DNA of 64,000 nt, taken from Alistipes sp. Lineage in GTDB: Bacteria > Bacteroidota > Bacteroidia > Bacteroidales > Rikenellaceae. Shown here in pieces: positions 1 through 64,000 of this stretch. Under the pieces are notes generated by a model, which was not told the origin of the DNA, ran no database searches, and saw only the letters and a program-made list of their open reading frames with translations. A program made the position numbers and the translations under genes. The stretch's first letter is position 1. Each line of letters opens with the position of its first letter. Location: positions 57,639 through 121,638 of the forward strand of contig JAFTVX010000011.1 in the NCBI GenBank assembly GCA_017465575.1, read 5' to 3'.

Positions 1-39
1 TATCCCCTCCAAAAGTTTTATTCTGTAATATTCAACTTT

Positions 40-56
40 GCCCGCTCGGGCTTTTT
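40..56 (+). terminator. Short hairpin with T-run
   Basis: GCCC-GCTC-GGGC forms a four- to five-pair stem followed directly by TTTTTA. It could end a plus-strand transcript entering from outside the window. The stem is short, so this is tentative. Confidence 0.35.
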
Positions 57-100
57 ATGGCGGCTCAACAACAAGCAATGCCGCCTAAGGTCGGAGGTAA

Positions 101-130
101 GAAGTCGCAGGGCATACGCCCGACGGCTTC
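101..130. other. Hairpin just downstream of mqnA
   Basis: GAAGTCGCAGGGC and GCCCGACGGCTTC form an imperfect stem with a short loop directly beyond the mqnA stop codon. No clear T-run follows on the minus strand, so it may be a weak terminator or an mRNA 3'-end stabiliser for mqnA. Confidence 0.3.
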
Positions 131-131
131 T

Positions 132-902
132 TTAATAGGATCGTGGTGTTACCTTGAGTCCTGCGTCCCAGAACTTTTTGAGTGCTTTATGCTTCTCGTC
201 GTCAAGGATAAAGTCGATGTTGCGTGTTAGATATTCATAGGCCGTTATGCCACCATCGTTGCCCGTGTAGCCAAGCTCGACGATAGCCTCCCAGATATGC
301 TCCACGCCAAATGTCAGTGCGTGCTGCAAGGCATCTACCACCTCGTAGGATACACCCTTGCGGGCTACCCATACGGCAAAGGCGAAGGGCAGCGATGTAA
401 GCTCGCGCCACTCAACCGCCAAGTCGTAGACATACTTGAAGCGACCCTCGTAGCCAAATACCTTGTCGCCAATAAGCAAGAAGGCATCACCCTCCTGGGG
501 GGCATCTACAACCTTGTAGTCCGACATTGCGAGCCACTCGGGCGCAATATGCCACTTGTGCTGAGCAAGGTAGCCACACAGCTGTACCGAGGTGCGTGAG
601 TGGGGGTCAAGCCAGATGCGCTTGATGGCCGATATTGGCTCATTCGACATTACCGTCACGGTGCGTACAGCGCCCACTGCACCAATGCAGTAGTCGGTGA
701 TGATATTTGTCTCTTTGAGTTGGGGAACTACGGCTGCGGGAAGTAGGGCGATATCTGCTTTGCCCTCGATGTAGTTGCGTGCGCAGTCGGCAGGGGGTGC
801 CAATAGCAACTCGGCGCGCAGACTATCTGCGTGCTTGAGTCCATAGACGAAGGGTATCGTATTGAGATACGACACGGCTGTTATTTTTGGAATGATAACC
901 AT
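132..902 (-). CDS. mqnA: Chorismate dehydratase MqnA (futalosine menaquinone pathway)
   Basis: Probable MqnA, which dehydrates chorismate to 3-enolpyruvylbenzoate, the first step of the futalosine route to menaquinone. The 256 residues fit the MqnA/MqnD family, a periplasmic-binding-protein fold without a signal peptide. Visible family signatures are VSYLNT at residues 10-15, GKADIALLPAA at 47-57 and LDPHSRTSVQL at 98-108. The start is an ATG about 70 bases below a good promoter (967-997), with a GC-rich leader hairpin at about 934-955. No other mqn gene is in the window, so the gene seems to stand alone. MqnD is the main alternative, but the N-terminal signature favours MqnA. Confidence 0.85.
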   Translation of the reverse strand: MVIIPKITAVSYLNTIPFVYGLKHADSLRAELLLAPPADCARNYIEGKADIALLPAAVVPQLKETNIITDYCIGAVGAVRTVTVMSNEPISAIKRIWLDPHSRTSVQLCGYLAQHKWHIAPEWLAMSDYKVVDAPQEGDAFLLIGDKVFGYEGRFKYVYDLAVEWRELTSLPFAFAVWVARKGVSYEVVDALQHALTFGVEHIWEAIVELGYTGNDGGITAYEYLTRNIDFILDDEKHKALKKFWDAGLKVTPRSY

Positions 903-966
903 CGTCCATAGCCTTAAATTATTGGTTCAACATTGTGGGGCGTTCCTTCACCCCGCTTTATCATTG

Positions 967-997
967 CAAAGGTAGTACAAAAAATCGAGCCCGCCAA
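967..997 (-). promoter_or_regulatory. Bacteroidetes-type promoter for mqnA
   Basis: Read on the minus strand, TTG and TACCTTTG are separated by 20 bases, matching the sigma-ABfr consensus of Bacteroidetes. It lies upstream of mqnA. Confidence 0.6.
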
Positions 998-1016
998 GAA
1001 AATTTAGAAAAAAGAG

Positions 1017-1500
1017 GTTTTTAGTTATTAGTTGTTAGAGGAAGGAGTTTGGCGAGCTTAGCGAGAGTAAGGAGTTTAGGGATAAATGGGCTCTGTCGTG
1101 ATTTCCGGTGGGGTAATAATAAACTCGTCATCCCGAGGGAGGGCAACCGTGAGAGTCGGGGATGCGATTTGCATCTATGCCCGACCGTGGGGATCTACCG
1201 CTGTTCTACTTCGGTGCGATGTGGTATCAGCAAGGTTGACTAACAATGGTAGATTGCCGCGCGATTGCATAGACCCTACAAGGTATCACTACCGCTACAA
1301 AATGCAATTCCTCGCAATGACGGGGTGTATAGTATTTTTTGTTCTCCATCTAAATTTACGACATAGCCAGTGTTATTAAGACGATAAGACAAGTAAGAAC
1401 TTAGGACTATAAGAAATAATCATATGGTCTTATGGTCTTAATGTCCTAATGGTCTTAAAACTAACAACTAATAACTAAAAACTCTAATTGCTCATTGCTC
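1017..1500. other. Gene-free spacer with decayed AT-rich repeats
   Basis: No convincing gene. The edges carry variants of TTTTAGTTATTAGTTGTTAG, and 1380-1490 has repeated GGTCTTA/TAAGACC words. The same mixture recurs at 28483-28640, after another gene. The centre holds the palindromic-ended repeat at 1126-1325. The short open frames here look random. Confidence 0.6.
1126..1325. repeat. Intergenic repeat with inverted ends
   Basis: The left end CGTCATCCCGAGG and the right end CCTCGCAATGACG are near-perfect inverted copies enclosing about 170 bases of higher GC than the surroundings. GTCATTGCGAGG-like ends are familiar from dispersed intergenic repeats in Bacteroidetes genomes. No transposase frame is present, so it looks like a non-autonomous element or its remnant. 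Confidence 0.5.
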
Positions 1501-1504
1501 ATTA

Positions 1505-1537
1505 CAAAAAAAGAGGATTGCACTTGTGCAACCCTCT
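1505..1537 (-). terminator. Rho-independent terminator of rpmE2
   Basis: On the minus strand a GAGGGTTGCA / TGCAATCCTC hairpin is followed by TTTTTTT, about 20 bases past the rpmE2 stop. Confidence 0.8.
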
Positions 1538-1558
1538 CTCTCTTTGGAGTACAAACAA

Positions 1559-1825
1559 TTACTGCTTGTTCTTCTTATCGTAGCGCTTTGCGTAACGGCT
1601 CATAAACTTATCCACACGACCGGCGGTGTCTACCAACTTCATCTGACCTGTATAGAAGGGGTGAGATGTGTTAGAGATTTCCATCTTATACACGGGATAG
1701 GTTTCGCCGTTCACCTCGATGGTCTCCTTTGTCGAAACGGCGGACCTGCACAAAAACACGTGGTCGTTCGACATATCCTTGAACGCCACTAAACGATAAT
1801 TCTCCGGATGAATACCCTTTTTCAT
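1559..1825 (-). CDS. rpmE2: 50S ribosomal protein L31 type B
   Basis: Large-subunit ribosomal protein bL31 of the B type. The 88-residue length and the start MKKGIHPENYRLVAF are characteristic. It lacks the CxxC pair of zinc-binding L31 and has a single cysteine at residue 26, so it should work without zinc. It is monocistronic: its own promoter lies at 1865-1895 and a strong terminator at 1505-1537. As usual in Bacteroidetes there is no Shine-Dalgarno sequence, only an A-rich stretch before the ATG. Confidence 0.95.
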   Translation of the reverse strand: MKKGIHPENYRLVAFKDMSNDHVFLCRSAVSTKETIEVNGETYPVYKMEISNTSHPFYTGQMKLVDTAGRVDKFMSRYAKRYDKKNKQ

Positions 1826-1864
1826 TTTCGTCTTTTTGTTATAATTAAGTACTTAATTCGGCGG

Positions 1865-1895
1865 CAAAGGTAATACTTTTTTCCTAACCCGCAAA
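1865..1895 (-). promoter_or_regulatory. Promoter of rpmE2
   Basis: Minus-strand TTTG, a 19-base gap, then TACCTTTG: a close match to the Bacteroidetes housekeeping consensus, 40 bases before the ATG. Confidence 0.7.
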
Positions 1896-1958
1896 CTTTG
1901 CCACCAATAATTTCCGAAAATTTGTGATTATTTGCTGATTATGCCCCTCGCTGTCATT

Positions 1959-2174
1959 GTCGGTAGCGTACTCCCTAAGCTCCTTAAACTCCCTAATCTC
2001 CCTAAATTCGTTATTATCAGCGCCTCATTTGATTGTGGGTTAAAATGAATTACAATGAGTTAAAATGGGTTAAAATGTTTTTATCGAGGAAGAAGTTTAA
2101 AACGCTTCGCCCCTCGAAACGATTGTGCCACTTGTACCCCTTGTACCCCTCTGACCGCTTCCTTGGTGGGGATG
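1959..2174. repeat. Direct duplication, copy 1
   Basis: About 216 bases shared with 2185-2404. Both copies run through TGTCGGTAGCG, a block of CTCCCTAA-type words, a block of GTTAAAATGRG-type words, then TTGTGCCACTTGTACCCC and CTTGGTGGGGA. No gene is visible. Confidence 0.8.
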
Positions 2175-2184
2175 ATGGGATAAA

Positions 2185-2404
2185 TGTCGGTAGCGCACTC
2201 CCTAAGCTCCTTAAACTCCCTAATCTCCCTAAATTCGCTATTAACTACGCCTCTTTCGATAGTGAGTTAAAATGAGTTACAATGGGTTACGATGGGTTAA
2301 AATGTTTTTATCAAGGAAGAGGTTTAAAACGCCTCGCACACCTCCGAGCCTTGTGCCACTTGTACCCCTTGTACCCCTCTGACCACATCCTTGGTGGGGA
2401 AGAT
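2185..2404. repeat. Direct duplication, copy 2
   Basis: Second copy of the 1959-2174 unit, with scattered substitutions and small indels that show the duplication is not recent. It ends about 75 bases before the stop codon of the putative restriction gene. Confidence 0.8.
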
Positions 2405-2478
2405 AAAATAACGGCGACCACCTAAAATGACCGCCGTTTCTGTTACCATATAACGCAAAGAATTGTTTGACAATGACT

Positions 2479-3693
2479 CTACTCCTCGTCGATGAATGTC
2501 GAATAGTCTTCGTAACCCTCCTCCGTGAAAATAATCTTGAAGACAGGCTCTCCGCTACCATTGGTTGTGTGGGTTGATACAATCTTAATGCTGTCGATAC
2601 CATAGGTGTATAAGTCATCTATGGTGACAATCTCTCCAACAGGCTTTCGCAGTACCTTCCTCAATATCCACTCGCCTAATGCCGAGTTAGGGTTTGACAT
2701 CAACGCCTTGCCTCCATCTTGGCAGACCTTGGCAGAGAGTAATCTTCCATCAGGTAACACCAATTCAAATGGGCAATCCCTGCTCGGGAAGAAGTGCGGA
2801 TATAAGTTGTGTATCGACTTCGGGATTGGGATATATACCTCGTTGACATCACGAGGTCGCCCTTTGGCGTTCCACTGATTAAGACCGCTACGCTCGGGTA
2901 TATGAGGTGTACCACGCTTGCTATACAATGGTAGTATGACATAGTCAATGCCCTTAACCTCCTGCGTATATACCTTGGTTAGGATAGGAGCAATCGAATG
3001 AGTCTGAACAGCCAATGGTTCGCTTGGTGTTTTAAGGAGTTGTGCCAATAGTTCCAATGGCTCTTCCAGTATGTTTACACTAACCTCAACATAATCATCC
3101 GGAAGGTAAAATCTCTTTAGCAAGACACTCTTGCTTTTGTTGAACGAGTACTCGTTGATGCCATCGTTGAACGAGATGGTAGCCTCTTTGTCGACCACAT
3201 CACATATCGAGTCAATGTTGACCATATCATAAGGCGCATTAAACACCTTTAAGCACCCATCTTGTCGACCAATAATGTGGTATTGTGTTTCCGTTACATC
3301 GTATGTGCTGTTGGAGAATGCCATTCGCTCATTACGAAAGATGCCTATCTGACGAGCCAAGTCAATGCCTGAGAGACCATCGAGCCTTGGTTTAAGCCTA
3401 TTGAACTCGGCAATTTTCTCTGTTGAAGCACCCTTGTTGATGCCGAATGTCTTAATGCCAATTCCAAGTCTTGCCAATCGTGCATCATAAGCAGTGCAAG
3501 ACCTTGCGTCATTATGAGCTTCGAAGTACTTGCAGAACAAGTTTTCAGTTAGTCTATAATCCAAGTATGGAGTGTGACTTTCCGAGAATAGATGCGAGAT
3601 ACTCGCCATTAGTCGAAGCATCTCGAAGTATGTAGTGTTGTGACGCCAATTTGTCAAGAACGCTCCGAGAGAACTGTATATATCTGCTGACAT
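2479..3693 (-). CDS. Probable type II restriction endonuclease with B3-like C-terminal domain
   Basis: Likely the nuclease partner of the cytosine methyltransferase just upstream. Its start overlaps the methyltransferase end by 40 bases. I chose the ATG at 3693, giving 404 residues; a longer frame from 3807 would overlap by 154 bases. The C-terminal part (about 269-404) has features I recall from NgoFVII-type B3-like recognition domains: EVYIPIP, FFPSRDCPFELVLPDG and KVCQDGGKALMSNPN. The N-terminal part (1-130) has PYLDYRLTENLF, ARLGIGIKTF and RNERM, which could form a nuclease core with Glu50, Asp70 and Lys81, but that assignment is a guess. The enzyme family and target site cannot be named from sequence alone. 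Confidence 0.65.
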   Translation of the reverse strand: MSADIYSSLGAFLTNWRHNTTYFEMLRLMASISHLFSESHTPYLDYRLTENLFCKYFEAHNDARSCTAYDARLARLGIGIKTFGINKGASTEKIAEFNRLKPRLDGLSGIDLARQIGIFRNERMAFSNSTYDVTETQYHIIGRQDGCLKVFNAPYDMVNIDSICDVVDKEATISFNDGINEYSFNKSKSVLLKRFYLPDDYVEVSVNILEEPLELLAQLLKTPSEPLAVQTHSIAPILTKVYTQEVKGIDYVILPLYSKRGTPHIPERSGLNQWNAKGRPRDVNEVYIPIPKSIHNLYPHFFPSRDCPFELVLPDGRLLSAKVCQDGGKALMSNPNSALGEWILRKVLRKPVGEIVTIDDLYTYGIDSIKIVSTHTTNGSGEPVFKIIFTEEGYEDYSTFIDEE

Positions 3694-4652
3694 ACTTCCT
3701 GAATTAGAGGTACTACTACAGAGTTTCCTGCCTGCTTGTAGCAAGCCGAGAAAGGTATATTTGACGGGAACTGATATGTGCTTGGGAAGCCTTGGAAGTT
3801 TAGACACTCCTTCGGTGATAACTTGCGAATACCCGCCTTTGTCAGTATCAAAGGTACATTATGACCACCTGTACCCATATTAGCAGTTAGGGTTGGGCAT
3901 ACTGAACTCTTATTCTCTCGGACATATACTCGTCGCCATTGATAGATTGTATCCATAGATACGATGCCCTGTTTCAACTCATCGAAGTGGCTCATCCTTT
4001 CACTATAGAACAGCTTTGGATTACTCTCATCTGCATTGATACACTCGTGTATGTTATGAGTTAAAGCAACCTTGCTTGGAAATGTGAACGATGCGTGGTT
4101 ATGTACCCGTTCCAAATCAAAGCACACGATGAAGATACGCTCTCTATGCTGTGGAACATTGGCATATTCCATTGCGTTCATTACCTTGTCATACACTACA
4201 TAGTTGAGGTCTTCGAGCGTTTTCTTGATAACCTTGAAGGTGTTACCATTATCGTGTCCTTTGAGGTTCTTGACATTCTCCAAGAACACAGCCTTGGGTC
4301 TATGCCTCTTGATGATGTCCGCTACATCGAAGAATAAAGTACCGCGGGTGTCTTCAAAACCTTTCTGATAGCCTGCAATAGAGAATGCTTGACAAGGGAA
4401 GCCACCACATAGCAAATCGAAACGCTCGGGGATTGCGCCCTTAACAGCCTCGTCTGTTATATCGCCGTAAGGGGTTTCTCCGAAGTTGTAAGCGTATGTC
4501 TTCTGCGCGTTACTATCCCACTCTGATGAGAATACACATTCTCCGCCGATGTTCTGACAGGCGATACGGAAACCTCCAATACCGGCGAATAAGTCGATAA
4601 ATGTAAAGGTGGGATTGTTAGGGGTCGGGAAGGGTATAGGTCTCGTCGCCAT
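3654..4652 (-). CDS. dcm: DNA (cytosine-5-)-methyltransferase
   Basis: Methylates cytosine C5 using S-adenosylmethionine. The conserved motifs are in order: I DLFAGIGGF (20-28), IV GGFPCQAFS with catalytic Cys87, VI ENV (125-127), VIII QHRERIF (168-174) and X GNS (309-311). The 332 residues are complete for a small type II enzyme. I use the ATG at 4652; a GTG one codon earlier is possible. The downstream gene overlaps it and probably encodes the matching nuclease. A palindrome ATAAGG-N8-CCTTAT just upstream (4658-4677) could be a control site. The pair lies between a duplicated spacer and a tRNA-Thr locus with degenerate tRNA-end copies, suggesting acquisition. The recognition sequence is not predictable here. 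Confidence 0.93.
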   Translation of the reverse strand: MATRPIPFPTPNNPTFTFIDLFAGIGGFRIACQNIGGECVFSSEWDSNAQKTYAYNFGETPYGDITDEAVKGAIPERFDLLCGGFPCQAFSIAGYQKGFEDTRGTLFFDVADIIKRHRPKAVFLENVKNLKGHDNGNTFKVIKKTLEDLNYVVYDKVMNAMEYANVPQHRERIFIVCFDLERVHNHASFTFPSKVALTHNIHECINADESNPKLFYSERMSHFDELKQGIVSMDTIYQWRRVYVRENKSSVCPTLTANMGTGGHNVPLILTKAGIRKLSPKECLNFQGFPSTYQFPSNIPFSACYKQAGNSVVVPLIQEVCQQIYTVLSERS

Positions 4653-5239
4653 CACTTATAAGGTGTTATAGCCTTATTCACGCGAGCAACAAGAAAGGCG
4701 CAAATCCGTTCGTAATTGCCCATCTAACTCCGTTAGCCGACCAAAGCATTGTAGGTAGATAAGCACGAACGGTTCACGCCCAATGGACGCGAACCTCCGT
4801 CGCTTATTCTCTCCTACATTATAAATTGGTCGTTCACGGAGTAGAGAATAAGAACTCAAAGTTCTATAAATATATGTAAATCAAATAATTATATCTATTT
4901 CTTTCTTCAATAGTATGTATTTAGTGTACCAAAGATAGTAATAACTATCCATCTTCGCAACTCTATACTTGAAAATTTTAAATTTTAATTCAACCTAAAC
5001 TATTCAGTCTCAACCTCGGCAATCAAACGCTTGACCGCATCGAGGTTATTAACCTTAACGATGCGACCATAATACTCCAAATAACAGGTGATGGTATTTT
5101 ATGTTAGTGTCGGCTATAATTTGAGAATATCGATATCTATGCACCCGGATAAGCCGAACCTCCCAATGTACTACAAATATAGTAATAATTTATTGAAAAT
5201 CAAAGGATTTGATAAAGTTTTTTTTTGATAAAGATGTGA
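4653..5239. other. AT-rich spacer upstream of the methyltransferase
   Basis: No intact gene. It holds the palindrome at 4658-4677, the inverted pair CCGTTCGT (4706-4713) / ACGAACGG (4765-4772), a gene fragment at 5000-5098 and poly-T stretches near 5217. The low GC contrasts with the coding DNA around it and fits acquired or decaying sequence. Confidence 0.6.
5000..5098 (-). pseudogene. C-terminal fragment of an unknown protein gene
   Basis: Reading the minus strand gives 32 residues ending at a TAG, including LEYYGRIVKVNNLDAVKRL and AEVETE, with a balanced, helix-like composition. It is bounded upstream by an in-frame TAA and has no start codon. The GC and codon use of this stretch exceed its flanks, so it looks like the 3' end of a lost gene. 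I do not recognise the family. Confidence 0.4.
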
Positions 5240-5290
5240 GCTGTTGACGGGGCTTGCCTTCGGCATTTTGAACTGTTGACGAGACTTGCC
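5240..5290. repeat. Two degenerate copies of the tRNA-Thr 3' end
   Basis: The segments 5240-5258 (GCTGTTGACGGGGCTTGCC) and 5272-5290 (ACTGTTGACGAGACTTGCC) resemble the tRNA-Thr 3' end at 5460 (GCTGTTGACGAGGCTTGAA). Repeated copies of a tRNA 3' end are what serial integration and excision by tyrosine recombinases leaves behind. Confidence 0.5.
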
Positions 5291-5333
5291 TTCGCTACGC
5301 TCGGCTTGCCTCACCGCTGCCGCGGGGGCGCTA

Positions 5334-5459
5334 TCAAAGAATTAAAAGCAAGCCGCTATGCGGTAATCTGCCGTTTATATATACCGCTTTATGCAAGCAT
5401 AGCAGTATATATAAACGACAAATGCCACCTTACGGTGGCACTTGCTTTTAATTCTTTGA
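5334..5459. repeat. Cloverleaf-like palindrome abutting tRNA-Thr
   Basis: A perfect 19-bp outer inverted repeat, TCAAAGAATTAAAAGCAAG at 5334-5352 and its complement at 5441-5459, encloses two small side hairpins (CCGCTATGCGG and GCCACCTTACGGTGGC) and a long central arm near 5371-5419 (CGTTTATATATAC with its complement). The right end touches the last base pair of tRNA-Thr. Either strand could fold into a four-way junction. No coding capacity. Confidence 0.75.
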
Positions 5460-5530
<71 letters not shown>

Positions 5531-5566
5531 AATAACCTTAAACCTTTACTCCTATGAAAGAGTGCA

Positions 5567-5597
5567 CAAAAGTACTCCTTTTTTTTGAATCTGCAAA
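5567..5597 (-). promoter_or_regulatory. Promoter of tRNA-Thr
   Basis: Minus-strand TTTG, a 19-base gap, then TACTTTTG, 37 bases before the tRNA. The element starts TTTGCAGAT, much as in the tRNA-Val and tRNA-Asn promoters here. Confidence 0.7.
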
Positions 5598-5688
5598 TTT
5601 TTTGGAGCGAAAAGTCTAAAAATTTTTAAAAATTGCTCAATTTATCTCCGTTTGCCTATCGATACCTATATATAATACCACGCGCAGG

Positions 5689-6705
5689 TTACTCCTGCAA
5701 GGCACGCCAGAGCATATCTTTAAGCTGTGTGATATTCATATTTGCCACAGACGAGATAAATATCGACTCGATGCCATCAGGTAGATGCGCCTTCATCTGC
5801 TCCATAAGCTCGTCGTCGAGCATATCGCACTTGGTGATAGCGAGCAGACGGCGCTTGTCGAGCAACTCGGGGTTATACTGCGTAAGCTCGCCGAGCAACA
5901 CCTCATAGTCGGCAGCGATATCGTCGCTATCGGCGGGCACCATAAAGAGCAGTACCGAGTTACGCTCGATATGTCTTAGGAAGCGAGTACCGAGACCCTT
6001 GCCCTCGTGAGCGCCCTCGATAATACCGGGGATATCTGCCATAACGAACGAGTGGTCGTCACGCACCGAGACGATGCCGAGGTTGGGCTCCAAGGTGGTG
6101 AAGGCGTAGTTGGCAATCTTAGGCTTGGCAGCCGAGACTACCGACAACAGAGTAGACTTACCCGCATTGGGGAAGCCCACAAGACCTACATCGGCAAGTA
6201 CCTTAAGCTCAAGGATAAAGGCGCCCTCCTTGCCCTCCTCGCCAGGCTGTGCATAGCGTGGTGTCTGGTTGGTAGCTGTGCGGAAGTGCCAGTTGCCAAG
6301 ACCGCCACGACCACCCTTGAGCAGAATGAGCTGTTCGCCGTGCTCGGTAACCTCGCCGACAACCTCGGTATAGCTCTCGCCAGTCTCCTCGTCGGTGAAG
6401 ACCTGCTTAGCCACGGTACCCAGAGGCACGGGAATGATGATATCCTTGGCATCGGCACCCGTAGAGCGTGCGCCGTGGCCATTCTCGCCATCCTCGGCAA
6501 ACTGGTGGCGCTTATACTTAAGGTGGATAAGTGTCCAGTACTGGCTGTCGCCCTGCAAGATGATGCTACCGCCCTTGCCGCCATCGCCACCATCGGGGCC
6601 ACCGAAGGCAACAAACTTCTCGCGACGGAAGTGGCACGAACCACCGCCACCGTGTCCCGAGCGTGCAAAAATCTTTACATAGTCTACAAAGTTACTACCT
6701 GCCAT
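5689..6705 (-). CDS. obgE: GTPase Obg/CgtA
   Basis: Essential ribosome-assembly GTPase of the Obg family. The glycine-rich Obg fold covers residues 1-165 (for example [12 protein letters not shown] and GGRGGLGN). The G domain follows with G1 GFPNAGKS (177-184), G3 DIPG (224-227), G4 TKCD (291-294) and a G5-like SSVA (318-321). At 338 residues it lacks the C-terminal OCT domain seen in some Firmicutes, which is the common form elsewhere. It has its own promoter at 6785-6815. tRNA-Thr follows on the same strand with a separate promoter. Confidence 0.97.
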
Positions 6706-6784
6706 ATAAGGTATGTTCTATAAATTAGTAAATAAGTTTTTATCTGTTGATAGATTCTATTTCGGTTTTTCTACAATTTCGGTG

Positions 6785-6815
6785 CAAAGATAGATAAAAA
6801 AGATGAAAGAGCAAA
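6785..6815 (-). promoter_or_regulatory. Promoter of obgE
   Basis: Minus-strand TTTG, a 19-base gap, then TATCTTTG, about 80 bases before the obgE start. Confidence 0.65.
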
Positions 6816-6839
6816 AAGCGGAGTCGGATAGGGGAATTA

Positions 6840-6965
6840 GGGTGATTAGGCGCAATCAAAAAGTGAATTTAGGGAAATTAGGGAATTTAGAGAATTTAAG
6901 GATAGCGCTACCGACATTTATCCCTAACCTCCCTACATTCCTTAAACTCATTAAAATCCTTAATA
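6840..6965. repeat. Low-complexity TTAGGGAATT / CCCTAA tract
   Basis: Degenerate 8-10 base words of the type AATTTAGGGA run in one direction and then as CCTCCCTA in the other, so the block is itself roughly palindromic. Similar blocks occur near 1970, 2195, 13340, 16560, 36260 and 43050, always between genes. Confidence 0.6.
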
Positions 6966-6992
6966 AAACACCTTCCAGTCAGCACTCAGCAG

Positions 6993-7118
6993 ATTTCTTG
7001 TCAGAAGGGGCATAATTTGGTGCCGATAAAGAAATTGCCCTGGATGGGACATACTCGAGGTATTTCCCATTCAGGGCAATGATTGAGGCGTCGAAGGATG
7101 CCCCTTATCACAAGAAAT
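6993..7118. repeat. Palindromic 3'-end element, member 1
   Basis: 126 bases framed by ATTTCTTGT and ACAAGAAAT. The outer stem continues into GGGGCAT/ATGCCCC and the core is a long hairpin (ATTGCCCTG ... CAGGGCAAT with TGGGA/TCCCA). A conserved mismatch sits after TTCTTGT. It lies in tandem with member 2, downstream of pckA, and is nearly the reverse complement of member 4 at 36925-37050. Confidence 0.85.
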
Positions 7119-7120
7119 TA

Positions 7121-7246
7121 AATTTGTTGTCAGAGTGGCGCTAATGTGTCGCTGACACGAAAAATGGCGGATGGGACATACTGAGCGTATTTCCCATTCG
7201 CCATTTTGACTGAAGCGGCGCAGTAGCACCGCTATCACAACAAATT
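7121..7246. repeat. Palindromic 3'-end element, member 2
   Basis: 126 bases framed by AATTTGTTGT and ACAACAAATT. It folds into an outer stem, a side arm (GCGGTGC/GCGCCGC), a second side arm (GTGTC/GACAC) and a central hairpin (AAAATGGCG ... CGCCATTTT). Its right end contains two of the three bases of the pckA stop codon, so the element begins exactly where the gene ends. Confidence 0.85.
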
Positions 7247-8849
7247 AGAGCTGGGGACCAGCAGCCACAAGAGCCTTACCCTCCTCGTTGGTGGTGAACT
7301 TCGAGAAGTTCTTGATAAAGCGACCTGCGAGGTCCTCTGCCTTGGTGTTCCACTCTGCTGCATCAGCATAGGTGTCGCGGGGATCCAAGATTGCAGGGTC
7401 TACGCCGGGCAACGCTGTGGGCACCTTGAAGTCGAAGATAGGAATCTGCTTGGTCTCTGCCTTGTCGATAGAGCCATCGAGGATAGCGTCGATGATGCCA
7501 CGGGTATCCTTGATAGAGATACGCTTGCCAGTACCGTTCCAACCAGTGTTCACGAGGTAAGCGGTAGCGCCAGACTGCTGCATACGCTTAACGAGCTCCT
7601 CACCATACTTTGTGGGGTGGAGTGAGAGGAATGCTGCGCCGAAGCAAGCCGAGAAGGTAGGTGTAGGCTCGGTGATACCGCGCTCTGTACCTGCCAACTT
7701 AGCGGTGAAGCCAGAGAGGAAGTAGTACTTAGTCTGCTCGGGAGTAAGTACCGATACGGGAGGCAACACGCCGAAAGCATCTGCCGAGAGGAAGATAACC
7801 TTCTTTGCTGCGGGAGCCTTCGATACGGGCTTCACGATGTTGGTGATGTGGTTGATGGGGTAAGATACACGAGTGTTCTCGTTAACTGACTTATCTGCGA
7901 AGTCGATCTTGCCGTTCTCATCAACAGTTACATTCTCCAACAAAGCGTCACGACGGATAGCGTTCCAGATGTCGGGCTCGTTCTCCTTCGAGAGGTTGAT
8001 AACCTTTGCGTAGCAGCCGCCCTCGAAGTTGAATACGCCGTCATCGTCCCAGCCGTGCTCGTCATCACCAATAAGCTGACGCTTGGGGTCGGTCGAAAGG
8101 GTGGTCTTACCTGTACCTGACAAACCGAAGAAGATAGCGGTCTCGCCCTTCTCGTTGGTGTTTGCCGAGCAGTGCATAGATGCGATGCCCTTCAAGGGAA
8201 GGAGGTAGTTCATATAAGAGAACATACCCTTCTTCATCTCACCACCATACCAAGTGTTGATGATAACCTGCATCTTCTCGGTGAGGTTGAAGACAACAGC
8301 AGTCTCAGAGTTAAGACCGAGCTCCTTGTAGTTCTCAACCTTAGCCTTCGAAGCGTTGAGCACTACGAAGTCGGGCTCACCATAGTTTGCCAACTCCTCC
8401 TCGGTGGGGCGGATGAACATATTCTTTACGAAGTGTGCCTGCCAAGCTACCTCCATAATGAAGCGGATCTTAAGACGAGTGTTCTCGTTAGCACCGCAGA
8501 AGGTATCCATAACATAGAGCTTCTTGTTAGAAAGCTCCTTAGAAGCCAACTTCTTAAGTTCAGCCCAAGTCTCCTTTGTTACGGGCTTGTTGTCGTTCTT
8601 GTACTCCTCCGAGGTCCACCAGATAGTATCCTTGGTGGTCTCGTCCATCACGAAGAACTTATCCTTGGGTGAACGGCCAGTGTAAACACCAGTCATCACA
8701 TTTACAGCGCCCATCTCGGTTACGACACCCTTGTCAAAACCTGTAAGGCCCTCCTTGGTCTCCTCCTCGAAGAGAGTCTCGTATGAGGGGTTGTACAAAA
8801 CCTCCTCTACGCCGGTAATACCGTACTTTGATAAATCAATAGTAGCCAT
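7245..8849 (-). CDS. pckA: Phosphoenolpyruvate carboxykinase (ATP)
   Basis: Interconverts oxaloacetate plus ATP and PEP plus CO2. In fermentative Bacteroidales it mostly runs towards oxaloacetate, fixing CO2 for the succinate branch. The P-loop GLSGTGKT (242-249), the metal and phosphate site LIGDDEHGW (259-267) and [10 protein letters not shown] (56-65) identify the ATP-dependent family, and 534 residues is the usual size. I use the ATG at 8849; a longer frame to 9014 would cover the promoter and has no family resemblance. The mRNA has a leader of about 120 bases. Two palindromic elements sit immediately at its 3' end. Confidence 0.97.
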
Positions 8850-8975
8850 AGTTTTTATTTTTAAATGATTCAATATCTCGTTTCTAAATATTTTGTCCTC
8901 CTTACGCTCTATCCCTCCGATGCCTTGGGGTGGGCTCTTTGGTGATATACATACTTCGAAGTAACAAAATCGATG

Positions 8976-8983
8976 CAAAGTTA
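8976..8983 (-). promoter_or_regulatory. -7 element of pckA
   Basis: Minus-strand TAACTTTG, about 127 bases before the ATG. I do not see a convincing -33 TTTG at the right distance, so only the proximal box is claimed. Confidence 0.45.
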
Positions 8984-9035
8984 AGTAATATTTTTCTCTT
9001 GTGAAAATATTCACACAACTTTTTTTAAAAAAATT

Positions 9036-9069
9036 TAAAAAAATAAGCTGGCCGATTTTTTCGGTCAGC
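9036..9069 (-). terminator. Terminator after the LicD-GT2 gene
   Basis: On the minus strand, GCTGACCGA / TCGGCCAGC flank a loop of A residues and are followed by TTATTTTTTT. It ends the 11861-9101 unit. Confidence 0.75.
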
Positions 9070-9100
9070 CATTCCTATCTGAAAGGTGGAAATAAGTGCT

Positions 9101-10888
9101 CTATAAACCTCTTTTGCGGAGTGTCCACGCGGCAGCGCGATAGAGAGCATCGACCGCTGGGCGGAGCGCTGAGGGTAGGGCGTTAAGCACTTTTAGACGA
9201 CGCAACTGACGGCGCGAACGGCGTGTAAATGAGAATGTCTCTATCGCCTTGCGGGCATCGTCGGTGCCTCCACGAACACTCTGTGTTAACGCTTTGCCGA
9301 TGGCGATGCGTGCAATATACTCGTTGAGTATCTGCGAGTTATCCTTGTCGAGTAACTCTTCGATAGTGTGCTTGCTCTCCTCTCGACGATATATCGATGC
9401 CGAGCGATTGGCTGCCGAGCGAGAGTAGCGCATAAGCGACATTGGCGAGAAGACAAAGCGCATACCGCACTGTATCATTCTCACCCATAGCCACTGGTCC
9501 TCGCCAAGGCGCATACCCTCGGGAAAACCACCTGCCCGGATGATGCTCTCACGGCGAAGCGTGGCGGTAGAGGGAATTATGGGGTAGCGACCCTTTAACG
9601 CCTCCTCGGCAGGGTTGATTTCGCCCTCGGCCATCGGGCAGGGTGCAGGGATGCGCTTGCCATCGTTGATGATGTCGAATGCCGTAGAGTAGGCATCGGC
9701 AGATGGGTAATACTCCATAAGTCGGCATACCTCGGCGATATAGCCCGTTAGATACTCATCGTCGCCATCGAGCAGAGCGATGTAGGCTGTCTTCGCCTCC
9801 GCAATACCTCGGTTGCGGGCAGCGCTAACACCTGCATTTGCTTGGCGGATAAGGCGGATATTTGCCTCGGGGTGGTCGTTGGCGATGCGCTCAACGATTG
9901 AAGCAGATGAGTCGGTCGAGCCATCATCAACCACAATAATTTCGCGCGGTGCAAGGCTCTGGTTAACGACCGAGAGCAGAGTGCGCTCGATATCTGCCTC
10001 CTTATTATATAAAGGTATAACGACCGTAATATCCTCAGATTCGGTTGTTGTCAGGCGACGACCAAAGTGCAATATTTCGGGTGCGTGGTTTAGGCGCTTA
10101 TCCTCGGGCAACCACTTCTGTATGTCGCCATAGTGGTTGCGTAGGTAGCGCTCCAAGTCGCTCGGCGCCCATACCTCCATCTCGCCAAATGTTCGGCGCT
10201 CGGGGTTCTCGATAGCCGTTCGGGCAATCATATCCTTGGGCATACGCACGATATTGTAGCGCGATGCCGAGGTAGAGTTGTAGCGTTGCAACTCGCGGTT
10301 CATTCGGCAGTAAATCTGCTCCTTGGTCATAAGTGCCGTAACGAGGCGAATAAGTGCGCACGAGGGTAGGCTCTTGGGCATTACTACGCCATTATTCGCC
10401 TTGCCAAACCATCGCCATAGCCATACGCTCTTGGCTGTGAAGCAGTTAATCCAGAACTTTACTCTGCGGCGCTGTGCTCGCTCCTTTGCCCTGTCGTCGG
10501 GGATAAGGTCGTAGGGGAAGATGTCGATATAGATGCCGTCGGCAATATCCAATCCCACCCACTCGCTCTCCACGAAGCGAGTACCAACCTTGCGCACCTT
10601 GGCAAAGTAGAAGGGGGTGTCGGGCTCGGTCGTAAACTCTTGAAGCACATAGCCTTCGGCAAGCAATGCGGGCGCCTCGCGTAGGAAACGCTCATAGTTT
10701 TGGCGTGTCATACCGAGGTCGATATCGTCGTCCCACGGCACGATGCCCGAGAAGAAGTGAGCGCCAATGGCCGTGCCACCCTGGATAAAGTAGGGAATAC
10801 CAGCAAGGTCGCAGACACGCACCACCTCGCCGAGAATATCGTGTAGCTCGGCGTGCAACTCGCGCAATATGTCGCTATTGTACTTCAT
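9101..10888 (-). CDS. LicD-family phosphotransferase fused to a GT2 glycosyltransferase
   Basis: A two-domain surface-polysaccharide enzyme of 595 residues. Residues 1-270 resemble LicD, the nucleotidyltransferase-fold family that moves phosphocholine or similar groups onto glycans: FIQGGTAIG at 34-42 and WDDDIDLG at 52-59. Residues 286-500 are a GT-A glycosyltransferase of family 2, with VVIPLYNKE, VDDGSTD (320-326) and DGDD (374-377). The ATG at 10888 lies one base past the stop of the LuxE-like gene, so the two are surely cotranscribed; a longer frame to 10924 would overlap it. The donor, acceptor and added group are unknown. Both catalytic signatures look intact. Confidence 0.85.
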   Translation of the reverse strand: MKYNSDILRELHAELHDILGEVVRVCDLAGIPYFIQGGTAIGAHFFSGIVPWDDDIDLGMTRQNYERFLREAPALLAEGYVLQEFTTEPDTPFYFAKVRKVGTRFVESEWVGLDIADGIYIDIFPYDLIPDDRAKERAQRRRVKFWINCFTAKSVWLWRWFGKANNGVVMPKSLPSCALIRLVTALMTKEQIYCRMNRELQRYNSTSASRYNIVRMPKDMIARTAIENPERRTFGEMEVWAPSDLERYLRNHYGDIQKWLPEDKRLNHAPEILHFGRRLTTTESEDITVVIPLYNKEADIERTLLSVVNQSLAPREIIVVDDGSTDSSASIVERIANDHPEANIRLIRQANAGVSAARNRGIAEAKTAYIALLDGDDEYLTGYIAEVCRLMEYYPSADAYSTAFDIINDGKRIPAPCPMAEGEINPAEEALKGRYPIIPSTATLRRESIIRAGGFPEGMRLGEDQWLWVRMIQCGMRFVFSPMSLMRYSRSAANRSASIYRREESKHTIEELLDKDNSQILNEYIARIAIGKALTQSVRGGTDDARKAIETFSFTRRSRRQLRRLKVLNALPSALRPAVDALYRAAAWTLRKRGL

Positions 10889-10889
10889 A

Positions 10890-11861
10890 TTATAATAGGT
10901 TGTGCACCAAGAGGTTGCAGCCACGAATATCGCTACCCGCTATGCGACCCTCGATTGCAAAAGTGCCGTCGGCAAACTTTCTGCCGATATCCTGCGTTTG
11001 GATAAAGGCGCACGACGATAGGTTTGCAAGGTCGATAATGTCGATACCGCCCCTGCCTCCTGCGGGCGAGTGGTCAAAGGGGTCGTTTACATCACGCACC
11101 AAGACACGCATCCAGCGTGGTGTGCGGAAGATGCCATCACCTGCCGAGTATGCCTGTGAGGTAAGCTCCGCCATGCCGTACTCCGAGTGAATCTTCTCGA
11201 CACCGAAGCCGTCGCACAATATTTTGTGTAACTCGCTCTTTGCCAACTCTTTGCGCCTGCCCTTCATTCCGCCAGTCTCCATTACGACCGTATCCTTTAG
11301 TTTTGGGGCATACTGCTCTGCCAAGTCCCAAAGTGCATAACATACGCCAAGCAGGATTTTGGGCTTGGGGTCAGCCTCTATATCGGCAATAAGGCGCTCG
11401 TAGTCATTGAGGTAGAAACCTCCCGAGCCCGCCTTGCGGATAAGCTCATCGACCATATAGACCAGCGACGAGCCCTCTCGTTCGAGGTAGTTGGGCAGAA
11501 GACCGTAAATGCTCCACCCCTCGGTTGCGCCATAAAACTCCTCGAAGGCGCGCGTAAAGGCGGTGCGATATGTCGCTAAACTCTGCATCATATGGCGTGA
11601 TGCCACCGTGCCACCCGTATTGCTCGATGTAAAGACTATTTCGGGCGCGGTGTCGCCACAATATACATCGTGGCTCTTGAATAACTCGATGGGTAGAAAT
11701 GGTATATCTTCCACTCGCTCAACCTCTTTGGGGTCGATGCCGAGTAGCGTGATATATTCACGGTAGGGCGCACAATGCTCTGCCTGAAAGCGGAATAGCT
11801 CCAGCGCACAACTTACGAACTCCTCTTCGGTTCGTATATTTACTATATTTTCGATAGTCAT
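10890..11861 (-). CDS. LuxE-like acyl-protein synthetase (adenylating)
   Basis: Member of the LuxE/acyl-protein synthetase branch of adenylate-forming enzymes, which activate carboxylic acids and load them onto a protein. Residues 54-66 (PFLPIELFKSHDV), the glycine-rich nucleotide loop FTSSNTGGT (77-85), the HSEYGMAELTSQAY region and a later QTQDIGR segment match the family. I use the ATG at 11861 (323 residues); the longer frame to 12059 has no family resemblance. A TAATTTTG box at 11867-11874 is so close that the mRNA may have almost no leader. There are no luxC or luxD genes nearby, so bioluminescence is not implied. The link to the LicD-GT2 gene suggests envelope glycan modification or O-antigen-like assembly. 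Confidence 0.8.
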   Translation of the reverse strand: MTIENIVNIRTEEEFVSCALELFRFQAEHCAPYREYITLLGIDPKEVERVEDIPFLPIELFKSHDVYCGDTAPEIVFTSSNTGGTVASRHMMQSLATYRTAFTRAFEEFYGATEGWSIYGLLPNYLEREGSSLVYMVDELIRKAGSGGFYLNDYERLIADIEADPKPKILLGVCYALWDLAEQYAPKLKDTVVMETGGMKGRRKELAKSELHKILCDGFGVEKIHSEYGMAELTSQAYSAGDGIFRTPRWMRVLVRDVNDPFDHSPAGGRGGIDIIDLANLSSCAFIQTQDIGRKFADGTFAIEGRIAGSDIRGCNLLVHNLL

Positions 11862-11874
11862 ACCCACAAAATTA

Positions 11875-12085
11875 CAAATAAAAATGGAAATACGAAAACC
11901 CACTCTAACGATTAAACGATATTTACCTATAAAAAAGAGATTTGCGGTGTGCATATTTGGCGCCACAGTGAGGGCAATATGTCGGCAGGTGGGGTTTGCA
12001 TTTTGCCAAATTGGGCAAAGATTTGGTCGATTGAGTAGAAAAATTGCGACACTGCACAATTTTTATTTTTCGGTTTGCGTTATTA
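11875..12085. other. Gene-free spacer
   Basis: AT-rich region upstream of the LuxE-like gene with no convincing reading frame. It separates that gene's promoter from the sigma-54-like site and hairpin cluster that follow. Confidence 0.5.
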
Positions 12086-12101
12086 TGGCACGAGTATTGC
12101 A
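12086..12101 (+). promoter_or_regulatory. Sigma-54-type promoter
   Basis: TGGCACGAGTATTGCA is a complete match to the -24/-12 consensus TGGCAC-N5-TTGCA. RpoN occurs in Bacteroidetes. No coding gene starts nearby; the next signal is the terminator ending at 12231, so the transcript would be about 120 bases. Confidence 0.55.
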
Positions 12102-12111
12102 AATTACTCAA

Positions 12112-12231
12112 TCAGCTACGCTGCAAGGCGTAGTTAGGTTTCTTCATTTATTTAAGTTTGGGTTAGTAGTTTTACAGAATTTGTTTCTGGAACACAGGGA
12201 GCCGTCGTGAGACGCCTCCCTGTTGTTTTTT
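12112..12231 (+). ncRNA. Candidate small RNA between sigma-54 site and terminator
   Basis: This interval lies between a sigma-54-like promoter and a strong terminator and has no plausible open frame. Near its 3' end is AGTTTTACAGAATTTG plus TTTCTGG (12168-12190), which recurs at 13271-13294 and in degenerate form at 12463-12486, each time directly before a terminator hairpin. Expression is inferred from signals only. Confidence 0.3.
12194..12231 (+). terminator. Strong rho-independent terminator
   Basis: CAGGGAG / CTCCCTG with an inner stem, followed by TTGTTTTTT. It sits inside a wider inverted repeat (AGTTTTACAG...TTTCTGG at 12168-12190 against CCAGAAA...CTGTAAAACT ending at about 12253). 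Confidence 0.75.
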
Positions 12232-12267
12232 CCAGAAACAAGCCTGTAAAACTCCTGACGATTTTGG

Positions 12268-12381
12268 GCGCAGCAACAATGCGTGTACGGAAGAGTGCAA
12301 GCACTCATCAACAGAGCAATGGCGAGAGGACTTAGTGAACAAGTTCACAATCCCCTCGCCATCACTCTATTGTTGCTACGC
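12268..12381. other. Long imperfect hairpin
   Basis: GCG-AGCAACAAT at the left and ATTGTTGCT-CGC at the right pair, as do GGCGAG/CTCGCC and GTGAAC/GTTCAC inside, with a side hairpin GAGTGCAAGCACTC. About 114 bases can fold almost end to end. No reading frame explains it. Structured RNA or a decayed element are both possible. Confidence 0.5.
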
Positions 12382-12485
12382 AACCTAAGTCCCCGCATTG
12401 TCTGACCTGCTGGTGGAAACGTTAGTAGTTTGTAATAGGTGTTCCGCTATGCTCCACAGAAGAGTTAATAGAATCTGTTTCTGGA

Positions 12486-12524
12486 AGGCGAGCGGCAGCC
12501 ATAGAAAACTCCCGCCTATTTCTT
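12486..12524 (+). terminator. Terminator-like hairpin
   Basis: AGGCG ... CGCCT hairpin with ATTTCTTT behind it, preceded by a degenerate copy of the TTTCTGGA leader word. It resembles the terminator at 13298-13339 in both stem and loop, including the shared loop words GGCAGCCA and AAAACTCCC. Confidence 0.5.
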
Positions 12525-12527
12525 TGA

Positions 12528-12559
12528 TTTGGACATCTAAAATATTTTGCGTAACTTTG
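12528..12559 (+). promoter_or_regulatory. Promoter of the DUF2807 lipoprotein gene
   Basis: TTTG, a 20-base gap, then TAACTTTG, 30 bases before the ATG. Confidence 0.7.
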
Positions 12560-12589
12560 CATTAATGAACAAAACACTATCAGTTGACT

Positions 12590-13234
12590 ATGAGAACTAT
12601 TTTTACCCTATTAGTTGGCGTTGTTGCTATGGTGTGTACGGGATGTGAAGTTGATGACACCGAGCTTACGAATCACAAAACATATACTCTTTATGATGAG
12701 ATATCAGCCCTTGAGATATCAAATGGCGTGGATGTTGTCGTGGACGATGCTCTGCCTCATGACCAAGTATATGCCTTGACAAATGCTAAAAATTTCAATA
12801 GGTTGAACATTGAGGTTATTGACGGCACACTACATATTGGAGTATCAATATCTATATTTGGCCATAACTGCTGTTTGGTATATGTACCTTCACTTGCGTA
12901 TGAGAGTGTTGAGATAGGAGGCGGTAGCGATTTCTCGTGGGACAACTGCAATAGTGATGTATTATCTATCTCAGTATCAGGTGGTAGCGACTGTTATATT
13001 AAGGGTGTCGCACAGAAACTAAGCATTGATTCCTCAGGAGGTGCAGATGCCGAGTGCAGCGAGCTGGAGGCTGAGGATGTCACCATCAACGCATCAGGAG
13101 GCTCTGATGTTGATGCTGTAGCCAACAGTACACTCTCGTTAAGAGCATCGGGTGGTGCGGATGTACACATCAAAGGCAATCCCCAAATTGTACATTGGGA
13201 TGTATCAGGCAGCGCGGATGTGGAGTTTAATTAG
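12590..13234 (+). CDS. DUF2807 (GIN-type) lipoprotein
   Basis: A 214-residue exported lipoprotein. The N-terminal hydrophobic stretch ends in a lipobox, VCTGC, with the modified Cys at 19. The rest is a DUF2807/GIN-type beta-helix: short repeats carry GGSD and GGAD at regular spacing (VSGGSD, SSGGAD, ASGGSD, ASGGAD, VSGSAD), as expected of a right-handed beta solenoid. The family is common in Bacteroidetes and its molecular role is largely unknown; adhesion is often suggested. The ATG at 12590 follows a clear promoter. A TTG two codons earlier is unlikely. A terminator follows at 13298-13339. Confidence 0.85.
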   Translation: MRTIFTLLVGVVAMVCTGCEVDDTELTNHKTYTLYDEISALEISNGVDVVVDDALPHDQVYALTNAKNFNRLNIEVIDGTLHIGVSISIFGHNCCLVYVPSLAYESVEIGGGSDFSWDNCNSDVLSISVSGGSDCYIKGVAQKLSIDSSGGADAECSELEAEDVTINASGGSDVDAVANSTLSLRASGGADVHIKGNPQIVHWDVSGSADVEFN

Positions 13235-13270
13235 GTTATACATTAAAGTTATACAACCCTAAGGGTTGGT

Positions 13271-13339
13271 AGTTTTACAGAATTTGTTTCTGGAGAGTAG
13301 GCGGCAGCCACGGAAAACTCCCGTCTATTTCTTTTTTTT
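13271..13339 (+). terminator. Terminator of the DUF2807 gene with a repeated lead-in
   Basis: The word AGTTTTACAGAATTTG plus TTTCTGGA (13271-13294) leads into a TAGGCGG / CCGTCTA hairpin (13298-13327) and a T-run to 13339. The same lead-in occurs before the terminators at 12194 and, degenerately, at 12486. Confidence 0.65.
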
Positions 13340-13510
13340 AGGGAATTTAAAGAGTGTAGTGAGTATAAGGAATTTAGTGATTTTAAGGAGTTTAAGGAAT
13401 GTAAGGCGTTTAGGGATTTTGTTAGGTTTTAATGCTCTAAGTTCACTAATCTCCCTAATTTCCCTAAATTCTCTATATAAATCTTGCGGGCTAGCGTCGC
13501 TCTAATACCG

Positions 13511-14398
13511 TTAGTATCTCACCTTAAAATAGTCAAGTATCGCTTTGTAGTTGTCTTGCGCCGTTAGGCAGGTGTCGAGAAGATAACCTCGTACATTGCT
13601 CCACTCTTGCAAACCACGATAGTAGAACATCTTTAACACATCGGCAATGATAAATGGTACATAACCATTTGCCAAGCACTCCTTGAACATCACAAGGCGA
13701 CCAACACGACCATTGCCATCTTGGAATGGGTGTATCGCCTCGAAGCGCTGGTGTAGGTCGATAATATCCTCAAACGACTTTCTCTTCTTGCCGTTATACT
13801 CTTTGAGCAGTGCCTTTATCTCACGATGCACATCCTCGGGTGCGGTGGTCTCGTTGCCCCCTACCTCGTTAGGCAGGCGTTTATAGTCGCCAACGGTAAA
13901 CCAATCTTTGCGGCTATCCGAAGTGCCCGATTTGAGAATAAGGTGCAACTCCTTGATAAGGCTCTCTGTCAATCGCTCCTCTGCTCGGTCGATGATAAGG
14001 TCGATGCAACGGAAGTGATTCGTCGTCTCGATAATATCATCTACGCGCACGCTCTCGCCCTCGATGCCGATAGTGTTGGTCTCAAAGATGTAGCGTGTCT
14101 GGTCATGTGTTAAGCGACTGCCCTCAATATGGTTTGAGTTGTAGGTAAGGTCGATTTGGGTGCGGTGATAGATACCACCTTTGAGCCTTGCCTCCTTCTC
14201 TTGGCGCAGGGCAATGAGCAAAGGCATCGCCTTGCGCTGACGAGGTTTGCGCTCGGGCAATTCTGCATCCACTGGGATGCTCCAAGTCTTACCTATGAGG
14301 ATTGCGCCCTCAATCTTTCCGAGAGCACAATAATTACGCGCTGTGCGCTCCGGGATGCCATACTTTGAGGCGAATTCTGCTACTGAAATATATTTCAT
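13511..14398 (-). CDS. Fic-family protein with N-terminal helix-turn-helix
   Basis: A probable AMPylator or related nucleotide transferase of 295 residues. The catalytic motif HPFQDGNGR (223-231, His223) is intact. An inhibitory motif of the S-x-x-x-E-G type, SNHIEG at 88-93, precedes the Fic core, as in class II Fic proteins held inactive by an internal glutamate. Residues 1-45 look like a MerR/excisionase-type DNA-binding segment (VAEFASKYGIPERTARNYC), so the protein may bind its own promoter, where a matching palindrome sits at 14455-14470. No antitoxin gene is adjacent. Its target is unknown. Confidence 0.9.
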   Translation of the reverse strand: MKYISVAEFASKYGIPERTARNYCALGKIEGAILIGKTWSIPVDAELPERKPRQRKAMPLLIALRQEKEARLKGGIYHRTQIDLTYNSNHIEGSRLTHDQTRYIFETNTIGIEGESVRVDDIIETTNHFRCIDLIIDRAEERLTESLIKELHLILKSGTSDSRKDWFTVGDYKRLPNEVGGNETTAPEDVHREIKALLKEYNGKKRKSFEDIIDLHQRFEAIHPFQDGNGRVGRLVMFKECLANGYVPFIIADVLKMFYYRGLQEWSNVRGYLLDTCLTAQDNYKAILDYFKVRY

Positions 14399-14408
14399 AC
14401 GCTACAAC

Positions 14409-14471
14409 TATCGGCAAGTTTTAGACCGATTATTCGGTGCAAATATAGCATTTCTTGCCGATAACGGCAAA
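14409..14471 (-). promoter_or_regulatory. Promoter and putative operator of the fic gene
   Basis: Minus-strand TTTG (14468-14471) and TATATTTG (14440-14447) are 20 bases apart. The palindrome TTGCCGATAACGGCAA at 14455-14470 overlaps the -33 box. The half-site CTTGCCGATA occurs again, inverted, at 14409-14418 near the start codon. This layout fits autoregulation by the HTH of the encoded protein. Confidence 0.55.
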
Positions 14472-14552
14472 TTATCCGCATACTTTCGATGATTTATTTC
14501 GCTCATCGCTCTGCTCAACCCCTTGTAAAGAGGCAGAGTGATAGCAATAACC

Positions 14553-14580
14553 AAGAGGCTGACCCGCGGGTCAGCCTCTT
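14553..14580 (-). terminator. Hairpin after the glutathione peroxidase gene
   Basis: A perfect 14-bp palindromic stem centred on CCGCGG with AAGAGGCTGACC at its ends, 22 bases past the stop. The T-run after it is weak (TTGGTTATT), so termination strength is uncertain. Confidence 0.6.
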
Positions 14581-14602
14581 GCTGTTGGTATTTGCCCTGT
14601 CG

Positions 14603-15193
14603 TTAGAGCAGTGCCTCGATTGAGCTGGCGACAATCGACATATCGGTTGTGGGCTCGAAGCGGGCTACAACATTGCCCTCGCGGTCAACAAGGAACTTTG
14701 TGAAATTCCACTTGATATCCGATTTTGATGCGTAGTCGGGGTCTGCCTCCGAGAGCATCTTGTCGAGGATGGGCGTGAGCTTATGCCCCTTGTCGAAGCC
14801 AGCGAAGCCCTTCTCGGCTTTAAGGAAGGTGTAGAGTGGCGTCTCGTTTGCGCCATTTACCTCAATTTTCTTAAACTGGGGAAATGTCGTGCCATAGTTG
14901 AGCTGGCAGAACTGTGTGGTCTCGGCATCGCTCTCGGGCGACTGGTTGCCAAACTGGTTGCAGGGGAAGTCCAAGATGGCGAAGCCACGCTCCGCAAAAC
15001 GCTTGTTGATAGCCTCCAAATCGTCGTACTGGGGCGTAAAACCGCACTTGCTCGCTGTGTTCACCACAAGCAAAACCTTGCCCTTGTAGTCATCAAGCTT
15101 TACGGGTTTGTTGCCCTGTGCCATCACCTCGATATCGTAAATCGACTTCTTGCTCTTTGTGCCGCAGCAGCAGCTCTTCTTTCTAATCTCCAT
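14603..15193 (-). CDS. Glutathione peroxidase-family thiol peroxidase
   Basis: A cysteine-type Gpx of 196 residues that reduces peroxides, in anaerobes normally with thioredoxin as donor. The catalytic Cys50 lies in NTASKCGFTPQ, the second conserved segment is DFPCNQFG (75-82) and the Trp of the tetrad is in KWNFTKF near 161. The ATG at 15193 is favoured: it follows the promoter and gives a normal length apart from a 17-residue extension. That extension contains three consecutive cysteines (8-10) among lysines and no hydrophobic core, so it is not a signal peptide; it might bind metal. The gene is monocistronic. Confidence 0.92.
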   Translation of the reverse strand: MEIRKKSCCCGTKSKKSIYDIEVMAQGNKPVKLDDYKGKVLLVVNTASKCGFTPQYDDLEAINKRFAERGFAILDFPCNQFGNQSPESDAETTQFCQLNYGTTFPQFKKIEVNGANETPLYTFLKAEKGFAGFDKGHKLTPILDKMLSEADPDYASKSDIKWNFTKFLVDREGNVVARFEPTTDMSIVASSIEALL

Positions 15194-15234
15194 AACTTTA
15201 TACTGTTTTATAATTATTCTTTGTTTTTCCGTTG

Positions 15235-15264
15235 CAAAAGTACAAATAAAATTCGTGCCACAAA
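15235..15264 (-). promoter_or_regulatory. Promoter of the glutathione peroxidase gene
   Basis: Minus-strand TTTG, an 18-base gap, then TACTTTTG, about 42 bases before the ATG. Confidence 0.6.
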
Positions 15265-15381
15265 CATTTTTAGTCAAAACCTTTAATCATATATTCTTAT
15301 GGTACTATAAGCGAAAAATATAGCCTCAACAAATAACTCATCACCAACCAATGCTCTCGCCCTCTTTTTTGGCTATTCTGC

Positions 15382-15412
15382 TTGCTCAATCAAAAAATTT
15401 TTCTTAATTTTG
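15382..15412 (+). promoter_or_regulatory. Promoter for a long structured leader
   Basis: TTG, a 20-base gap, then TAATTTTG on the plus strand. The next gene on this strand starts 440 bases later. Confidence 0.5.
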
Positions 15413-15414
15413 TA

Positions 15415-15680
15415 ATGTCGAAATTGTGGCTATTTGAGTCGCTTTTTCGGCGGACATATTTTACGGAAGTGTATTTCGCAGTCCAAATCTGAAAATGTGG
15501 AAGTTTTCAAACTGAGGGACGAACGAATGACACTCATCTCTTGTGTAGTTATGCGGCTATGCACGGTCTGTGCATATACCCCATACTATCCAAGTGTGGG
15601 GCATTATATCGTTTATCTCAGTTAGGTCTTTCCACAACCTTCAGATTTATAAACGAAAATCAACTCCACACTTTTTTTAT
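15415..15680 (+). ncRNA. Candidate structured RNA or leader
   Basis: No credible protein is encoded. The plus strand has successive hairpins: TATGCAC/GTGCATA, CCCCATACT/AGTGTGGGG (nine pairs), and TCGTTTAT/ATAAACGA enclosing AGGT/ACCT. A TTTTTTTATA run follows at about 15670. This could be a free small RNA ended at the T-run or the leader of the DUF975 gene. I could not match it to a known Rfam family. Confidence 0.4.
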
Positions 15681-15854
15681 AACCACCGTATAGGATATCT
15701 ACGGTATAAGTATTACTATAAGGTCAAAAAGTTATTTGCGAACGGTATTTGTTGTATTTGTTGCTACATAAATTTTGAGATATCACAATTTATTGCGAAC
15801 TTTGATTCTGAAGTGTTTGCCGAAAAGATTATTAACCAATAAATTTTTATCGCT

Positions 15855-16493
15855 ATGAGAAGTAATTCTGAATTGAGAAGGGAAGCCAGAGCTACTATGT
15901 CGGGCAACTGGTTAGATGGTGTAGTAATTGCACTCGTATCTATGGTAATGATGTGCCTTGTGGCATCTCCACAGATTGTAACAGCAGAAGGTTCTGTTTC
16001 GGGCAATGTCATCTATATGCTTGCCTATGTCTTTATCGGTGCGCCAATTAGCTATGGACTCTACTTTGCCTATTTGCAATTCTGCCGTGGTGCAGAGCTA
16101 AAGGTCGAAAACCTCTTTAGCCTCTTTAACTCGAAATACTATATAAAGAGTGTCAGCCTCTATTTGCTCACATCGATATACACTTTCTTGTGGAGTCTTC
16201 TCCTTGTAATACCCGGTATTATTAAGGGTTTGTCTTACTCGATGGCACCATATATTCTCCTCGACAACCCCGAACTCTCTGCTGAAGAGGCTATCTGCCG
16301 TAGTATGGAGATGATGCGTGGTCATAAGATGGATCTCTTCCTGATAGGTCTTGGCTATGCGGGTCTTGCTATCTTATCGTGCTTCTTGCTCTGCATCCCG
16401 TTGCTGTGGCTTAGTCCATACTATATGACCGTATTTACCAAGTTCTATGAGAATCTCAAATACGAACAAATCCGCGAGATACCGATTCAATAA
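15855..16493 (+). CDS. DUF975-family integral membrane protein
   Basis: A 212-residue polytopic membrane protein. About four to five hydrophobic segments are visible (roughly 22-42, 50-75, 100-125, 158-185), together with the DUF975 features of an N-terminal RREARATMSGNW-like stretch and the cytoplasmic LSAEEAICRSMEMMRGHK segment near 142-159. The family is widespread and uncharacterised. It is a single gene between the structured leader and a strong terminator. No function can be assigned. Confidence 0.8.
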   Translation: MRSNSELRREARATMSGNWLDGVVIALVSMVMMCLVASPQIVTAEGSVSGNVIYMLAYVFIGAPISYGLYFAYLQFCRGAELKVENLFSLFNSKYYIKSVSLYLLTSIYTFLWSLLLVIPGIIKGLSYSMAPYILLDNPELSAEEAICRSMEMMRGHKMDLFLIGLGYAGLAILSCFLLCIPLLWLSPYYMTVFTKFYENLKYEQIREIPIQ

Positions 16494-16498
16494 ACTCT

Positions 16499-16543
16499 AA
16501 AAGTTAGGAGGTCGACTGGTTAGTCGGCCTCCAACTTTTTTTA
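16499..16543 (+). terminator. Strong terminator after the DUF975 gene
   Basis: AAAGTTAGGAGG ... CCTCCAACTTT with an inner GTCGACT/AGTCGGC stem, then a T-run. Confidence 0.85.
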
Positions 16544-16615
16544 TGCATGGGCAGGCACTAATATCCCTAATATCCCTATTTTCCCTAATCTCGCAATAAC
16601 TCCAGCTCTCGATTT

Positions 16616-16646
16616 TTTGGTGTTATCAAAATGTTTCGTACTTTTG
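16616..16646 (+). promoter_or_regulatory. Promoter of lnt-folC
   Basis: TTTG, a 19-base gap, then TACTTTTG, 37 bases before the lnt start. Confidence 0.7.
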
Positions 16647-16682
16647 TAGGGTAATAGTACTACTTAATATTAGACTACAGAT

Positions 16683-18257
16683 ATGAAACGAAATATTTTG
16701 TTAGCCGCCCTGTCGGTTGCACTTCTTGTGGCGGGTTGGCTTGGCATTACGGGTCTTACGCTATTGGTGGCGTTGGTACCGCTGTTGATTATCAGCGAAA
16801 ACCTCTCGGACTCGCGACGCGACTGGTGGCGTATGTGTGGCTATGCAGCAGCCACCTTCCTTGTGTGGAATGCCCTCACTATCTGGTGGGTATGGATTGC
16901 AGCGCCCATTGGTCCTATCACGGCAGGCATAGTGGGCACCTTCTACAACTTGGTAGCCTTTATGACCTACCACTACACCGCAAAGCGAGCGCACCGTGCC
17001 TTGGCATATACCCTACTCGTTACGCTCTGGATAGCCACCGAGTGGGCATACAACTCTGCCGATGTGATGACCTTCCCGTGGTTGTTGCTCGGTCATGGCT
17101 TCTCGGGCGATATCTGGGCCGTGCAGTGGTATGAGTATACTGGCATCTTTGGCGGTACGCTTTGGGTGTTAGTGGCAAATATCGCCATCTTCGAGATTTT
17201 GCGCCACCGCACCACCGCTTCCGTAGTTCGTGCGGGCATCATCATCCTCGCCCCTATCGCACTATCCTTAGCACTATACTTTGGCTACGAGCCCACGGAG
17301 CGCACCACGACTATATCGGTTGTTCAGCCCAATGTGCCCTGCTACGAGGATGAGCGCGAGGCAGCGGGCAAGATGGACCCCACGGAGAATACTTGTCGTC
17401 TCTTGGCAAGCGTTCCGCGTGGCTCATCGTTTGTCGTACTGCCCGAGTCGGCATTGGCATATATCCCCGGTGTCTATTCGACTGACGAGGAGCATCTTGA
17501 GCGCTTGATGCCGATTTTGACCCTTATGCACGGCGGGCATCTGCTCGACTCGAAGCTTATCGTAGGTGCATCTACGGTGCGCTACTATGGCGATGAACGA
17601 AAGACATCTACCGCCCACTACTCGGATTGGTATGGCTGGTACGACCACTACAACTCTGCCCTGCTGACGAATGTTCTCGGCGAGGTGGAGGATATCTACC
17701 ACAAGGGCAAGCTTGTTATCGGTGTCGAGGCGGTACCATTGAAAAATATCTTTGACCTCTTTGAGGTCTACCTCGGAGGTATCTCGGGTCAGCTTGGCTG
17801 GGGCGAGAAGCACTCTGTTTTCCGCAATGGCGAGGTGAAGATTGGACCCGCAATCTGCTACGAGGGTCTCTATGGCAACTATTTTGCAGGCTTTGCGCGT
17901 GAGGGTGCCGAGGTTATGGCCGTTATCTCGAACGATGGCTGGTGGGGCAACACCCCTGGTCACCGTCGTCTCTTCGACTTCTGCCGTCTGCGTGCTATCG
18001 AGACACGCCGAGCCATTGCCCGAAGTGCAAATACGGGTATCTCTGGCTTTATCTCACCCCGTGGCGAGACCATTGGCGAGCGTATGGAGTGGGACGAGGA
18101 GGGCGTGCTCACCGCCGAAGTTGAGTTGCGTGACGATGCTACGCTCTACACCCGCTATGGCGACTGGGTAGCGCGTATCTCGACACTTGTTGCGGTGTTG
18201 GCATTGCTCTACTATATGGCATACCGCATCAAACGAAAAAATCACTTGGTAGACTAA
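16683..18257 (+). CDS. lnt: Apolipoprotein N-acyltransferase
   Basis: Adds the third acyl chain to the N-terminal cysteine of lipoproteins at the periplasmic side of the inner membrane. The 524 residues comprise six to seven membrane segments (about 5-200), a nitrilase-like domain (210-490) and a last helix (500-516). The triad is present: Glu255 (LPESALAY), Lys343 (HKGKLV) and Cys392 (AICYEG). It would act on the many lipoproteins encoded in this window. folC follows after 23 bases and probably shares the transcript. Confidence 0.96.
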   Translation: MKRNILLAALSVALLVAGWLGITGLTLLVALVPLLIISENLSDSRRDWWRMCGYAAATFLVWNALTIWWVWIAAPIGPITAGIVGTFYNLVAFMTYHYTAKRAHRALAYTLLVTLWIATEWAYNSADVMTFPWLLLGHGFSGDIWAVQWYEYTGIFGGTLWVLVANIAIFEILRHRTTASVVRAGIIILAPIALSLALYFGYEPTERTTTISVVQPNVPCYEDEREAAGKMDPTENTCRLLASVPRGSSFVVLPESALAYIPGVYSTDEEHLERLMPILTLMHGGHLLDSKLIVGASTVRYYGDERKTSTAHYSDWYGWYDHYNSALLTNVLGEVEDIYHKGKLVIGVEAVPLKNIFDLFEVYLGGISGQLGWGEKHSVFRNGEVKIGPAICYEGLYGNYFAGFAREGAEVMAVISNDGWWGNTPGHRRLFDFCRLRAIETRRAIARSANTGISGFISPRGETIGERMEWDEEGVLTAEVELRDDATLYTRYGDWVARISTLVAVLALLYYMAYRIKRKNHLVD

Positions 18258-18280
18258 TATATCCCCTAATAAAATTTAGT

Positions 18281-19579
18281 ATGAATTACGCACAGACTCT
18301 TGAGTTCTTGTACAGCTCTATGCCGTCGTTCCAGCGTGTTGGAGGCGACGCTTATAAGCCGGGATTGGAGCGTGTAACAGCCTTCTGTCAGCACTTGGGC
18401 AACCCCCAGCGCAACTTCTACACCGTGCATATCGCGGGTACCAACGGCAAGGGCTCGGTATCGCATATGCTCGCATCTATTCTTCAGCAGGCAGGCTACC
18501 GCACGGGCTTGTTCACCTCGCCCCACCTCGCCGACTTCCGCGAGCGCATCCGTGTCGATGGCGAGATGATACCCAAGCAGAAGGTTGTAAACTTTGTAGA
18601 CCGCAACCAGGCGAAGATGAAGGAGTTAGACCTCTCGTTCTTCGAGATGACCGCAGCTATGGCCTTCGACTACTTCGACCAGAGCGATGTCGAGGTGGCG
18701 ATTATTGAGACAGGTCTTGGTGGCAGGTTGGATGCAACGAACCTTATCACGCCTATCTTGTCGGTCGTAACAAATATCTCGATGGAGCATACCGAGTTCT
18801 TGGGCGACACTATCGAGAAGATTGCTATGGAGAAGGCGGGTATCATCAAGAAGAGTATCCCCGTTGTTGTTGGCGAGCGTAACGATAGCTACAACCATAT
18901 CTTCGTCAATCGTGGCGCGGAGCTTAACTCTCGCGTTATCTTTGCCGAGGATGAGTTCCACCTATTGGGTATCGAACATTTCGACAACCTCAACCAGCAC
19001 TTTAGCGTTGAGCGTCAGCGTGATGGCAGAGTCTTTGAACTCGATATCGACCTCTTGGGCGACTATCAGCGCCACAATATCATCACCGCATGTGCCGCTG
19101 CCGACTACCTCGCCGAGATGACACCTCTCACCATTTCGCGCCGTGCCTTCCGTCAAGGTTTGGCAGACACCGCCGCAAACACTGGCTTAAAGGGTCGCTG
19201 GCAGGTGCTCTCGAACGAGCCATACACCGTATGCGACACGGGACACAATGCTGCGGGCATAGCCTATGTTGCCGAGCAGTTGGAGGCGTTGGAGTGCGAC
19301 AGGCTCTTTGCCGTTATGGGCTTTGCCAAGGAGAAGGATCTCGACAAGATTTTGCACCTCTTGCCCCGCAAGGCGCACTATATCTTCACACGCGCACAGA
19401 TTGAGCGTGCTCGTGCCATCGATGATATCGCCACGGCAGCCACCGCCCTCGGTCTTGACTTCGAGACCGCACCCACGGTAGCCGAGGCTGTTGCTCGTGC
19501 CAAGGCACTCGCCACACCAAGCGATGCGATATTTATCGGCGGTAGTAACTATGTGATTGCCGAAATCGAAGAGTTATAA
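18281..19579 (+). CDS. folC: Dihydrofolate synthase / folylpolyglutamate synthase
   Basis: Mur-ligase-type enzyme that adds glutamate to dihydropteroate and then extends the polyglutamate tail of folates. The ATP loop GTNGKGSV is at 53-60, followed by FTSPHLADFRERI, the ETGLGGRLDATN segment and the CDTGHNAAG segment. The 432 residues are normal. It is second in the lnt-folC pair, and the terminator at 19597-19627 closes the unit. Confidence 0.96.
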   Translation: MNYAQTLEFLYSSMPSFQRVGGDAYKPGLERVTAFCQHLGNPQRNFYTVHIAGTNGKGSVSHMLASILQQAGYRTGLFTSPHLADFRERIRVDGEMIPKQKVVNFVDRNQAKMKELDLSFFEMTAAMAFDYFDQSDVEVAIIETGLGGRLDATNLITPILSVVTNISMEHTEFLGDTIEKIAMEKAGIIKKSIPVVVGERNDSYNHIFVNRGAELNSRVIFAEDEFHLLGIEHFDNLNQHFSVERQRDGRVFELDIDLLGDYQRHNIITACAAADYLAEMTPLTISRRAFRQGLADTAANTGLKGRWQVLSNEPYTVCDTGHNAAGIAYVAEQLEALECDRLFAVMGFAKEKDLDKILHLLPRKAHYIFTRAQIERARAIDDIATAATALGLDFETAPTVAEAVARAKALATPSDAIFIGGSNYVIAEIEEL

Positions 19580-19596
19580 AGATAATACCGTATAAT

Positions 19597-19627
19597 AAAA
19601 TAGATTGACCAAGCGGTCAACCTATTT
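19597..19627. terminator. Bidirectional terminator between folC and a small membrane gene
   Basis: AAAATAG-TTGACC / GGTCAA-CTATTTT around an AAGC loop. A/T runs on both flanks let it serve both converging genes. Confidence 0.75.
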
Positions 19628-19629
19628 TG

Positions 19630-19854
19630 TTATACTGGTTTTATATCATCATCAATTCTTCGACAACCCATTTCTCGGATGCGCTTCACCTGCTTGGCTG
19701 ACGAGATATGACCGATAAAGGCCACAATGCAGACCAAAAGCATCGGAATGCCGAGCTTAAGGTTGCCAATGCCGATAAGCCAAAGTGTCCAAGGTGCGCC
19801 AAGGATAAGCGCCACAAGGCAAGCTACTTTCAGAAAAATATAGTGTCCTAACAT
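19630..19854 (-). CDS. Small two-helix membrane protein, unknown
   Basis: A 74-residue protein that I do not recognise. It has two hydrophobic helices (about 6-26 and 33-50) and a basic cytoplasmic tail (SAKQVKRIREMGCRR). It starts 11 bases after the ung stop on the same strand and ends at the shared terminator, which supports a real gene in the ung transcript. Codon use is like that of its neighbours. Confidence 0.6.
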   Translation of the reverse strand: MLGHYIFLKVACLVALILGAPWTLWLIGIGNLKLGIPMLLVCIVAFIGHISSAKQVKRIREMGCRRIDDDIKPV

Positions 19855-19865
19855 ACTCTTATTAT

Positions 19866-20531
19866 TTACCAGTTAATAGGTTCTTTGCCCTGACTGCGGA
19901 GGTAGTCGTTAGCCATTGAGAAGTGGCGACAACCAAAGAAACCTCTATACGCCGAAAGTGGCGAGGGGTGCACAGCACGCAAGATAAGGTTGCGCTCAGG
20001 GTCGGCAATAGCGCCCTTCTTCTGTGCATAGTTGCCCCAAAGCATATAGACCACACCCTCCTTGCGCTCGGCAATAGCACGAACCACAGCATCGGTAAAG
20101 CGCTCCCAGCCCTTACCTGCGTGTGATGCCGCCTCGTGGGCACGCACGGTAAGCACAGCGTTTAGAAGCAACACGCCCTGCTCTGCCCAGCGTTCGAGTT
20201 CGCCCGACGAAGGCATCTCGGCACCCGTATCGTCGTGCACCTCCTTGAGGATATTCTGCAACGATGGCGGGAAGGGAACACCCTCCGACACCGAGAAGCA
20301 TAGGCCATTAGCCTGACCCTCACCATGATATGGGTCTTGACCGATAATCACAACCTTGAGCTTATCCAACGGACATTTGTCGAAGGCACGGAAGATATTG
20401 CGACCAGCGGGGAACACCGTTGTCGAAGCATACTCCCCCTTGACGAACTCTACAAGCTCGTCGAAATAGGGCTTTGTAAACTCCTCACGAAGAACAGTTT
20501 TCCAATCCTCAGCTATACGAACATCTGCCAT
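19866..20531 (-). CDS. ung: Uracil-DNA glycosylase
   Basis: Removes uracil from DNA in base-excision repair. The water-activating motif GQDPYHG (64-70, Asp66) and the minor-groove loop HPSPLS (188-193) mark family 1 UDG. I chose the ATG at 20531 (221 residues, MADVRIAEDW), since the longer frame to 20552 adds a poor start. A TATTTTTG box at 20563-20570 lies 32 bases upstream and overlaps the divergent phoA promoter. Confidence 0.97.
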   Translation of the reverse strand: MADVRIAEDWKTVLREEFTKPYFDELVEFVKGEYASTTVFPAGRNIFRAFDKCPLDKLKVVIIGQDPYHGEGQANGLCFSVSEGVPFPPSLQNILKEVHDDTGAEMPSSGELERWAEQGVLLLNAVLTVRAHEAASHAGKGWERFTDAVVRAIAERKEGVVYMLWGNYAQKKGAIADPERNLILRAVHPSPLSAYRGFFGCRHFSMANDYLRSQGKEPINW

Positions 20532-20558
20532 AGGTCTCTCGAATGGGGTCAATTTTGT

Positions 20559-20590
20559 TTTGCAAAAATAATATTATTTTTCTAAATTTG
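20559..20590 (+). promoter_or_regulatory. Promoter of the alkaline phosphatase gene
   Basis: TTTG, a 20-base gap, then TAAATTTG. It interlocks with a minus-strand TATTTTTG (20563-20570) serving ung, so the two genes may compete for polymerase. Confidence 0.6.
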
Positions 20591-20621
20591 CGTATCGTTA
20601 AACCAATTTTTTCGAAGCACT

Positions 20622-21695
20622 ATGCGCAAATTGACCCTTTTGCTACTATTCGTTGCGGGCATCACCACGAACGCCCTTGCACAACACGAAATCAAGAATA
20701 TTATCTTCCTTATTGGCGACGGCATGGGCCTATCGTCGGTATCGATGATGCAGCTCGAGAACAACTACGAGCCTACGATATTTGACCGTGCCGAGAACAT
20801 AGCGTTGCAGAAGACCTACTCGTTGGATAACCGCGTTACCGACTCGGCAGCATCGGGAACAGCACTCGCCACAGGCACGAAGACCAACAACACGATGCTT
20901 GGCCAGACTCCCGACGGCAAGGATTTGGTATCCCTAATGGATATCGCCCACGAGCGCGGTATGCAGACTGGCCTTATCGCTACCACATATCTTCAGCACG
21001 CCACACCTGGCGCATTCTACGCCTGCACCGAGAGCCGACACAACTACCTCGCTATCACCGAGCAGTTGGTGGCAAGCACCATCGATGTAGCGATAGGTGG
21101 CGGTATGGCATTCTTCGAGGAGCAGTATGGCTCGAAGGAGGCTGCCAAGGCGAAACTCAACAAGGCGGGCTATGAGCTTATCGAGGATATGGAGTCTTTG
21201 AAGGCTACGAATGGCAAGAAGCGTGTAATGGCGCTCCTTGGCGCAAAGGAGGTAGGCGAAAACTCTGGCAGTTACCTTGCCGAGGCTACAGCCGAGGCTA
21301 TCCGCCTATTCGAGAAGCGTGGCGACAAGGGCTTTGCGCTGATGGTCGAGGGCTCGCTAATCGACGGCATGGGTCACGGCAACGATGCCAAGGCTCAGCA
21401 GAAGGAGATGGATAGCTTTATGCAGGCTGTCGAGGTGGCTGTCGAGTATGCTGAGAAGTCGGGTAACACCCTTGTTGTCGTAACTGCCGACCACGAGACA
21501 GGCGGTCTTTCAATAGTAAGTGGCAATGCCGACTTCAACCTATCGGAGCAGGGCATAGAGTATCGCTGGACAACCGACGGTCACTCAGGACAGATGGTAC
21601 CCATATATCTCTACGGCGCTGGTGCCGAGCGAATCAACGGCATAATGGAGAATGCGGAGCTTGGAGCAAAGCTCAAGGCACTAATTAGCGAGTAG
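20622..21695 (+). CDS. phoA: Alkaline phosphatase
   Basis: Periplasmic phosphomonoesterase of 357 residues with a signal peptide cleaved after about residue 20 (NALA). Metal ligands and the nucleophile are visible: GDGMG (32-36), VTDSAASGT (72-80, Ser75 nucleophile), GHGND near 250, TADHETGG near 290 and DGHSGQ near 316. It is shorter than the E. coli enzyme, as many Bacteroidetes versions are. No Pho-box-like repeat is obvious. Its 3' end overlaps the convergent MATE gene by 11 bases. Confidence 0.93.
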   Translation: MRKLTLLLLFVAGITTNALAQHEIKNIIFLIGDGMGLSSVSMMQLENNYEPTIFDRAENIALQKTYSLDNRVTDSAASGTALATGTKTNNTMLGQTPDGKDLVSLMDIAHERGMQTGLIATTYLQHATPGAFYACTESRHNYLAITEQLVASTIDVAIGGGMAFFEEQYGSKEAAKAKLNKAGYELIEDMESLKATNGKKRVMALLGAKEVGENSGSYLAEATAEAIRLFEKRGDKGFALMVEGSLIDGMGHGNDAKAQQKEMDSFMQAVEVAVEYAEKSGNTLVVVTADHETGGLSIVSGNADFNLSEQGIEYRWTTDGHSGQMVPIYLYGAGAERINGIMENAELGAKLKALISE

Positions 21696-23061
21696 CTCGC
21701 TCCAAGTGGCGAACACGCCACAATAGGCGTAGCGAGGTGAGCAACGCTGCCGAGCTAAGACCAATGATAAGACCTATCGCCAAGCCGTGGCACTCCATAT
21801 CGAAGCGGTATGCCAACAAGCAACCTATCGGGATATTTAGCACAAGGTAGCTACAAAGCACGATAGGCATAACGATGCGCACATCCTGCAATCCACGCAA
21901 CATGCTAATAGACAAGCCTTGAATAGCATCCGAGAGCTGATATATAGCGATAAGCAACATCAGCTCGGCGGTGAGTGCTATGATAGCTTCGTTGTCGGTA
22001 AAGAGCATAGCGATGGGCGTACGCAAAAAGACAAATACCATAGCCATAAGCACCGCCCACGCCAAACCGAGGTGGTAGGTGGCATATACCGTGGGTCGTA
22101 GCTCGCCAAACGACTGCGAGCCGTAGATATGCGAAACCACAATGGTCGATGCCGAGCCGATAGCAACGGTAATCATCCAAGCGATATTTGCAATGCTGAA
22201 AGCCACCTGCATCGAGCCTGCCGCAACAGCACCAAACGAGAGTGCGAGGATTGAGGTGAGGATAAAGGCTGCCGACTCCAAGACCATCTGGAACGAGATA
22301 GGTGCGCCAATATTTATCAGCGCACGGAAGTTCTCCATACGCAGGCTACGACGACCAAAGAAGGCACGATAGATACGCAATCGTCGCGAAAGGAAGAAGT
22401 AGGCGACGATAACCACCATCTGCATAACACGCGACAGAAGCGTAGCAAGACCAGCACCCTCGGCACCCATAGCCTCCGAACCCAACTCACCAAAGATAAA
22501 TACCCAGTTAAGGAAGATGTTTAGTGCATTACCCGCGAGTGTCACCCACATCGCCACCTTCGTATTGCCTATACCCTCCAAGAACTGCTTGAGAGCAAGG
22601 AATATCATCAGCGGGATAATGCTCCACACCAACATATCGTAGTAGGGCAACGCCATATCGGCCACGGCAGCAACATCGTCGCCCGACGACGACATCCAAC
22701 CCTGCAAAACGCCAATAAAGGGGCGGAGAGCCACCGCCACGATGGTTGCCACGATGCCTAAGCCGAAGCAGTAGATGATGCTATTTTGGAATAAGCGCCC
22801 CACCTCTCGCCTATCGCCACGGGCATAGCTCTCGCCAACGATAGGTGTAATGGCGAGTGCCAAACCGAGGGCGGCAAGGTAGATAAGCAAGAACAACGAG
22901 CTACCGAGCGACACCGCAGCCAAGGGCACAGGGTCGCTACCGCCATAGTTGCCCACCATAGCCGTATCGGCAAACTGCGTGGTAAGCTGTCCCGCCTGAG
23001 CAAGCACAACGGGGGCAGCAAGCGTAGCAATACGCTTATAGTAAGTAAAATATTTACGCAC
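21685..23061 (-). CDS. MATE-family efflux transporter
   Basis: A 458-residue exporter with twelve predicted membrane helices, expelling cationic drugs or metabolites in exchange for Na+ or H+. It starts with a GTG that overlaps the TAG of the upstream lipoprotein gene by one base (TAGTG), implying translational coupling. The N-terminal half-repeat begins ATLAAPVVLAQAGQL and the second near residue 240 (INIGAPISFQMVLES), as in MATE proteins. It is the last gene of the unit that begins with the tyrosine phosphatase gene. Substrate unknown. Confidence 0.93.
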   Translation of the reverse strand: MRKYFTYYKRIATLAAPVVLAQAGQLTTQFADTAMVGNYGGSDPVPLAAVSLGSSLFLLIYLAALGLALAITPIVGESYARGDRREVGRLFQNSIIYCFGLGIVATIVAVALRPFIGVLQGWMSSSGDDVAAVADMALPYYDMLVWSIIPLMIFLALKQFLEGIGNTKVAMWVTLAGNALNIFLNWVFIFGELGSEAMGAEGAGLATLLSRVMQMVVIVAYFFLSRRLRIYRAFFGRRSLRMENFRALINIGAPISFQMVLESAAFILTSILALSFGAVAAGSMQVAFSIANIAWMITVAIGSASTIVVSHIYGSQSFGELRPTVYATYHLGLAWAVLMAMVFVFLRTPIAMLFTDNEAIIALTAELMLLIAIYQLSDAIQGLSISMLRGLQDVRIVMPIVLCSYLVLNIPIGCLLAYRFDMECHGLAIGLIIGLSSAALLTSLRLLWRVRHLERATR

Positions 23062-24911
23062 TAATTGACATAATCTTTATAGAGTTCGACAAACTCCTCG
23101 GCATCGGCGGTATCGGCCTTAGTAAACGACATAGGCTCCGAGATGAACAACTCGCCAACAAAGCCACTCTCATCCTCTGCCAAGCCGCAGACAACATACT
23201 CATTGCCATAGGTGCATAGCGCCCAGTCGGGAGATGAGGTGTAGGAGTACTCCAACAGACTCTCGCGGATATCCTCCTCGCTATATTCGTCGACATAGTA
23301 TGCAGGGAAGATATCGAAGTGGAGCGTGGGCGATGGCTCGGCGGTCAAGACCTCAACCGAGAGGAAGTAGTCGGCATAGCCGGTAAATGTCTGGTAGTAA
23401 GGCTCAACGGCAGCAACCTCCGCTAAATCGTAGGCTGTGCACTTAACCTCGGTGATACGGTTCTTGCCCTCGCCATCCTCCTTGGTCGTAAAGCGATAGA
23501 CGAAGAGGTCGGTGGTCGCTGCGCCAGCATAGTAGCCATAGACGGCAATAACAAACTCCGTAGCAGGGGGCAACTGGTCGATATGCTCCTCATATACGCC
23601 CGAAAGCTCCAGAGGTGCATACTTCTCCATAACATACTCCAACTGCTCCTGCTTATCGCCATCGGGGAGGTTCTTGGCGTACATCATAACCGCCGTATAC
23701 TGCTCATCGGTCGAGGGTGTGATGCGCACATCTACCGAGCGGGGCATAATATTCGAAAACTCAACATCGAAGGTCATATCCGACCTCTCGACCGTACCCG
23801 TAGAGAAGTACTCCACAATGGGCTTCGACACCACCATAGGCACATTGCCATCTACCGCATCGATAGCGTAGATAAGCGCCATATAGCGGTGGTTGGCATT
23901 AAGAGTCTTGCTAAACTGTGCTTCGCCCTTATAGCCAAGCTGTTGCATAATCTCCTCGGCGCTCTTCTCCTCGAAGTAGTAGAGGTGGTCGGCAACATAG
24001 AAGAAGGCCTCGGCAACAGCCTGCTCGGCCTCGGCCGTAAACGCCAAGCCCTGCTCGATATAGCCAGCCTCGGAGTCCTCAACGAGCTGAACGGCATAGT
24101 AGCCCTCCCACGACTCTGGCTTTACCGAGAAGCTAACCTCGGGGCCCTCGGCCGTGATTGTAGCCTCAAAATCCATTGCCGTGCGCTCAGGCAGACGGTT
24201 TTCGATAACGAGATACTCCACATCGGTGATAGCCTCAAACTTATCGCCACGAGCGTAGATACCGTAGGCATAAACCACATACTCCTTGGCGGGAGAGAGC
24301 TCTTGCCAACGCTTAGTCCTCTTACCCGAGAGTGCCAAGTTGCTACTATTTAGGAACTCTTCAAGCGTGGTTTCGCCCGTGATATAGGTGTAGAAGTAGG
24401 CTAAGTCGGCAGCCACCAAGTCCTCAACCGTCGTGATACCCTGCTCGGTAAGGTAGCTCTTCTCGGCCATCATCACGATATAGGGCATCGTATCGTCGGC
24501 AGGCGTAATGCGCACCTCGCACTCCGAATAGTCGCACTCCGCAAGCTCCAAACTTAGCCAATCGCCACGCTTAGCATCTTGCGTTACAACAACCTGAGGC
24601 TCAACATCTGTTGAGATATGGCGAAGTGTGATAGTCGCCGTACGCTCCCTGTCCGAGGGGTTGGGCAGTACTCTAAAGCTGATTACACCAGCCATCGCAT
24701 TGTCGATATCCACAATCCACTCGGCATCCGTTACTGCCACAGCATTTATTGCCGACTCCGACTGTAGAGTGTAGTATATTCTGCCATCGCCACCCAAATC
24801 ATCAAACTCGATACTCTCCTGCCTAACACTAAATGGCGCTGAGGGCTCTATACGATTGTCGGTACATGCCAAAGCACATACCGACAATAAAACAACCATT
24901 AATCGACGCAT
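23061..24911 (-). CDS. Large surface lipoprotein with repeated Ig-like modules
   Basis: A 616-residue lipoprotein with a short signal ending in CALAC (Cys16). An N-terminal BACON-like beta sandwich (about 28-115: DAEWIVDID, TATITLRHIS, QVVVTQD) is followed by repeats of a module with a PYIVMMAEKSYL or YYAVQLVEDSE start and a KEYVVYAYGIYARG end; at least three occur (130-225, 245-360, 380-475). The downstream neighbour in reading order is a MATE pump and the upstream one is a shorter paralogue. It is probably surface-exposed; glycan binding is plausible from BACON families but unproven. Confidence 0.75.
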   Translation of the reverse strand: MRRLMVVLLSVCALACTDNRIEPSAPFSVRQESIEFDDLGGDGRIYYTLQSESAINAVAVTDAEWIVDIDNAMAGVISFRVLPNPSDRERTATITLRHISTDVEPQVVVTQDAKRGDWLSLELAECDYSECEVRITPADDTMPYIVMMAEKSYLTEQGITTVEDLVAADLAYFYTYITGETTLEEFLNSSNLALSGKRTKRWQELSPAKEYVVYAYGIYARGDKFEAITDVEYLVIENRLPERTAMDFEATITAEGPEVSFSVKPESWEGYYAVQLVEDSEAGYIEQGLAFTAEAEQAVAEAFFYVADHLYYFEEKSAEEIMQQLGYKGEAQFSKTLNANHRYMALIYAIDAVDGNVPMVVSKPIVEYFSTGTVERSDMTFDVEFSNIMPRSVDVRITPSTDEQYTAVMMYAKNLPDGDKQEQLEYVMEKYAPLELSGVYEEHIDQLPPATEFVIAVYGYYAGAATTDLFVYRFTTKEDGEGKNRITEVKCTAYDLAEVAAVEPYYQTFTGYADYFLSVEVLTAEPSPTLHFDIFPAYYVDEYSEEDIRESLLEYSYTSSPDWALCTYGNEYVVCGLAEDESGFVGELFISEPMSFTKADTADAEEFVELYKDYVN

Positions 24912-24923
24912 AACAGAGAATCG

Positions 24924-26048
24924 TTAGATATAGTGAATCGTCGGCATCGAACGCATCACAGGCACCTCGCCATCCTTCGACTCAACAGCGAAGACAATGA
25001 CCATATACTTCTTGCCTGCCTGCAACTGAACATCGAGTGAGCGGAAGCCAGTATAGCAGTTAGCACGCAAATACTGCTCAGCAGAAGAGCCATTCTTCAT
25101 CACATTGCGAGCAGCAGTGTAGAACTTGTTTGCGAGGTTCTTGATAGCACCCTCGTTGAGCTGTGTGCCAGGCTCGATATAGTGCAACGAGTCGTCGGGG
25201 GCAATCTGCACGCTGTAATAGCCACTCCAATCGCCGGGGTCGATGCTTATAGTTGCGTTTGTACCCGACATTCTTGTGTTGATATTAAACTTCACATCGT
25301 ACATCTCGGGCATGGGGAGCACCACAGTCGTAGAGTGCATAGGTGTAGTCATCTGGTAGCTATTACCCGAAAACTCGATACCGTAGCTATAGATTACATA
25401 TGTAGCGCCGGGCTGCATACCGACAAACTGGCGCTCTGCATCGCCCGTATAGATAAGCTTGGGGCTAACACGACCCATAAGCTCCTCGAGGGTCATATTG
25501 TTACGCTGAGCCAGAGCCAAGTAGCTCTCCATCTCCTTATCGACAAAGGCCTGGTCCTGACCGACACCCGACTGCTTGAAGTACTCGGCATCAATGATGT
25601 TTGCCATGTAGGGACGGTTCTTGTCCAAAGGCTTATACTTCACAGTACAGCTCTTATAGGTAACATTCGACACATCGAACGAGTACTTATTGAGCAACTG
25701 CTTGTCCTGCAACACCATAACCTTGGCACTCTCGGCACCAGGATACTTGATTGTAACCATCGCAAAACGCTCCTCGCTGACATCGCTCGTCTCGACATGC
25801 AGAACGATGGTCTTGTCTGTAACCTCTTTGAGCGTTACCCAGCTCTCGGTGCTAAGCGCCTCAAACTCGCCACCCTTCACGGGGTTCGTGATAAAGTAGT
25901 AGAGCGGAATATCTCCACCGCCACCGTCGATGTTAAGCTCGTAGGTATCGAGCGTAATAACAGTCTCACCCTTTGGGGCTGTCTCACAACCTGTAAACAC
26001 AAGGGCTATAACACCCAAGAGAACTGAAAACATAGAGTTAATCTTCAT
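24924..26048 (-). CDS. Lipoprotein paralogue with BACON-like and repeat modules
   Basis: A 374-residue lipoprotein (lipobox VFTGC, Cys21). It has the same plan as the 616-residue protein: a BACON-like domain (about 30-118, with ESWVTLKEV and AKVMVLQDKQ), then two copies of the YMANIIDAEYF ... YVIYSYGIEFSG type module. It stops where the larger protein continues into its third module, so it looks like a shorter sister that arose by duplication or domain loss. It is 12 bases from the next gene and 24 from the phosphatase gene, in one transcript. Confidence 0.75.
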   Translation of the reverse strand: MKINSMFSVLLGVIALVFTGCETAPKGETVITLDTYELNIDGGGGDIPLYYFITNPVKGGEFEALSTESWVTLKEVTDKTIVLHVETSDVSEERFAMVTIKYPGAESAKVMVLQDKQLLNKYSFDVSNVTYKSCTVKYKPLDKNRPYMANIIDAEYFKQSGVGQDQAFVDKEMESYLALAQRNNMTLEELMGRVSPKLIYTGDAERQFVGMQPGATYVIYSYGIEFSGNSYQMTTPMHSTTVVLPMPEMYDVKFNINTRMSGTNATISIDPGDWSGYYSVQIAPDDSLHYIEPGTQLNEGAIKNLANKFYTAARNVMKNGSSAEQYLRANCYTGFRSLDVQLQAGKKYMVIVFAVESKDGEVPVMRSMPTIHYI

Positions 26049-26072
26049 CCTAACTATCTTTTATTTAATTCG

Positions 26073-26558
26073 TTATTCAAACTTCTCGCCTCGGAGAATC
26101 TTATCGAGCATCGTCTGACAACCATCCTCCACCAAGTCGAGCACCAGCTCAAAGCCCTCGTGTCCCTCGTAGTAGGGGTCGGGGATATAGCTCCAATCGG
26201 GGTGGTTGGTGAGGAACTCACGGAAGCGGAATATCTTCATCTGTGCATCGCGGTGGGGAGCAAGGCGGAATAGCGACTCGTAGTTGTTGTCGTCCATCGC
26301 AACGATGATATCGAAGCGCTCGAAGTCCTCCTCACGCACCTGTCGCGAGCGGTGGGTTATCTCGATACCTCGGGCTGATGCAGCACGACGCATACGGCTG
26401 TCAGCACGGTCGCCTGCATGGCCGCCGTATGTACCCGCAGAGTCCACAGCCACCCTATCGCCCACGCCACGGCGGTCGATAAGTTGTTGCATCACAGCCT
26501 CGGCAGCTGGCGAACGGCATATATTACCCAGACATACAAACAGGATGCGTTGCTTCAT
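26073..26558 (-). CDS. Low-molecular-weight protein-tyrosine phosphatase
   Basis: A 161-residue phosphatase of the LMW class. The P-loop CLGNICRS (Cys9, Arg15) and the general-acid loop DPYY (127-130) are both intact. It probably reverses tyrosine phosphorylation, as in capsule control, or acts on other phosphotyrosine. It is the first gene of a four-gene transcript with two lipoproteins and a MATE exporter, an arrangement whose logic is unclear. A promoter lies at 26586-26618. Confidence 0.93.
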   Translation of the reverse strand: MKQRILFVCLGNICRSPAAEAVMQQLIDRRGVGDRVAVDSAGTYGGHAGDRADSRMRRAASARGIEITHRSRQVREEDFERFDIIVAMDDNNYESLFRLAPHRDAQMKIFRFREFLTNHPDWSYIPDPYYEGHEGFELVLDLVEDGCQTMLDKILRGEKFE

Positions 26559-26585
26559 TGTACCCGATTACTAAAAAATACAGTG

Positions 26586-26618
26586 CAAAGATAACTAAAT
26601 TTAATTAGTTATACCAAA
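26586..26618 (-). promoter_or_regulatory. Promoter of the phosphatase-lipoprotein-MATE unit
   Basis: Minus-strand TTTG, a 21-base gap, then TATCTTTG, 28 bases before the ATG. Confidence 0.65.
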
Positions 26619-26734
26619 AATATTCGTTTAATAAATTTGGGAGTTCGTTTAATTCTTGCAACAGCAGAGCAATATTTTACTGAAATAGACCAAAATTCAA
26701 CCATAAGAAAGTGCCACAGATTGCATAATTTTTG

Positions 26735-26742
26735 TACCTTTG
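26735..26742 (+). promoter_or_regulatory. -7 element for the thioredoxin-like gene
   Basis: TACCTTTG, 35 bases before the ATG. A -33 box is not clear. Confidence 0.4.
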
Positions 26743-26776
26743 TTGCGTTTTATAGAAAATCAAATACTCAGCAAAT

Positions 26777-27295
26777 ATGAAAATTAAGGCATTACTAATG
26801 GCTTTAGTGGCGATTTTCGCCCTCTCGACAACTGCCGATGCACAGTCGCTTCCCCGCCGTGTGCGCAATATGGAGGTGCAGGACCTCGATGGCAACAAGG
26901 CACGCCTTCCGTGGTGGGGCGAGAAGAACCTACTTATCTTCTATGTAGACCCCGAGGTGCCAAAGCAGAACCACGAGTTTGTTAGCTGGATTGAGGAGAA
27001 CAAGCGCCTTGCAGGTCCCAATATCGAGGGATTTGGCATCGTAAACCTCAAGGATGCCGCCTACCCCAACTCGTTGGTGCGCAAGATTGCCGATGCACGA
27101 ACAGCCAAGAATGGCGCTACCATCGTCTGCGACCCCGACCACTGGGTGTCGAGCGCTTGGCGTTTGGGCGACTGCAACAATATGTTCTGCATCTTGCTCG
27201 TTACGAAGGAGGGTGAGTTGGTATATGTGAGCAAGGGCGAGATGTCGGAGGAGGAGCAGCAGCGCTTCTTGGAGATTGCAGACAAATATCGCTAA
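26777..27295 (+). CDS. Exported thioredoxin-like (YtfJ-type) protein
   Basis: A 172-residue protein with a signal peptide cleaved after TADA (about residue 22). The rest has a thioredoxin-like layout without a CxxC motif: LLIFYVDPEVPKQNHEF, then GFGIVNLKDAAYPNSLVRK, CDPDHWVSSAWRLGD and LLVTKEGELVYVSKGEMS. The last segments resemble YtfJ. It is likely a periplasmic, redox-inactive thioredoxin relative of unknown role. Five bases separate it from the barrel gene, so they form a pair. Confidence 0.65.
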   Translation: MKIKALLMALVAIFALSTTADAQSLPRRVRNMEVQDLDGNKARLPWWGEKNLLIFYVDPEVPKQNHEFVSWIEENKRLAGPNIEGFGIVNLKDAAYPNSLVRKIADARTAKNGATIVCDPDHWVSSAWRLGDCNNMFCILLVTKEGELVYVSKGEMSEEEQQRFLEIADKYR

Positions 27296-27300
27296 ACACT

Positions 27301-28482
27301 ATGCGTGGGTGGCTCGTAGCGGCAGTCATAACACTGTCGTGTAGCGCACTATCGGCACAGAACACCGCAGAGGCTGTGATTGGCGCCGATACCGTCACCT
27401 ATGCCTATACACCTATCGACCAGAGTGGCTACGATGATGTTCGTGGCGACTCTGGTCGAAAGTTTTTAAGTGCTCGGACTGGCGATAACTCGTCGCTCGA
27501 TTTTACGATTGCACCCATTTACTCCTCAACCACCAATTTCGGTATAGCCCTCAACGCACAACTAAACTACGGCATACCAAAGATTAGTGGCAACTACGGC
27601 TCAAAACCATCTGCCCTATCGCTATACCTATCGGGCTCAATCAACGGCTATTATCGCCTGATGCTCAACGGCATAAACCGTCTAAACAATAGTCGAGACA
27701 TTCTATCGTATGGCGCCGAGGCAGGCTCTATGCCCACCCGCCTTTGGGGTCTAAACTACGACGATGCTATACGCGAAAACTACTCTCGCTACACCGAGAA
27801 AACACTCTCTGCGTGGTTCCGATATAGTAGACTTATTGCTCCAAATACCTACTTAGGCATCGTGGCCGACATCATCAATTCGGAGGGAAAGAATCTTAGC
27901 GATGGAGCGCTCGAAATGGTGGGCGACCGAGCCACCAATATCACCACTGCGGGCATCGGCTTACAACTCGATTTCGACAACTATCACAACCGCATCGACC
28001 CACCTTACGGCTTCCGTGTCGGTGCTTCGGCAACCTACCGACCCCGACTCCTTAGCAACATAGGCTACGACACTTGGCAGGCCACCGTAGTCTTCGACTA
28101 CTACCAGTCGCTATGGCAAGGTGGACTTCTCGCCCTCGACATCTATGGTCGCACCCAGTCGAAACATACGCCGTGGCTGCTCCTCGCCGAGACAGATGGC
28201 GACAGCCGTATGCGTGGCTACTACCCCGGTCGTTTTCGTGGTAACACGCTCATCTCTGCACAGTTAGAACTTCGCCAACATATCTGGAACGGCATAGGCG
28301 CTGTGGCGTGGGCGGGTGCTGGCAATATCTTCTCCCCTGACGACCCATTCTCATGGCGCAAGACCCTGCCCACCTATGGTGTAGGTCTCCGCTACCGACT
28401 TGGCAACGCCTCTTTCCGTGTCGACTTCGGCTTTGGCAGAGATTCGTTTAATGCCATCGTCGGCATAAATGAGAGTTTTTAG
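27301..28482 (+). CDS. Outer-membrane beta-barrel protein (BamA/Omp85 barrel-like)
   Basis: A 393-residue protein with a signal peptide (cleaved near SALSA, residue 19) and alternating hydrophobic strands throughout. The segment DSRMRGYYPGRFRGNTL (about 302-318) matches the (V/I/M)RG(Y/F) signature of the Omp85 barrel loop, and the C-terminus ends in a strand with terminal Phe. No POTRA domain is visible, so it is a barrel-only relative rather than BamA itself. Cotranscribed with the thioredoxin-like gene. Confidence 0.75.
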   Translation: MRGWLVAAVITLSCSALSAQNTAEAVIGADTVTYAYTPIDQSGYDDVRGDSGRKFLSARTGDNSSLDFTIAPIYSSTTNFGIALNAQLNYGIPKISGNYGSKPSALSLYLSGSINGYYRLMLNGINRLNNSRDILSYGAEAGSMPTRLWGLNYDDAIRENYSRYTEKTLSAWFRYSRLIAPNTYLGIVADIINSEGKNLSDGALEMVGDRATNITTAGIGLQLDFDNYHNRIDPPYGFRVGASATYRPRLLSNIGYDTWQATVVFDYYQSLWQGGLLALDIYGRTQSKHTPWLLLAETDGDSRMRGYYPGRFRGNTLISAQLELRQHIWNGIGAVAWAGAGNIFSPDDPFSWRKTLPTYGVGLRYRLGNASFRVDFGFGRDSFNAIVGINESF

Positions 28483-28640
28483 TTGTTAGTTTTTAGTTAT
28501 TAGATACTTCCAATTGGGTGACCACAGAGATTTTTAAGACGATAGGACAAATAAGACGATAAGAAAATTCTCCTAATGGTCTTAAAGTCCTAAGGTCTTA
28601 CGGTCCAAAATCTAACAACTAAAACTCTAAAAACCTCTTT
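28483..28640. other. Gene-free spacer with decayed repeats
   Basis: It carries TTAGTTTTTAGTTATTAG and GGTCTTA/AAGACGATA words like those at 1017-1060 and 1380-1490. Nothing coding is visible. Confidence 0.5.
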
Positions 28641-28664
28641 CTCCAAACATTTCCCCGATTATTT

Positions 28665-28695
28665 GTTGCTTTTTGGGTTTTGTTTTGTATCTTTG
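28665..28695 (+). promoter_or_regulatory. Promoter of nadE
   Basis: TTG, a 20-base gap, then TATCTTTG, 60 bases before the nadE start. Confidence 0.6.
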
Positions 28696-28755
28696 TCGCG
28701 ATTTACTATACCCATAGGTATAGAGCCTTAGAAAATTTGCAAGAAAGAACAAGAT

Positions 28756-30342
28756 ATGAAAATCGCATTAGCTCAGCTCAATTTCACCGTTGGTGATATC
28801 AAGTCTAATACGGAGAAAATTATCCGAGCAATCGACAACGCAAAGAGCCAAGGTGCAGACCTTGTGGCATTTGCCGAGTTTGCCGTATCGGGCACTCCCG
28901 CCTATGGTCTTCTCACCAAGACCACATTCCTCGAGCTTTGTGAGGATGCCGTGGAGCGCATCGCCAAGAAGTGTCGTGGCATCGCAGCCATTGTGGGTAC
29001 GCCCTACCTTACGGCAGAGGGTCCTATTAGCGCAGCTGCCTACATCTCAAAGCGTGGCGAAATAGAGTACATCGGCAAGCGTTATGTTACGGCACGCCGT
29101 GAGATGGGCTACATCGTAGGCTCGTCTATCGGTAGCCAGACAATCTCGGTTGACGGCAACAACTTAAAGGTCGTTGTTGGCGACGACATCAGCCGTATTG
29201 AGGAGCTCGACGAGAGTATCGATGCCGTAATCTCGGTAAATGCTCGCCGCTATGGCAAGGGCATTATGACCCGCCGTTTCGACAAGATGAGCCGCTTGGC
29301 ATTTGCTGAGGGCAAGAGCATCTTGCTTATCAACCAGGTGGGTGGCTCGGGCGACATCGTCTATGACGGCACATCGGGCATCCTCAACCCTGAGGGCCAC
29401 CTTGTGATGCTCCTCAAGAGCTTCGAGGAGGATATGCAGATCTACGACACCGAGGCAAAGAATGAGCCCTTCGAGGTTCCGTTCACTACCTATAACGACC
29501 GTACACGCCTTATCTACAGCGCCGCTTGTCTCGGTCTTCGCGACTACTTCCACAAGAATGGCTACCAGAAGGCCTGCATAGGTCTCTCGGGCGGTATCGA
29601 CTCGGCGGTAGTGGCTTGCTTGGCTGTTGGTGCGTTGGGCAAGGAGAATGTCCGCGTACTGCTTATGCCCTCGCCCTTTACGCCCAACGAGAGTGTCGAG
29701 GATGCAAAGCGCTTGGCAGAGAACCTCGGCGTGGAGTACAGCGTATTGCCCATCATCGAGGCATACAACGCTATAGTAGGCACACTCCAACCCGTGATTG
29801 GCGGTACGGAGTTTGATGCTACCGAAGAGAACATCCAGACCCGTATCCGCACCACGATGCTTATGGCATTGCAGAACAAGACTGGCTATATGGTGCTCAA
29901 CTCGTCGAACAAGAGCGAGAACGCCCTCGGCTGGTGTACGCTCTATGGCGACACGGCGGGCACATTCAGCCCCACAGGCGACCTCTACAAGAGCGAGATT
30001 TACGACCTTGCACGATATATCAACTCGGCATTTGGCAATGTTATCCCCGATGCCATCATCGACAAGGAGCCATCGTCGGAGTTGCGCCCCAACCAGAAGG
30101 ATAGCGACCACCTACCCCACTACGAGGTTATCGACGCCATCCTCTTCCGTATGATTGAGAAGAAGCAGCACCGCGAGGATATCATCAACGCAGGTTTCGA
30201 CTCGGCGGTTGTCGAGAAGATTCACACGATGGTTATGCAGAACGAGAAGAAGCGCTATCAGTTCCCTCCCGTCTTGCGTCTCTCGCCCTGCGCCTTTGGT
30301 CACGAGTGGCTTATGCCGTTGGTTAACCACTACTGCGACTAA
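28756..30342 (+). CDS. nadE: NAD+ synthase with a degenerate glutaminase domain
   Basis: Last step of NAD synthesis: amidates nicotinic acid adenine dinucleotide using ATP. Residues 1-245 are a nitrilase-type glutaminase domain and 250-528 the synthetase with the PP-loop SGGIDS (278-283). In the first domain Glu41 (FAEF) and a Lys near 108 (GKRY) are kept, but the position of the catalytic cysteine, normally CED, reads VVVGDD with Gly142; the later SVNARRY segment confirms the alignment. Glutamine cleavage should therefore fail and the enzyme may depend on free ammonia. The codon is GGC, so this is not a marginal reading. The gene precedes rseC-rnf by 11 bases. Confidence 0.93.
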   Translation: MKIALAQLNFTVGDIKSNTEKIIRAIDNAKSQGADLVAFAEFAVSGTPAYGLLTKTTFLELCEDAVERIAKKCRGIAAIVGTPYLTAEGPISAAAYISKRGEIEYIGKRYVTARREMGYIVGSSIGSQTISVDGNNLKVVVGDDISRIEELDESIDAVISVNARRYGKGIMTRRFDKMSRLAFAEGKSILLINQVGGSGDIVYDGTSGILNPEGHLVMLLKSFEEDMQIYDTEAKNEPFEVPFTTYNDRTRLIYSAACLGLRDYFHKNGYQKACIGLSGGIDSAVVACLAVGALGKENVRVLLMPSPFTPNESVEDAKRLAENLGVEYSVLPIIEAYNAIVGTLQPVIGGTEFDATEENIQTRIRTTMLMALQNKTGYMVLNSSNKSENALGWCTLYGDTAGTFSPTGDLYKSEIYDLARYINSAFGNVIPDAIIDKEPSSELRPNQKDSDHLPHYEVIDAILFRMIEKKQHREDIINAGFDSAVVEKIHTMVMQNEKKRYQFPPVLRLSPCAFGHEWLMPLVNHYCD

Positions 30343-30353
30343 ACATTTTAGCG

Positions 30354-30770
30354 ATGAGCCATCCCATAGAGCATACGGGCATCGTTGAGCGTATCGACGG
30401 CAGCAAGATTACGGTGGTAGTCGAGCAGCAGTCGGCGTGTGTAGCGTGCCATGCCAAGGGGCTATGTAGCGAGCAGGGCTCACGCAAGGTTATCGAGGCC
30501 GATAGCGACAACCCCGAGCTATTTTCTATTGGCGACACAGTGCGTGTAGCGTTAGAGAGCAACCGTATGGCGTTGCAGTCGGTAGTTTGGGGCTACATAC
30601 TACCCTTTGTGGTGCTTATCGTAGCACTCGTCATAGCCAAGATTTTGGGAGCAACGGACGGCATAGCAGCCCTTGCAACACTCCTTTCGGTTGCACTCTA
30701 CTATGTCGTGCTTTATACCCTCAGACACTATTTCGAACGAAATATTAAATTTACAATAACTAAAGAGTAA
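30354..30770 (+). CDS. rseC: RseC/MucC-family protein
   Basis: A 138-residue membrane protein of the RseC family. Cysteines 29, 32 and 38 (SACVACHAKGLC) form the conserved N-terminal cluster, and two membrane helices span about 75-98 and 102-120. In E. coli RseC works with the Rnf-like Rsx complex to keep SoxR reduced; in Bacteroidetes it is typically the first gene before rnfB. Its stop overlaps the rnfB start by one base (TAATG), indicating coupling. A role in Rnf assembly or maturation is inferred. Confidence 0.9.
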   Translation: MSHPIEHTGIVERIDGSKITVVVEQQSACVACHAKGLCSEQGSRKVIEADSDNPELFSIGDTVRVALESNRMALQSVVWGYILPFVVLIVALVIAKILGATDGIAALATLLSVALYYVVLYTLRHYFERNIKFTITKE

Positions 30771-31663
30771 TGAACGAGTTACTATTGACTGCCCTAACAC
30801 TCAGCGTGTTAGGCGCTTTGCTTGCAGTGATTCTCTACTTTGTGGCTCAGCAGTTCAAGGTAAGAGAGGATCCCCGCATCGGCGAGGTTGAGAAGATGCT
30901 CCCCGGAGCAAACTGCGGTGGCTGTGGCTTTGCCGGCTGTCGCGCAATGGCAGAGGCACTCGTTAGCCGTGACGACATCTCGACACTCTACTGCCCCGTG
31001 GCAGGTGGCGAGGTGATGAAGGCGGCAGCGACCTATCTCGGCAAGGCAGCCCCCGAGAAGAAGCCCCAGGTGGCAACCTTGCGTTGCGGTGGTAGCTGTC
31101 AGAAGCGCCAGAAGACCAACAAGTACGACGGCGCGAAGAGCTGTGCCGTGGTCAACACCATGTATGTTGGTGAGAGCGACTGCGCCTACGGCTGTTTGGG
31201 CTATGGCGACTGCGCCCACGCCTGCATATTCGGTGCTATTAAGATGAACCCCGAGACGGGTCTTATCGAGATTAACCCCGACAAGTGTACCGCTTGTGGC
31301 GCCTGTGTCAGGGCCTGCCCCAAGCAGCTTATCGAGCTCAGAAAGAAGTGGCCCAAGGACCGCGCTATCTATGTTGCGTGTCGTTCGCGCGACAAGGGTG
31401 CCGTGGTGATGAAGGCGTGCAAGGCGGGCTGTATCGGCTGTGGCAAGTGTGCCAAGGTCTGCCCCTTCGGTGCAATCACCATGGACGGCTCGTTGGCATT
31501 TATCGACTCGGAGAAGTGCAAACTTTGTCGCAAGTGTGTGAACGAGTGCCCCACAGGTGCTATTCACCTCATCAATATGGAGCCTCTCGCAAAGGAGCCC
31601 AAGGAGGCAAAAGCCCCCGCAGCACCTGCCAAGGAGGAGGTAAAGGTTGAAACCGCTAAGTAA
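30770..31663 (+). CDS. rnfB: Rnf complex subunit B (iron-sulfur)
   Basis: The electron-entry subunit of the ferredoxin:NAD+ oxidoreductase. It has one N-terminal membrane helix (5-27), then a 4Fe-4S domain with Cys49, Cys52, Cys57 and Cys75 (NCGGCGFAGC). Several further ferredoxin-type clusters follow (CTACGACVRACP, CIGCGKCAKVCP, CKLCRKCVNECP). The C-terminus is an Ala/Lys/Glu-rich tail of about 30 residues. The 297 residues and the extra cluster pairs are typical of Bacteroidales RnfB. Confidence 0.96.
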   Translation: MNELLLTALTLSVLGALLAVILYFVAQQFKVREDPRIGEVEKMLPGANCGGCGFAGCRAMAEALVSRDDISTLYCPVAGGEVMKAAATYLGKAAPEKKPQVATLRCGGSCQKRQKTNKYDGAKSCAVVNTMYVGESDCAYGCLGYGDCAHACIFGAIKMNPETGLIEINPDKCTACGACVRACPKQLIELRKKWPKDRAIYVACRSRDKGAVVMKACKAGCIGCGKCAKVCPFGAITMDGSLAFIDSEKCKLCRKCVNECPTGAIHLINMEPLAKEPKEAKAPAAPAKEEVKVETAK

Positions 31664-31672
31664 CGAAGAAGT

Positions 31673-33019
31673 ATGAAGACATTCCCTATCGGCGGTATTC
31701 ATCCGTCGGATAACAAACAATGGAGCAAAGATAAGGCTATCGAGGTTTTGGAGTTGCCCGACTCGGTTGCTGTGCCTATGATTCAGCATATCGGTGCACC
31801 CGCAACGCCCATCGTCAAGAAGGGCGACAAGGTGCTCACTGGTCAGCTTATTGGCGAGGCTACGGGCTTCGTATCGGCAAATATCCACTCGCCCATCTCG
31901 GGTACGGTGACTGCCGTAGATATGTTGCCCAATGGTCAGGGTCAGCGCCGTATGATGGTCGTCATCAAGCGTGAGGGCGACGAGTGGGTCGAGACCATCG
32001 ACCGTTCTACGGAGCTTAAGCGCGCCTGCACCCTTGAGCCTAAGGAGATTATCGCCAAGGTCAAGGAGGCGGGTATCGTAGGTATGGGTGGTGCGCAGTT
32101 CCCCACACATGTCAAGCTCTCAATTCCCGAGGGTCAGAAGGCCAATATCCTTATCATCAATGGCGTAGAGTGTGAGCCCTACCTCACCTCGGACTACCGC
32201 ACAATGTTGGAGCGTGGCGAGATGATGCTCGTCGGCGTATCGTTGCTTATGCGTGCCATCTCGGTAGACCGTGCCGTTATCGGCGTTGAGAACAACAAGC
32301 CCGATGCTATCGCCCACCTCCGCAAGCTCGTTGCAGATGGCGCGTACCGTGGCATCGAGGTTATGCCTCTTAAGACACGCTACCCCCAGGGTGGTGAGAA
32401 GCAGCTCATCGCTGCCGTAACGGGTCGTCAGGTGCCCCCTCCGCCCGCACTTCCTATCTCGGTAGGTGCTGTGGTGTGCAACGCATCGACCGCCGTGGCG
32501 GTATATGAGGCAGTGCAGAAGAACAAACCCCTTATCGAGCGTGTCGTAACCATCACAGGCAAGCACCTCAAGGAGACGCACAACTACCTCACCCGCTTTG
32601 GCACACCCTACTCAACACTTATCGAGCGAGCTGGTGGCCTTCCCGAGGGCGATGTCAAGATTTTGAATGGTGGTCCTATGATGGGTCGTGCGTTGGTTAA
32701 CCTCTCGGCACCTATTATGAAGGGTTGCTCGGGCGTTACCGTATATTCGGACGGCGATGCTCTGCGTGGTGTGGAGCAGGCTTGTATCAAGTGTGGCAAG
32801 TGTGTGAACGCCTGTCCTATCGGTCTTGAGCCCTACCTCTTGGCACGCGCATCGAAGTTGCAGAAGTGGGATGTTGCCGAGGAGCATAACGCAACAGACT
32901 GTATCGAGTGTGGCTGCTGCTCATATACCTGCCCCTCGTACTTGCCCCTCTTGGACTATATCCGCATTGCGAAGCAGACCGTGATGGCAAATATCCGTGC
33001 CCGCGCAAATAAAAAGTAA
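31673..33019 (+). CDS. rnfC: Rnf complex subunit C (NADH-binding)
   Basis: Peripheral subunit that binds NADH and FMN and passes electrons to iron-sulfur clusters. The N-terminal domain (about 1-110) is a biotinyl/lipoyl-like fold, followed by the NuoF-like GMGGAQFPTHVK segment (about 141) and two C-terminal 4Fe-4S motifs, CIKCGKCVNACP and CIECGCCSYTCP (about 367-420). The 448 residues are complete. It lies nine bases after rnfB. Confidence 0.97.
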   Translation: MKTFPIGGIHPSDNKQWSKDKAIEVLELPDSVAVPMIQHIGAPATPIVKKGDKVLTGQLIGEATGFVSANIHSPISGTVTAVDMLPNGQGQRRMMVVIKREGDEWVETIDRSTELKRACTLEPKEIIAKVKEAGIVGMGGAQFPTHVKLSIPEGQKANILIINGVECEPYLTSDYRTMLERGEMMLVGVSLLMRAISVDRAVIGVENNKPDAIAHLRKLVADGAYRGIEVMPLKTRYPQGGEKQLIAAVTGRQVPPPPALPISVGAVVCNASTAVAVYEAVQKNKPLIERVVTITGKHLKETHNYLTRFGTPYSTLIERAGGLPEGDVKILNGGPMMGRALVNLSAPIMKGCSGVTVYSDGDALRGVEQACIKCGKCVNACPIGLEPYLLARASKLQKWDVAEEHNATDCIECGCCSYTCPSYLPLLDYIRIAKQTVMANIRARANKK

Positions 33020-33049
33020 TAAGTTAAAGTAGATATACCTTTATAAATT

Positions 33050-34003
33050 ATGGCAAACAGAATCATTGCTGCACCCTCACCCCATATCCACGGCGCGGAG
33101 TCTACACGCCGTATCATGGGCGATGTGGTGCTGGCGTTGCTCCCCGCACTCCTCGTCTCGGCGTATGTGCTGGGCTGGCGTGTGCTCTTCGTTACTGCGG
33201 TGTCGGTTGTGGCGTGCGTAGCGTTCGAGTACCTTATTGCCCGCTTCCTGCTTAAGCGTCGCTCAACCATTGGCGACCTCTCGGCAGTTGTTACAGGCTT
33301 ACTCTTGGCATTCAACCTTCCCACGGGTATTCCTTGGTGGATTGTTGTTATTGGCGCATTGGTGGCTATCGGCATTGGCAAGATGACCTTCGGTGGCTTG
33401 GGCTGCAACCCCTTCAACCCCGCACTTACGGGTCGTATCTTCCTGCTTATCGCCTACCCCGTGCAGATGACCGACTGGACAACGGGTGTGCCCGATGCCC
33501 TCACAGGCTCGACCATCCTCGCCGATGTCAAGGCTGGATTGACCTCGGTTTCGGAGGTCGACTTTGTCGCTATGCTTGGCGGACATATGAATGGCTCGAT
33601 GGGTGAGATTGGCTCGTTCGCACTTATCCTCGGTGGTCTCTATCTCCTTTGGCGTAGAGTTATCTCGTGGCATATCCCCGTGGCTGTGCTCGGCACGATG
33701 GCACTCTTCGCCCTCTTCCTCGCCATTGGTGATGGCGGTGCTGCACTCTGGCAGATGCCCCTCTTCCACATCTTGGCAGGTGGTGCGTTGCTCGGCGCTA
33801 TCTATATGGCTACCGACTACTCAACATCGCCTATGACCCACTGCGGTATGCTTATCTATGGCGTAGGCATCGGTCTTCTCACGATGATTATCCGCGTGTG
33901 GGGTGCCTATCCCGAGGGTATGTCGTTTGCAATATTCATTATGAATGCTGCAACACCCCTTATCAACAAGTATTGTCGTCCCAAGCGCTTCGGCACTAAA
34001 TAG
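33050..34003 (+). CDS. rnfD: Rnf complex subunit D (membrane, covalent FMN)
   Basis: Membrane subunit with about nine helices, part of the ion path. The covalent-FMN site is DALTGST near 151-157, where the Thr of the [S/T]G[A/S]T motif carries FMN. The GGLGCNPFNPALTGR and TDYSTSPMT segments are typical. 317 residues, about 30 bases behind rnfC. Confidence 0.96.
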   Translation: MANRIIAAPSPHIHGAESTRRIMGDVVLALLPALLVSAYVLGWRVLFVTAVSVVACVAFEYLIARFLLKRRSTIGDLSAVVTGLLLAFNLPTGIPWWIVVIGALVAIGIGKMTFGGLGCNPFNPALTGRIFLLIAYPVQMTDWTTGVPDALTGSTILADVKAGLTSVSEVDFVAMLGGHMNGSMGEIGSFALILGGLYLLWRRVISWHIPVAVLGTMALFALFLAIGDGGAALWQMPLFHILAGGALLGAIYMATDYSTSPMTHCGMLIYGVGIGLLTMIIRVWGAYPEGMSFAIFIMNAATPLINKYCRPKRFGTK

Positions 34004-34012
34004 CACACGATT

Positions 34013-34756
34013 ATGAAGAGTTCATTGAAGAATATGGTACTTGTGCTGTTTACTATTACAGCCGTATCAGCGCTCCTCGTGGCGTTGGTCAACACCGTAA
34101 CCAAGGAGACCATCGCCCAGACCGAGCAGAAGAACAAGGATTTGGCAAAACTCGAGGTATTGCCCGCATTTGAGGGCGAGGCAGAGTTGGAGGAGCAGAC
34201 CAAGCAGATTGGCGACTTTACCGTAGGCGTTACGAAGGTTAGCGCCAATGGCGAGGTCGTGGGCTATGCTGTCGAGGCTCCGAGCATCACCAAGAATGGC
34301 TATGCCGACCGCATCTACCTTATGGTAGGCTTCGTGGAGAAGGAGGGCCAGACCCTTATCAACGGCATCAAGGTGCTCTCGCAGAAGGAGACCCCTGGTC
34401 TTGGTGCAAATATGACCAAGGAGGGCAACAAGCTCGAGCTTAGCGCCGTAGGCAAGAACCCTGCGGAGATGACCTTCAAGGTGAAGAAGGACGATGCCTC
34501 GGGCTCGTTCGACTCACTCACAGGCTCGACAATATCGTCTCGCGCCTATGCCAACGCTATGGAGACCGCCTATGCTGGTTATCTCTGGGCTAAGGGAGAG
34601 CTCGACACCTCGGAGGAGGCTATTGCCGATGCCCCCACAGGTGCTTCGACCGTAACGGAGGGTGCTGACACCCCCACAGGTGCTACCGTCGCAGAGGGCG
34701 ACTATGCTAACGAAACAGAGCCTGAGGCTCAGAAAGGAGAAATAAGCAATGAGTAA
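34013..34756 (+). CDS. rnfG: Rnf complex subunit G with an acidic tail
   Basis: Periplasmic flavoprotein subunit anchored by one helix (7-28). The covalent-FMN motif is LTGSTISS (about 169-176). Beyond residue 205 there is an unusual acidic tail of about 40 residues with two PTGAS/PTGAT repeats, absent from textbook RnfG. Its last 8 bases overlap rnfE. Confidence 0.95.
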   Translation: MKSSLKNMVLVLFTITAVSALLVALVNTVTKETIAQTEQKNKDLAKLEVLPAFEGEAELEEQTKQIGDFTVGVTKVSANGEVVGYAVEAPSITKNGYADRIYLMVGFVEKEGQTLINGIKVLSQKETPGLGANMTKEGNKLELSAVGKNPAEMTFKVKKDDASGSFDSLTGSTISSRAYANAMETAYAGYLWAKGELDTSEEAIADAPTGASTVTEGADTPTGATVAEGDYANETEPEAQKGEISNE

Positions 34757-35330
34757 ACTTCAGCTTATCACCAAGGGCATACTCAAGGAGAACCCCACAT
34801 TTGTGCTTATCCTCGGTATGTGTCCCACGCTCGGCGTCACCTCGTCGGCAGTAAATGGTATGGGTATGGGTGTTGCGACAATGGCGGTGCTCATTATGTC
34901 GAACATCGTAATCTCGCTTATCAAGAACCTTATCCCCGACAAGGTGCGTATCCCCGCATTTATCGTGGTCATCGCCTCGTTCGTAACGATTATCGAGATG
35001 TTGATGAAGGCGTATGTCCCTGCGTTGTACGCATCGCTTGGTGTCTTCATCCCGCTTATCGTCGTAAACTGCATCATCCTTGGTCGTGCCGAGGCTTTTG
35101 CATCGAAGAATGGCGTAGTAGATTCGGCACTCGACGGCGTGGGCATAGGTCTTGGCTTTACCCTCTCGCTCACGGTTATCGGTATGGTGCGTGAGGCGCT
35201 CGGCGCAGGTTCAATATTTGGCTACAACTTCGCTGGCGATGTTATGCCCCTACTCTTTATCCTTGCACCTGGTGGTTTCATCGTGCTTGGCTATCTTATG
35301 GTGTTGTTCAATAAAATTGCGAAACGATAA
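34749..35330 (+). CDS. rnfE: Rnf complex subunit E
   Basis: Integral membrane subunit of 193 residues with six helices, homologous to RnfA and NqrD/E. The NPTFVLILGMCPTLGVT start (about 16-32), with a Cys that helps to hold a buried iron-sulfur centre, is conserved. It overlaps rnfG by 8 bases and rnfA by one. Confidence 0.96.
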   Translation: MSKLQLITKGILKENPTFVLILGMCPTLGVTSSAVNGMGMGVATMAVLIMSNIVISLIKNLIPDKVRIPAFIVVIASFVTIIEMLMKAYVPALYASLGVFIPLIVVNCIILGRAEAFASKNGVVDSALDGVGIGLGFTLSLTVIGMVREALGAGSIFGYNFAGDVMPLLFILAPGGFIVLGYLMVLFNKIAKR

Positions 35331-35980
35331 TGGATACAATGAATATTTCTCAAGAGATACTTCAGGCGTTCTCTACTGGTGAGGTTGCCGTAGCGCCTAT
35401 CACCATCTTTGCTATCATCATCGGCGCCATCTTCGTCAACAATGTGGTGCTCTCGCAGTTCCTCGGCATCTGCCCCTTCCTCGGCGTATCGTCGAAGGTG
35501 AATACCGCGATGGGTATGGGTGCTGCCGTGACCTTCGTAATGGCACTATCTGCCGTTGTTACCTGGTGTCTACAGGAGTTTATCCTCGCCCCCTTCGGCA
35601 TCGAGTATATGCAGACCATCGTCTTTATACTCGTCATCGCCGCCTTGGTGCAGATGGTTGAGATTGTATTGCGCAAGGTATCGCCCGCACTCTATCGTGC
35701 CTTGGGTATCTTCCTGCCACTTATCACAACCAACTGTGCCGTACTGGGTGTCGCTATCCTTATGGTGCAGAAGGAGTTCTCGTTGGTTACGGGCGTTATC
35801 TACTCGGCTGCTACAGCTCTCGGCTTCGCCCTCGCATTGGTGCTCTTCGCAGGTATCCGCGAGCGTTTAGAGATGGAGGATACACCCGAGGGTATGCGTG
35901 GTGTGCCTATCGCATTGGTGACAGCAGGACTCTTAGCAATGGCATTTATGGGGTTTGCTAATGTAGTTCCCCTACCCTAA
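35330..35980 (+). CDS. rnfA: Rnf complex subunit A
   Basis: Integral membrane partner of RnfE, 216 residues with six helices. The VNNVVLSQFLGICPFLGVS segment (about 35-53) carries the conserved cysteine, and TTNCAVLGV (about 135-143) carries the second. It is the last gene of the rseC-rnfBCDGEA operon. Its stop codon forms the first bases of a palindromic element (35979-36107), which may end or stabilise the transcript. Confidence 0.96.
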   Translation: MDTMNISQEILQAFSTGEVAVAPITIFAIIIGAIFVNNVVLSQFLGICPFLGVSSKVNTAMGMGAAVTFVMALSAVVTWCLQEFILAPFGIEYMQTIVFILVIAALVQMVEIVLRKVSPALYRALGIFLPLITTNCAVLGVAILMVQKEFSLVTGVIYSAATALGFALALVLFAGIRERLEMEDTPEGMRGVPIALVTAGLLAMAFMGFANVVPLP

Positions 35981-36107
35981 TTTCTTGTGAAAAGGGGTCA
36001 TTCTCGACCCATCCCCAAAAGTTGAGTGCCTCGGGCTGTACCTTTGTACTATCCCGAGGCACTCACTTTTGCGATGAGCCAAGCCTAACCCCTTTTGACA
36101 AGAAATT
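35979..36107. repeat. Palindromic 3'-end element, member 3
   Basis: Ends AATTTCTTGT and ACAAGAAATT, continuing as GAAAAGGGG/CCCCTTTTG. A side hairpin GGGTC-attct-cGACCC and a core stem GTGCCTCGGG/CCCGAGGCAC around a TGTAC...GTAC loop follow. Its first two bases are the last two of the rnfA stop codon. Confidence 0.85.
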
Positions 36108-36290
36108 TGGTAGTGCTAACTGGTTGGGTGGTGTAGCCACGGACAATGAGTTAAAATGTGTTACGATGAGTTACAATGAGTTAATATGCTTTTTCCAATG
36201 AAGAAATATTTTAACCCATTTTAACACATAGTAACTCATTTTAACCCACAAATATTTTGCTCTCCCTAATTTCCCTAAATTCACTATTCA
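36108..36290. repeat. Tail repeat, copy A
   Basis: Starting with GGTAGTGCTAACTGG, the tail runs through GTGTAGCCACGGACAATGAG (from 36131), a GTTAAAATG/CATTTTAAC inverted pair and a CTCCCTAATTTCCC block. It is nearly identical to 37051-37235 past rplS, so element plus tail is duplicated on both sides of rplS. Confidence 0.75.
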
Positions 36291-36337
36291 CCTGCGCCCT
36301 CTTTTCCTCTCATTATCAAACGATTTTTGCAAAACTC

Positions 36338-36368
36338 TTGCACAGTTAAAAATAAATTCCTACATTTG
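36338..36368 (+). promoter_or_regulatory. Promoter of rplS
   Basis: TTG, a 20-base gap, then TACATTTG. The leader to the ATG is about 120 bases. Confidence 0.65.
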
Positions 36369-36372
36369 CAGC

Positions 36373-36480
36373 CCGTATCAACCTCTTATACTGGGCGAAG
36401 ACTACGAAAAAGGATTATCGGCGAGGGTGCCGTTATGGTAAGTCGACGCAGCGATAATGTTGAGCGATTAACTTTTTAAC
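36373..36480 (+). ncRNA. Putative L19 leader
   Basis: The leader before rplS can form ATTATCG/CGATAAT (ends near 36415 and 36460) around a small GGC/GCC hairpin. Ribosomal protein leaders for L19 are known in Flavobacteria and Firmicutes, so an autoregulatory structure is likely, but I cannot confirm a match to those models. Confidence 0.35.
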
Positions 36481-36493
36481 TTTTGTTGCAACA

Positions 36494-36871
36494 ATGAACA
36501 AAGATGCATTGATCAGACTCGTAAACGAGCAGATGTGGGAGAAGGGCGAGCAGGATGTGCCCAAGTTTGGTGCTGGTGATACTATCACCGTAACCTATCG
36601 TATTGTCGAGGGTAACAAGGAGCGCTTGCAGAGCTTCCGTGGTGTAGTTATCCAGATTAAGGGTTCGGGCCGTACCAAGATGTTCACCATCCGTAAGGTA
36701 TCGAATGGTGTAGGTGTAGAGCGTATCTTCCCTCTTTACTCACCCCACATCGACAAGATCGAGGTAAACAAGTATGGTGTTGTGCGCCGTGCACGCATCT
36801 ACTATTTGCGTGACCTCACAGGTAAGAAGGCACGCATCAAGGAGCGTCGTATCGTTAAGAAGGAGGAGTAA
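36494..36871 (+). CDS. rplS: 50S ribosomal protein L19
   Basis: bL19 at the subunit interface, 125 residues. [22 protein letters not shown] (start of the barrel), [11 protein letters not shown] and the C-terminal KKARIKERR are typical. It is monocistronic, with a promoter at 36338, a structured leader and a terminator at 36892-36923. The flanks contain a duplicated repeat unit. Confidence 0.98.
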
Positions 36872-36891
36872 TCCTCAGTTCCTTGAAGGAG

Positions 36892-36923
36892 AAAGGGCTA
36901 TTGCGGTTTGCGATAGCCTTTCT
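36892..36923 (+). terminator. Terminator of rplS
   Basis: AAAGG-CTATTGC / GCGATAGCCTTT hairpin with a short T-rich end (TCTTATTT), 20 bases past the stop. Confidence 0.75.
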
Positions 36924-36924
36924 T

Positions 36925-37050
36925 ATTTCTTGTGATAAGGGGCATCCTTCGACGCCTCAATCATTGCCCTGAATGGGAAATACCTCAAGTATATCCCATC
37001 CAGGGCAATTTCTTTATCGGCGCCAAATTATGCCCCTTCTGACAAGAAAT
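36925..37050. repeat. Palindromic 3'-end element, member 4
   Basis: Almost the reverse complement of member 1 (6993-7118), with ends ATTTCTTGT/ACAAGAAAT and core ATTGCCCTG...CAGGGCAAT. It lies directly behind the rplS terminator. Relative to its gene its orientation is the same as in the other members. Confidence 0.85.
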
Positions 37051-37242
37051 TGGGTAGTGCTGATTGGAAGGTAGTGTAGCCACGGACAATGAGTTAAAAT
37101 GTGTTACGATAAGTTACGATGAGTTAATATGCTTTTTCCAATGAAGAAATATTTTAACCCATTTTAACACATAGTAACTCATTTTAACCCACAAAATATT
37201 GTGCTCTCTCTAAACCCTAATTCCCTACAAATTGCGCTATGG
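37051..37242. repeat. Tail repeat, copy B
   Basis: Near copy of 36108-36290: GGTAGTGCTGATTGG, then GTGTAGCCACGGACAATGAG (from 37074), the GTTAAAATG/CATTTTAAC inverted pair and a CCCTAATTCCC block. Confidence 0.75.
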
Positions 37243-37329
37243 ATTCGAGCGGCGAAGCCGTAGAGCCGATACCTTATAAAAAAAAGCGCAGGCTGAAAGC
37301 CGAGCAATAAATCACTATAATATCGGCTC
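37243..37329. repeat. Structured repeat near tRNA-Val, copy A
   Basis: A CGGC-gaa-GCCG hairpin is followed by GAGCCGATA (37263-37271) pairing with TATCGGCTC (37321-37329), which encloses AGGCT-gaa-AGCC. Copy B at 37381-37487 keeps the outer stem while the inner stem reads GACC-gaa-GGTC. Confidence 0.65.
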
Positions 37330-37380
37330 AACCCCTATTAAATAAAAACAAAAGCGCAGAATGCGCTTACCTTTTTTGGG

Positions 37381-37487
37381 ATTCGAACGGCTAACCGCAT
37401 TGACAATGCGGTTAAAGCCGTAGAGCCGATACCGCTAAAAATAGCGCAGACCGAAGGTCGAGCAATAAACCACTATAATATCGGCTC
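37381..37487. repeat. Structured repeat near tRNA-Val, copy B
   Basis: Same layout as copy A with an added perfect hairpin TAACCGCATT-gac-AATGCGGTTA (37391-37414). On the minus strand this resembles a tRNA anticodon arm (GTC) followed by TTCGAATCCC, so it may derive from a tRNA-Asp. It is not a complete tRNA: no acceptor or D-arm pairs. Confidence 0.6.
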
Positions 37488-37503
37488 AACCCCTGACCAC
37501 CAA

Positions 37504-37669
37504 GTTCGACTCCTTTGCCCCACACTAATGATACAGAGAAGCAGTCGAAGACTGTTTTTGTTTTGTGCTTATGGTGGGGGCTTGCACACGACAAATAAGC
37601 ACAAAACAAAAAAGACGACTTATAAAGTCGTCTTCTCTGTATCTTTAGTGGGAGCAAAGGGATTCGAAC
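37504..37669. repeat. Cloverleaf-like palindrome reaching into tRNA-Val
   Basis: The left arm 37504-37541 (GTTCGACTCCTTTGCCCC, then CACTAATGATACAGAGAAG) is the imperfect complement of 37632-37669, which contains the last 20 bases of tRNA-Val. Inside are two side hairpins (CAGTC-gaa-GACTG and GACGACTT-ata-AAGTCGTC) and a central stem TTTTTGTTTTGTGCTTAT with its complement. The architecture matches the element at 5334-5459, while the sequence differs. Confidence 0.7.
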
Positions 37670-37723
37670 CCCTGACCCTCTGCTTGTAAGGCAGATGCTC
37701 TGAACCAGCTGAGCTATGCTCCC
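37650..37723 (-). tRNA. tRNA-Val (TAC)
   Basis: Complete cloverleaf on the minus strand: acceptor GGGAGCA/TGCTCCC, D-arm GCTCAGCTGGTTCAGAGC, anticodon stem TCTGC/GCAGA around CTTACAA (TAC), T-arm AGGGG-TTCGAAT-CCCTT. CCA is not encoded. Confidence 0.96.
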
Positions 37724-37744
37724 GTTTTGTAAGGCTTGGGACTG

Positions 37745-37775
37745 CAAAGGTAAGCATTATTTTTTATTCTGCAAA
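37745..37775 (-). promoter_or_regulatory. Promoter of tRNA-Val
   Basis: Minus-strand TTTG, a 19-base gap, then TACCTTTG, about 22 bases before the tRNA. Confidence 0.75.
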
Positions 37776-37912
37776 TTTTTTCGATAAGTTTTTTTTAAGA
37801 GTCTTGTCATCTTTTTCAAGAAGCTCGACCGCATCGTCTGCTTATCTTCGACTCGGCTTCCGCCTCATCTTTGCAGTTTGCCACCCTCTTTGTGCATCCC
37901 TCGCACTTTAGC

Positions 37913-37985
37913 GCCTGAACAAGGACTTGAACCTAGGACCCCATGATTAACAGTCATGTGCTCTAACCAACTGAGCTATTCAGGC
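37913..37985 (-). tRNA. tRNA-Asn (GTT)
   Basis: Acceptor GCCTGAA/TTCAGGC, D-arm GCTCAGTTGGTTAGAGC, anticodon stem CATGA/TCATG around CTGTTAA (GTT), T-arm CTAGG-TTCAAGT-CCTTG (imperfect). CCA is not encoded. Confidence 0.95.
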
Positions 37986-38019
37986 ATTGTAAAAGAACCG
38001 TTATCTTTCGATTGCGGTG

Positions 38020-38050
38020 CAAAGGTAAGGCATTTTTTTTATTCTGCAAA
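38020..38050 (-). promoter_or_regulatory. Promoter of tRNA-Asn
   Basis: Minus-strand TTTG, a 19-base gap, then TACCTTTG. The same TTTGCAGAAT start and spacing occur in the tRNA-Val promoter. Confidence 0.75.
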
Positions 38051-38122
38051 TATTTTTGCAAAAATTTTCAAAAAAAATATGCAATACGCCGAAAAACCGC
38101 CCGAAAACAATATCTTTGTAAT

Positions 38123-39226
38123 ATGAAACACCTCCTTATATATATAGTTGCTGTGCTCGGGGCAACGCTTCTACCCTTCGTTGTAGAGGCGCAAGAGAGC
38201 AAGAGTGCCCTGAAGTTTCACTCCACCGTGGGCGACTACGGTCATATACGCGAGGATGGTGGCTCGGTGGTCTGCCGCTTCGAGGCCGTAAATAGTGGCA
38301 CGGAGCCGGTGGCTATCGTCGATGTTATTACCTCGTGTGGTTGCACCTCGGTGGCTTTTGACCGCAAGCCTATCGCTGCGGGCGAGAGCACTACGCTCGA
38401 TATCCGCTTCGACCCTATGAATCGCCCTGGTCGCATCGACCGCACGGTATATCTGCGTACATCGGACTACGATGGCGACATACGCCTTAGCCTTGTTGGC
38501 GAGGTTACACCACGAGACAAGAGCATCGAGGAGCTCTACCCCTTCGATATGGGCGGTGGTCTGCGCCTTGCGACCAACCACCACACCTTCACATACATAG
38601 AGCACGGTAAGGCTGTCGAGGAGCGCATCGGCTATATCAACTCCTCGGATAAGGCTATCGCCATTGCCCTGTCGCCCATTCGCTCGTCGGGAGCGCTTAC
38701 GGTAACCTACCCCAAGTGGTTGGAGGCGGGGGCATCGGGCGACATCATCGTTCGCTACCGTCTATCTGCCGAGAGCACTCGTTACGGCACGCTGAACGAT
38801 GAATTTCGCTTCTCGGTAGATGGCATTCGCTCCGAGCATATCGTAACGACACAGGCCATTGCGGTAGATAATTTCGATTTATACGACGATATTTCCTCTC
38901 CGAGGGCTATTATTCCGAAAAATATTATTAAATTTGGGGAGGTAAATCGCACTAATGACTTTTTGGAGCGCTCGTTTACGATAGTGAACGAGGGAGGGTC
39001 GTCGCTATATATCCGCAAGGTGGAGTCGTCGTCGAGTGCCATACGCGCCATTGTCGAGCAGGGCGCAGAGGTTAGGTCTGGTGAGACTTTGAAGATTATC
39101 GTAAGGCTCTACCCCGCCTATATCGGCGATAGCGACCTGCCGTTCACGGGGCGCATCGTACTGATAACTAACGATATGCTTCAGCCGATGAAACTTATTA
39201 GAGTAAATGCGATACCTATGTGGTAA
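38123..39226 (+). CDS. DUF1573-containing exported protein
   Basis: A 367-residue protein with a signal peptide (cleaved after about VVEA, residue 22) and ASPM/SPD-2-Hydin-like immunoglobulin folds of the DUF1573 type. The first (about 28-130) has the hallmark TSCGCTSVAFDRKPIAAGES, and a second copy (about 265-360) contains IVNEGGSSLYIRKVESSSS. The ATG at 38123 is chosen because residues before it have no family match. A TATCTTTG box ends only four bases upstream, so the mRNA could be nearly leaderless. The function of DUF1573 proteins is unknown. Confidence 0.8.
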   Translation: MKHLLIYIVAVLGATLLPFVVEAQESKSALKFHSTVGDYGHIREDGGSVVCRFEAVNSGTEPVAIVDVITSCGCTSVAFDRKPIAAGESTTLDIRFDPMNRPGRIDRTVYLRTSDYDGDIRLSLVGEVTPRDKSIEELYPFDMGGGLRLATNHHTFTYIEHGKAVEERIGYINSSDKAIAIALSPIRSSGALTVTYPKWLEAGASGDIIVRYRLSAESTRYGTLNDEFRFSVDGIRSEHIVTTQAIAVDNFDLYDDISSPRAIIPKNIIKFGEVNRTNDFLERSFTIVNEGGSSLYIRKVESSSSAIRAIVEQGAEVRSGETLKIIVRLYPAYIGDSDLPFTGRIVLITNDMLQPMKLIRVNAIPMW

Positions 39227-39276
39227 GCCGAACTTAAAAAGCAGGAACAAATAATTATAAACCTAATACTAACAAG

Positions 39277-40140
39277 ATGTTTAAGATTGTAGAAAAACGC
39301 AAATTGGCGGAGAACATCTACGAGATGAAGATTGCCGCCGAGCGTGTAGCACGCGCTGCCCTGCCCGGTCAGTTCGTTATCGTTCGTAGCGACGAGAATG
39401 GCGAGCGTATTCCGCTCACCATCGCCGACTACGACACCGAGGCTGGCACCGTAACCATCGTTACGCAGACCATCGGTATGTCTACCAAGAAGATTTGTGC
39501 TTTGGAGGTTGGTGACTCACTCGCCGACTTCGCAGGTCCTCTCGGTCGTCCTTCGGAGTTTGTGCATATGCCCCTCGAGGAGTTGCGCCAGCGCAAGTAT
39601 CTCTTCGTAGCGGGCGGTGTGGGTACTGCACCCGTATATCCCCAGGTTAAGTGGCTCAAGGCACAGGGCGTAGATTGCGATGTTATCATCGGCGCCAAGA
39701 CCAAAGATATGCTTATCTACATCGACGAGATGAAGAAGGTGGGCAATGTGCATATCGCCACCGACGACGGCACCGAGGGCTACAAGGGTATGGTTACTGG
39801 TCTTATAAAGGAGCTTGTCGAGGGCGAGGGCAGAAAGTACGACGAATGCGTATGTATCGGTCCTATGATTATGATGAAGTTCGTCTGCCTTACGACGAAG
39901 CCTTGGGAGTTGCAGACTACCGTATCGCTCAACGCCTTGATGGTCGATGGCACAGGTATGTGTGGCGCTTGCCGTGTATCGGTAGGTGGCAAGACCCTCT
40001 TTACTTGCGTTGATGGTCCCGAGTTCGACGGCCACCAGGTAGACTTCGACGAGGCTATGCGCCGTCAGGCTATGTACAAGAACCAGGAGAGAACAGCAAC
40101 AGAGAACTACGAACATAAATGTAACTGCTATGGCAAATAA
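39277..40140 (+). CDS. nfnA: NfnA: ferredoxin-NADP+ reductase subunit alpha
   Basis: Small subunit of the electron-bifurcating NADH-dependent ferredoxin:NADP+ oxidoreductase. It has a ferredoxin-reductase-like FAD domain (1-100; GQFVIVRSDENGERIPLTI), a nucleotide-binding domain (105-220; VAGGVGTAPVYPQVKWLK) and a C-terminal [2Fe-2S] loop (CGACRVSVGGKTLFTC, about 229-244). The closest outgroup is PyrK, but the pairing with a GltD-like partner indicates NfnA. It overlaps nfnB by 11 bases. Together with Rnf it balances NADH, NADPH and reduced ferredoxin. Confidence 0.92.
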   Translation: MFKIVEKRKLAENIYEMKIAAERVARAALPGQFVIVRSDENGERIPLTIADYDTEAGTVTIVTQTIGMSTKKICALEVGDSLADFAGPLGRPSEFVHMPLEELRQRKYLFVAGGVGTAPVYPQVKWLKAQGVDCDVIIGAKTKDMLIYIDEMKKVGNVHIATDDGTEGYKGMVTGLIKELVEGEGRKYDECVCIGPMIMMKFVCLTTKPWELQTTVSLNALMVDGTGMCGACRVSVGGKTLFTCVDGPEFDGHQVDFDEAMRRQAMYKNQERTATENYEHKCNCYGK

Positions 40141-41524
40141 GATACCACGCGTCGCAGTACGCGAACAAGATCCCAAGGTGCGTGCCACCAACTTCGAGGA
40201 GGTATGCTACGGCTATAACGAGGAGGAGGCGTTGTTGGAGGCTACCCGTTGCCTCAACTGCAAGAACCCCCGTTGCGTTGCTGCCTGTCCCGTAAACATC
40301 CATATTCCCGACTTTATCCACCACCTCACCGAGGGTAATATCCGTGCTGCTGCCGACACTATCCACCTCGACAGCTCGCTGCCCTCGATTTGTGGTCGTG
40401 TATGTCCTCAGGAGTCGCAGTGCGAGGGCTCTTGCGTCTTGGGTATCAAGGGTGAGCCTGTGGCTATTGGCAAGCTCGAGCGCTTTGTTGGCGACTGGGC
40501 GTTGGCACATAGCGACGAGGAGGTTGCCCCCGTTATCGAGAAGAATGGCAAGCGCGTGGCTATCGTGGGTAGTGGTCCTGCGGGCCTGGCTTGTGCTTCC
40601 GACCTTGCGAAGATGGGCTACGAGGTCGATGTATTCGAGGCACTCCACAAGTTGGGCGGTGTGCTTGTCTATGGTATTCCCGAGTTCCGTCTGCCCAAGG
40701 AGCGTGTTGTGGCTCGCGAGATTGAGGCTGTTAAGCGCCTCGGCGTTAAGTTCGAGACCGATGTGGTTATTGGCCGTACTATGACCATCGATGCATTGCT
40801 CGACAAGGAGGGCTACGATGCAGTATTTGTTGGCTCGGGTGCTGGTCTGCCCCGCTTTATGGGCATCGAGGGCGAGAACCTCAATGGCGTGCTCTCGGCT
40901 AACGAGTTCCTCACCCGCGTAAACCTTATGGGTGCTTGGAATAAGGAGAAGTCGGATACCCCCATCTATGTAGGTCGCAAGGTCGTTGTTGTGGGCGGTG
41001 GTAATGTTGCTATGGATGCTGTGCGTACCGCAAAGCGTCTTGGTGCAGAGGCCGTTATCGTCTACCGTCGTGGCGAGGCTGAGTTGCCCGCGCGCAAGGA
41101 GGAGGTACACCACGCCAAGGAGGAGGGCATCGAGTTCCGTATGCTTACCAACCCCACCCGCATCCTCGGCACCGACGATGGCTGGGTCAAGGGCATCAAC
41201 TGCGTGGAGATGGAGCTTGGCGAGCCCGATGCTTCGGGTCGTCGTTCACCCCAGGAGAAGGCTGGCTCGGACTTCACCATCGACTGCGATGTTGTGATTA
41301 TGGCTCTTGGCACCTCGCCTAACCCCCTTATCGCATCTACCACAAGCGGCTTGAACATCAACCGCCGTGGCTGTATCGAGGCTTCGGAGATGGGCGCTAC
41401 CTCACGCGAGGGCGTATTTGCGGGCGGTGATGCCGTTACAGGTGCTGCCACTGTAATCCTCGCTATGGGCGCTGGCCGTAAGGGTGCAAAGGCTATCGAT
41501 GAGTATATTAAGTCGAAGAAGTAA
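40130..41524 (+). CDS. nfnB: NfnB: ferredoxin-NADP+ reductase subunit beta (GltD-like)
   Basis: Large Nfn subunit, 464 residues. The N-terminal part holds two 4Fe-4S clusters (CLNCKNPRCVAACP near 43-56 and CGRVCPQESQCEGSC near 90-104). The remainder is a GltD-type flavoprotein with FAD motif VAIVGSGPAGLACASDLA (about 145) and NADP motif VVVVGGGNVAMDAVRTAKRL (about 288). The usual annotation is glutamate synthase small chain; the overlap with nfnA and the absence of a gltB gene argue for Nfn. Confidence 0.93.
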   Translation: MANKIPRVAVREQDPKVRATNFEEVCYGYNEEEALLEATRCLNCKNPRCVAACPVNIHIPDFIHHLTEGNIRAAADTIHLDSSLPSICGRVCPQESQCEGSCVLGIKGEPVAIGKLERFVGDWALAHSDEEVAPVIEKNGKRVAIVGSGPAGLACASDLAKMGYEVDVFEALHKLGGVLVYGIPEFRLPKERVVAREIEAVKRLGVKFETDVVIGRTMTIDALLDKEGYDAVFVGSGAGLPRFMGIEGENLNGVLSANEFLTRVNLMGAWNKEKSDTPIYVGRKVVVVGGGNVAMDAVRTAKRLGAEAVIVYRRGEAELPARKEEVHHAKEEGIEFRMLTNPTRILGTDDGWVKGINCVEMELGEPDASGRRSPQEKAGSDFTIDCDVVIMALGTSPNPLIASTTSGLNINRRGCIEASEMGATSREGVFAGGDAVTGAATVILAMGAGRKGAKAIDEYIKSKK

Positions 41525-41547
41525 AACACTTAAATATCTTAAGAGTT

Positions 41548-42198
41548 ATGAAAAAGTATTTTGCAGAATTTTTGGGTACTTTGGTACTCGTGCTTATTGG
41601 TTGCGGTACTGCCGTATTCTCTGGCGTTGACCTCGTGGCAACATCGCTTGCCTTCGGTCTCTCGGTTGTGGCTATGGCATATACTATCGGTGGCTTCTCG
41701 GGTTGCCACATCAACCCCGCCATCACCCTTGCCGCTTGGGTTTCGAAGCGCATCTCGTCGCTCGATGCCTTGATGTATATGGTATTCCAGGTTGCTGGTG
41801 CTATTGCGGGTGCTGCTATCCTTTACTACCTCGCTCCCGAGAGTGGTCTTGGCGCTAACGGCTTGCAGGAGGGTATCTCTGTTGAGCAGGGTCTTATCGC
41901 CGAGGGTGTCTTCACCTTTATCTTTGTGTTGGTTGTGCTTGCCACTACCGATGCGGAGCGTGGCGCAGGCGAGCGTGCCGGCTTCTTTATCGGTCTTACA
42001 CTCGTACTGGTACACTTGGTATGTATCGGCATCACCGGCACATCTGTTAACCCCGCCCGCTCTATCGGTCCTGCACTCCTCGCTGGTGGTGCTGCCCTTG
42101 AGCAGTTGTGGATCTTCGTCGTGGCTCCCTTCGTAGGTGCTTTGCTTTCGGCATTGGTTTGGAAGTGCTTCACCTCGTGCTGCTGTAAGAAGAAGTAG
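41548..42198 (+). CDS. aqpZ: Aquaporin (MIP family)
   Basis: A 216-residue channel with six helices and both NPA loops: GCHINPAITLAAW (about 52-64) and TGTSVNPARSIGPAL (about 166-180). The arginine after the second NPA and the neighbouring residues fit a water-selective AqpZ rather than a glycerol facilitator. The C-terminus carries a Cys-rich end (CFTSCCCKKK), unusual for AqpZ. It lies 23 bases after nfnB and may share its transcript. Confidence 0.93.
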   Translation: MKKYFAEFLGTLVLVLIGCGTAVFSGVDLVATSLAFGLSVVAMAYTIGGFSGCHINPAITLAAWVSKRISSLDALMYMVFQVAGAIAGAAILYYLAPESGLGANGLQEGISVEQGLIAEGVFTFIFVLVVLATTDAERGAGERAGFFIGLTLVLVHLVCIGITGTSVNPARSIGPALLAGGAALEQLWIFVVAPFVGALLSALVWKCFTSCCCKKK

Positions 42199-42224
42199 AG
42201 GCAAATAGGTTGCTTACTGAAAGG

Positions 42225-42257
42225 TTAGGTCTCCCGCTTGGGAGGCCTAATTTTTTT
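42225..42257 (+). terminator. Terminator after aqpZ
   Basis: TTAGG-CTCCC / GGGAG-CCTAA hairpin with a seven-T run. Confidence 0.85.
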
Positions 42258-42396
42258 GCGCGTATGTTTTTGGGTTACGATGGGTTAAAATGAGTTAAAA
42301 TTGGTTAAAATGATTTTTAATAGGAAATATTATAGCGTAATAGCCTATCAATCAACACATTATATCGGTTTTCCACTTTTGCTATTTTTGACGCTC
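42258..42396. other. Spacer with GTTAAAATGAG repeats
   Basis: At 42273-42312 there are four GGTTAAAATG-type ten-base units, the same family as at 2036-2080, 2266-2310, 36148-36245 and 37090-37190. Nothing coding is visible. Confidence 0.5.
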
Positions 42397-42472
42397 GTAA
42401 CTTACTGATTATCAGCACTTGGAAATTATCGTTCAGAAAAGTTTTTCAGCCCACTGATAATCAACAAGTTAC
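42397..42472. repeat. Imperfect inverted repeat
   Basis: GTAACTTACTGATTATCAG (42397-42415) pairs with CTGATAATCAACAAGTTAC (42454-42472) around a 38-base loop. A second small hairpin GGCTTG/CAAGCC follows near 42477-42499. It lies between a terminator and a promoter, so it could be a regulatory site or a recombination remnant. Confidence 0.5.
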
Positions 42473-42505
42473 AAGGCTTGTCTGGAAAAGTTCAAGCCCA
42501 AAATT

Positions 42506-42538
42506 TTTGGTTTGCACCACCATTCGATAGTAATTTTG
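42506..42538 (+). promoter_or_regulatory. Promoter of the small lipoprotein gene
   Basis: TTTG, a 21-base gap, then TAATTTTG, 52 bases before the ATG. Confidence 0.55.
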
Positions 42539-42590
42539 CATCAGCAAACAAGCAAAACTAACAACTAACAACTATTAAATATTAGGTATT

Positions 42591-43031
42591 ATGAAAACGA
42601 TTAAGAAGATTTTGATGGCTGCCATTGTGGCAATGGGTTTGACAAGTTGCGAGGAGACAATCTTTCCTCATGAGATTAAGGATGAGCCGAAGATTGAGTT
42701 TGCCGAGAAGAGCATCACCGTTGATGCTGCGGGCAACGAGGAGCTAATCGTTATGCTCAACTCAACGGGCGTTGATGATGCGACAATTCGCCTTATCGAC
42801 AACTACGAGGTAGACGAGAATGGCGACCGTATCGCCTTGGAGCCTTGGGCAGAGATTGTCAAGGTAATCGATAACTACGAGGAGGGTGCAACACGAGCAT
42901 TGGCCCGTTGGGACTCTGCTATCGTCGTAAGAGTGAAGCCCAACGATAGTGGCAAGGAGCGCAAGGCGGTAATCTCTGCGCGAAGCTTTATGATAAGCGC
43001 CACTATCGACCTTACGCAGAGTGCAGAGTAA
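42591..43031 (+). CDS. Small BACON-like lipoprotein
   Basis: A 146-residue lipoprotein with lipobox LTSC (Cys20). The remainder is a single beta-sandwich with BACON-like order: FAEKSITVDAAGNEELIVML, WAEIVKV, VRVKPNDSGKERKAVISA and a final strand IDLTQS. It has its own promoter. Specific function unknown; BACON domains are often mucin- or glycan-associated. Confidence 0.7.
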   Translation: MKTIKKILMAAIVAMGLTSCEETIFPHEIKDEPKIEFAEKSITVDAAGNEELIVMLNSTGVDDATIRLIDNYEVDENGDRIALEPWAEIVKVIDNYEEGATRALARWDSAIVVRVKPNDSGKERKAVISARSFMISATIDLTQSAE

Positions 43032-43047
43032 GGCGCGCGCAAAATAG

Positions 43048-43200
43048 GGAGTTTAGGGAGAGCGCAGTCAATAGTGAATTTAGGGAGATTAGGGAATTTA
43101 GGGAAATTAGTGAAGAGCGCTATCGACATTTATCCCTAACCTCCCTACACTCATTAAACTCATTAAATTCATTAAAAAAACAGTTTCCAGTCAGCACTAC
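43048..43200. repeat. Low-complexity TTTAGGGA tract
   Basis: Degenerate TTTAGGGAGATTAGGGAA words turn into their complements CCTCCCTACACTCATTAAAC, then CAGTCAGCACTACCC, the conserved outer flank of the palindromic elements. Confidence 0.6.
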
Positions 43201-43202
43201 CC

Positions 43203-43330
43203 AATTTCTTGTCAAAAGGGGCATAATTTGGCGCCGATAAAGAAATTGCCCTGGATGGGACATACTCGAGGTATTTCCCATTCAGGGCAATGATTGAGGC
43301 GTCGAAGGATGCCCCTTTTCACAAGAAATT
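43203..43330. repeat. Palindromic 3'-end element, member 5
   Basis: Near copy of member 1 with ends AATTTCTTGT/ACAAGAAATT, the outer stem CAAAAGGGG/CCCCTTTTC and the ATTGCCCTG/CAGGGCAAT core. Its right end runs into the tamL stop codon. Confidence 0.85.
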
Positions 43331-45713
43331 AGAAGGGGTAGCCGACACCGAAATTTAACGCCATATTCTTCCACTTGAGATTATGAATCCATCGCTCGCC
43401 CGCAGGCATACCTGGATTATGGAGCTGGAGACCTAAGTCAAGGCGGAGGACAACAAAGGTGGCATCTATGCGGAGGCCAAGGCCAGTGTTGAAGCCAAGC
43501 TGTTTGTAGAAGTTGTTGAAGTGGAAGACCTCCTCGGGGTTGCTATCCTCGGTATCGCGGAGGTACCATACATTACCTGCATCGAGGAATACAGCACCCT
43601 GGAATATCCACCACACGGGGAAGCGGAACTCGAGGTTTGCCTCAAGGCGCACATCGCCCACCTGTGCAGGATAGCGTGTATCGGTAGTCTGTGGGTGGTT
43701 ACCGGGGCCAAGTGTTCGTGGCACCCAACCACGCATCGAGTTAGCACCACCGCAGTAGAACATACGGTCAAAGGGTATTGAGCGACCATGAGAGTTGCCG
43801 TATGTTACGCCCACACCACCGAAGATACGACCTGCAAGTGCCATCTTGTGTCCAAGGTCGATATTGTGGCTTGCGCTAAGGTCGGCACGCACATACTGCG
43901 AGTAGCGGATGCCAAGGATTTCGTAGTAGTCCTTGCCCTCTGCCTTATGCGAGAAGAGGCTCTCGATGCCTTGCAGGAGGTTACCCGCCGTCTCGAGGTT
44001 GAAGCGCACGACTGTAACATCACGGCTCATACCCGTGCGCTGGTTGTTGAACGAATAGGATGCCGAGAGACCCGCATTTAGCTGCGACTCGAACGAGGTA
44101 CGCAGGTAGCGGTTGCCGATATCCTCCAAGAACTTCTGGTCTACGCTCTTGACATCAATCCAGTTGATGTCGATAGGTCGCAGCACAAATGACGACGACT
44201 CGCCGTGCTTCCAGCTATATGCCCAACGGGCACTCGACAGATTACGGCGGTAGTAGGGTCGGTTTTGGTAGTCGAACGATAGCTCGAGGCGTGTTCGGGG
44301 TTGCGATATACGGCTATCGGGAGCGGGCTGGAAGGGGGCAAGGAAGCGTGGGAACTGCAAGCCTGCCGTGAGACCTATCTCCTGCGCATTACGCTTTGCC
44401 ACATCGCGAGCGTACATATACTCGTAACCCACTCGCAGAGCAACATCGAAGGCCTCAGCGCCACGGAAGACATTGCTATTTGAGTAGCCGAGCGTAACAC
44501 CCAAGCCGTAGAATGTCGAGGTCGTAGATGCCTCCAACTCCACCTTCATACTCTGTTTGAGTGCCGGCGTGCAGTAGATATCGCACTCCAAGTAGCGCTC
44601 GCGCGTGTCGAGCAACTCACCTTCGTTGCCCGTACCTACATAGGTTACGAAGTTATCCTCGTCGGCCAAGCGTGCAAACGAAATCTTGGCGTTGCGGAAG
44701 AAGCCCAACGACATAAGCTCGTTGTAGGTGTGCTTAATCTGCTCGGCGTTGTAGATGTAGTTGGGATAGATGGGCACCACACGGCGAAGCACAGCATCAC
44801 GCAGACGAGGTGTGCTGTTTACATCGCGTATGATGTTAAGGCCGTAGTAGCTTGTGGTATCTATCACCGCACCCGACTTAAAGCCATGCGTTGAGCGCAA
44901 CATCGGGTCGTAGGTGGGGAAGATGTTGATATTGCGAATACGGTAGACCGAGTTATCCTCCCACTGAGGCACACCACGCTCGTTATAACCCTGCAAGGTG
45001 GGGCGCACAATCATCTTTACATCAGCGACATAGTTGCCACCGAGGGTATCTACCTCGTAGGAGATGTTGTTTACTGTGAAGTCGAAGTATCCGCGGTTGT
45101 TGAGTGCCGAGGCGATGCGCTCACGCTCCTCGTCGAGGCGCGCAATATCGAGGATATCGCCCGAACGCACAAGGCTCTTGGCTGTGTCGGCAAGAATTAT
45201 CGGGCGTAACGAGCTGTCGCGCAGGTCGTAATCGAGGCGCTCGATGCGCAGAGGCTCGCCCTGATGAATGGCGTAGGTAACCTCGGCACGGCGCTTACGG
45301 CGTGTGGTGTCGATGGTACAGTCTACCGAGGATGAGAAGTATCCGCGTGTGTGGAGGTATGTTTCAAGGTTTTGCACCGACTTTTCGGTCAGCGTGCGGT
45401 CGAGCAGCACAGGCTCCTCGCCAATCTTGCGTTTGAAGTTGTTCCACCAGTTGGTCTTCTCGGGGTTGGCCTTTTCGTAGACCCACACATAGAAGTCCAT
45501 ACCGAGGATGCGCTTATTGGGCGACTGGCGAACATAGGTGTCGATATTATCTCTGTCGACCGTGATACGCTCGCTACGGGGCGTTAATTTGTCGTCTTCG
45601 ATTTTTACCTTTGAGAGCAGGTAGCTACCCTCGGGCAGTGAGCGCGTAACATTGCAGGCCACGCAAAACAGCGCAACCACAAGCAACAAATATCTCGCTA
45701 CCCTACTTCGCAT
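43329..45713 (-). CDS. tamL: TamL-type BamA/TamA family outer-membrane lipoprotein
   Basis: A 794-residue outer-membrane assembly protein of the Omp85 group. Unlike TamA it starts with a lipoprotein signal (lipobox CVACN, Cys20), the feature that defines TamL in Bacteroidetes. Residues about 30-330 hold POTRA-like repeats, and the C-terminal part is a 16-strand barrel with the NSMRGWVPRTLGPGN lid-loop signature and a terminal Phe. It probably works with a TamB-like protein encoded elsewhere. The ATG directly follows the dapF stop (TAG then ATG), so the two are coupled. Confidence 0.88.
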   Translation of the reverse strand: MRSRVARYLLLVVALFCVACNVTRSLPEGSYLLSKVKIEDDKLTPRSERITVDRDNIDTYVRQSPNKRILGMDFYVWVYEKANPEKTNWWNNFKRKIGEEPVLLDRTLTEKSVQNLETYLHTRGYFSSSVDCTIDTTRRKRRAEVTYAIHQGEPLRIERLDYDLRDSSLRPIILADTAKSLVRSGDILDIARLDEERERIASALNNRGYFDFTVNNISYEVDTLGGNYVADVKMIVRPTLQGYNERGVPQWEDNSVYRIRNINIFPTYDPMLRSTHGFKSGAVIDTTSYYGLNIIRDVNSTPRLRDAVLRRVVPIYPNYIYNAEQIKHTYNELMSLGFFRNAKISFARLADEDNFVTYVGTGNEGELLDTRERYLECDIYCTPALKQSMKVELEASTTSTFYGLGVTLGYSNSNVFRGAEAFDVALRVGYEYMYARDVAKRNAQEIGLTAGLQFPRFLAPFQPAPDSRISQPRTRLELSFDYQNRPYYRRNLSSARWAYSWKHGESSSFVLRPIDINWIDVKSVDQKFLEDIGNRYLRTSFESQLNAGLSASYSFNNQRTGMSRDVTVVRFNLETAGNLLQGIESLFSHKAEGKDYYEILGIRYSQYVRADLSASHNIDLGHKMALAGRIFGGVGVTYGNSHGRSIPFDRMFYCGGANSMRGWVPRTLGPGNHPQTTDTRYPAQVGDVRLEANLEFRFPVWWIFQGAVFLDAGNVWYLRDTEDSNPEEVFHFNNFYKQLGFNTGLGLRIDATFVVLRLDLGLQLHNPGMPAGERWIHNLKWKNMALNFGVGYPF

Positions 45714-46658
45714 CTACTCCTCTGCTATCTTTTGGCGGAAGGCCTGCCAACGCTCCTCCTCGCCCGTAATATTCAACTTCTCAAACTTTAGCTCTCCACC
45801 CTCAAACGAGGCACGACCCCACCACTCAAAGGTGGCGTTGCCCTCGAGGCGTGTTGTGATGTCGTCGCTAATCGTCGTGCGACAAACGACCTTGCCACCA
45901 CGATTCTTGACCTCGATGCGCTTGCCCGCCTCAACGATGCCGAGCAATGCCGCTGCTGTTGCCGAGGCCGTCATCGCCGTACCGCACGACAAGGTGATGC
46001 CAGCGCCACGCTCGTATGTTGCAACAAATATCTCACGCTCCGAACGACGCTCATAGAGTGAGATATTTACGCCATTGGGAAAGAGGTCTCGGCGCTCTTT
46101 GACCGCTTCACCCAACGCCTCCAACTTTTTGAGGTCTACACTCTCGACACACGCCACGATATGGGGGTTGCCAAGGCTCAGGGCCGAGAACTTTAACTCC
46201 TCGTCGAACGACTCTATAACCTTGCCAAGCCAGCGCTCGTCGGAGCCAAAAAATGCAAAATCGGCACTCGATGTCGAGATTGGGATATCGACAGCATAGG
46301 TGGCGATGCCCTCGGCGATATCCTCGGCACGCTCCACTGGGTAGTCCTTGCCTCCCGAGCGCAAGATGCCATCGACGATATAGCCTCGCTCATCTGCCAA
46401 GCGAGCCACGCAGCGCATACCATTGCCACACATCTCGGCCTGCGTGCCATCGGGGTTGAACATATCCATAGCGTAGTACCCATCCGCGTGGCGCACAACA
46501 TACAACACGCCATCGCTGCCGATACCCGACACTCTCGCCGACACCTTACGGGCAAAAGCACTACAATCGACACCCGCAAAGCTCGCTTCGCGTGTGGTAT
46601 CTATCATCACAAAGTCGTTACCCGACCCGTGACACTTTATAATCTCGAAATCTGCCAT
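45714..46658 (-). CDS. dapF: Diaminopimelate epimerase
   Basis: Converts L,L- to meso-diaminopimelate for lysine and peptidoglycan. The two catalytic cysteines are in MCGNGMRC (Cys77) and LSCGTAMT (Cys225). The 314 residues include some insertions compared with the E. coli enzyme. I chose the ATG at 46658 (MADFEIIKCHGSGNDF); the longer frame to 46706 passes over the promoter. It is cotranscribed with tamL. Confidence 0.95.
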   Translation of the reverse strand: MADFEIIKCHGSGNDFVMIDTTREASFAGVDCSAFARKVSARVSGIGSDGVLYVVRHADGYYAMDMFNPDGTQAEMCGNGMRCVARLADERGYIVDGILRSGGKDYPVERAEDIAEGIATYAVDIPISTSSADFAFFGSDERWLGKVIESFDEELKFSALSLGNPHIVACVESVDLKKLEALGEAVKERRDLFPNGVNISLYERRSEREIFVATYERGAGITLSCGTAMTASATAAALLGIVEAGKRIEVKNRGGKVVCRTTISDDITTRLEGNATFEWWGRASFEGGELKFEKLNITGEEERWQAFRQKIAEE

Positions 46659-46672
46659 AACAATATATCGTT

Positions 46673-46680
46673 CAAAGTTA
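46673..46680 (-). promoter_or_regulatory. -7 element of dapF-tamL
   Basis: Minus-strand TAACTTTG, 15 bases before the dapF ATG. A -33 box is not clear. Confidence 0.45.
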
Positions 46681-46789
46681 CAAAAAATTTTGATGCGTAG
46701 CATCATCTACCCGAATTTTTATCGCTACGCTTGCTTATATCTCATATTTTTCGTAATTTCGTAAGAGAAAACTAAACATAAGAAAAACT

Positions 46790-47590
46790 ATGGTCGAGAA
46801 GTTTATAATGGCGGGTGATACCCCGATGCATATTGCCGATACGGAGAAGGGCGAAAAGTGTGTGGTGCTGTTGCACGGCTACTTGGAGTCGATGGTGGTA
46901 TGGGACGACTTTGTGCCCCTGCTCAAGGACAGGGTGCGTGTCGTAACGCTCGACCTCCCGGGTCACGGCATTTCGGTGGTTAAGGAGGAGCCTCACACAA
47001 TGGAGTATCTTGCTGATTGTGTGGCCGATGCAATGGAGGCATTGGGCATCAAGCGCTACTCGGTAGTTGGCCACTCGATGGGCGGCTATGTATCGTTGGC
47101 AATGTGCGAGAAGTATGCCGACAGACTCGACTCGGTTACTCTGCTACACTCCTCAACAGCTGCCGACACGGAGGAGAAGTGCGACAGGCGTCGTCGCGAG
47201 ATTGAACTTATAAAGGCGGGCAAGAAGAGCACCATGGCGCGCCTTGTGCCACACGCAGGCTTTGCACCGCACAACACCGCACGCCTCAAAGATATTATCG
47301 CAGACCTCGAAGAGCTGGTGATGATTACCGAGGATGAGGGCGTTATCGCAATTCTTGGCGGTATGATTTTGCGCAAAGACCGCGACGAGATGTTCCGCAA
47401 CACTACGGTACCTCATATGTTTATCTTTGGTCGCCACGACTACTACATATCGAACGAGGCAGCCGAGGGTATGGCATCACGCCACCCCGAGGCACGCATC
47501 GTATGGCTCGATAATTCGGGACATATGGGCTTTGTCGAGGAGCCCGAATGCTGCGCCGAGGCGATACTTGAGTTAGTTGAGAGTTGTTAG
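46790..47590 (+). CDS. Alpha/beta hydrolase
   Basis: A 266-residue hydrolase with an oxyanion HGY segment (29-31), the nucleophile elbow GHSMGG (94-99, Ser96) and the catalytic His in NSGHMGF near 249, with the acid probably the Asp in FGRHDYY. No signal peptide, so cytoplasmic. It resembles esterase or MenH-like members but the substrate cannot be deduced. Single gene, ended by the bidirectional terminator at 47646-47684. Confidence 0.88.
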
Positions 47591-47645
47591 TTTTTAGTTT
47601 TTAGAAATAATATCGCTAAAAAAACATTGTAACTCATTATCATAA

Positions 47646-47684
47646 CAAAAACATCCCGAAGATTCGCTCTTCGGGATGTTTTTG
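47646..47684. terminator. Bidirectional terminator
   Basis: A perfect 16-bp stem, CAAAAACATCCCGAAG with its complement, around ATTCGCT. A- and T-runs on both sides serve the converging hydrolase and lipoprotein genes. Confidence 0.9.
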
Positions 47685-47703
47685 TTATTGGCGAAGCACC
47701 TAA

Positions 47704-49320
47704 TTAGCGATTGCCACGGCTCTCGCGGTAGGGCTTAACAGGGGCATTAATCTTCTTCTGCGACTTAATATCCATAGCCGACTTTGCCTTGGGCTCAACA
47801 CTCAACACGCTCATAGGCTCGGCAGTTGCGTTCTCACGATACTCGTCGATAGATACACACTGCTCCTTCGAAGGAACGATAAGCTCGCGGTGCAAAACGC
47901 CGTACATCATAGTATAGTCGGTAGCAAAGCCCAACATGGTTGCTGTTGCGCCCCAATCCATATAGTAGTGGGTGCAGAGCTTGTTGAATGTGCCACCTGC
48001 CTCGAGCATTGCATTGATAGTGGCATCGTCGGGATACAACGAAGTATCCGAGAGGTCGCCACCAGCAAGCTGAAGCAACCAGTAGTAAGCGTAGTCGTTG
48101 GGAGTTGCCTCGCACTGAACGACAGCCTTGCCCTTGCCCAACTCGAACTTCACGCTATCCGAAGCGTAGAGCTCATCGCCATCAAAGATGGTGTAGCTGA
48201 GTGCAATATCGGCATCCGAGATATCCATCTCCTTGGTTGTGAAGGTCTCCTTGTACATAGGACCTGCGGCATTACCCTCCTTGTCCATAGCATAGGCGTA
48301 GAGATAGTACGAAGTAGACTTCTCAAGCTCGAACCATGTGTCGTCGATAGTGCCACGAACAATAAGACGAGCTACAGCATCCTCAACTGAGAGGTTGTAC
48401 TCCACAGCAGCAGCCTCGATACCAGCCTTAACCTCTGCCTGCATGGGGACATCACCAGGATAGCTATCAACAGCTGTTACAGCATACCAATAAGCCACCG
48501 ACTCATCCGAAGGAGTGATAGTGAACTCTACATCGGTAGAATAGAGTCTTGTAATAGCAATCTCGAACGAGCACTTCGAGGGGTCGCCAGGCTCCTTAGT
48601 GGTGAACTTCTCGACAGTCCAGTTCTCGCCAGCCTCGCCTGTTGTGGGGTCTACCTCGACAGCATAAGCGTAGTAGGTAGTGCCAGGCTCAAGACCCGTT
48701 ACAGAGTCAGAATCGTTGTTCGTAGAGAGCAGGTTAGGCAAGAATGCCACAAGGTCGATGGTGGGATAAATCTCCTGATAGTAAGCAACGATATCCTCGA
48801 AGAACGAGCCTACATCGCCATCTTTCTCGATGTAATCCTCCTCGGGAATAACATCGAAATAGTAGCTCATTGTATAGTCCTTGGCCTCAACTGAGATAAA
48901 AGCCGAGGTGGTGGCAATCTCCGAAACAGTAACGATAAAAGCCTTGTCAGAGTCCTTCGAGTGCTGGCGCACATTTACCTCGAAGCCAAGCTCGCCATAC
49001 TCAACAACAACCTTTGTCTGGCGCTCCTCGCCATCGTTAGCCGAAACGGTGAATGTGATATTCTCGCCAACGGTAATGTTAGATACCCACTCAGCATCGC
49101 ACTCTGCGGTAAGCTCCGTGCCCTCAACAGTGTTCTCCAAAATGAAGGTAATAACGCCCTCGCCACCCTCAGCAGGGAATGTTACACCAGAATCTGATGT
49201 AAGCTTAAGTATGGTCTCAACCTTTGTGCCGGGTTCGGGATTATCAGGCTCGCAAGCAACCATAGCTACGGCCATAAGTGCCACAACGGGCAAAAATGCA
49301 AATCTAAAAAACTTTTTCAT
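47704..49320 (-). CDS. BACON-domain lipoprotein
   Basis: A 538-residue lipoprotein (lipobox MVAC, Cys23). One BACON domain (about 38-123) precedes repeated fibronectin-like modules (TTYYAYAVEVDPTTG, TSYYLYAYAMDKEG) and a C-terminal part rich in aromatic residues. The ATG at 49320 fits the signal peptide. The BACON segment is nearly identical to the second one of the neighbour at 49335-50744, pointing to duplication or gene conversion. Only 14 bases separate the two genes, so they form an operon. Likely surface-exposed. Confidence 0.8.
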   Translation of the reverse strand: MKKFFRFAFLPVVALMAVAMVACEPDNPEPGTKVETILKLTSDSGVTFPAEGGEGVITFILENTVEGTELTAECDAEWVSNITVGENITFTVSANDGEERQTKVVVEYGELGFEVNVRQHSKDSDKAFIVTVSEIATTSAFISVEAKDYTMSYYFDVIPEEDYIEKDGDVGSFFEDIVAYYQEIYPTIDLVAFLPNLLSTNNDSDSVTGLEPGTTYYAYAVEVDPTTGEAGENWTVEKFTTKEPGDPSKCSFEIAITRLYSTDVEFTITPSDESVAYWYAVTAVDSYPGDVPMQAEVKAGIEAAAVEYNLSVEDAVARLIVRGTIDDTWFELEKSTSYYLYAYAMDKEGNAAGPMYKETFTTKEMDISDADIALSYTIFDGDELYASDSVKFELGKGKAVVQCEATPNDYAYYWLLQLAGGDLSDTSLYPDDATINAMLEAGGTFNKLCTHYYMDWGATATMLGFATDYTMMYGVLHRELIVPSKEQCVSIDEYRENATAEPMSVLSVEPKAKSAMDIKSQKKINAPVKPYRESRGNR

Positions 49321-49334
49321 CGTTATAAGCAATT

Positions 49335-50744
49335 TTAGAATGTGAGGATAGCACGAATGCGGAATTTCGCATACTTATTGTAATTAGCGATAAAACCGGG
49401 ATCAATCATCGCTGAATCGAAGCATACATAGTATGCCCAGCTTGAATCACCGTAAGAGTCGTAGTGCTCGGTAGATGTCCAATACTCGCTGTCACGAACA
49501 TACATCTCGTCAGCCAAACCCTTCTCCTTAAGCATAAGAATAGTATCCTCTACCGATGCATACATATTGTCATCTTTGAAATATACCTTGTCGAAGATAT
49601 ACTTAAGCTGGTACGCAGAGGGCAAGTACCAACCCGATGATGACTCGGGAGAGGCTACCATAAGCTCGTAGCCGTCGCTAGCATACCATGCAGCGGGGAA
49701 GCTCTGCTCGGTGCCATTGAACTCACCTGCGGGGCAGTCATCACGCAACGCTGCCTGCTTGATAGACTGAGTGTTGGTGTAGCCGAGGAAGTCATCAATC
49801 TCCTTCGAACAACCTGCACCATTGTACCAGCCATCATAGAAGCTCCAAGTAACGCCCTCGTTGTCGTTAACGCCATTGGTAGCATCCTTCAAAGCAACAA
49901 CATAGCCCTTAATCTCCGAGAACTTAACGCCAGTCTTATTCTTGTAGTATGTTGCGCTATCATTGTTGCCAGCACCGATGCAGAAGACTATGCCAATAGG
50001 GGTCTTGGTCTCGTCGAGCTCTTTGCTCCAAGTGCCATCGCTGTAATAGATATCGCCTACACGGGGTGCCTCTACGGGCTTTGCCTCCTGCTTTACGCCG
50101 ACCTCGAAGCCAAGCTCGCCGTAAGCTACGACAATCTTTGTATTACGCTCGTCACCAGCGTTAGCAGCAACCTCGAATGTGATATTCTCGCCAACGGTAA
50201 TGTTAGATACCCACTCAGCATCGCACTCTGCGGTAAGCTCAGTGCCCTCAACAGCATTCTCCAAGGTGTAGGTAATTGTACCCTCGCCACCATCGGCGGT
50301 GAATGTGCAGTCTGCCTCAGATGTAAGTGTCAATACGGGAGCAGGAGCCTCAACCTTGGCAGCCTGCTTAACAGCAACCTCTACTGATTTATCAGCATAC
50401 CTAACCGTAATCTTCGTCTCACGTGCCTCACCCTCGTTAGCAGCAACCTCGAAATTGCACTTCTCGAAATCGGTAGCGGTGATAGTAACCCACTCAGCAT
50501 CGCACGAAGCCTCAACAACAAGCTCAGGCACATCCTCCGAGCGAGATACGACGCGCTCAAAAGCGACATAGGTAATTGTACCCTCGCCACCTTCAGCCAA
50601 GAACTCCATCTCTTGCGCAGAGATGAGCGTAATAACCGATTCAGTCTCGACGGTCTGCTGTGGAGTATCAGGCTCACAAGCAACCATCGCTACTGCCAAC
50701 ATCACGGCTACAAAAGCGTGAAAAAAATTTAACATAACTCTCAT
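49335..50744 (-). CDS. Lipoprotein with two BACON domains and a C-terminal FISUMP/DUF1566-like domain
   Basis: A 469-residue lipoprotein (lipobox MVAC, Cys23). Two BACON domains lie at about 35-130 and 135-225. The C-terminal part (about 230-469) begins VGDIYYSDGTW and contains GWYLPSAYQLKYIF and YWTSTEHYD, an order typical of the Fib-succ-major (FISUMP)/DUF1566-type domains in surface proteins of Bacteroidetes. Its own promoter is at 50841-50872. First gene of the pair. Confidence 0.78.
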   Translation of the reverse strand: MRVMLNFFHAFVAVMLAVAMVACEPDTPQQTVETESVITLISAQEMEFLAEGGEGTITYVAFERVVSRSEDVPELVVEASCDAEWVTITATDFEKCNFEVAANEGEARETKITVRYADKSVEVAVKQAAKVEAPAPVLTLTSEADCTFTADGGEGTITYTLENAVEGTELTAECDAEWVSNITVGENITFEVAANAGDERNTKIVVAYGELGFEVGVKQEAKPVEAPRVGDIYYSDGTWSKELDETKTPIGIVFCIGAGNNDSATYYKNKTGVKFSEIKGYVVALKDATNGVNDNEGVTWSFYDGWYNGAGCSKEIDDFLGYTNTQSIKQAALRDDCPAGEFNGTEQSFPAAWYASDGYELMVASPESSSGWYLPSAYQLKYIFDKVYFKDDNMYASVEDTILMLKEKGLADEMYVRDSEYWTSTEHYDSYGDSSWAYYVCFDSAMIDPGFIANYNKYAKFRIRAILTF

Positions 50745-50840
50745 TGGTTTATTATTTTAGGATTAATATTTGCCACCGTTTTTAATTAAATCGACATTAA
50801 GCAACCCACTATAACACAATAAGTGAGCTTAAACCAAACA

Positions 50841-50872
50841 CAAAAATAGTTATTATATCGAAATGAAACAAA
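50841..50872 (-). promoter_or_regulatory. Promoter of the BACON lipoprotein pair
   Basis: Minus-strand TTTG, a 20-base gap, then TATTTTTG. The leader would be about 90 bases. Confidence 0.55.
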
Positions 50873-50898
50873 TATTTACTAAAAAATAGTAATGGGAA

Positions 50899-51160
50899 GT
50901 TAGGGAGAGAGTACAGAGAGAGTACAGAGAGAGTACAGAGAGAGAACAGAGAGAGAACAGAGAGAGGACAGAGAGAGAACAGAGAGAGAACAGGGAGAGA
51001 ACAGAGACAATGGCAGAGACAATGGCAAAGACAATGGCAAAGACAACGCGGCTAACGCAACCAGCCCTCTCTGAACTCTCTCTGACTTCTCTCTGACTTC
51101 TCTCTGAAATCTCTCTGACTTCTCTCTGAAATCTCTCTGACTTCTCTCTGACTTCTCCTC
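50899..51160. repeat. Pair of inverted 11-bp tandem arrays
   Basis: About nine units of GAGAGAGNACA run from 50907 to about 51005, then three to four GAGACAATGGCA variants. From about 51066 the complementary pattern CTCTCTGACTT/CTCTCTGAAAT is repeated seven times. The arrays face each other, so a long slipped hairpin is possible. They lie between rpoC and the BACON operon and encode nothing credible. Confidence 0.85.
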
Positions 51161-51171
51161 TCGCACTACCC

Positions 51172-51215
51172 AATTTCTTGTCAGAGTGGTGCTAATGTGG
51201 CGCTAACAAGAAATT
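51172..51215. repeat. Palindromic 3'-end element, short member 6
   Basis: A 44-base version that keeps only the ends AATTTCTTGT/ACAAGAAATT and a small GTGGTGC/GCGCTA-type middle. The core hairpin is missing. It abuts member 7. Confidence 0.75.
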
Positions 51216-51216
51216 A

Positions 51217-51347
51217 AATTTGTTGTCAAAAGTCGTGAGATGTGGTCTATCGCAAAAGAATCCCCCAAGGGATAGTACATTGAAGTACAGCCCTTGGGGG
51301 ATTACTTTCTGGGATAGGCCGCAGATTGCGGCTTTTCACAACAAATT
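51217..51347. repeat. Palindromic 3'-end element, member 7
   Basis: Ends AATTTGTTGT/ACAACAAATT, continuing as CAAAAG/CTTTTC. A side arm GCCGCA-atc-TGCGGC and a core AATCCCCCAAGGG/CCCTTGGGGGATT with GTAC...GTAC in the loop follow. The right end includes two bases of the rpoC stop codon. Confidence 0.85.
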
Positions 51348-54300
51348 ACTCGAGGTCGGCCTTCAGACCAACTACAAGATCATCGTAGTCACGAAGACCT
51401 GTACCACCAGGAATAGGATTACCTGTGATGACATTCTCCTTAAGGTTAACCAAGTCATCGCTCTTAGCCTGGATAGCAGCCTCGTTGAGCACCTTGGTAG
51501 TCTCCTGGAACGATGCAGCCGAGATGAAGCTCGAAGTCTGCAATGCCGCACGGGTGATACCCTGAAGCACCTGGTTAGATGTTGCAGGCACGATGGGGCG
51601 AACCTCAACAAGTGCCATATCACGACGCTTGAGTGCAGAGTTCTCGTCGCGGAGCTTGCGGAGCGAGATAATCTGACCGGGCTGAACATTCTGTGAGTCG
51701 CCAGCAGCGGTAACGACAACCTTATCGTAGAGCTCGTCGTTAACATCCATAAACTCCCACTTGTCGACAACCTGATCCTCGAAGAAGCGGGTATCACCCG
51801 GATCCTCGATCTGCACCTTCGACATCATCTGACGAACGATAACCTCGAAGTGCTTGTCGTTAATCTTTACACCCTGCATACGGTAAACCTCCTGTACCTC
51901 GTTCACGATGTACTCCTGAACCTTGGTAGGACCGAGGATGCGCAAGATATCGCTGGGCGTGATAGCACCGTCAGAAAGTGCCATACCTGCACGAACATAG
52001 TCGTTCTCCTGTACGATAATCTGGCGTGACAGTGGCACGAGATACTTCTTGATATCACCATCCTTCGAGGTGATGATAATCTCGCGGTTACCACGCTTAA
52101 TCTTGCCGAATGTTACCTCACCGTCGATCTCCGACACGATTGCGGGGTTCGAAGGATTACGAGCCTCGAAGAGCTCGGTAACACGGGGAAGACCACCGGT
52201 GATATCGCCACCAGTCTTACCTACGGCACGAGGAATCTTGATAAGAATATCGCCAGCGTGAATCTTGGCGTTGTTCTTAACCATGATATGTGCCGCAACG
52301 GGCAAGTTGTATGCCTTAACCTCGTCGCCATCCTTGTTTACAATCTTGATGACGGGGTTCTTGGTCTTATCCTTAGACTCGATAACTACGCGCTCAGCAA
52401 GACCTGTCTGCTCGTCGCGCTCCTCGCGGTATGTTACACCCTCGATGATGCTCTCGTAGACAATCTTACCCTCAGACTCGGCGATGATAACTGCGTTGTA
52501 GGGATCCCACTCGCAAATCATATCGCCCTTCTTAACCTCGGCGCCATCCTTCATAAAGAGGGTTGCACCATAGGGCAAGGCGTGGGTATAGAGTGTAATC
52601 TCGGTAGTGGGGTCAACGATGCGGAACTCCGACTGACGCGACATAACGATGTCGATAGCCTCGCCAGCAGCATTCTTACCCTTGATAGTGCGCAAGTCGT
52701 CAATCTCCAAGCGACCCTCGTACTTCGAAACAACATTGGTCTCGACAGTCGAGCCACCCGCAACACCACCGACATGGAAGGTACGAAGAGTAAGCTGTGT
52801 ACCGGGCTCACCGATAGACTGTGCTGCGATGACACCTACAACCTCACCCTTCTGCACCATACGCGCAGTAGCAAGGTTACGGCCATAACACTTAGCACAT
52901 ACGCCACGACGAGCCTCGCAAGTGAGCACCGAACGAATCTCTACTGACTCCAAAGGCGACTTGTCGATAGCCTCGGCAATCTCCTCGGTAATCTCGTCAC
53001 CAGCACGGCAGATAATCTCGCCCGTTGTGGGGTGGATAACATCGTTAAGCGCTGTACGGCCGAGAATACGGTCGTAGAGAGTCTGCACGACATCCTCGTT
53101 ACGCTTGATTGCCGTAGCTGTCAAACCACGCAAAGTACCGCAGTCCTCCTCGTTGATGATAACATCCTGTGCTACATCGACCAAACGACGAGTCAAGTAA
53201 CCTGCATCGGCAGTCTTAAGCGCGGTATCCGCCAAACCCTTACGAGCACCGTGGGTAGAGATAAAGTACTCCAACACCGACAGACCCTCCTTGAAGTTCG
53301 ACAAGATGGGGTTCTCGATAACCTGCTGACCACCCTCGACACCCGACTTCTGGGGCTTAGCCATAAGGCCTCGCATACCAGAAAGCTGACGAATCTGCTC
53401 CTTAGAACCTCGCGCACCTGAATCAAGCATCATGTATACGGGGTTGAAGCCGTCGTTATCGTTCTTGAGCGTGGTAATTACCTGATTAGTAAGCTTGTTG
53501 TTGATATTTGTCCAAATATCGACAATCTGGTTATAACGCTCGTTGTTGGTGATAAGACCCATATTATAGTCGTCGATAACGGCATCGGCAGCTGCATAAC
53601 CCTCGTCGATAAGCTGCTGCTTAACTTCGGGGATAACCACAGCGTCGAGGTTAAACGACAGACCACCCTGGAATGCCATACGGTAACCCATATTCTTGAT
53701 ATCGTCCAAGAACTTGGCAACCTTATCGGCACCTGCCTTCTTCATCACAACAGCGATGATATCACGCAAAGAACGCTTGGTCAACACCTCGTTGATGTAG
53801 CCCACCTCGGCGGGAACATACTGGTTGAAGAGGATACGACCGATGGTAGTCTCCTTGATAACGAATACCTCGTTGCCGTTCTCGTCGATATCGCGAACCT
53901 TACACTGAACAACAGCGTGCAAGTCGGCGCGCTTCTCGTTGTAGGCGATGATAGCCTCCTCCGGTCCGTAGAACTTCAAGCCTGTACCCTTAACATTGGG
54001 GCGGGGCTTGGTGATGTAGTAAAGACCGAGGACCATATCCTGCGAAGGCACGGTGATAGGCGCACCATTCGCGGGGTTGAGGACATTGTGCGAACCCAAC
54101 ATAAGGAGCTGAGCCTCAAGGATTGCGGCGTTGCCAAGAGGCAAGTGCACCGCCATCTGGTCACCATCGAAGTCCGCGTTAAACGCAGTACAAGACAGCG
54201 GGTGAAGCTGCATTGCCTTACCCTCGATAAGCTTGGGCTGGAATGCCTGGATACCCAATCGGTGAAGGGTAGGAGCACGGTTCATCAATACGGGGTGACC

Positions 54301-55587
54301 CTTGATGACATTCTCCAGAATACCCCAGATTACGGGATCCTTTCTATCGATAATCTTCTTTGCAGACTTTACGGTCTTTACGATACCGCGCTCGATGAGC
54401 TTGCGGATAACGAAAGGCTTGTAAAGCTCGGCTGCCATATCTTTGGGAATACCCATCTCGTGCATCTTGAGCTCGGGACCTACGACGATAACCGAACGAG
54501 CAGAGTAGTCAACACGCTTACCGAGCAAGTTCTGACGGAAGCGACCCTGCTTACCCTTCAACGAGTCTGACAAAGACTTCAAAGGACGGTTCGACTCGTT
54601 CTTAACGGCGTTGCTCTTGCGTGAGTTGTCGAACAACGAGTCGACAGCCTCCTGCAACATACGCTTCTCGTTACGCAAAATCACCTCGGGAGCCTTAATC
54701 TCGATAAGACGCTTAAGACGGTTGTTACGGATGATTACGCGGCGATACAAGTCGTTGAGGTCCGAAGTTGCGAAACGACCACCATCCAGTGGCACGAGAG
54801 GACGCAACTCGGGAGGAGTAACGGGGATATCGGTCAACACCATCCACTCGGGCTTGTTCTTGCCATTCGAGGCGCGGAACGACTCGATGACATTCAAGCA
54901 CTTGAGGGCCTCGGTCTTACGCTGCTGCGAGGTCTCCTTCGAAGCACGGTCGCGCAATGCATAAGACATAGAGTCGAGGTCTACCTGCTTGAGCAGAGTG
55001 AGGATAGCCTCACCACCCATCTCGGCTACGAACTTGTCGGGATCATCGTCAGCCAACGCCTGGTTGCCCTTGGGAAGCAATGCCACGATATCGAGGTACT
55101 CCTTCTCCGAAAGGGTCTGCAAGCGCTCAACGCCCTGCTCCTTGGCAGCACCAGCGTTGATAACGACATAGCGCTCGTAGTAGATGATAGCCTCCAACTT
55201 CTTCGAAGGGATACCCAAAAGGTAGCCAATCTTCGAAGGAAGCGAACGGAAGTACCAGATGTGAACAACGGGCACAACCAACGAGATGTGGCCCATACGC
55301 TCACGACGAACCTTCTTCTCGGTAACCTCTACACCACATCGGTCGCAGACGATACCCTTGTAGCGAATACGCTTATACTTACCGCAGTGGCACTCATAGT
55401 CCTTTACAGGGCCAAAGATACGCTCACAGAACAAACCATCGCGCTCGGGCTTGTAGGTACGGTAGTTGATGGTCTCGGGTTTGAGCACCTCGCCACTCGA
55501 CTGGGCACGAATCTCCTCGGGAGATGCGAGGCCAATCGAAATACGGCTAAAGCTGCTCATCTTATTATTATCCTTATTGAATGACAT
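51346..55587 (-). CDS. rpoC: RNA polymerase subunit beta-prime
   Basis: Catalytic subunit of RNA polymerase, 1413 residues. The N-terminal zinc finger (CHCGKYKR ... CDRCG, about 70-90), the catalytic [12 protein letters not shown] (about 467-478) and the second zinc-binding cysteines ([13 protein letters not shown] region) are intact. It follows rpoB after 32 bases and ends the cluster. Its stop codon is embedded in palindromic element 7, with no ordinary T-run terminator, so that element may set the 3' end. Confidence 0.98.
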
Positions 55588-55619
55588 AATGTCGAAAGTT
55601 TTTGATGCTGTTAGACCTT

Positions 55620-58600
55620 TTACTCAAGTTTTACCGACAGTGCAAGACCGCGCAACTCATGCAAGAGCACATTCATTGCCTCGGGAACACCGGGACGCGG
55701 CAAGTTGTCACCCTTGACAATAGCCTCGTAGGCCTTGGCACGACCGACAACATCATCTGACTTGATGGTAAGAATCTCCTGAAGGATGTTGGCAGCACCG
55801 AAGCCCTCCAACGCCCAAACCTCCATCTCACCGAAACGCTGACCACCAAACTGTGCCTTACCACCAAGCGGCTGCTGTGTGATAAGCGAGTAGGGACCAA
55901 TCGAACGAGCGTGCATCTTATCGTCGATCATATGACCGAGCTTAAGCATGTAGATGACACCCACGGTTGCAGGCTGGTCGAAACGCTCGCCGGTACCACC
56001 ATCGTAGAGGTAGGTACGACCGCTGCGAGGAACACCCGCCTGGGCAGTGTACTCGTTAATCTGCTCCAAAGAGGCACCATCAAAGATGGGGGTAGCGAAC
56101 TTCAAACCGAGCTCCTTACCTGCCCAACCGAGAACAGTCTCGTAGATCTGACCAAGGTTCATTCGCGAAGGCACACCCAGAGGGTTCAAACAGATGTCGA
56201 CAATGGTACCGTCCTCCAAGAAGGGCATATCCTCGTCGCGAACAACCTTCGCAACGATACCCTTGTTACCGTGACGACCCGCCATCTTATCACCCACCTT
56301 GAGCTTACGCTTCTTAGCGATGTATACCTTAGCCATCTGGATAACACCCGATGTAGGAATCTCGTCACCGTTCGTGAGGTTGTACTTCTCGCGGTTTGTT
56401 GCCGCAGCAGCCTTCTTACACTCGATGGTGTAGTTGTTGATAGTGAGCGAGATGAGTGCATCGTCGTGCTCGTCGCCAGTCCAGCGTGTGTGGCCAAGGT
56501 TCATATAACCGTTAGCAACACCTGTCTTGCTGTCGATGCTGATCAAGGCGATATCCTCCAACATCTTGCGAGTAAACTTCTCGCCAGCGGCGTAGAGTTC
56601 GACATTATAGTAGTCGTAAACGCCGATGGTGGTCTTACCCTCCAACAAACGCCACAACTTATCAACCAATATCTTGGTCAAATCCGCTACCTTTGCTGCG
56701 TAGTCGGCATCGAGCTGCTCCATCTGAGCCTTCTCGGCTGCACGGTTACGCTTGCCCTCCTTCTGTGCGTGGCTGTAAAGCTTGGTGTCGATAACAACGC
56801 CGTGCAACGAAGGCTGTGCCTTCAACGAAGCGTCCTTAACATCACCTGCCTTGTCGCCGAAGATGGCACGCAAAAGCTTCTCCTCGGGCGAAGGATCGCT
56901 CTCACCCTTAGGAGTAATCTTACCGATAAGGATGTCGCCAGGAGTAACCTTGGCACCGATACGGATAATACCGTTGGCATCCAAATCCTTGGTTGCATCC
57001 TCCGAGACATTGGGAATATCCGATGTAAGCTCCTCGACACCGCGCTTAGTGTCGCGAACCTCCATAATGTACTCGTCGACATGTACCGAAGTGAAGATAT
57101 CCTCACGCTGGATACGCTCCGAGATAACGATAGCATCCTCGAAGTTGTAACCCTTCCAAGGCATGAACGCTACCTTAAGGTTGCGACCCAAAGCCAACTC
57201 ACCCTTCTCGGTAGAGTAGCCCTCGGTAAGAATCTGACCCTTAGTAACCTTATCGCCTGTCAAAACGGTAGGCTTCAAGGTAACGGTCGTATTCTGGTTG
57301 GTACGACGGTAACGGGGCAACTCGTAAACAGTAACCTCGGGCGTAAAGAGAGCAATCTCCTGATCCTCGTTACGCTCGTAGCGTACCTCGATGCGTGTAG
57401 CGTCGGCGAAAACAACCTCACCATCGCCCTCAGCAACGACCTGAATACGGCTGTCAACAATCATATCCTTCTCGATACCCGTACCTACGATGGGAGCCTC
57501 GGGACGCACCAAGGGCACTGCCTGACGCATCATGTTCGAACCCATCAACGCACGGTTAGCATCGTCGTGCTCCAAGAAGGGGATAAGGCTTGCAGCGATA
57601 GACGCTACCTGGTTGGGTGCTACATCGACCAAGTGTACCTCGGTGTCGTGAACAACGGGGAAGTCGGCGCCCAAACGAGCCTTGATACGGTCGCGGTTGA
57701 TGAAGTGGCCATCGTCAGTAAGCTGCTCGTTAGACTGAGCAACAATCTGACCCTCCTCCTCCTCGGCCGAGTAGTAACGAATATTATCGTTATTGAGGTC
57801 TACTACGCCCTCCTCAACCTTACGGTAGGGAGTCTCGATGAAGCCCATGTCCGAAATCTTGGCATATACGCACAACGACGAAATAAGACCAATGTTAGGA
57901 CCCTCAGGCGACTCGATAGGACACAATCGACCATAGTGGGTGTAGTGTACATCTCGAACCTCGAAACCTGCACGGTCACGCGAAAGACCACCAGGACCCA
58001 ACGCCGAAAGACGACGCTTGTGAGTAATCTCAGCCAAGGGGTTGATCTGGTCCATGAACTGCGAGAGCTGGCTGGTACCAAAGAACGAGTTTACTACTGA
58101 CGCCAAAGTCTTGGCGTTAATCAAATCCTCGGGTGTGAAGACCTCGTTGTCGCGAACATTCATTCGCTCACGGATAGTACGCGCGATACGCACCAAACCA
58201 ACAGAGAACTGGTTGGCAAGCTGCTCACCTACGGTACGAACACGACGGTTTGACAAGTGGTCAATATCGTCGACATCGGCCTTCGAGTTGATAAGCTGGA
58301 TGAGGTACTTGATAATCTCGATGATATCCTCACGAGTAAGGGTGCGGATAGCGGGATCAATCGACAAATCCAACTTCTTGTTGATACGGAAACGACCTAC
58401 ATCACCCAAGTCGTAGCGCTTGTCCGAGAAGAAGAGCTTCTCGATAACATCACGCGCTGTAGCCTCATCGGGTGGCTCCGAGGCGCGCAACTGCCTATAG
58501 ATGTAGACAACGGCCTCCTTCTCGGAGTTACAGGGATCCTTATGAAGTGTGTTGTAGATAATCGAGAAGTCGATACCCGAGGGGTTGTCGTTGTGCAAAA

Positions 58601-59477
58601 GGATAGTCTTGGCACCCGACTCGATGATAGCGTCGATGTGCTCCTCCTGCAACTCTACCTCGCGGTCAACGATGACATTGTTACGCTCGATAGATACTAC
58701 CTCACCGGTATCCTCGTCAACGAAGTCCTCAACCCATGTAGAGAGGACACGCGCTGCAAGCTTACGACCCAAATTCTTCTGGAGGTTAGACTTTGTAACC
58801 TTAATCTCGTCAGCAAGGTCGAAAATCTCCAAAATCTGCTGATCGGTCTCGTAGCCGATAGCACGCAAAAGAGTCGTTACAGGCAACTTCTTCTTACGGT
58901 CGATGTAAGCGTACATCACATTGTTGATGTCGGTAGCAAACTCAATCCACGAACCCTTGAAAGGAATGATACGCGCCGAGTAGAGCTTAGTACCGTTGGT
59001 GTGCATGCTCTGACCGAAGAATACACCGGGTGAACGGTGCAACTGCGAAACTACTACACGCTCGGCACCGTTGAAGATGAAGGTACCGCGCTCGGTCATA
59101 TAAGGAATAAGACCGAAGTAGACATCCTGAACGACCTCATCGAAGTCCTCGTGCTCGGTGTCTGTGCAGTAGAGCTTAAGCTTTGCCTTGAGGGGTACAC
59201 TATATGTCAGACCACGCTCCAAACACTCCTCGATGGTGTAGCGGGGCTGATCGATATAGTAGTCGATAAACTCCAATACGAAGTTATTTCTTGTGTCTGT
59301 GATTGGGAAGTTCTCGTTGAACACCTTGTACAAGCCCTCGTTCTTACGATTCTCGGCCGTGGTGTCAAGCTGGAAGAAATCACGGAAAGACTTAAGCTGA
59401 ATCTCCAACAAGTCGGGGTAAGGAACCCTGTTCTTGATGGTAGAAAAGCTTATTCGTTGTTGTTGTGTAGTGGACAT
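55620..59477 (-). CDS. rpoB: RNA polymerase subunit beta
   Basis: Second-largest RNA polymerase subunit, 1285 residues from the ATG at 59477 ([13 protein letters not shown]). The rifampicin-site region reads [32 protein letters not shown] in order, with the standard residues at the usual positions, so no resistance change is obvious. The C-terminus ([19 protein letters not shown]) is normal. A 450-base structured gap separates it from rplL. Confidence 0.98.
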
Positions 59478-59930
59478 ATAATCCAAGTTTAATAAAGTGA
59501 AATTCAAAATTTCTGACCTATCACCGGCCGCTAGATATACGGCACTGATCGTTAAAAGCTATTCATCGGTAAGCTTCACTCCTTAACCCTCAACCCTAAA
59601 AGCCAGGGTCACCCGAGCATCTTAACAGCCAAGAGCCAACTGAGCCACCTTCATAGCCGCACCCTTCTAACATTACGGCAAGACGACACAACATCCGTCT
59701 CGCTAGCACCAAAGAGCAACGATATGGGCATAAGCCTAAATATTCGGGACTTTTTAATCCCGCTAATGCTCTCAGTGTAAACGCATTACACTCTGAGAGC
59801 ATCAACTTGTCTAACCACCGGGCACAGCCTCAATTTGCACTCCCGATATTTAGACCACAAAAGGCATAGAGCTTACTTTTCATCGTAAGCCCTACACCTT
59901 GGGTGTTGGAAACTTAAATATTCCTAAGAA
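59478..59930 (-). other. Structured rplL-rpoB intergenic region
   Basis: No gene. On the mRNA strand AAATATCGGGA (59851-59841) can pair with TCCCGAATATTT (59749-59738). Inside is a strong stem ATGCTCTCAG...CTGAGAGCAT (59766-59802) and an alternative CGGGA...TCCCG hairpin (near 59745-59762). E. coli carries an attenuator and RNase III site at the same place, so a comparable control is plausible. Confidence 0.5.
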
Positions 59931-60308
59931 TTACTTAAGCTCAACCTCTGCACCAGCCTCCTCGAGTGAAGCCTTGATTGACTCAGCCTCCTCCTTAGAG
60001 ATACCCTCCTTAACGGCCTTAGGTGCGCCATCAACCAATGCCTTAGCATCGCCCAATGACAAGCCAGCAACCTCCTTAACAACCTTGATAACCTGGAGCT
60101 TAGCCTGACCAGCGGTCTTCAAGATTACATCGAAAGTCGACTTCTCTGCAGGAGCAGCCTCACCAGCGCCAGCTGCGGGAGCAGCAACTGCTACAGCTGC
60201 AGCAGCGGGCTCAATACCGTACTCCTCCTTGAGGATAGTAGCCAACTCGTTTACCTCCTTAACAGTCAAGTTTACCAACTCTTCTGCCAATACCTTTACA
60301 TCTGCCAT
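59931..60308 (-). CDS. rplL: 50S ribosomal protein L7/L12
   Basis: Stalk protein, 125 residues. The N-terminal dimerisation domain is followed by an Ala/Pro hinge ([20 protein letters not shown], about 37-56) and the factor-binding C-terminal domain ([26 protein letters not shown]). It follows rplJ by 42 bases. The large gap after it fits separate control of the L12:RNA polymerase ratio. Confidence 0.98.
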
Positions 60309-60350
60309 AGTTGTGTAATTTTATTAAATTTTGTTTTTTGTTCTTGTTAA

Positions 60351-60875
60351 TTAGTTGTTTCTCTCCTCGAGGGTCTTTACGAGACCCGCGATCTTCTGAC
60401 CTGCATTTGACTGCAATGCAGAAATAACATTCTTTGCAGGCGACTGCAAGAGCAATACGATATCGCCAATAAGCTCCTCGCGGCTCTTGATGTTGCACAA
60501 AGTGTCAAGCTGGTTATCGCCTACATAGGTGCAACCCTCAACATACGCTGCCTTCAACACGGGCTTGTCGCACTTCTTGCGGAACTCCTTGATGAGCTGC
60601 GCGGGTGCCTTACCGGTCTCAGTGAACATAATAGAGGTAGAACCCTTCAATACGGCTACCAACTCAGCCTCAGCCTTACCTACATTCTCCAAAGCCTTGT
60701 TAAGAAGGGTGTTCTTTACAACAACCAACTTAATCTTCTTCTCGAAGCACTGGCGACGCAATGCTGCAGTCTGCTCAGCGTTCAAAGCCTCAATGTCGGC
60801 CAAGTAGAAGTGAGGGTAGGCATTGAGCTGCTCGGTAAGACCGTTGATAACGGCCATCTTTTCTTGCTTTGTCAT
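60351..60875 (-). CDS. rplJ: 50S ribosomal protein L10
   Basis: Base of the L12 stalk, 174 residues, with the VVKNTLLNKALE segment (about 52-63) and a C-terminal helix for L12 dimers. It probably represses its own mRNA as in other bacteria. It lies 18 bases after rplA. Confidence 0.97.
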   Translation of the reverse strand: MTKQEKMAVINGLTEQLNAYPHFYLADIEALNAEQTAALRRQCFEKKIKLVVVKNTLLNKALENVGKAEAELVAVLKGSTSIMFTETGKAPAQLIKEFRKKCDKPVLKAAYVEGCTYVGDNQLDTLCNIKSREELIGDIVLLLQSPAKNVISALQSNAGQKIAGLVKTLEERNN

Positions 60876-60893
60876 AATTGCTTATCCTCCTTT

Positions 60894-61589
60894 TTACTTG
60901 TTTTCTACTGACTTGGTATCAACCTCAACACCGGGGCTCATAGTTGTAGAGAGGAAAATGCTCTTTACATATGTACCCTTGGCTGCCGAAGGCTTGAGCT
61001 TGATGATAGTGCTCATAACCTCCTGTGCGTTCTCCACGATCTGCTCGGGGGTAAACGATACCTTACCGATTGAAGTGTGGATAATACCGTACTTGTCAAC
61101 CTTGAAGTCGATCTTACCAGCCTTAACCTCCTGAACGGCCTTAGCAACATCCATAGTTACTGTACCGGTCTTGGGGTTAGGCATCAAACCACGGGGACCC
61201 AAGATACGACCGAGAGCACCAACCTTACCCATGACATTGGGAGTAGTGATGATCACATCAACATCGGTCCAACCGCCCTTAATCTTCTCAACATACTCGT
61301 CAAGACCAACGAAGTCTGCGCCAGCTGCCTGAGCCTCAGCCTCCTTATCAGGAGTACAGAGAACCAAAACACGAACAGTCTTACCTGTACCGTGGGGAAG
61401 CGTTACGACGCCACGAACCATCTGATTAGCCTTACGAGGATCGACGCCCAAACGAACATCGATATCTACCGAGGCATCAAACTTAGTAAAGGTAATTTCC
61501 TTCAAGAGAGCTGCAGCCTCAGAAAGCTTGTACGCCTTGTCCTCGACTTTGGCGTAGGCTATCTTTTGATTTTTTGTCAACTTACTCAT
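60894..61589 (-). CDS. rplA: 50S ribosomal protein L1
   Basis: 23S rRNA-binding protein of the L1 stalk, 231 residues. The [19 protein letters not shown] segment and the [16 protein letters not shown] start are typical. It follows rplK by 14 bases and may regulate the rplK-rplA mRNA. Confidence 0.98.
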
Positions 61590-61603
61590 TGTCGTAATTC
61601 TCG

Positions 61604-62044
61604 TTACAAATTAGGAAATTCACCAACTACGCTGATACCCATACTGCGAGCAGTACCTGCAACCATGCGCATAGCAGCCTCAACAGTGAAGCAGTTCATA
61701 TCGGGCATCTTACCCTCGGCGATCTCCTTAACCTGATCCCAGGTTACCTGACCTACCTTCTGACGGTTGGGCTGTGCCGAACCAGTCTGAATCTTAGCTG
61801 CTTCCTTAAGCTGAATGGCTACGGGCGGCTGTTTTACTACAAAGTCAAACGACTTATCGCTGTAAACAGTGATGATTACCGGAAGAACCTTACCTGCCTG
61901 TGCCTGTGTGCGAGCATTAAACTGCTTGCAGAAGTCCATGATGTTAACACCCTTAGAACCGAGCGCAGGACCTACCGGAGGTGAAGGATTAGCGGCGCCA
62001 CCTTTGATCTGCAATTTAATAAATGCAGCAACCTCTTTTGCCAT
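61604..62044 (-). CDS. rplK: 50S ribosomal protein L11
   Basis: GTPase-associated-centre protein, 146 residues. [20 protein letters not shown] (about 8-27) and GTARSMG near the end are characteristic. It follows nusG by 16 bases. Confidence 0.98.
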
Positions 62045-62060
62045 AATTTTCCTTGGTTAA

Positions 62061-62621
62061 TTATTCTTTTTCAACTTGTGTAAAGCTCAACTCCATAGGA
62101 GTCTTGCGGCCAAAAATCTTCACACTCACGGTGAGCTTACGATGTTCGTTGTCGACACTCTCAATGGTACCCTGGAAGCTTGAGAATGGACCGTCTGTAA
62201 CCTTGACAGTCTCGCCGACGAAGTACGGAACCTCGTTCTCCTCGTCCGCCTGGCTCAGCTCATCTACACGGCCCAAAATGCGTGCTACCTCTTGTGGACG
62301 AAGAGGCGTAGCGTTCATCTTGCGGCTGTCCTCCTTGGTATCACCCAAGAAGCCGAGCACATTTGGTATGTTGCGAATGATGATTGGTATTTGACCTACG
62401 AAGGCGGCCTCAATCAGGACATAGCCCGGATACGAAACCTTCTCCTTAGATACTTTCTTTCCGTTACGAATTGTATAGACCTTCTCGGTCGGAATAAGTA
62501 CTTGCGAGATGTAATCCTCCAAGTGGCTGTGGCGAATCTCGGCCTCGATATACTCCTTGACCTTCTTCTCCTTGCCGCCGATAGCGCGGACTACATACCA
62601 CTGCTTAGTTATCTCTCCCAT
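62061..62621 (-). CDS. nusG: Transcription termination/antitermination protein NusG
   Basis: Processive elongation factor of 186 residues. The NGN domain (QWYVVRAIGGKEKKVKEYIE) is followed by a C-terminal KOW (GETVKVTDGPFSSFQGTIE). It follows secE by 22 bases. Confidence 0.98.
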   Translation of the reverse strand: MGEITKQWYVVRAIGGKEKKVKEYIEAEIRHSHLEDYISQVLIPTEKVYTIRNGKKVSKEKVSYPGYVLIEAAFVGQIPIIIRNIPNVLGFLGDTKEDSRKMNATPLRPQEVARILGRVDELSQADEENEVPYFVGETVKVTDGPFSSFQGTIESVDNEHRKLTVSVKIFGRKTPMELSFTQVEKE

Positions 62622-62643
62622 GACTACAGATTATTTCAACTTA

Positions 62644-62829
62644 TTATCCCAACAAGTTGTAGATACCATTCATAAGGCCCTCGAATGTGATATCCATGGC
62701 CAATACAATCAGAGCGAAGATAACAGAGGCAACCAAAACAACCTTGGTCGAGCCCATAAGCTGCTCGAACGAAGGCCAAGTCACCTTGTTGACCAACTCG
62801 TTGTATGAATCCTTAAAGTACTTAAACAT
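62644..62829 (-). CDS. secE: Preprotein translocase subunit SecE
   Basis: Short SecE of 61 residues with one amphipathic helix (FKDSYNELVNKVTWPSFEQ) and one membrane helix (about 30-52). Normal size for Bacteroidetes. It lies between tRNA-Trp and nusG. Confidence 0.95.
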   Translation of the reverse strand: MFKYFKDSYNELVNKVTWPSFEQLMGSTKVVLVASVIFALIVLAMDITFEGLMNGIYNLLG

Positions 62830-62852
62830 AATTTCTAATTTTTTCTCTTAGC

Positions 62853-62922
62853 AGGAGCAGAGAGATTCGAACTCCCATCAACGGTTTTGGAGACCGCTAT
62901 TCTACCCTTGAACTATGCTCCT
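62853..62922 (-). tRNA. tRNA-Trp (CCA)
   Basis: Acceptor AGGAGCA/TGCTCCT, anticodon stem GCGGT/ACCGT around CTCCAAA (CCA), T-arm GGGAG-TTCGAAT-CTCTC. It sits between tuf and secE, a common position in bacteria, and is probably cut out of the operon transcript. Confidence 0.96.
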
Positions 62923-62977
62923 AAGTCGAGAGGTAAGGTAGAACCCTACCTCTCTTGAATTTATTTTAGGTTAGTGA

Positions 62978-64000
62978 TTACTCAAGAACCTTCAATACCT
63001 GACCTGCACCTACTGTACGGCCACCCTCGCGGATTGCGAAACGGAGACCCTCGTTCAATGCTACGGGGTAGATCAAGGTAACGGTGATAGTAACGTGGTC
63101 ACCAGGCATAACCATATCTACACCCTCGGGGAGTGAAACCTCACCAGTTACATCCATAGTACGGAGGTAGAACTGGGGACGGTACTTGTTGTGGAAAGGT
63201 GTGTGACGACCACCCTCCTCCTTCTTGAGGATATAAACCTCAGCGGTGAACTTGGTGTGAGGAGTGATTGAACCGGGCTTAGCAACAACCATACCACGCT
63301 TAACCTCCTTCTTGTCGATACCACGCATCAAGAGACCTACGTTATCACCAGCCTCACCCTCATCGAGGAGCTTGCGGAACATCTCGACACCAGTACAAGT
63401 AGAAGTACGGATCTTCTCATCCAAACCTACGATCTCAACGGGATCACCAACATGGATGATACCAGTCTCGATACGACCAGTTACAACGGTACCACGACCA
63501 GTGATTGAGAATACATCCTCAACAGGCATCAAGAAAGGCTTCTCGTTCTCACGGGGAGGAATCTGGATGTAGTTGTCTACATTCTCCATAAGCTCAAGAA
63601 CCTTCTGCTCCCACTGGGGCTCGCCGTTCAAACCACCAAGAGCTGAACCACGGATAACGGGTGCGTTATCACCGTCGAAGTCGTACTTAGAAAGAAGGTC
63701 ACGAACCTCCATCTCAACGAGGTCAAGCATCTCGGGATCGTCAACCATATCACACTTGTTCAAGAAAACAACGATACGGGGAACGTTTACCTGCTTTGCA
63801 AGCAGAACGTGCTCGTTAGTCTGGGGCATGGGACCGTCAGTTGCAGCAACTACCAAGATAGCGCCATCCATCTGAGCAGCACCAGTTACCATGTTCTTTA
63901 CGTAGTCGGCGTGACCCGGGCAGTCTACGTGAGCATAGTGACGAGTTGCAGTCTGATACTCTACGTGTGAAGTGTTGATGGTGATACCACGCTCCTTCTC
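62978..64000 (-). CDS. tuf: Elongation factor Tu (5' end outside window)
   Basis: EF-Tu carries aminoacyl-tRNA to the ribosome. 340 codons plus the stop are in the window; the first 50 or so residues (with the P-loop) lie beyond 64000. Visible parts include [19 protein letters not shown] (G3), NKCDM (G4), GSAL (G5) and the C-terminal barrel end [17 protein letters not shown]. It precedes tRNA-Trp-secE-nusG in the same direction. Confidence 0.98.

Follow-up and report, generated by a model that had tools for sequence, protein, structure and literature searches.

A short palindromic element recurs at the 3' ends of genes in an Alistipes genome, and our analysis supports a high-copy, gene-3'-anchored family whose mobility is probable. 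We consider it somewhat probable that the element is a non-autonomous mobile palindrome, recognised by a putative enzyme via the hairpin of its antisense strand and placed mostly at stop codons in one orientation. An earlier note on the window, by which we mean the whole stretch of 64,000 nucleotides that was analysed, had claimed seven copies, and all seven were present:

7121..7246, minus strand: element sharing two bases with the pckA stop codon, TAA at 7247-7245.
6992..7119, minus strand: second copy, in tandem with the pckA element and with a degraded far end (AAATC).
35979..36107, plus strand: element at the rnfA stop codon; pattern match, gene name by NCBIfam.
36924..37051, plus strand: element directly beyond the rplS terminator-like hairpin; covariance model.
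43203..43330, minus strand: element at the tamL stop codon; pattern match, gene name by NCBIfam.
51217..51347, minus strand: element at the rpoC stop codon; covariance model, gene name by NCBIfam.
51172..51215, minus strand: 44 bp left of a second copy that followed the rpoC element; both ends kept, middle deleted.

Five of the seven coordinate pairs given earlier were kept, whereas two shifted by one base at each bound, the model bounds 6992-7119 and 36924-37051 replacing 6993-7118 and 36925-37050. The outermost pair is degraded in both of these copies. The names pckA, rnfA, tamL and rpoC were confirmed by NCBIfam. As had been claimed, copies lie at the stop codons of these four genes, each sharing exactly two bases with the stop, and a terminator-like hairpin directly precedes the copy said to lie past the rplS terminator. 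The end sequence AATTTSTTGT occurs 12 times in the window, versus 0.24 expected in shuffles. The element ends in AATTT....AAATT with paired arms, that is, terminal inverted repeats on a short non-coding sequence, as in a MITE. Most places that the pattern and the model identified measure 126-131 bp. Conservation of the flank on the far side is only loose: with up to three mismatches allowed, ACAASAAATTNNGTAGTGCT matches 32 places in the genome. Far flanks often hold GGTAGTG or GGTCGTG. Comparison of the window with Rfam at the gathering threshold returned four tRNAs only, and no family matching the element.

The earlier note had proposed a search of the complete genome, and further copies do exist. 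The host draft genome (G000; 1.95 Mb, 47 contigs, 94% complete) contains 69 copies of the exact pattern AATTTSTTGT-N80..110-ACAASAAATT and no copy of the reversed pattern, which served as a control. A covariance model built from 19 copies gave 150 rows in this genome, representing at least 144 distinct places, a lower bound in that 150 of 652 first-look candidates were scored. The exact pattern was found in 12 of the 150 genomes of a family sample, all from the host's genus, and was absent from the other 21 genera in that sample. When 121 genomes of the genus were surveyed with 28 candidates scored per genome, the model matched 76 of them at E 1e-5, many with one or a few weak matches only. 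The sister genomes G130 and G211 hold 101 and 112 distinct places, respectively.

Position was scored on both sides of 302 copies in stretches retrieved from G000, G130 and G211. A gene of at least 150 codons ended near the left end in 208 of the 302 copies and near the right end in 5, bearing out the claim that orientation relative to the upstream gene is fixed. Using ORFs of at least 80 codons, we found that the left junction fell exactly one base after the start of a stop codon in 170/302 copies, and the right junction in 2/302. TAA accounted for 168 of the 170 left-junction stops, and the stop at this junction consists of a T followed by the element's first AA. Among first copies, the stop was at offset -1 in 175 of 238 from the three genomes (72/102, 54/76 and 49/60). 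TAA ended 159 of 163 genes with an element versus 377 of 638 ORFs without one, and a G preceded the stop T at 107 of 178 element sites versus 138 of 377 element-free TAA ORFs; both control sets include spurious ORFs. Five genes that have a full element in G000 but not in G130 (C3:13265, C3:24182, C27:224529, C45:1923 and C27:127020) were inspected by eye. All five stop at the same codon in the two genomes, and in two of them G130 has TAG where G000 has TAA, as would be expected if the element supplies the AA of the stop.

In another 16 of the 238 first copies from the three genomes, the stop was at +9, a TGA inside the element. The proteins of these host genes (e.g. at G000 C1:8297 and C27:93334) enter the element, end at the TGA of AATTTCTTGTGA and gain a short tail.

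The cores had been described earlier as long hairpins, sometimes with two side arms, and covariation among many copies had been named as the check. The long hairpin stood, whereas side arms were not seen: the computed folds formed one interrupted rod, and in seven folds examined the interruptions near the ends were mostly symmetric (1x1, 2x2 and 3x3). Covariation was strong, both in the G000 copies and in G130 copies outside the model. In 116 distinct copies from G000, 94.5% of cells paired and 893 cells had changed on both sides, versus 275 in shuffles (0/500 shuffles); a partner-sliding control lowered pairing to 39-44%. In 74 distinct copies from G130, which were not in the model, pairing was 98.2%, with 574 two-sided cells versus 164 (0/500 shuffles), both alignments having been fitted to the structure and thus leaning towards it. 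At least 15 four-base versions of the outer stems occur, all of them fully matched, and the terminal AATTT/AAATT is constant. Across the rod, shared information is high between paired columns and mostly low between neighbouring modules, with some inner ones linked (up to 0.68).

Two smaller features of the rod were seen. The apical loop (4-6 bases) was hypervariable between otherwise near-identical copies, for example in the 7175-7195 region of the window, and the TAC/GTA that closes the stem below it was constant across such copies. In G000 C3:12367 (L006:1501-1626), the halves of the internal loop look by eye to be swapped between the arms relative to copies of the same outer type, a pattern that resembles inversion of an inner piece.

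The conserved fold is predicted to lie in the strand antisense to the gene. Among non-Watson-Crick oppositions in the sense (top) strand, A-C occupied 166 cells and G-U 18, many of the 166 being inherited together within module types rather than arising as independent events. These A-C cells are G-U pairs in the antisense strand. With RNA parameters, 238 of 243 copies (138/143 in G000, 100/100 in G130) were more stable antisense, the mean folding energy being -71.3 kcal/mol antisense versus -55.9 kcal/mol sense, with a median difference of -15.2. DNA parameters gave the same direction in 237/243 copies, with a median difference of -6.8. Similarly, 81 of 82 copies from G211 and all eight rnfA-site copies from eight further genomes folded better antisense. 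G-U pairs numbered 696/7246 antisense versus 93/6563 sense, the 2x2 loops of the antisense strand were GA/GA, AA/GG or GG/AA in 92 of 109 cases, and the RNAalifold consensus energy was -66.3 antisense versus -33.0 sense. After the wobble count and two-strand folding, we dropped the sense-strand RNA fold as a candidate for the conserved structure. Covariance-model scores were rejected as a strand test: models of either strand gave near-equal bits, as expected, and the strand claim therefore rests on wobble and mismatch chemistry. We also rejected an antisense preference as a general property of local repeats, as 87 of 200 flanks beyond the linker, which are rich in tandem-repeat hairpins, and 42 of 97 coding controls were better folded antisense.

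Many elements are followed, after a loosely conserved linker of ~25 bases, by a second long hairpin (window 36141-36252, 37084-37195, 50883-51165, 6850-6945 and 43062-43198). Its arms are 9- to 11-base tandem repeats of TTTAGGGAG-like, CAGAGA-like, GTTAAAATGA-like or GACCATTAA-like types, and these second hairpins show no antisense preference. The 126 bases behind the rnfA and rplS elements (36127-36252 and 37070-37195) are 98% identical and 943 apart; judged by this identity, the pair is a recent local copy. A 153-base direct repeat (1958-2110 and 2185-2337; 90% identical, 227 apart) holds GTTAAAATGA-type repeats without a stop-codon element.

We then compared element content at orthologous gene ends. 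At 70 such ends occupied in both G000 and G130, median element identity was 0.743, versus 0.734 for non-orthologous pairs and 0.91 for the gene flanks; 13 of the 70 formed a conserved minority with an element identity of at least 0.9. The 143 full copies of G000 comprised 9 second tandem copies, 41 without an ortholog in the G130 stretches, 12 with alignments that were too short, 11 without a full G130 element and the 70 with one. The G130 stretches had been chosen for holding copies, so that 70/81 is no occupancy rate and 70/134 is a lower bound. Whole arrays differed at 57 of 70 sites between G000 and G130, 30 of 50 between G211 and G000, and 26 of 35 between G211 and G130. The rnfA proteins of the three genomes are 99-100% identical, yet the elements at their stop codons differ. 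By eye, 30 rnfA loci showed a full element at the stop in 11/30 genomes and a degraded element in two (G205 and G206), and element-free relatives (e.g. G198, G162, G095, G165 and G227) had an ordinary terminator-like hairpin there.

The rnfA site also bears on how copies arrive. G211 has one element at this stop; in G130 an element of the same type stands second, behind a different element that directly follows the stop T. AATTT is present at both sides and can be read as element end or target duplication, and precise loss in G211 is a possible alternative, the comparison of G211 with G130 being one without an outgroup. Between the stop and a full element, 20 sites carried either part of a resident left end or some extra bases, several of these pieces ending at TAATTTNTTG or TAATT. 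At G000 C5:9962, by contrast, the terminal bases of a former right end persist and the remainder has changed, a pattern that resembles recombinational replacement within the ends rather than insertion. Insertion and recombination may both act.

Among second tandem copies, one subtype per genome tends to prevail (TCTTTGCCGTG... in G000 and AATTTGTCGTG... in G130), and a damaged left end is often combined with an intact right end.

The alternative that survives best is that resident gene-end terminators swap content through ectopic gene conversion or through template switching, with insertion a rare or ancient event. Such swapping would account for positions that are kept while content changes, for the mixing of modules (unpaired-module columns share little information, paired columns do), for the old right end retained at C5:9962 and for the scars, which can be read as microhomology switches. 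It is harder to reconcile with the clean empty rnfA sites bearing ordinary terminators in relatives, with the tandem copy gained ahead of the resident one at rnfA and with outer stems that change on both arms together, and the antisense-strand signature would be superfluous for a sense terminator. We regard this explanation as unlikely.

A quite improbable alternative is that each copy, or a master copy, is expressed as a rod-like antisense RNA acting in cis or in trans. The RNA-like signature of the antisense strand, with its G-U pairs and tandem G-A loops, is consistent with such a transcript, but no consistent antisense promoter was seen: the promoter motif matched 29 times in 232 far flanks versus 71 times in the sense direction, the motif scanned being a Bacteroidetes one that may not hold for the host. 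The next gene was convergent in 94 cases and co-directional in 94, indicating that no neighbour systematically drives antisense reading. The Rfam result for the window likewise argues against a transcript of this kind.

The view of the earlier note, in which sense-strand hairpins act as terminators or mRNA 3' stabilisers, appears more doubtful still. The fixed place and orientation at gene ends favour it, as do runs of at least five T within 8 bases after the inner stem, which were found in 64 of 119 copies in the sense direction versus 30 of 119 antisense. Decayed copies examined by eye (L025 at pckA, G130 at the ortholog of C45:1923, and G000 C44:44117) had kept the left arm, the inner hairpin and the long T-run and had lost the right arm; L025, like L026 and L052, is a Rikenellaceae/Alistipes MAG from an animal gut, with pckA 94-97% identical to that of the window. 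However, a simple terminator scan of 35800-37400, which spans the rnfA and rplS elements, flagged the rplS hairpin and neither element. The sense fold is worse by ~15 kcal/mol (median). This weakens the case for stabilisation of mRNA 3' ends, as does the presence in the sense strand of C-A mismatches that correspond to G-U pairs in the antisense strand. Termination is a possible function, though apparently a secondary one.

We also searched for machinery that might mobilise the element. A Y1 transposase (PF01797), which moves REPs in REP/RAYT systems, was rejected as a candidate with matches in 0/63 genus genomes at E 0.001, G000 and G130 included; 5 of 14 named genomes used as positive controls matched. 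An integron integrase (TIGR02249) over the cut-off was found in 0/63 genomes, with below-cut-off matches only, as in all 14 controls. The reverse transcriptase family PF00078 had no match in G000, and G130 and G211 lay outside the 41 of 121 genomes with a match; G211, at 86% complete, is perhaps no deciding case, and G000 and G130 are drafts. A REP-like element mobilised by RAYT, or a retroelement that depends on a resident reverse transcriptase, would share the strand-polar hairpin, fixed orientation and tandem copies seen here, but with Y1 matches in none of the 63 genomes and the reverse transcriptase family absent from the results for the draft genomes G000 (94% complete) and G130, this explanation is highly improbable and current activity of either system is largely refuted. 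No autonomous version was seen in 1.16 Mb of fetched stretches, where 206 of 235 left ends paired with a right end 115-140 bp away and the remaining 29 did not resemble a gene-carrying form.

A literature search of titles and abstract openings returned no paper describing this stop-codon element family, and on the features tested the element belongs neither to ERIC or YPAL, which it recalls in size and shape, nor to attC, which it recalls in its antisense-strand folding. YPAL (RU-2) of Yersinia is described as a 168 bp palindrome that duplicates 3-26 bp of its target and has dyads as target sites (PMC2229807). YPAL resembles our element as a small non-coding palindrome with many intergenic copies, co-read with the upstream gene, and with empty and filled sites between close species (PMC2229807). 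It differs in its unrelated host; here the junction lies mostly after the stop T, content is swapped and the fold is antisense. ERIC is about 127 bp and, according to a review table, has 5'TA3' termini with target duplication (PMC2229807, PMC2267715). It shares with our element its length, its imperfect palindrome with one long stem-loop, an intergenic location and an orientation that can matter, whereas our element ends in AATTT/AAATT and is located in stop codons. Efa-1 of Enterococcus faecalis is represented by a 163-position model with a pair of adjacent stem-loops (PMC2267715). It is likewise an intergenic structured repeat of similar size, with two adjacent stem-loops in place of the single rod found here. 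Efa-1-like repeats are linked to stop codons and terminators.

Integron attC sites form a bottom-strand hairpin of low sequence conservation, the strand being chosen by structure (PMC2727003). In our element, too, folding prefers the bottom (antisense) strand, in the 238/243 copies given above. attC sites are located at the 3' ends of cassette genes. Differences are that the integron integrase search gave nothing over the cut-off and that our copies lie behind core genes genome-wide; an extrahelical-base pattern was not seen in the seven folds examined. REPs are summarised as 20-40 bp long with a GTAG or CGTC tag, and are palindromic intergenic repeats with strand polarity, as is our element (PMC3733652). 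The earlier assignment to a REP/MITE-like family is upheld as regards a high-copy, probably mobile palindrome but not in the REP sense, given the length of 126-131 bp here and the absence of Y1 matches. HMP2_4205, reported as a palindromic candidate structured RNA of 132 bp from human microbiomes, mostly Bacteroidetes, is alike in length, phylum, palindromic form and predicted terminators (PMC8040213). It could be a related family. We read our element as one of the small palindromic mobile elements, unusual in both its target and its strand.

For the favoured non-autonomous mobile palindrome, the following route may be envisaged. A reaction that recognises the structure of a single strand would place new copies behind the T of a stop codon or in a copy already present, within its first ~16 bases. 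That older copy would then become the second of a tandem or be lost. The inner hairpin and T-run would supply a terminator to the host gene, and decayed copies may keep this part because it terminates that gene. Tentatively, we suggest that the element could represent a new class, a strand-polar mobile hairpin whose folded single strand is recognised by a putative non-Y1, non-IntI enzyme, which targets stop codons and resident left ends and supplies both stop and terminator, its sequences turning over so rapidly that sister species share the sites and no longer the sequences.

Most palindromic repeats of bacteria have been classed as REPs, MITEs or terminators, with the sense strand taken as the one to read. 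Here, the chemistry of compensatory change points to the strand opposite to the gene as the one that is kept folded, and in sister species a gene end can keep the site of an element while the element itself is wholly replaced. The family offers a test bed for the movement of small hairpins, for stop codons as landing sites and for terminators recruited from mobile DNA, and the strand-resolved wobble test is applicable to any other family of palindromic repeats.
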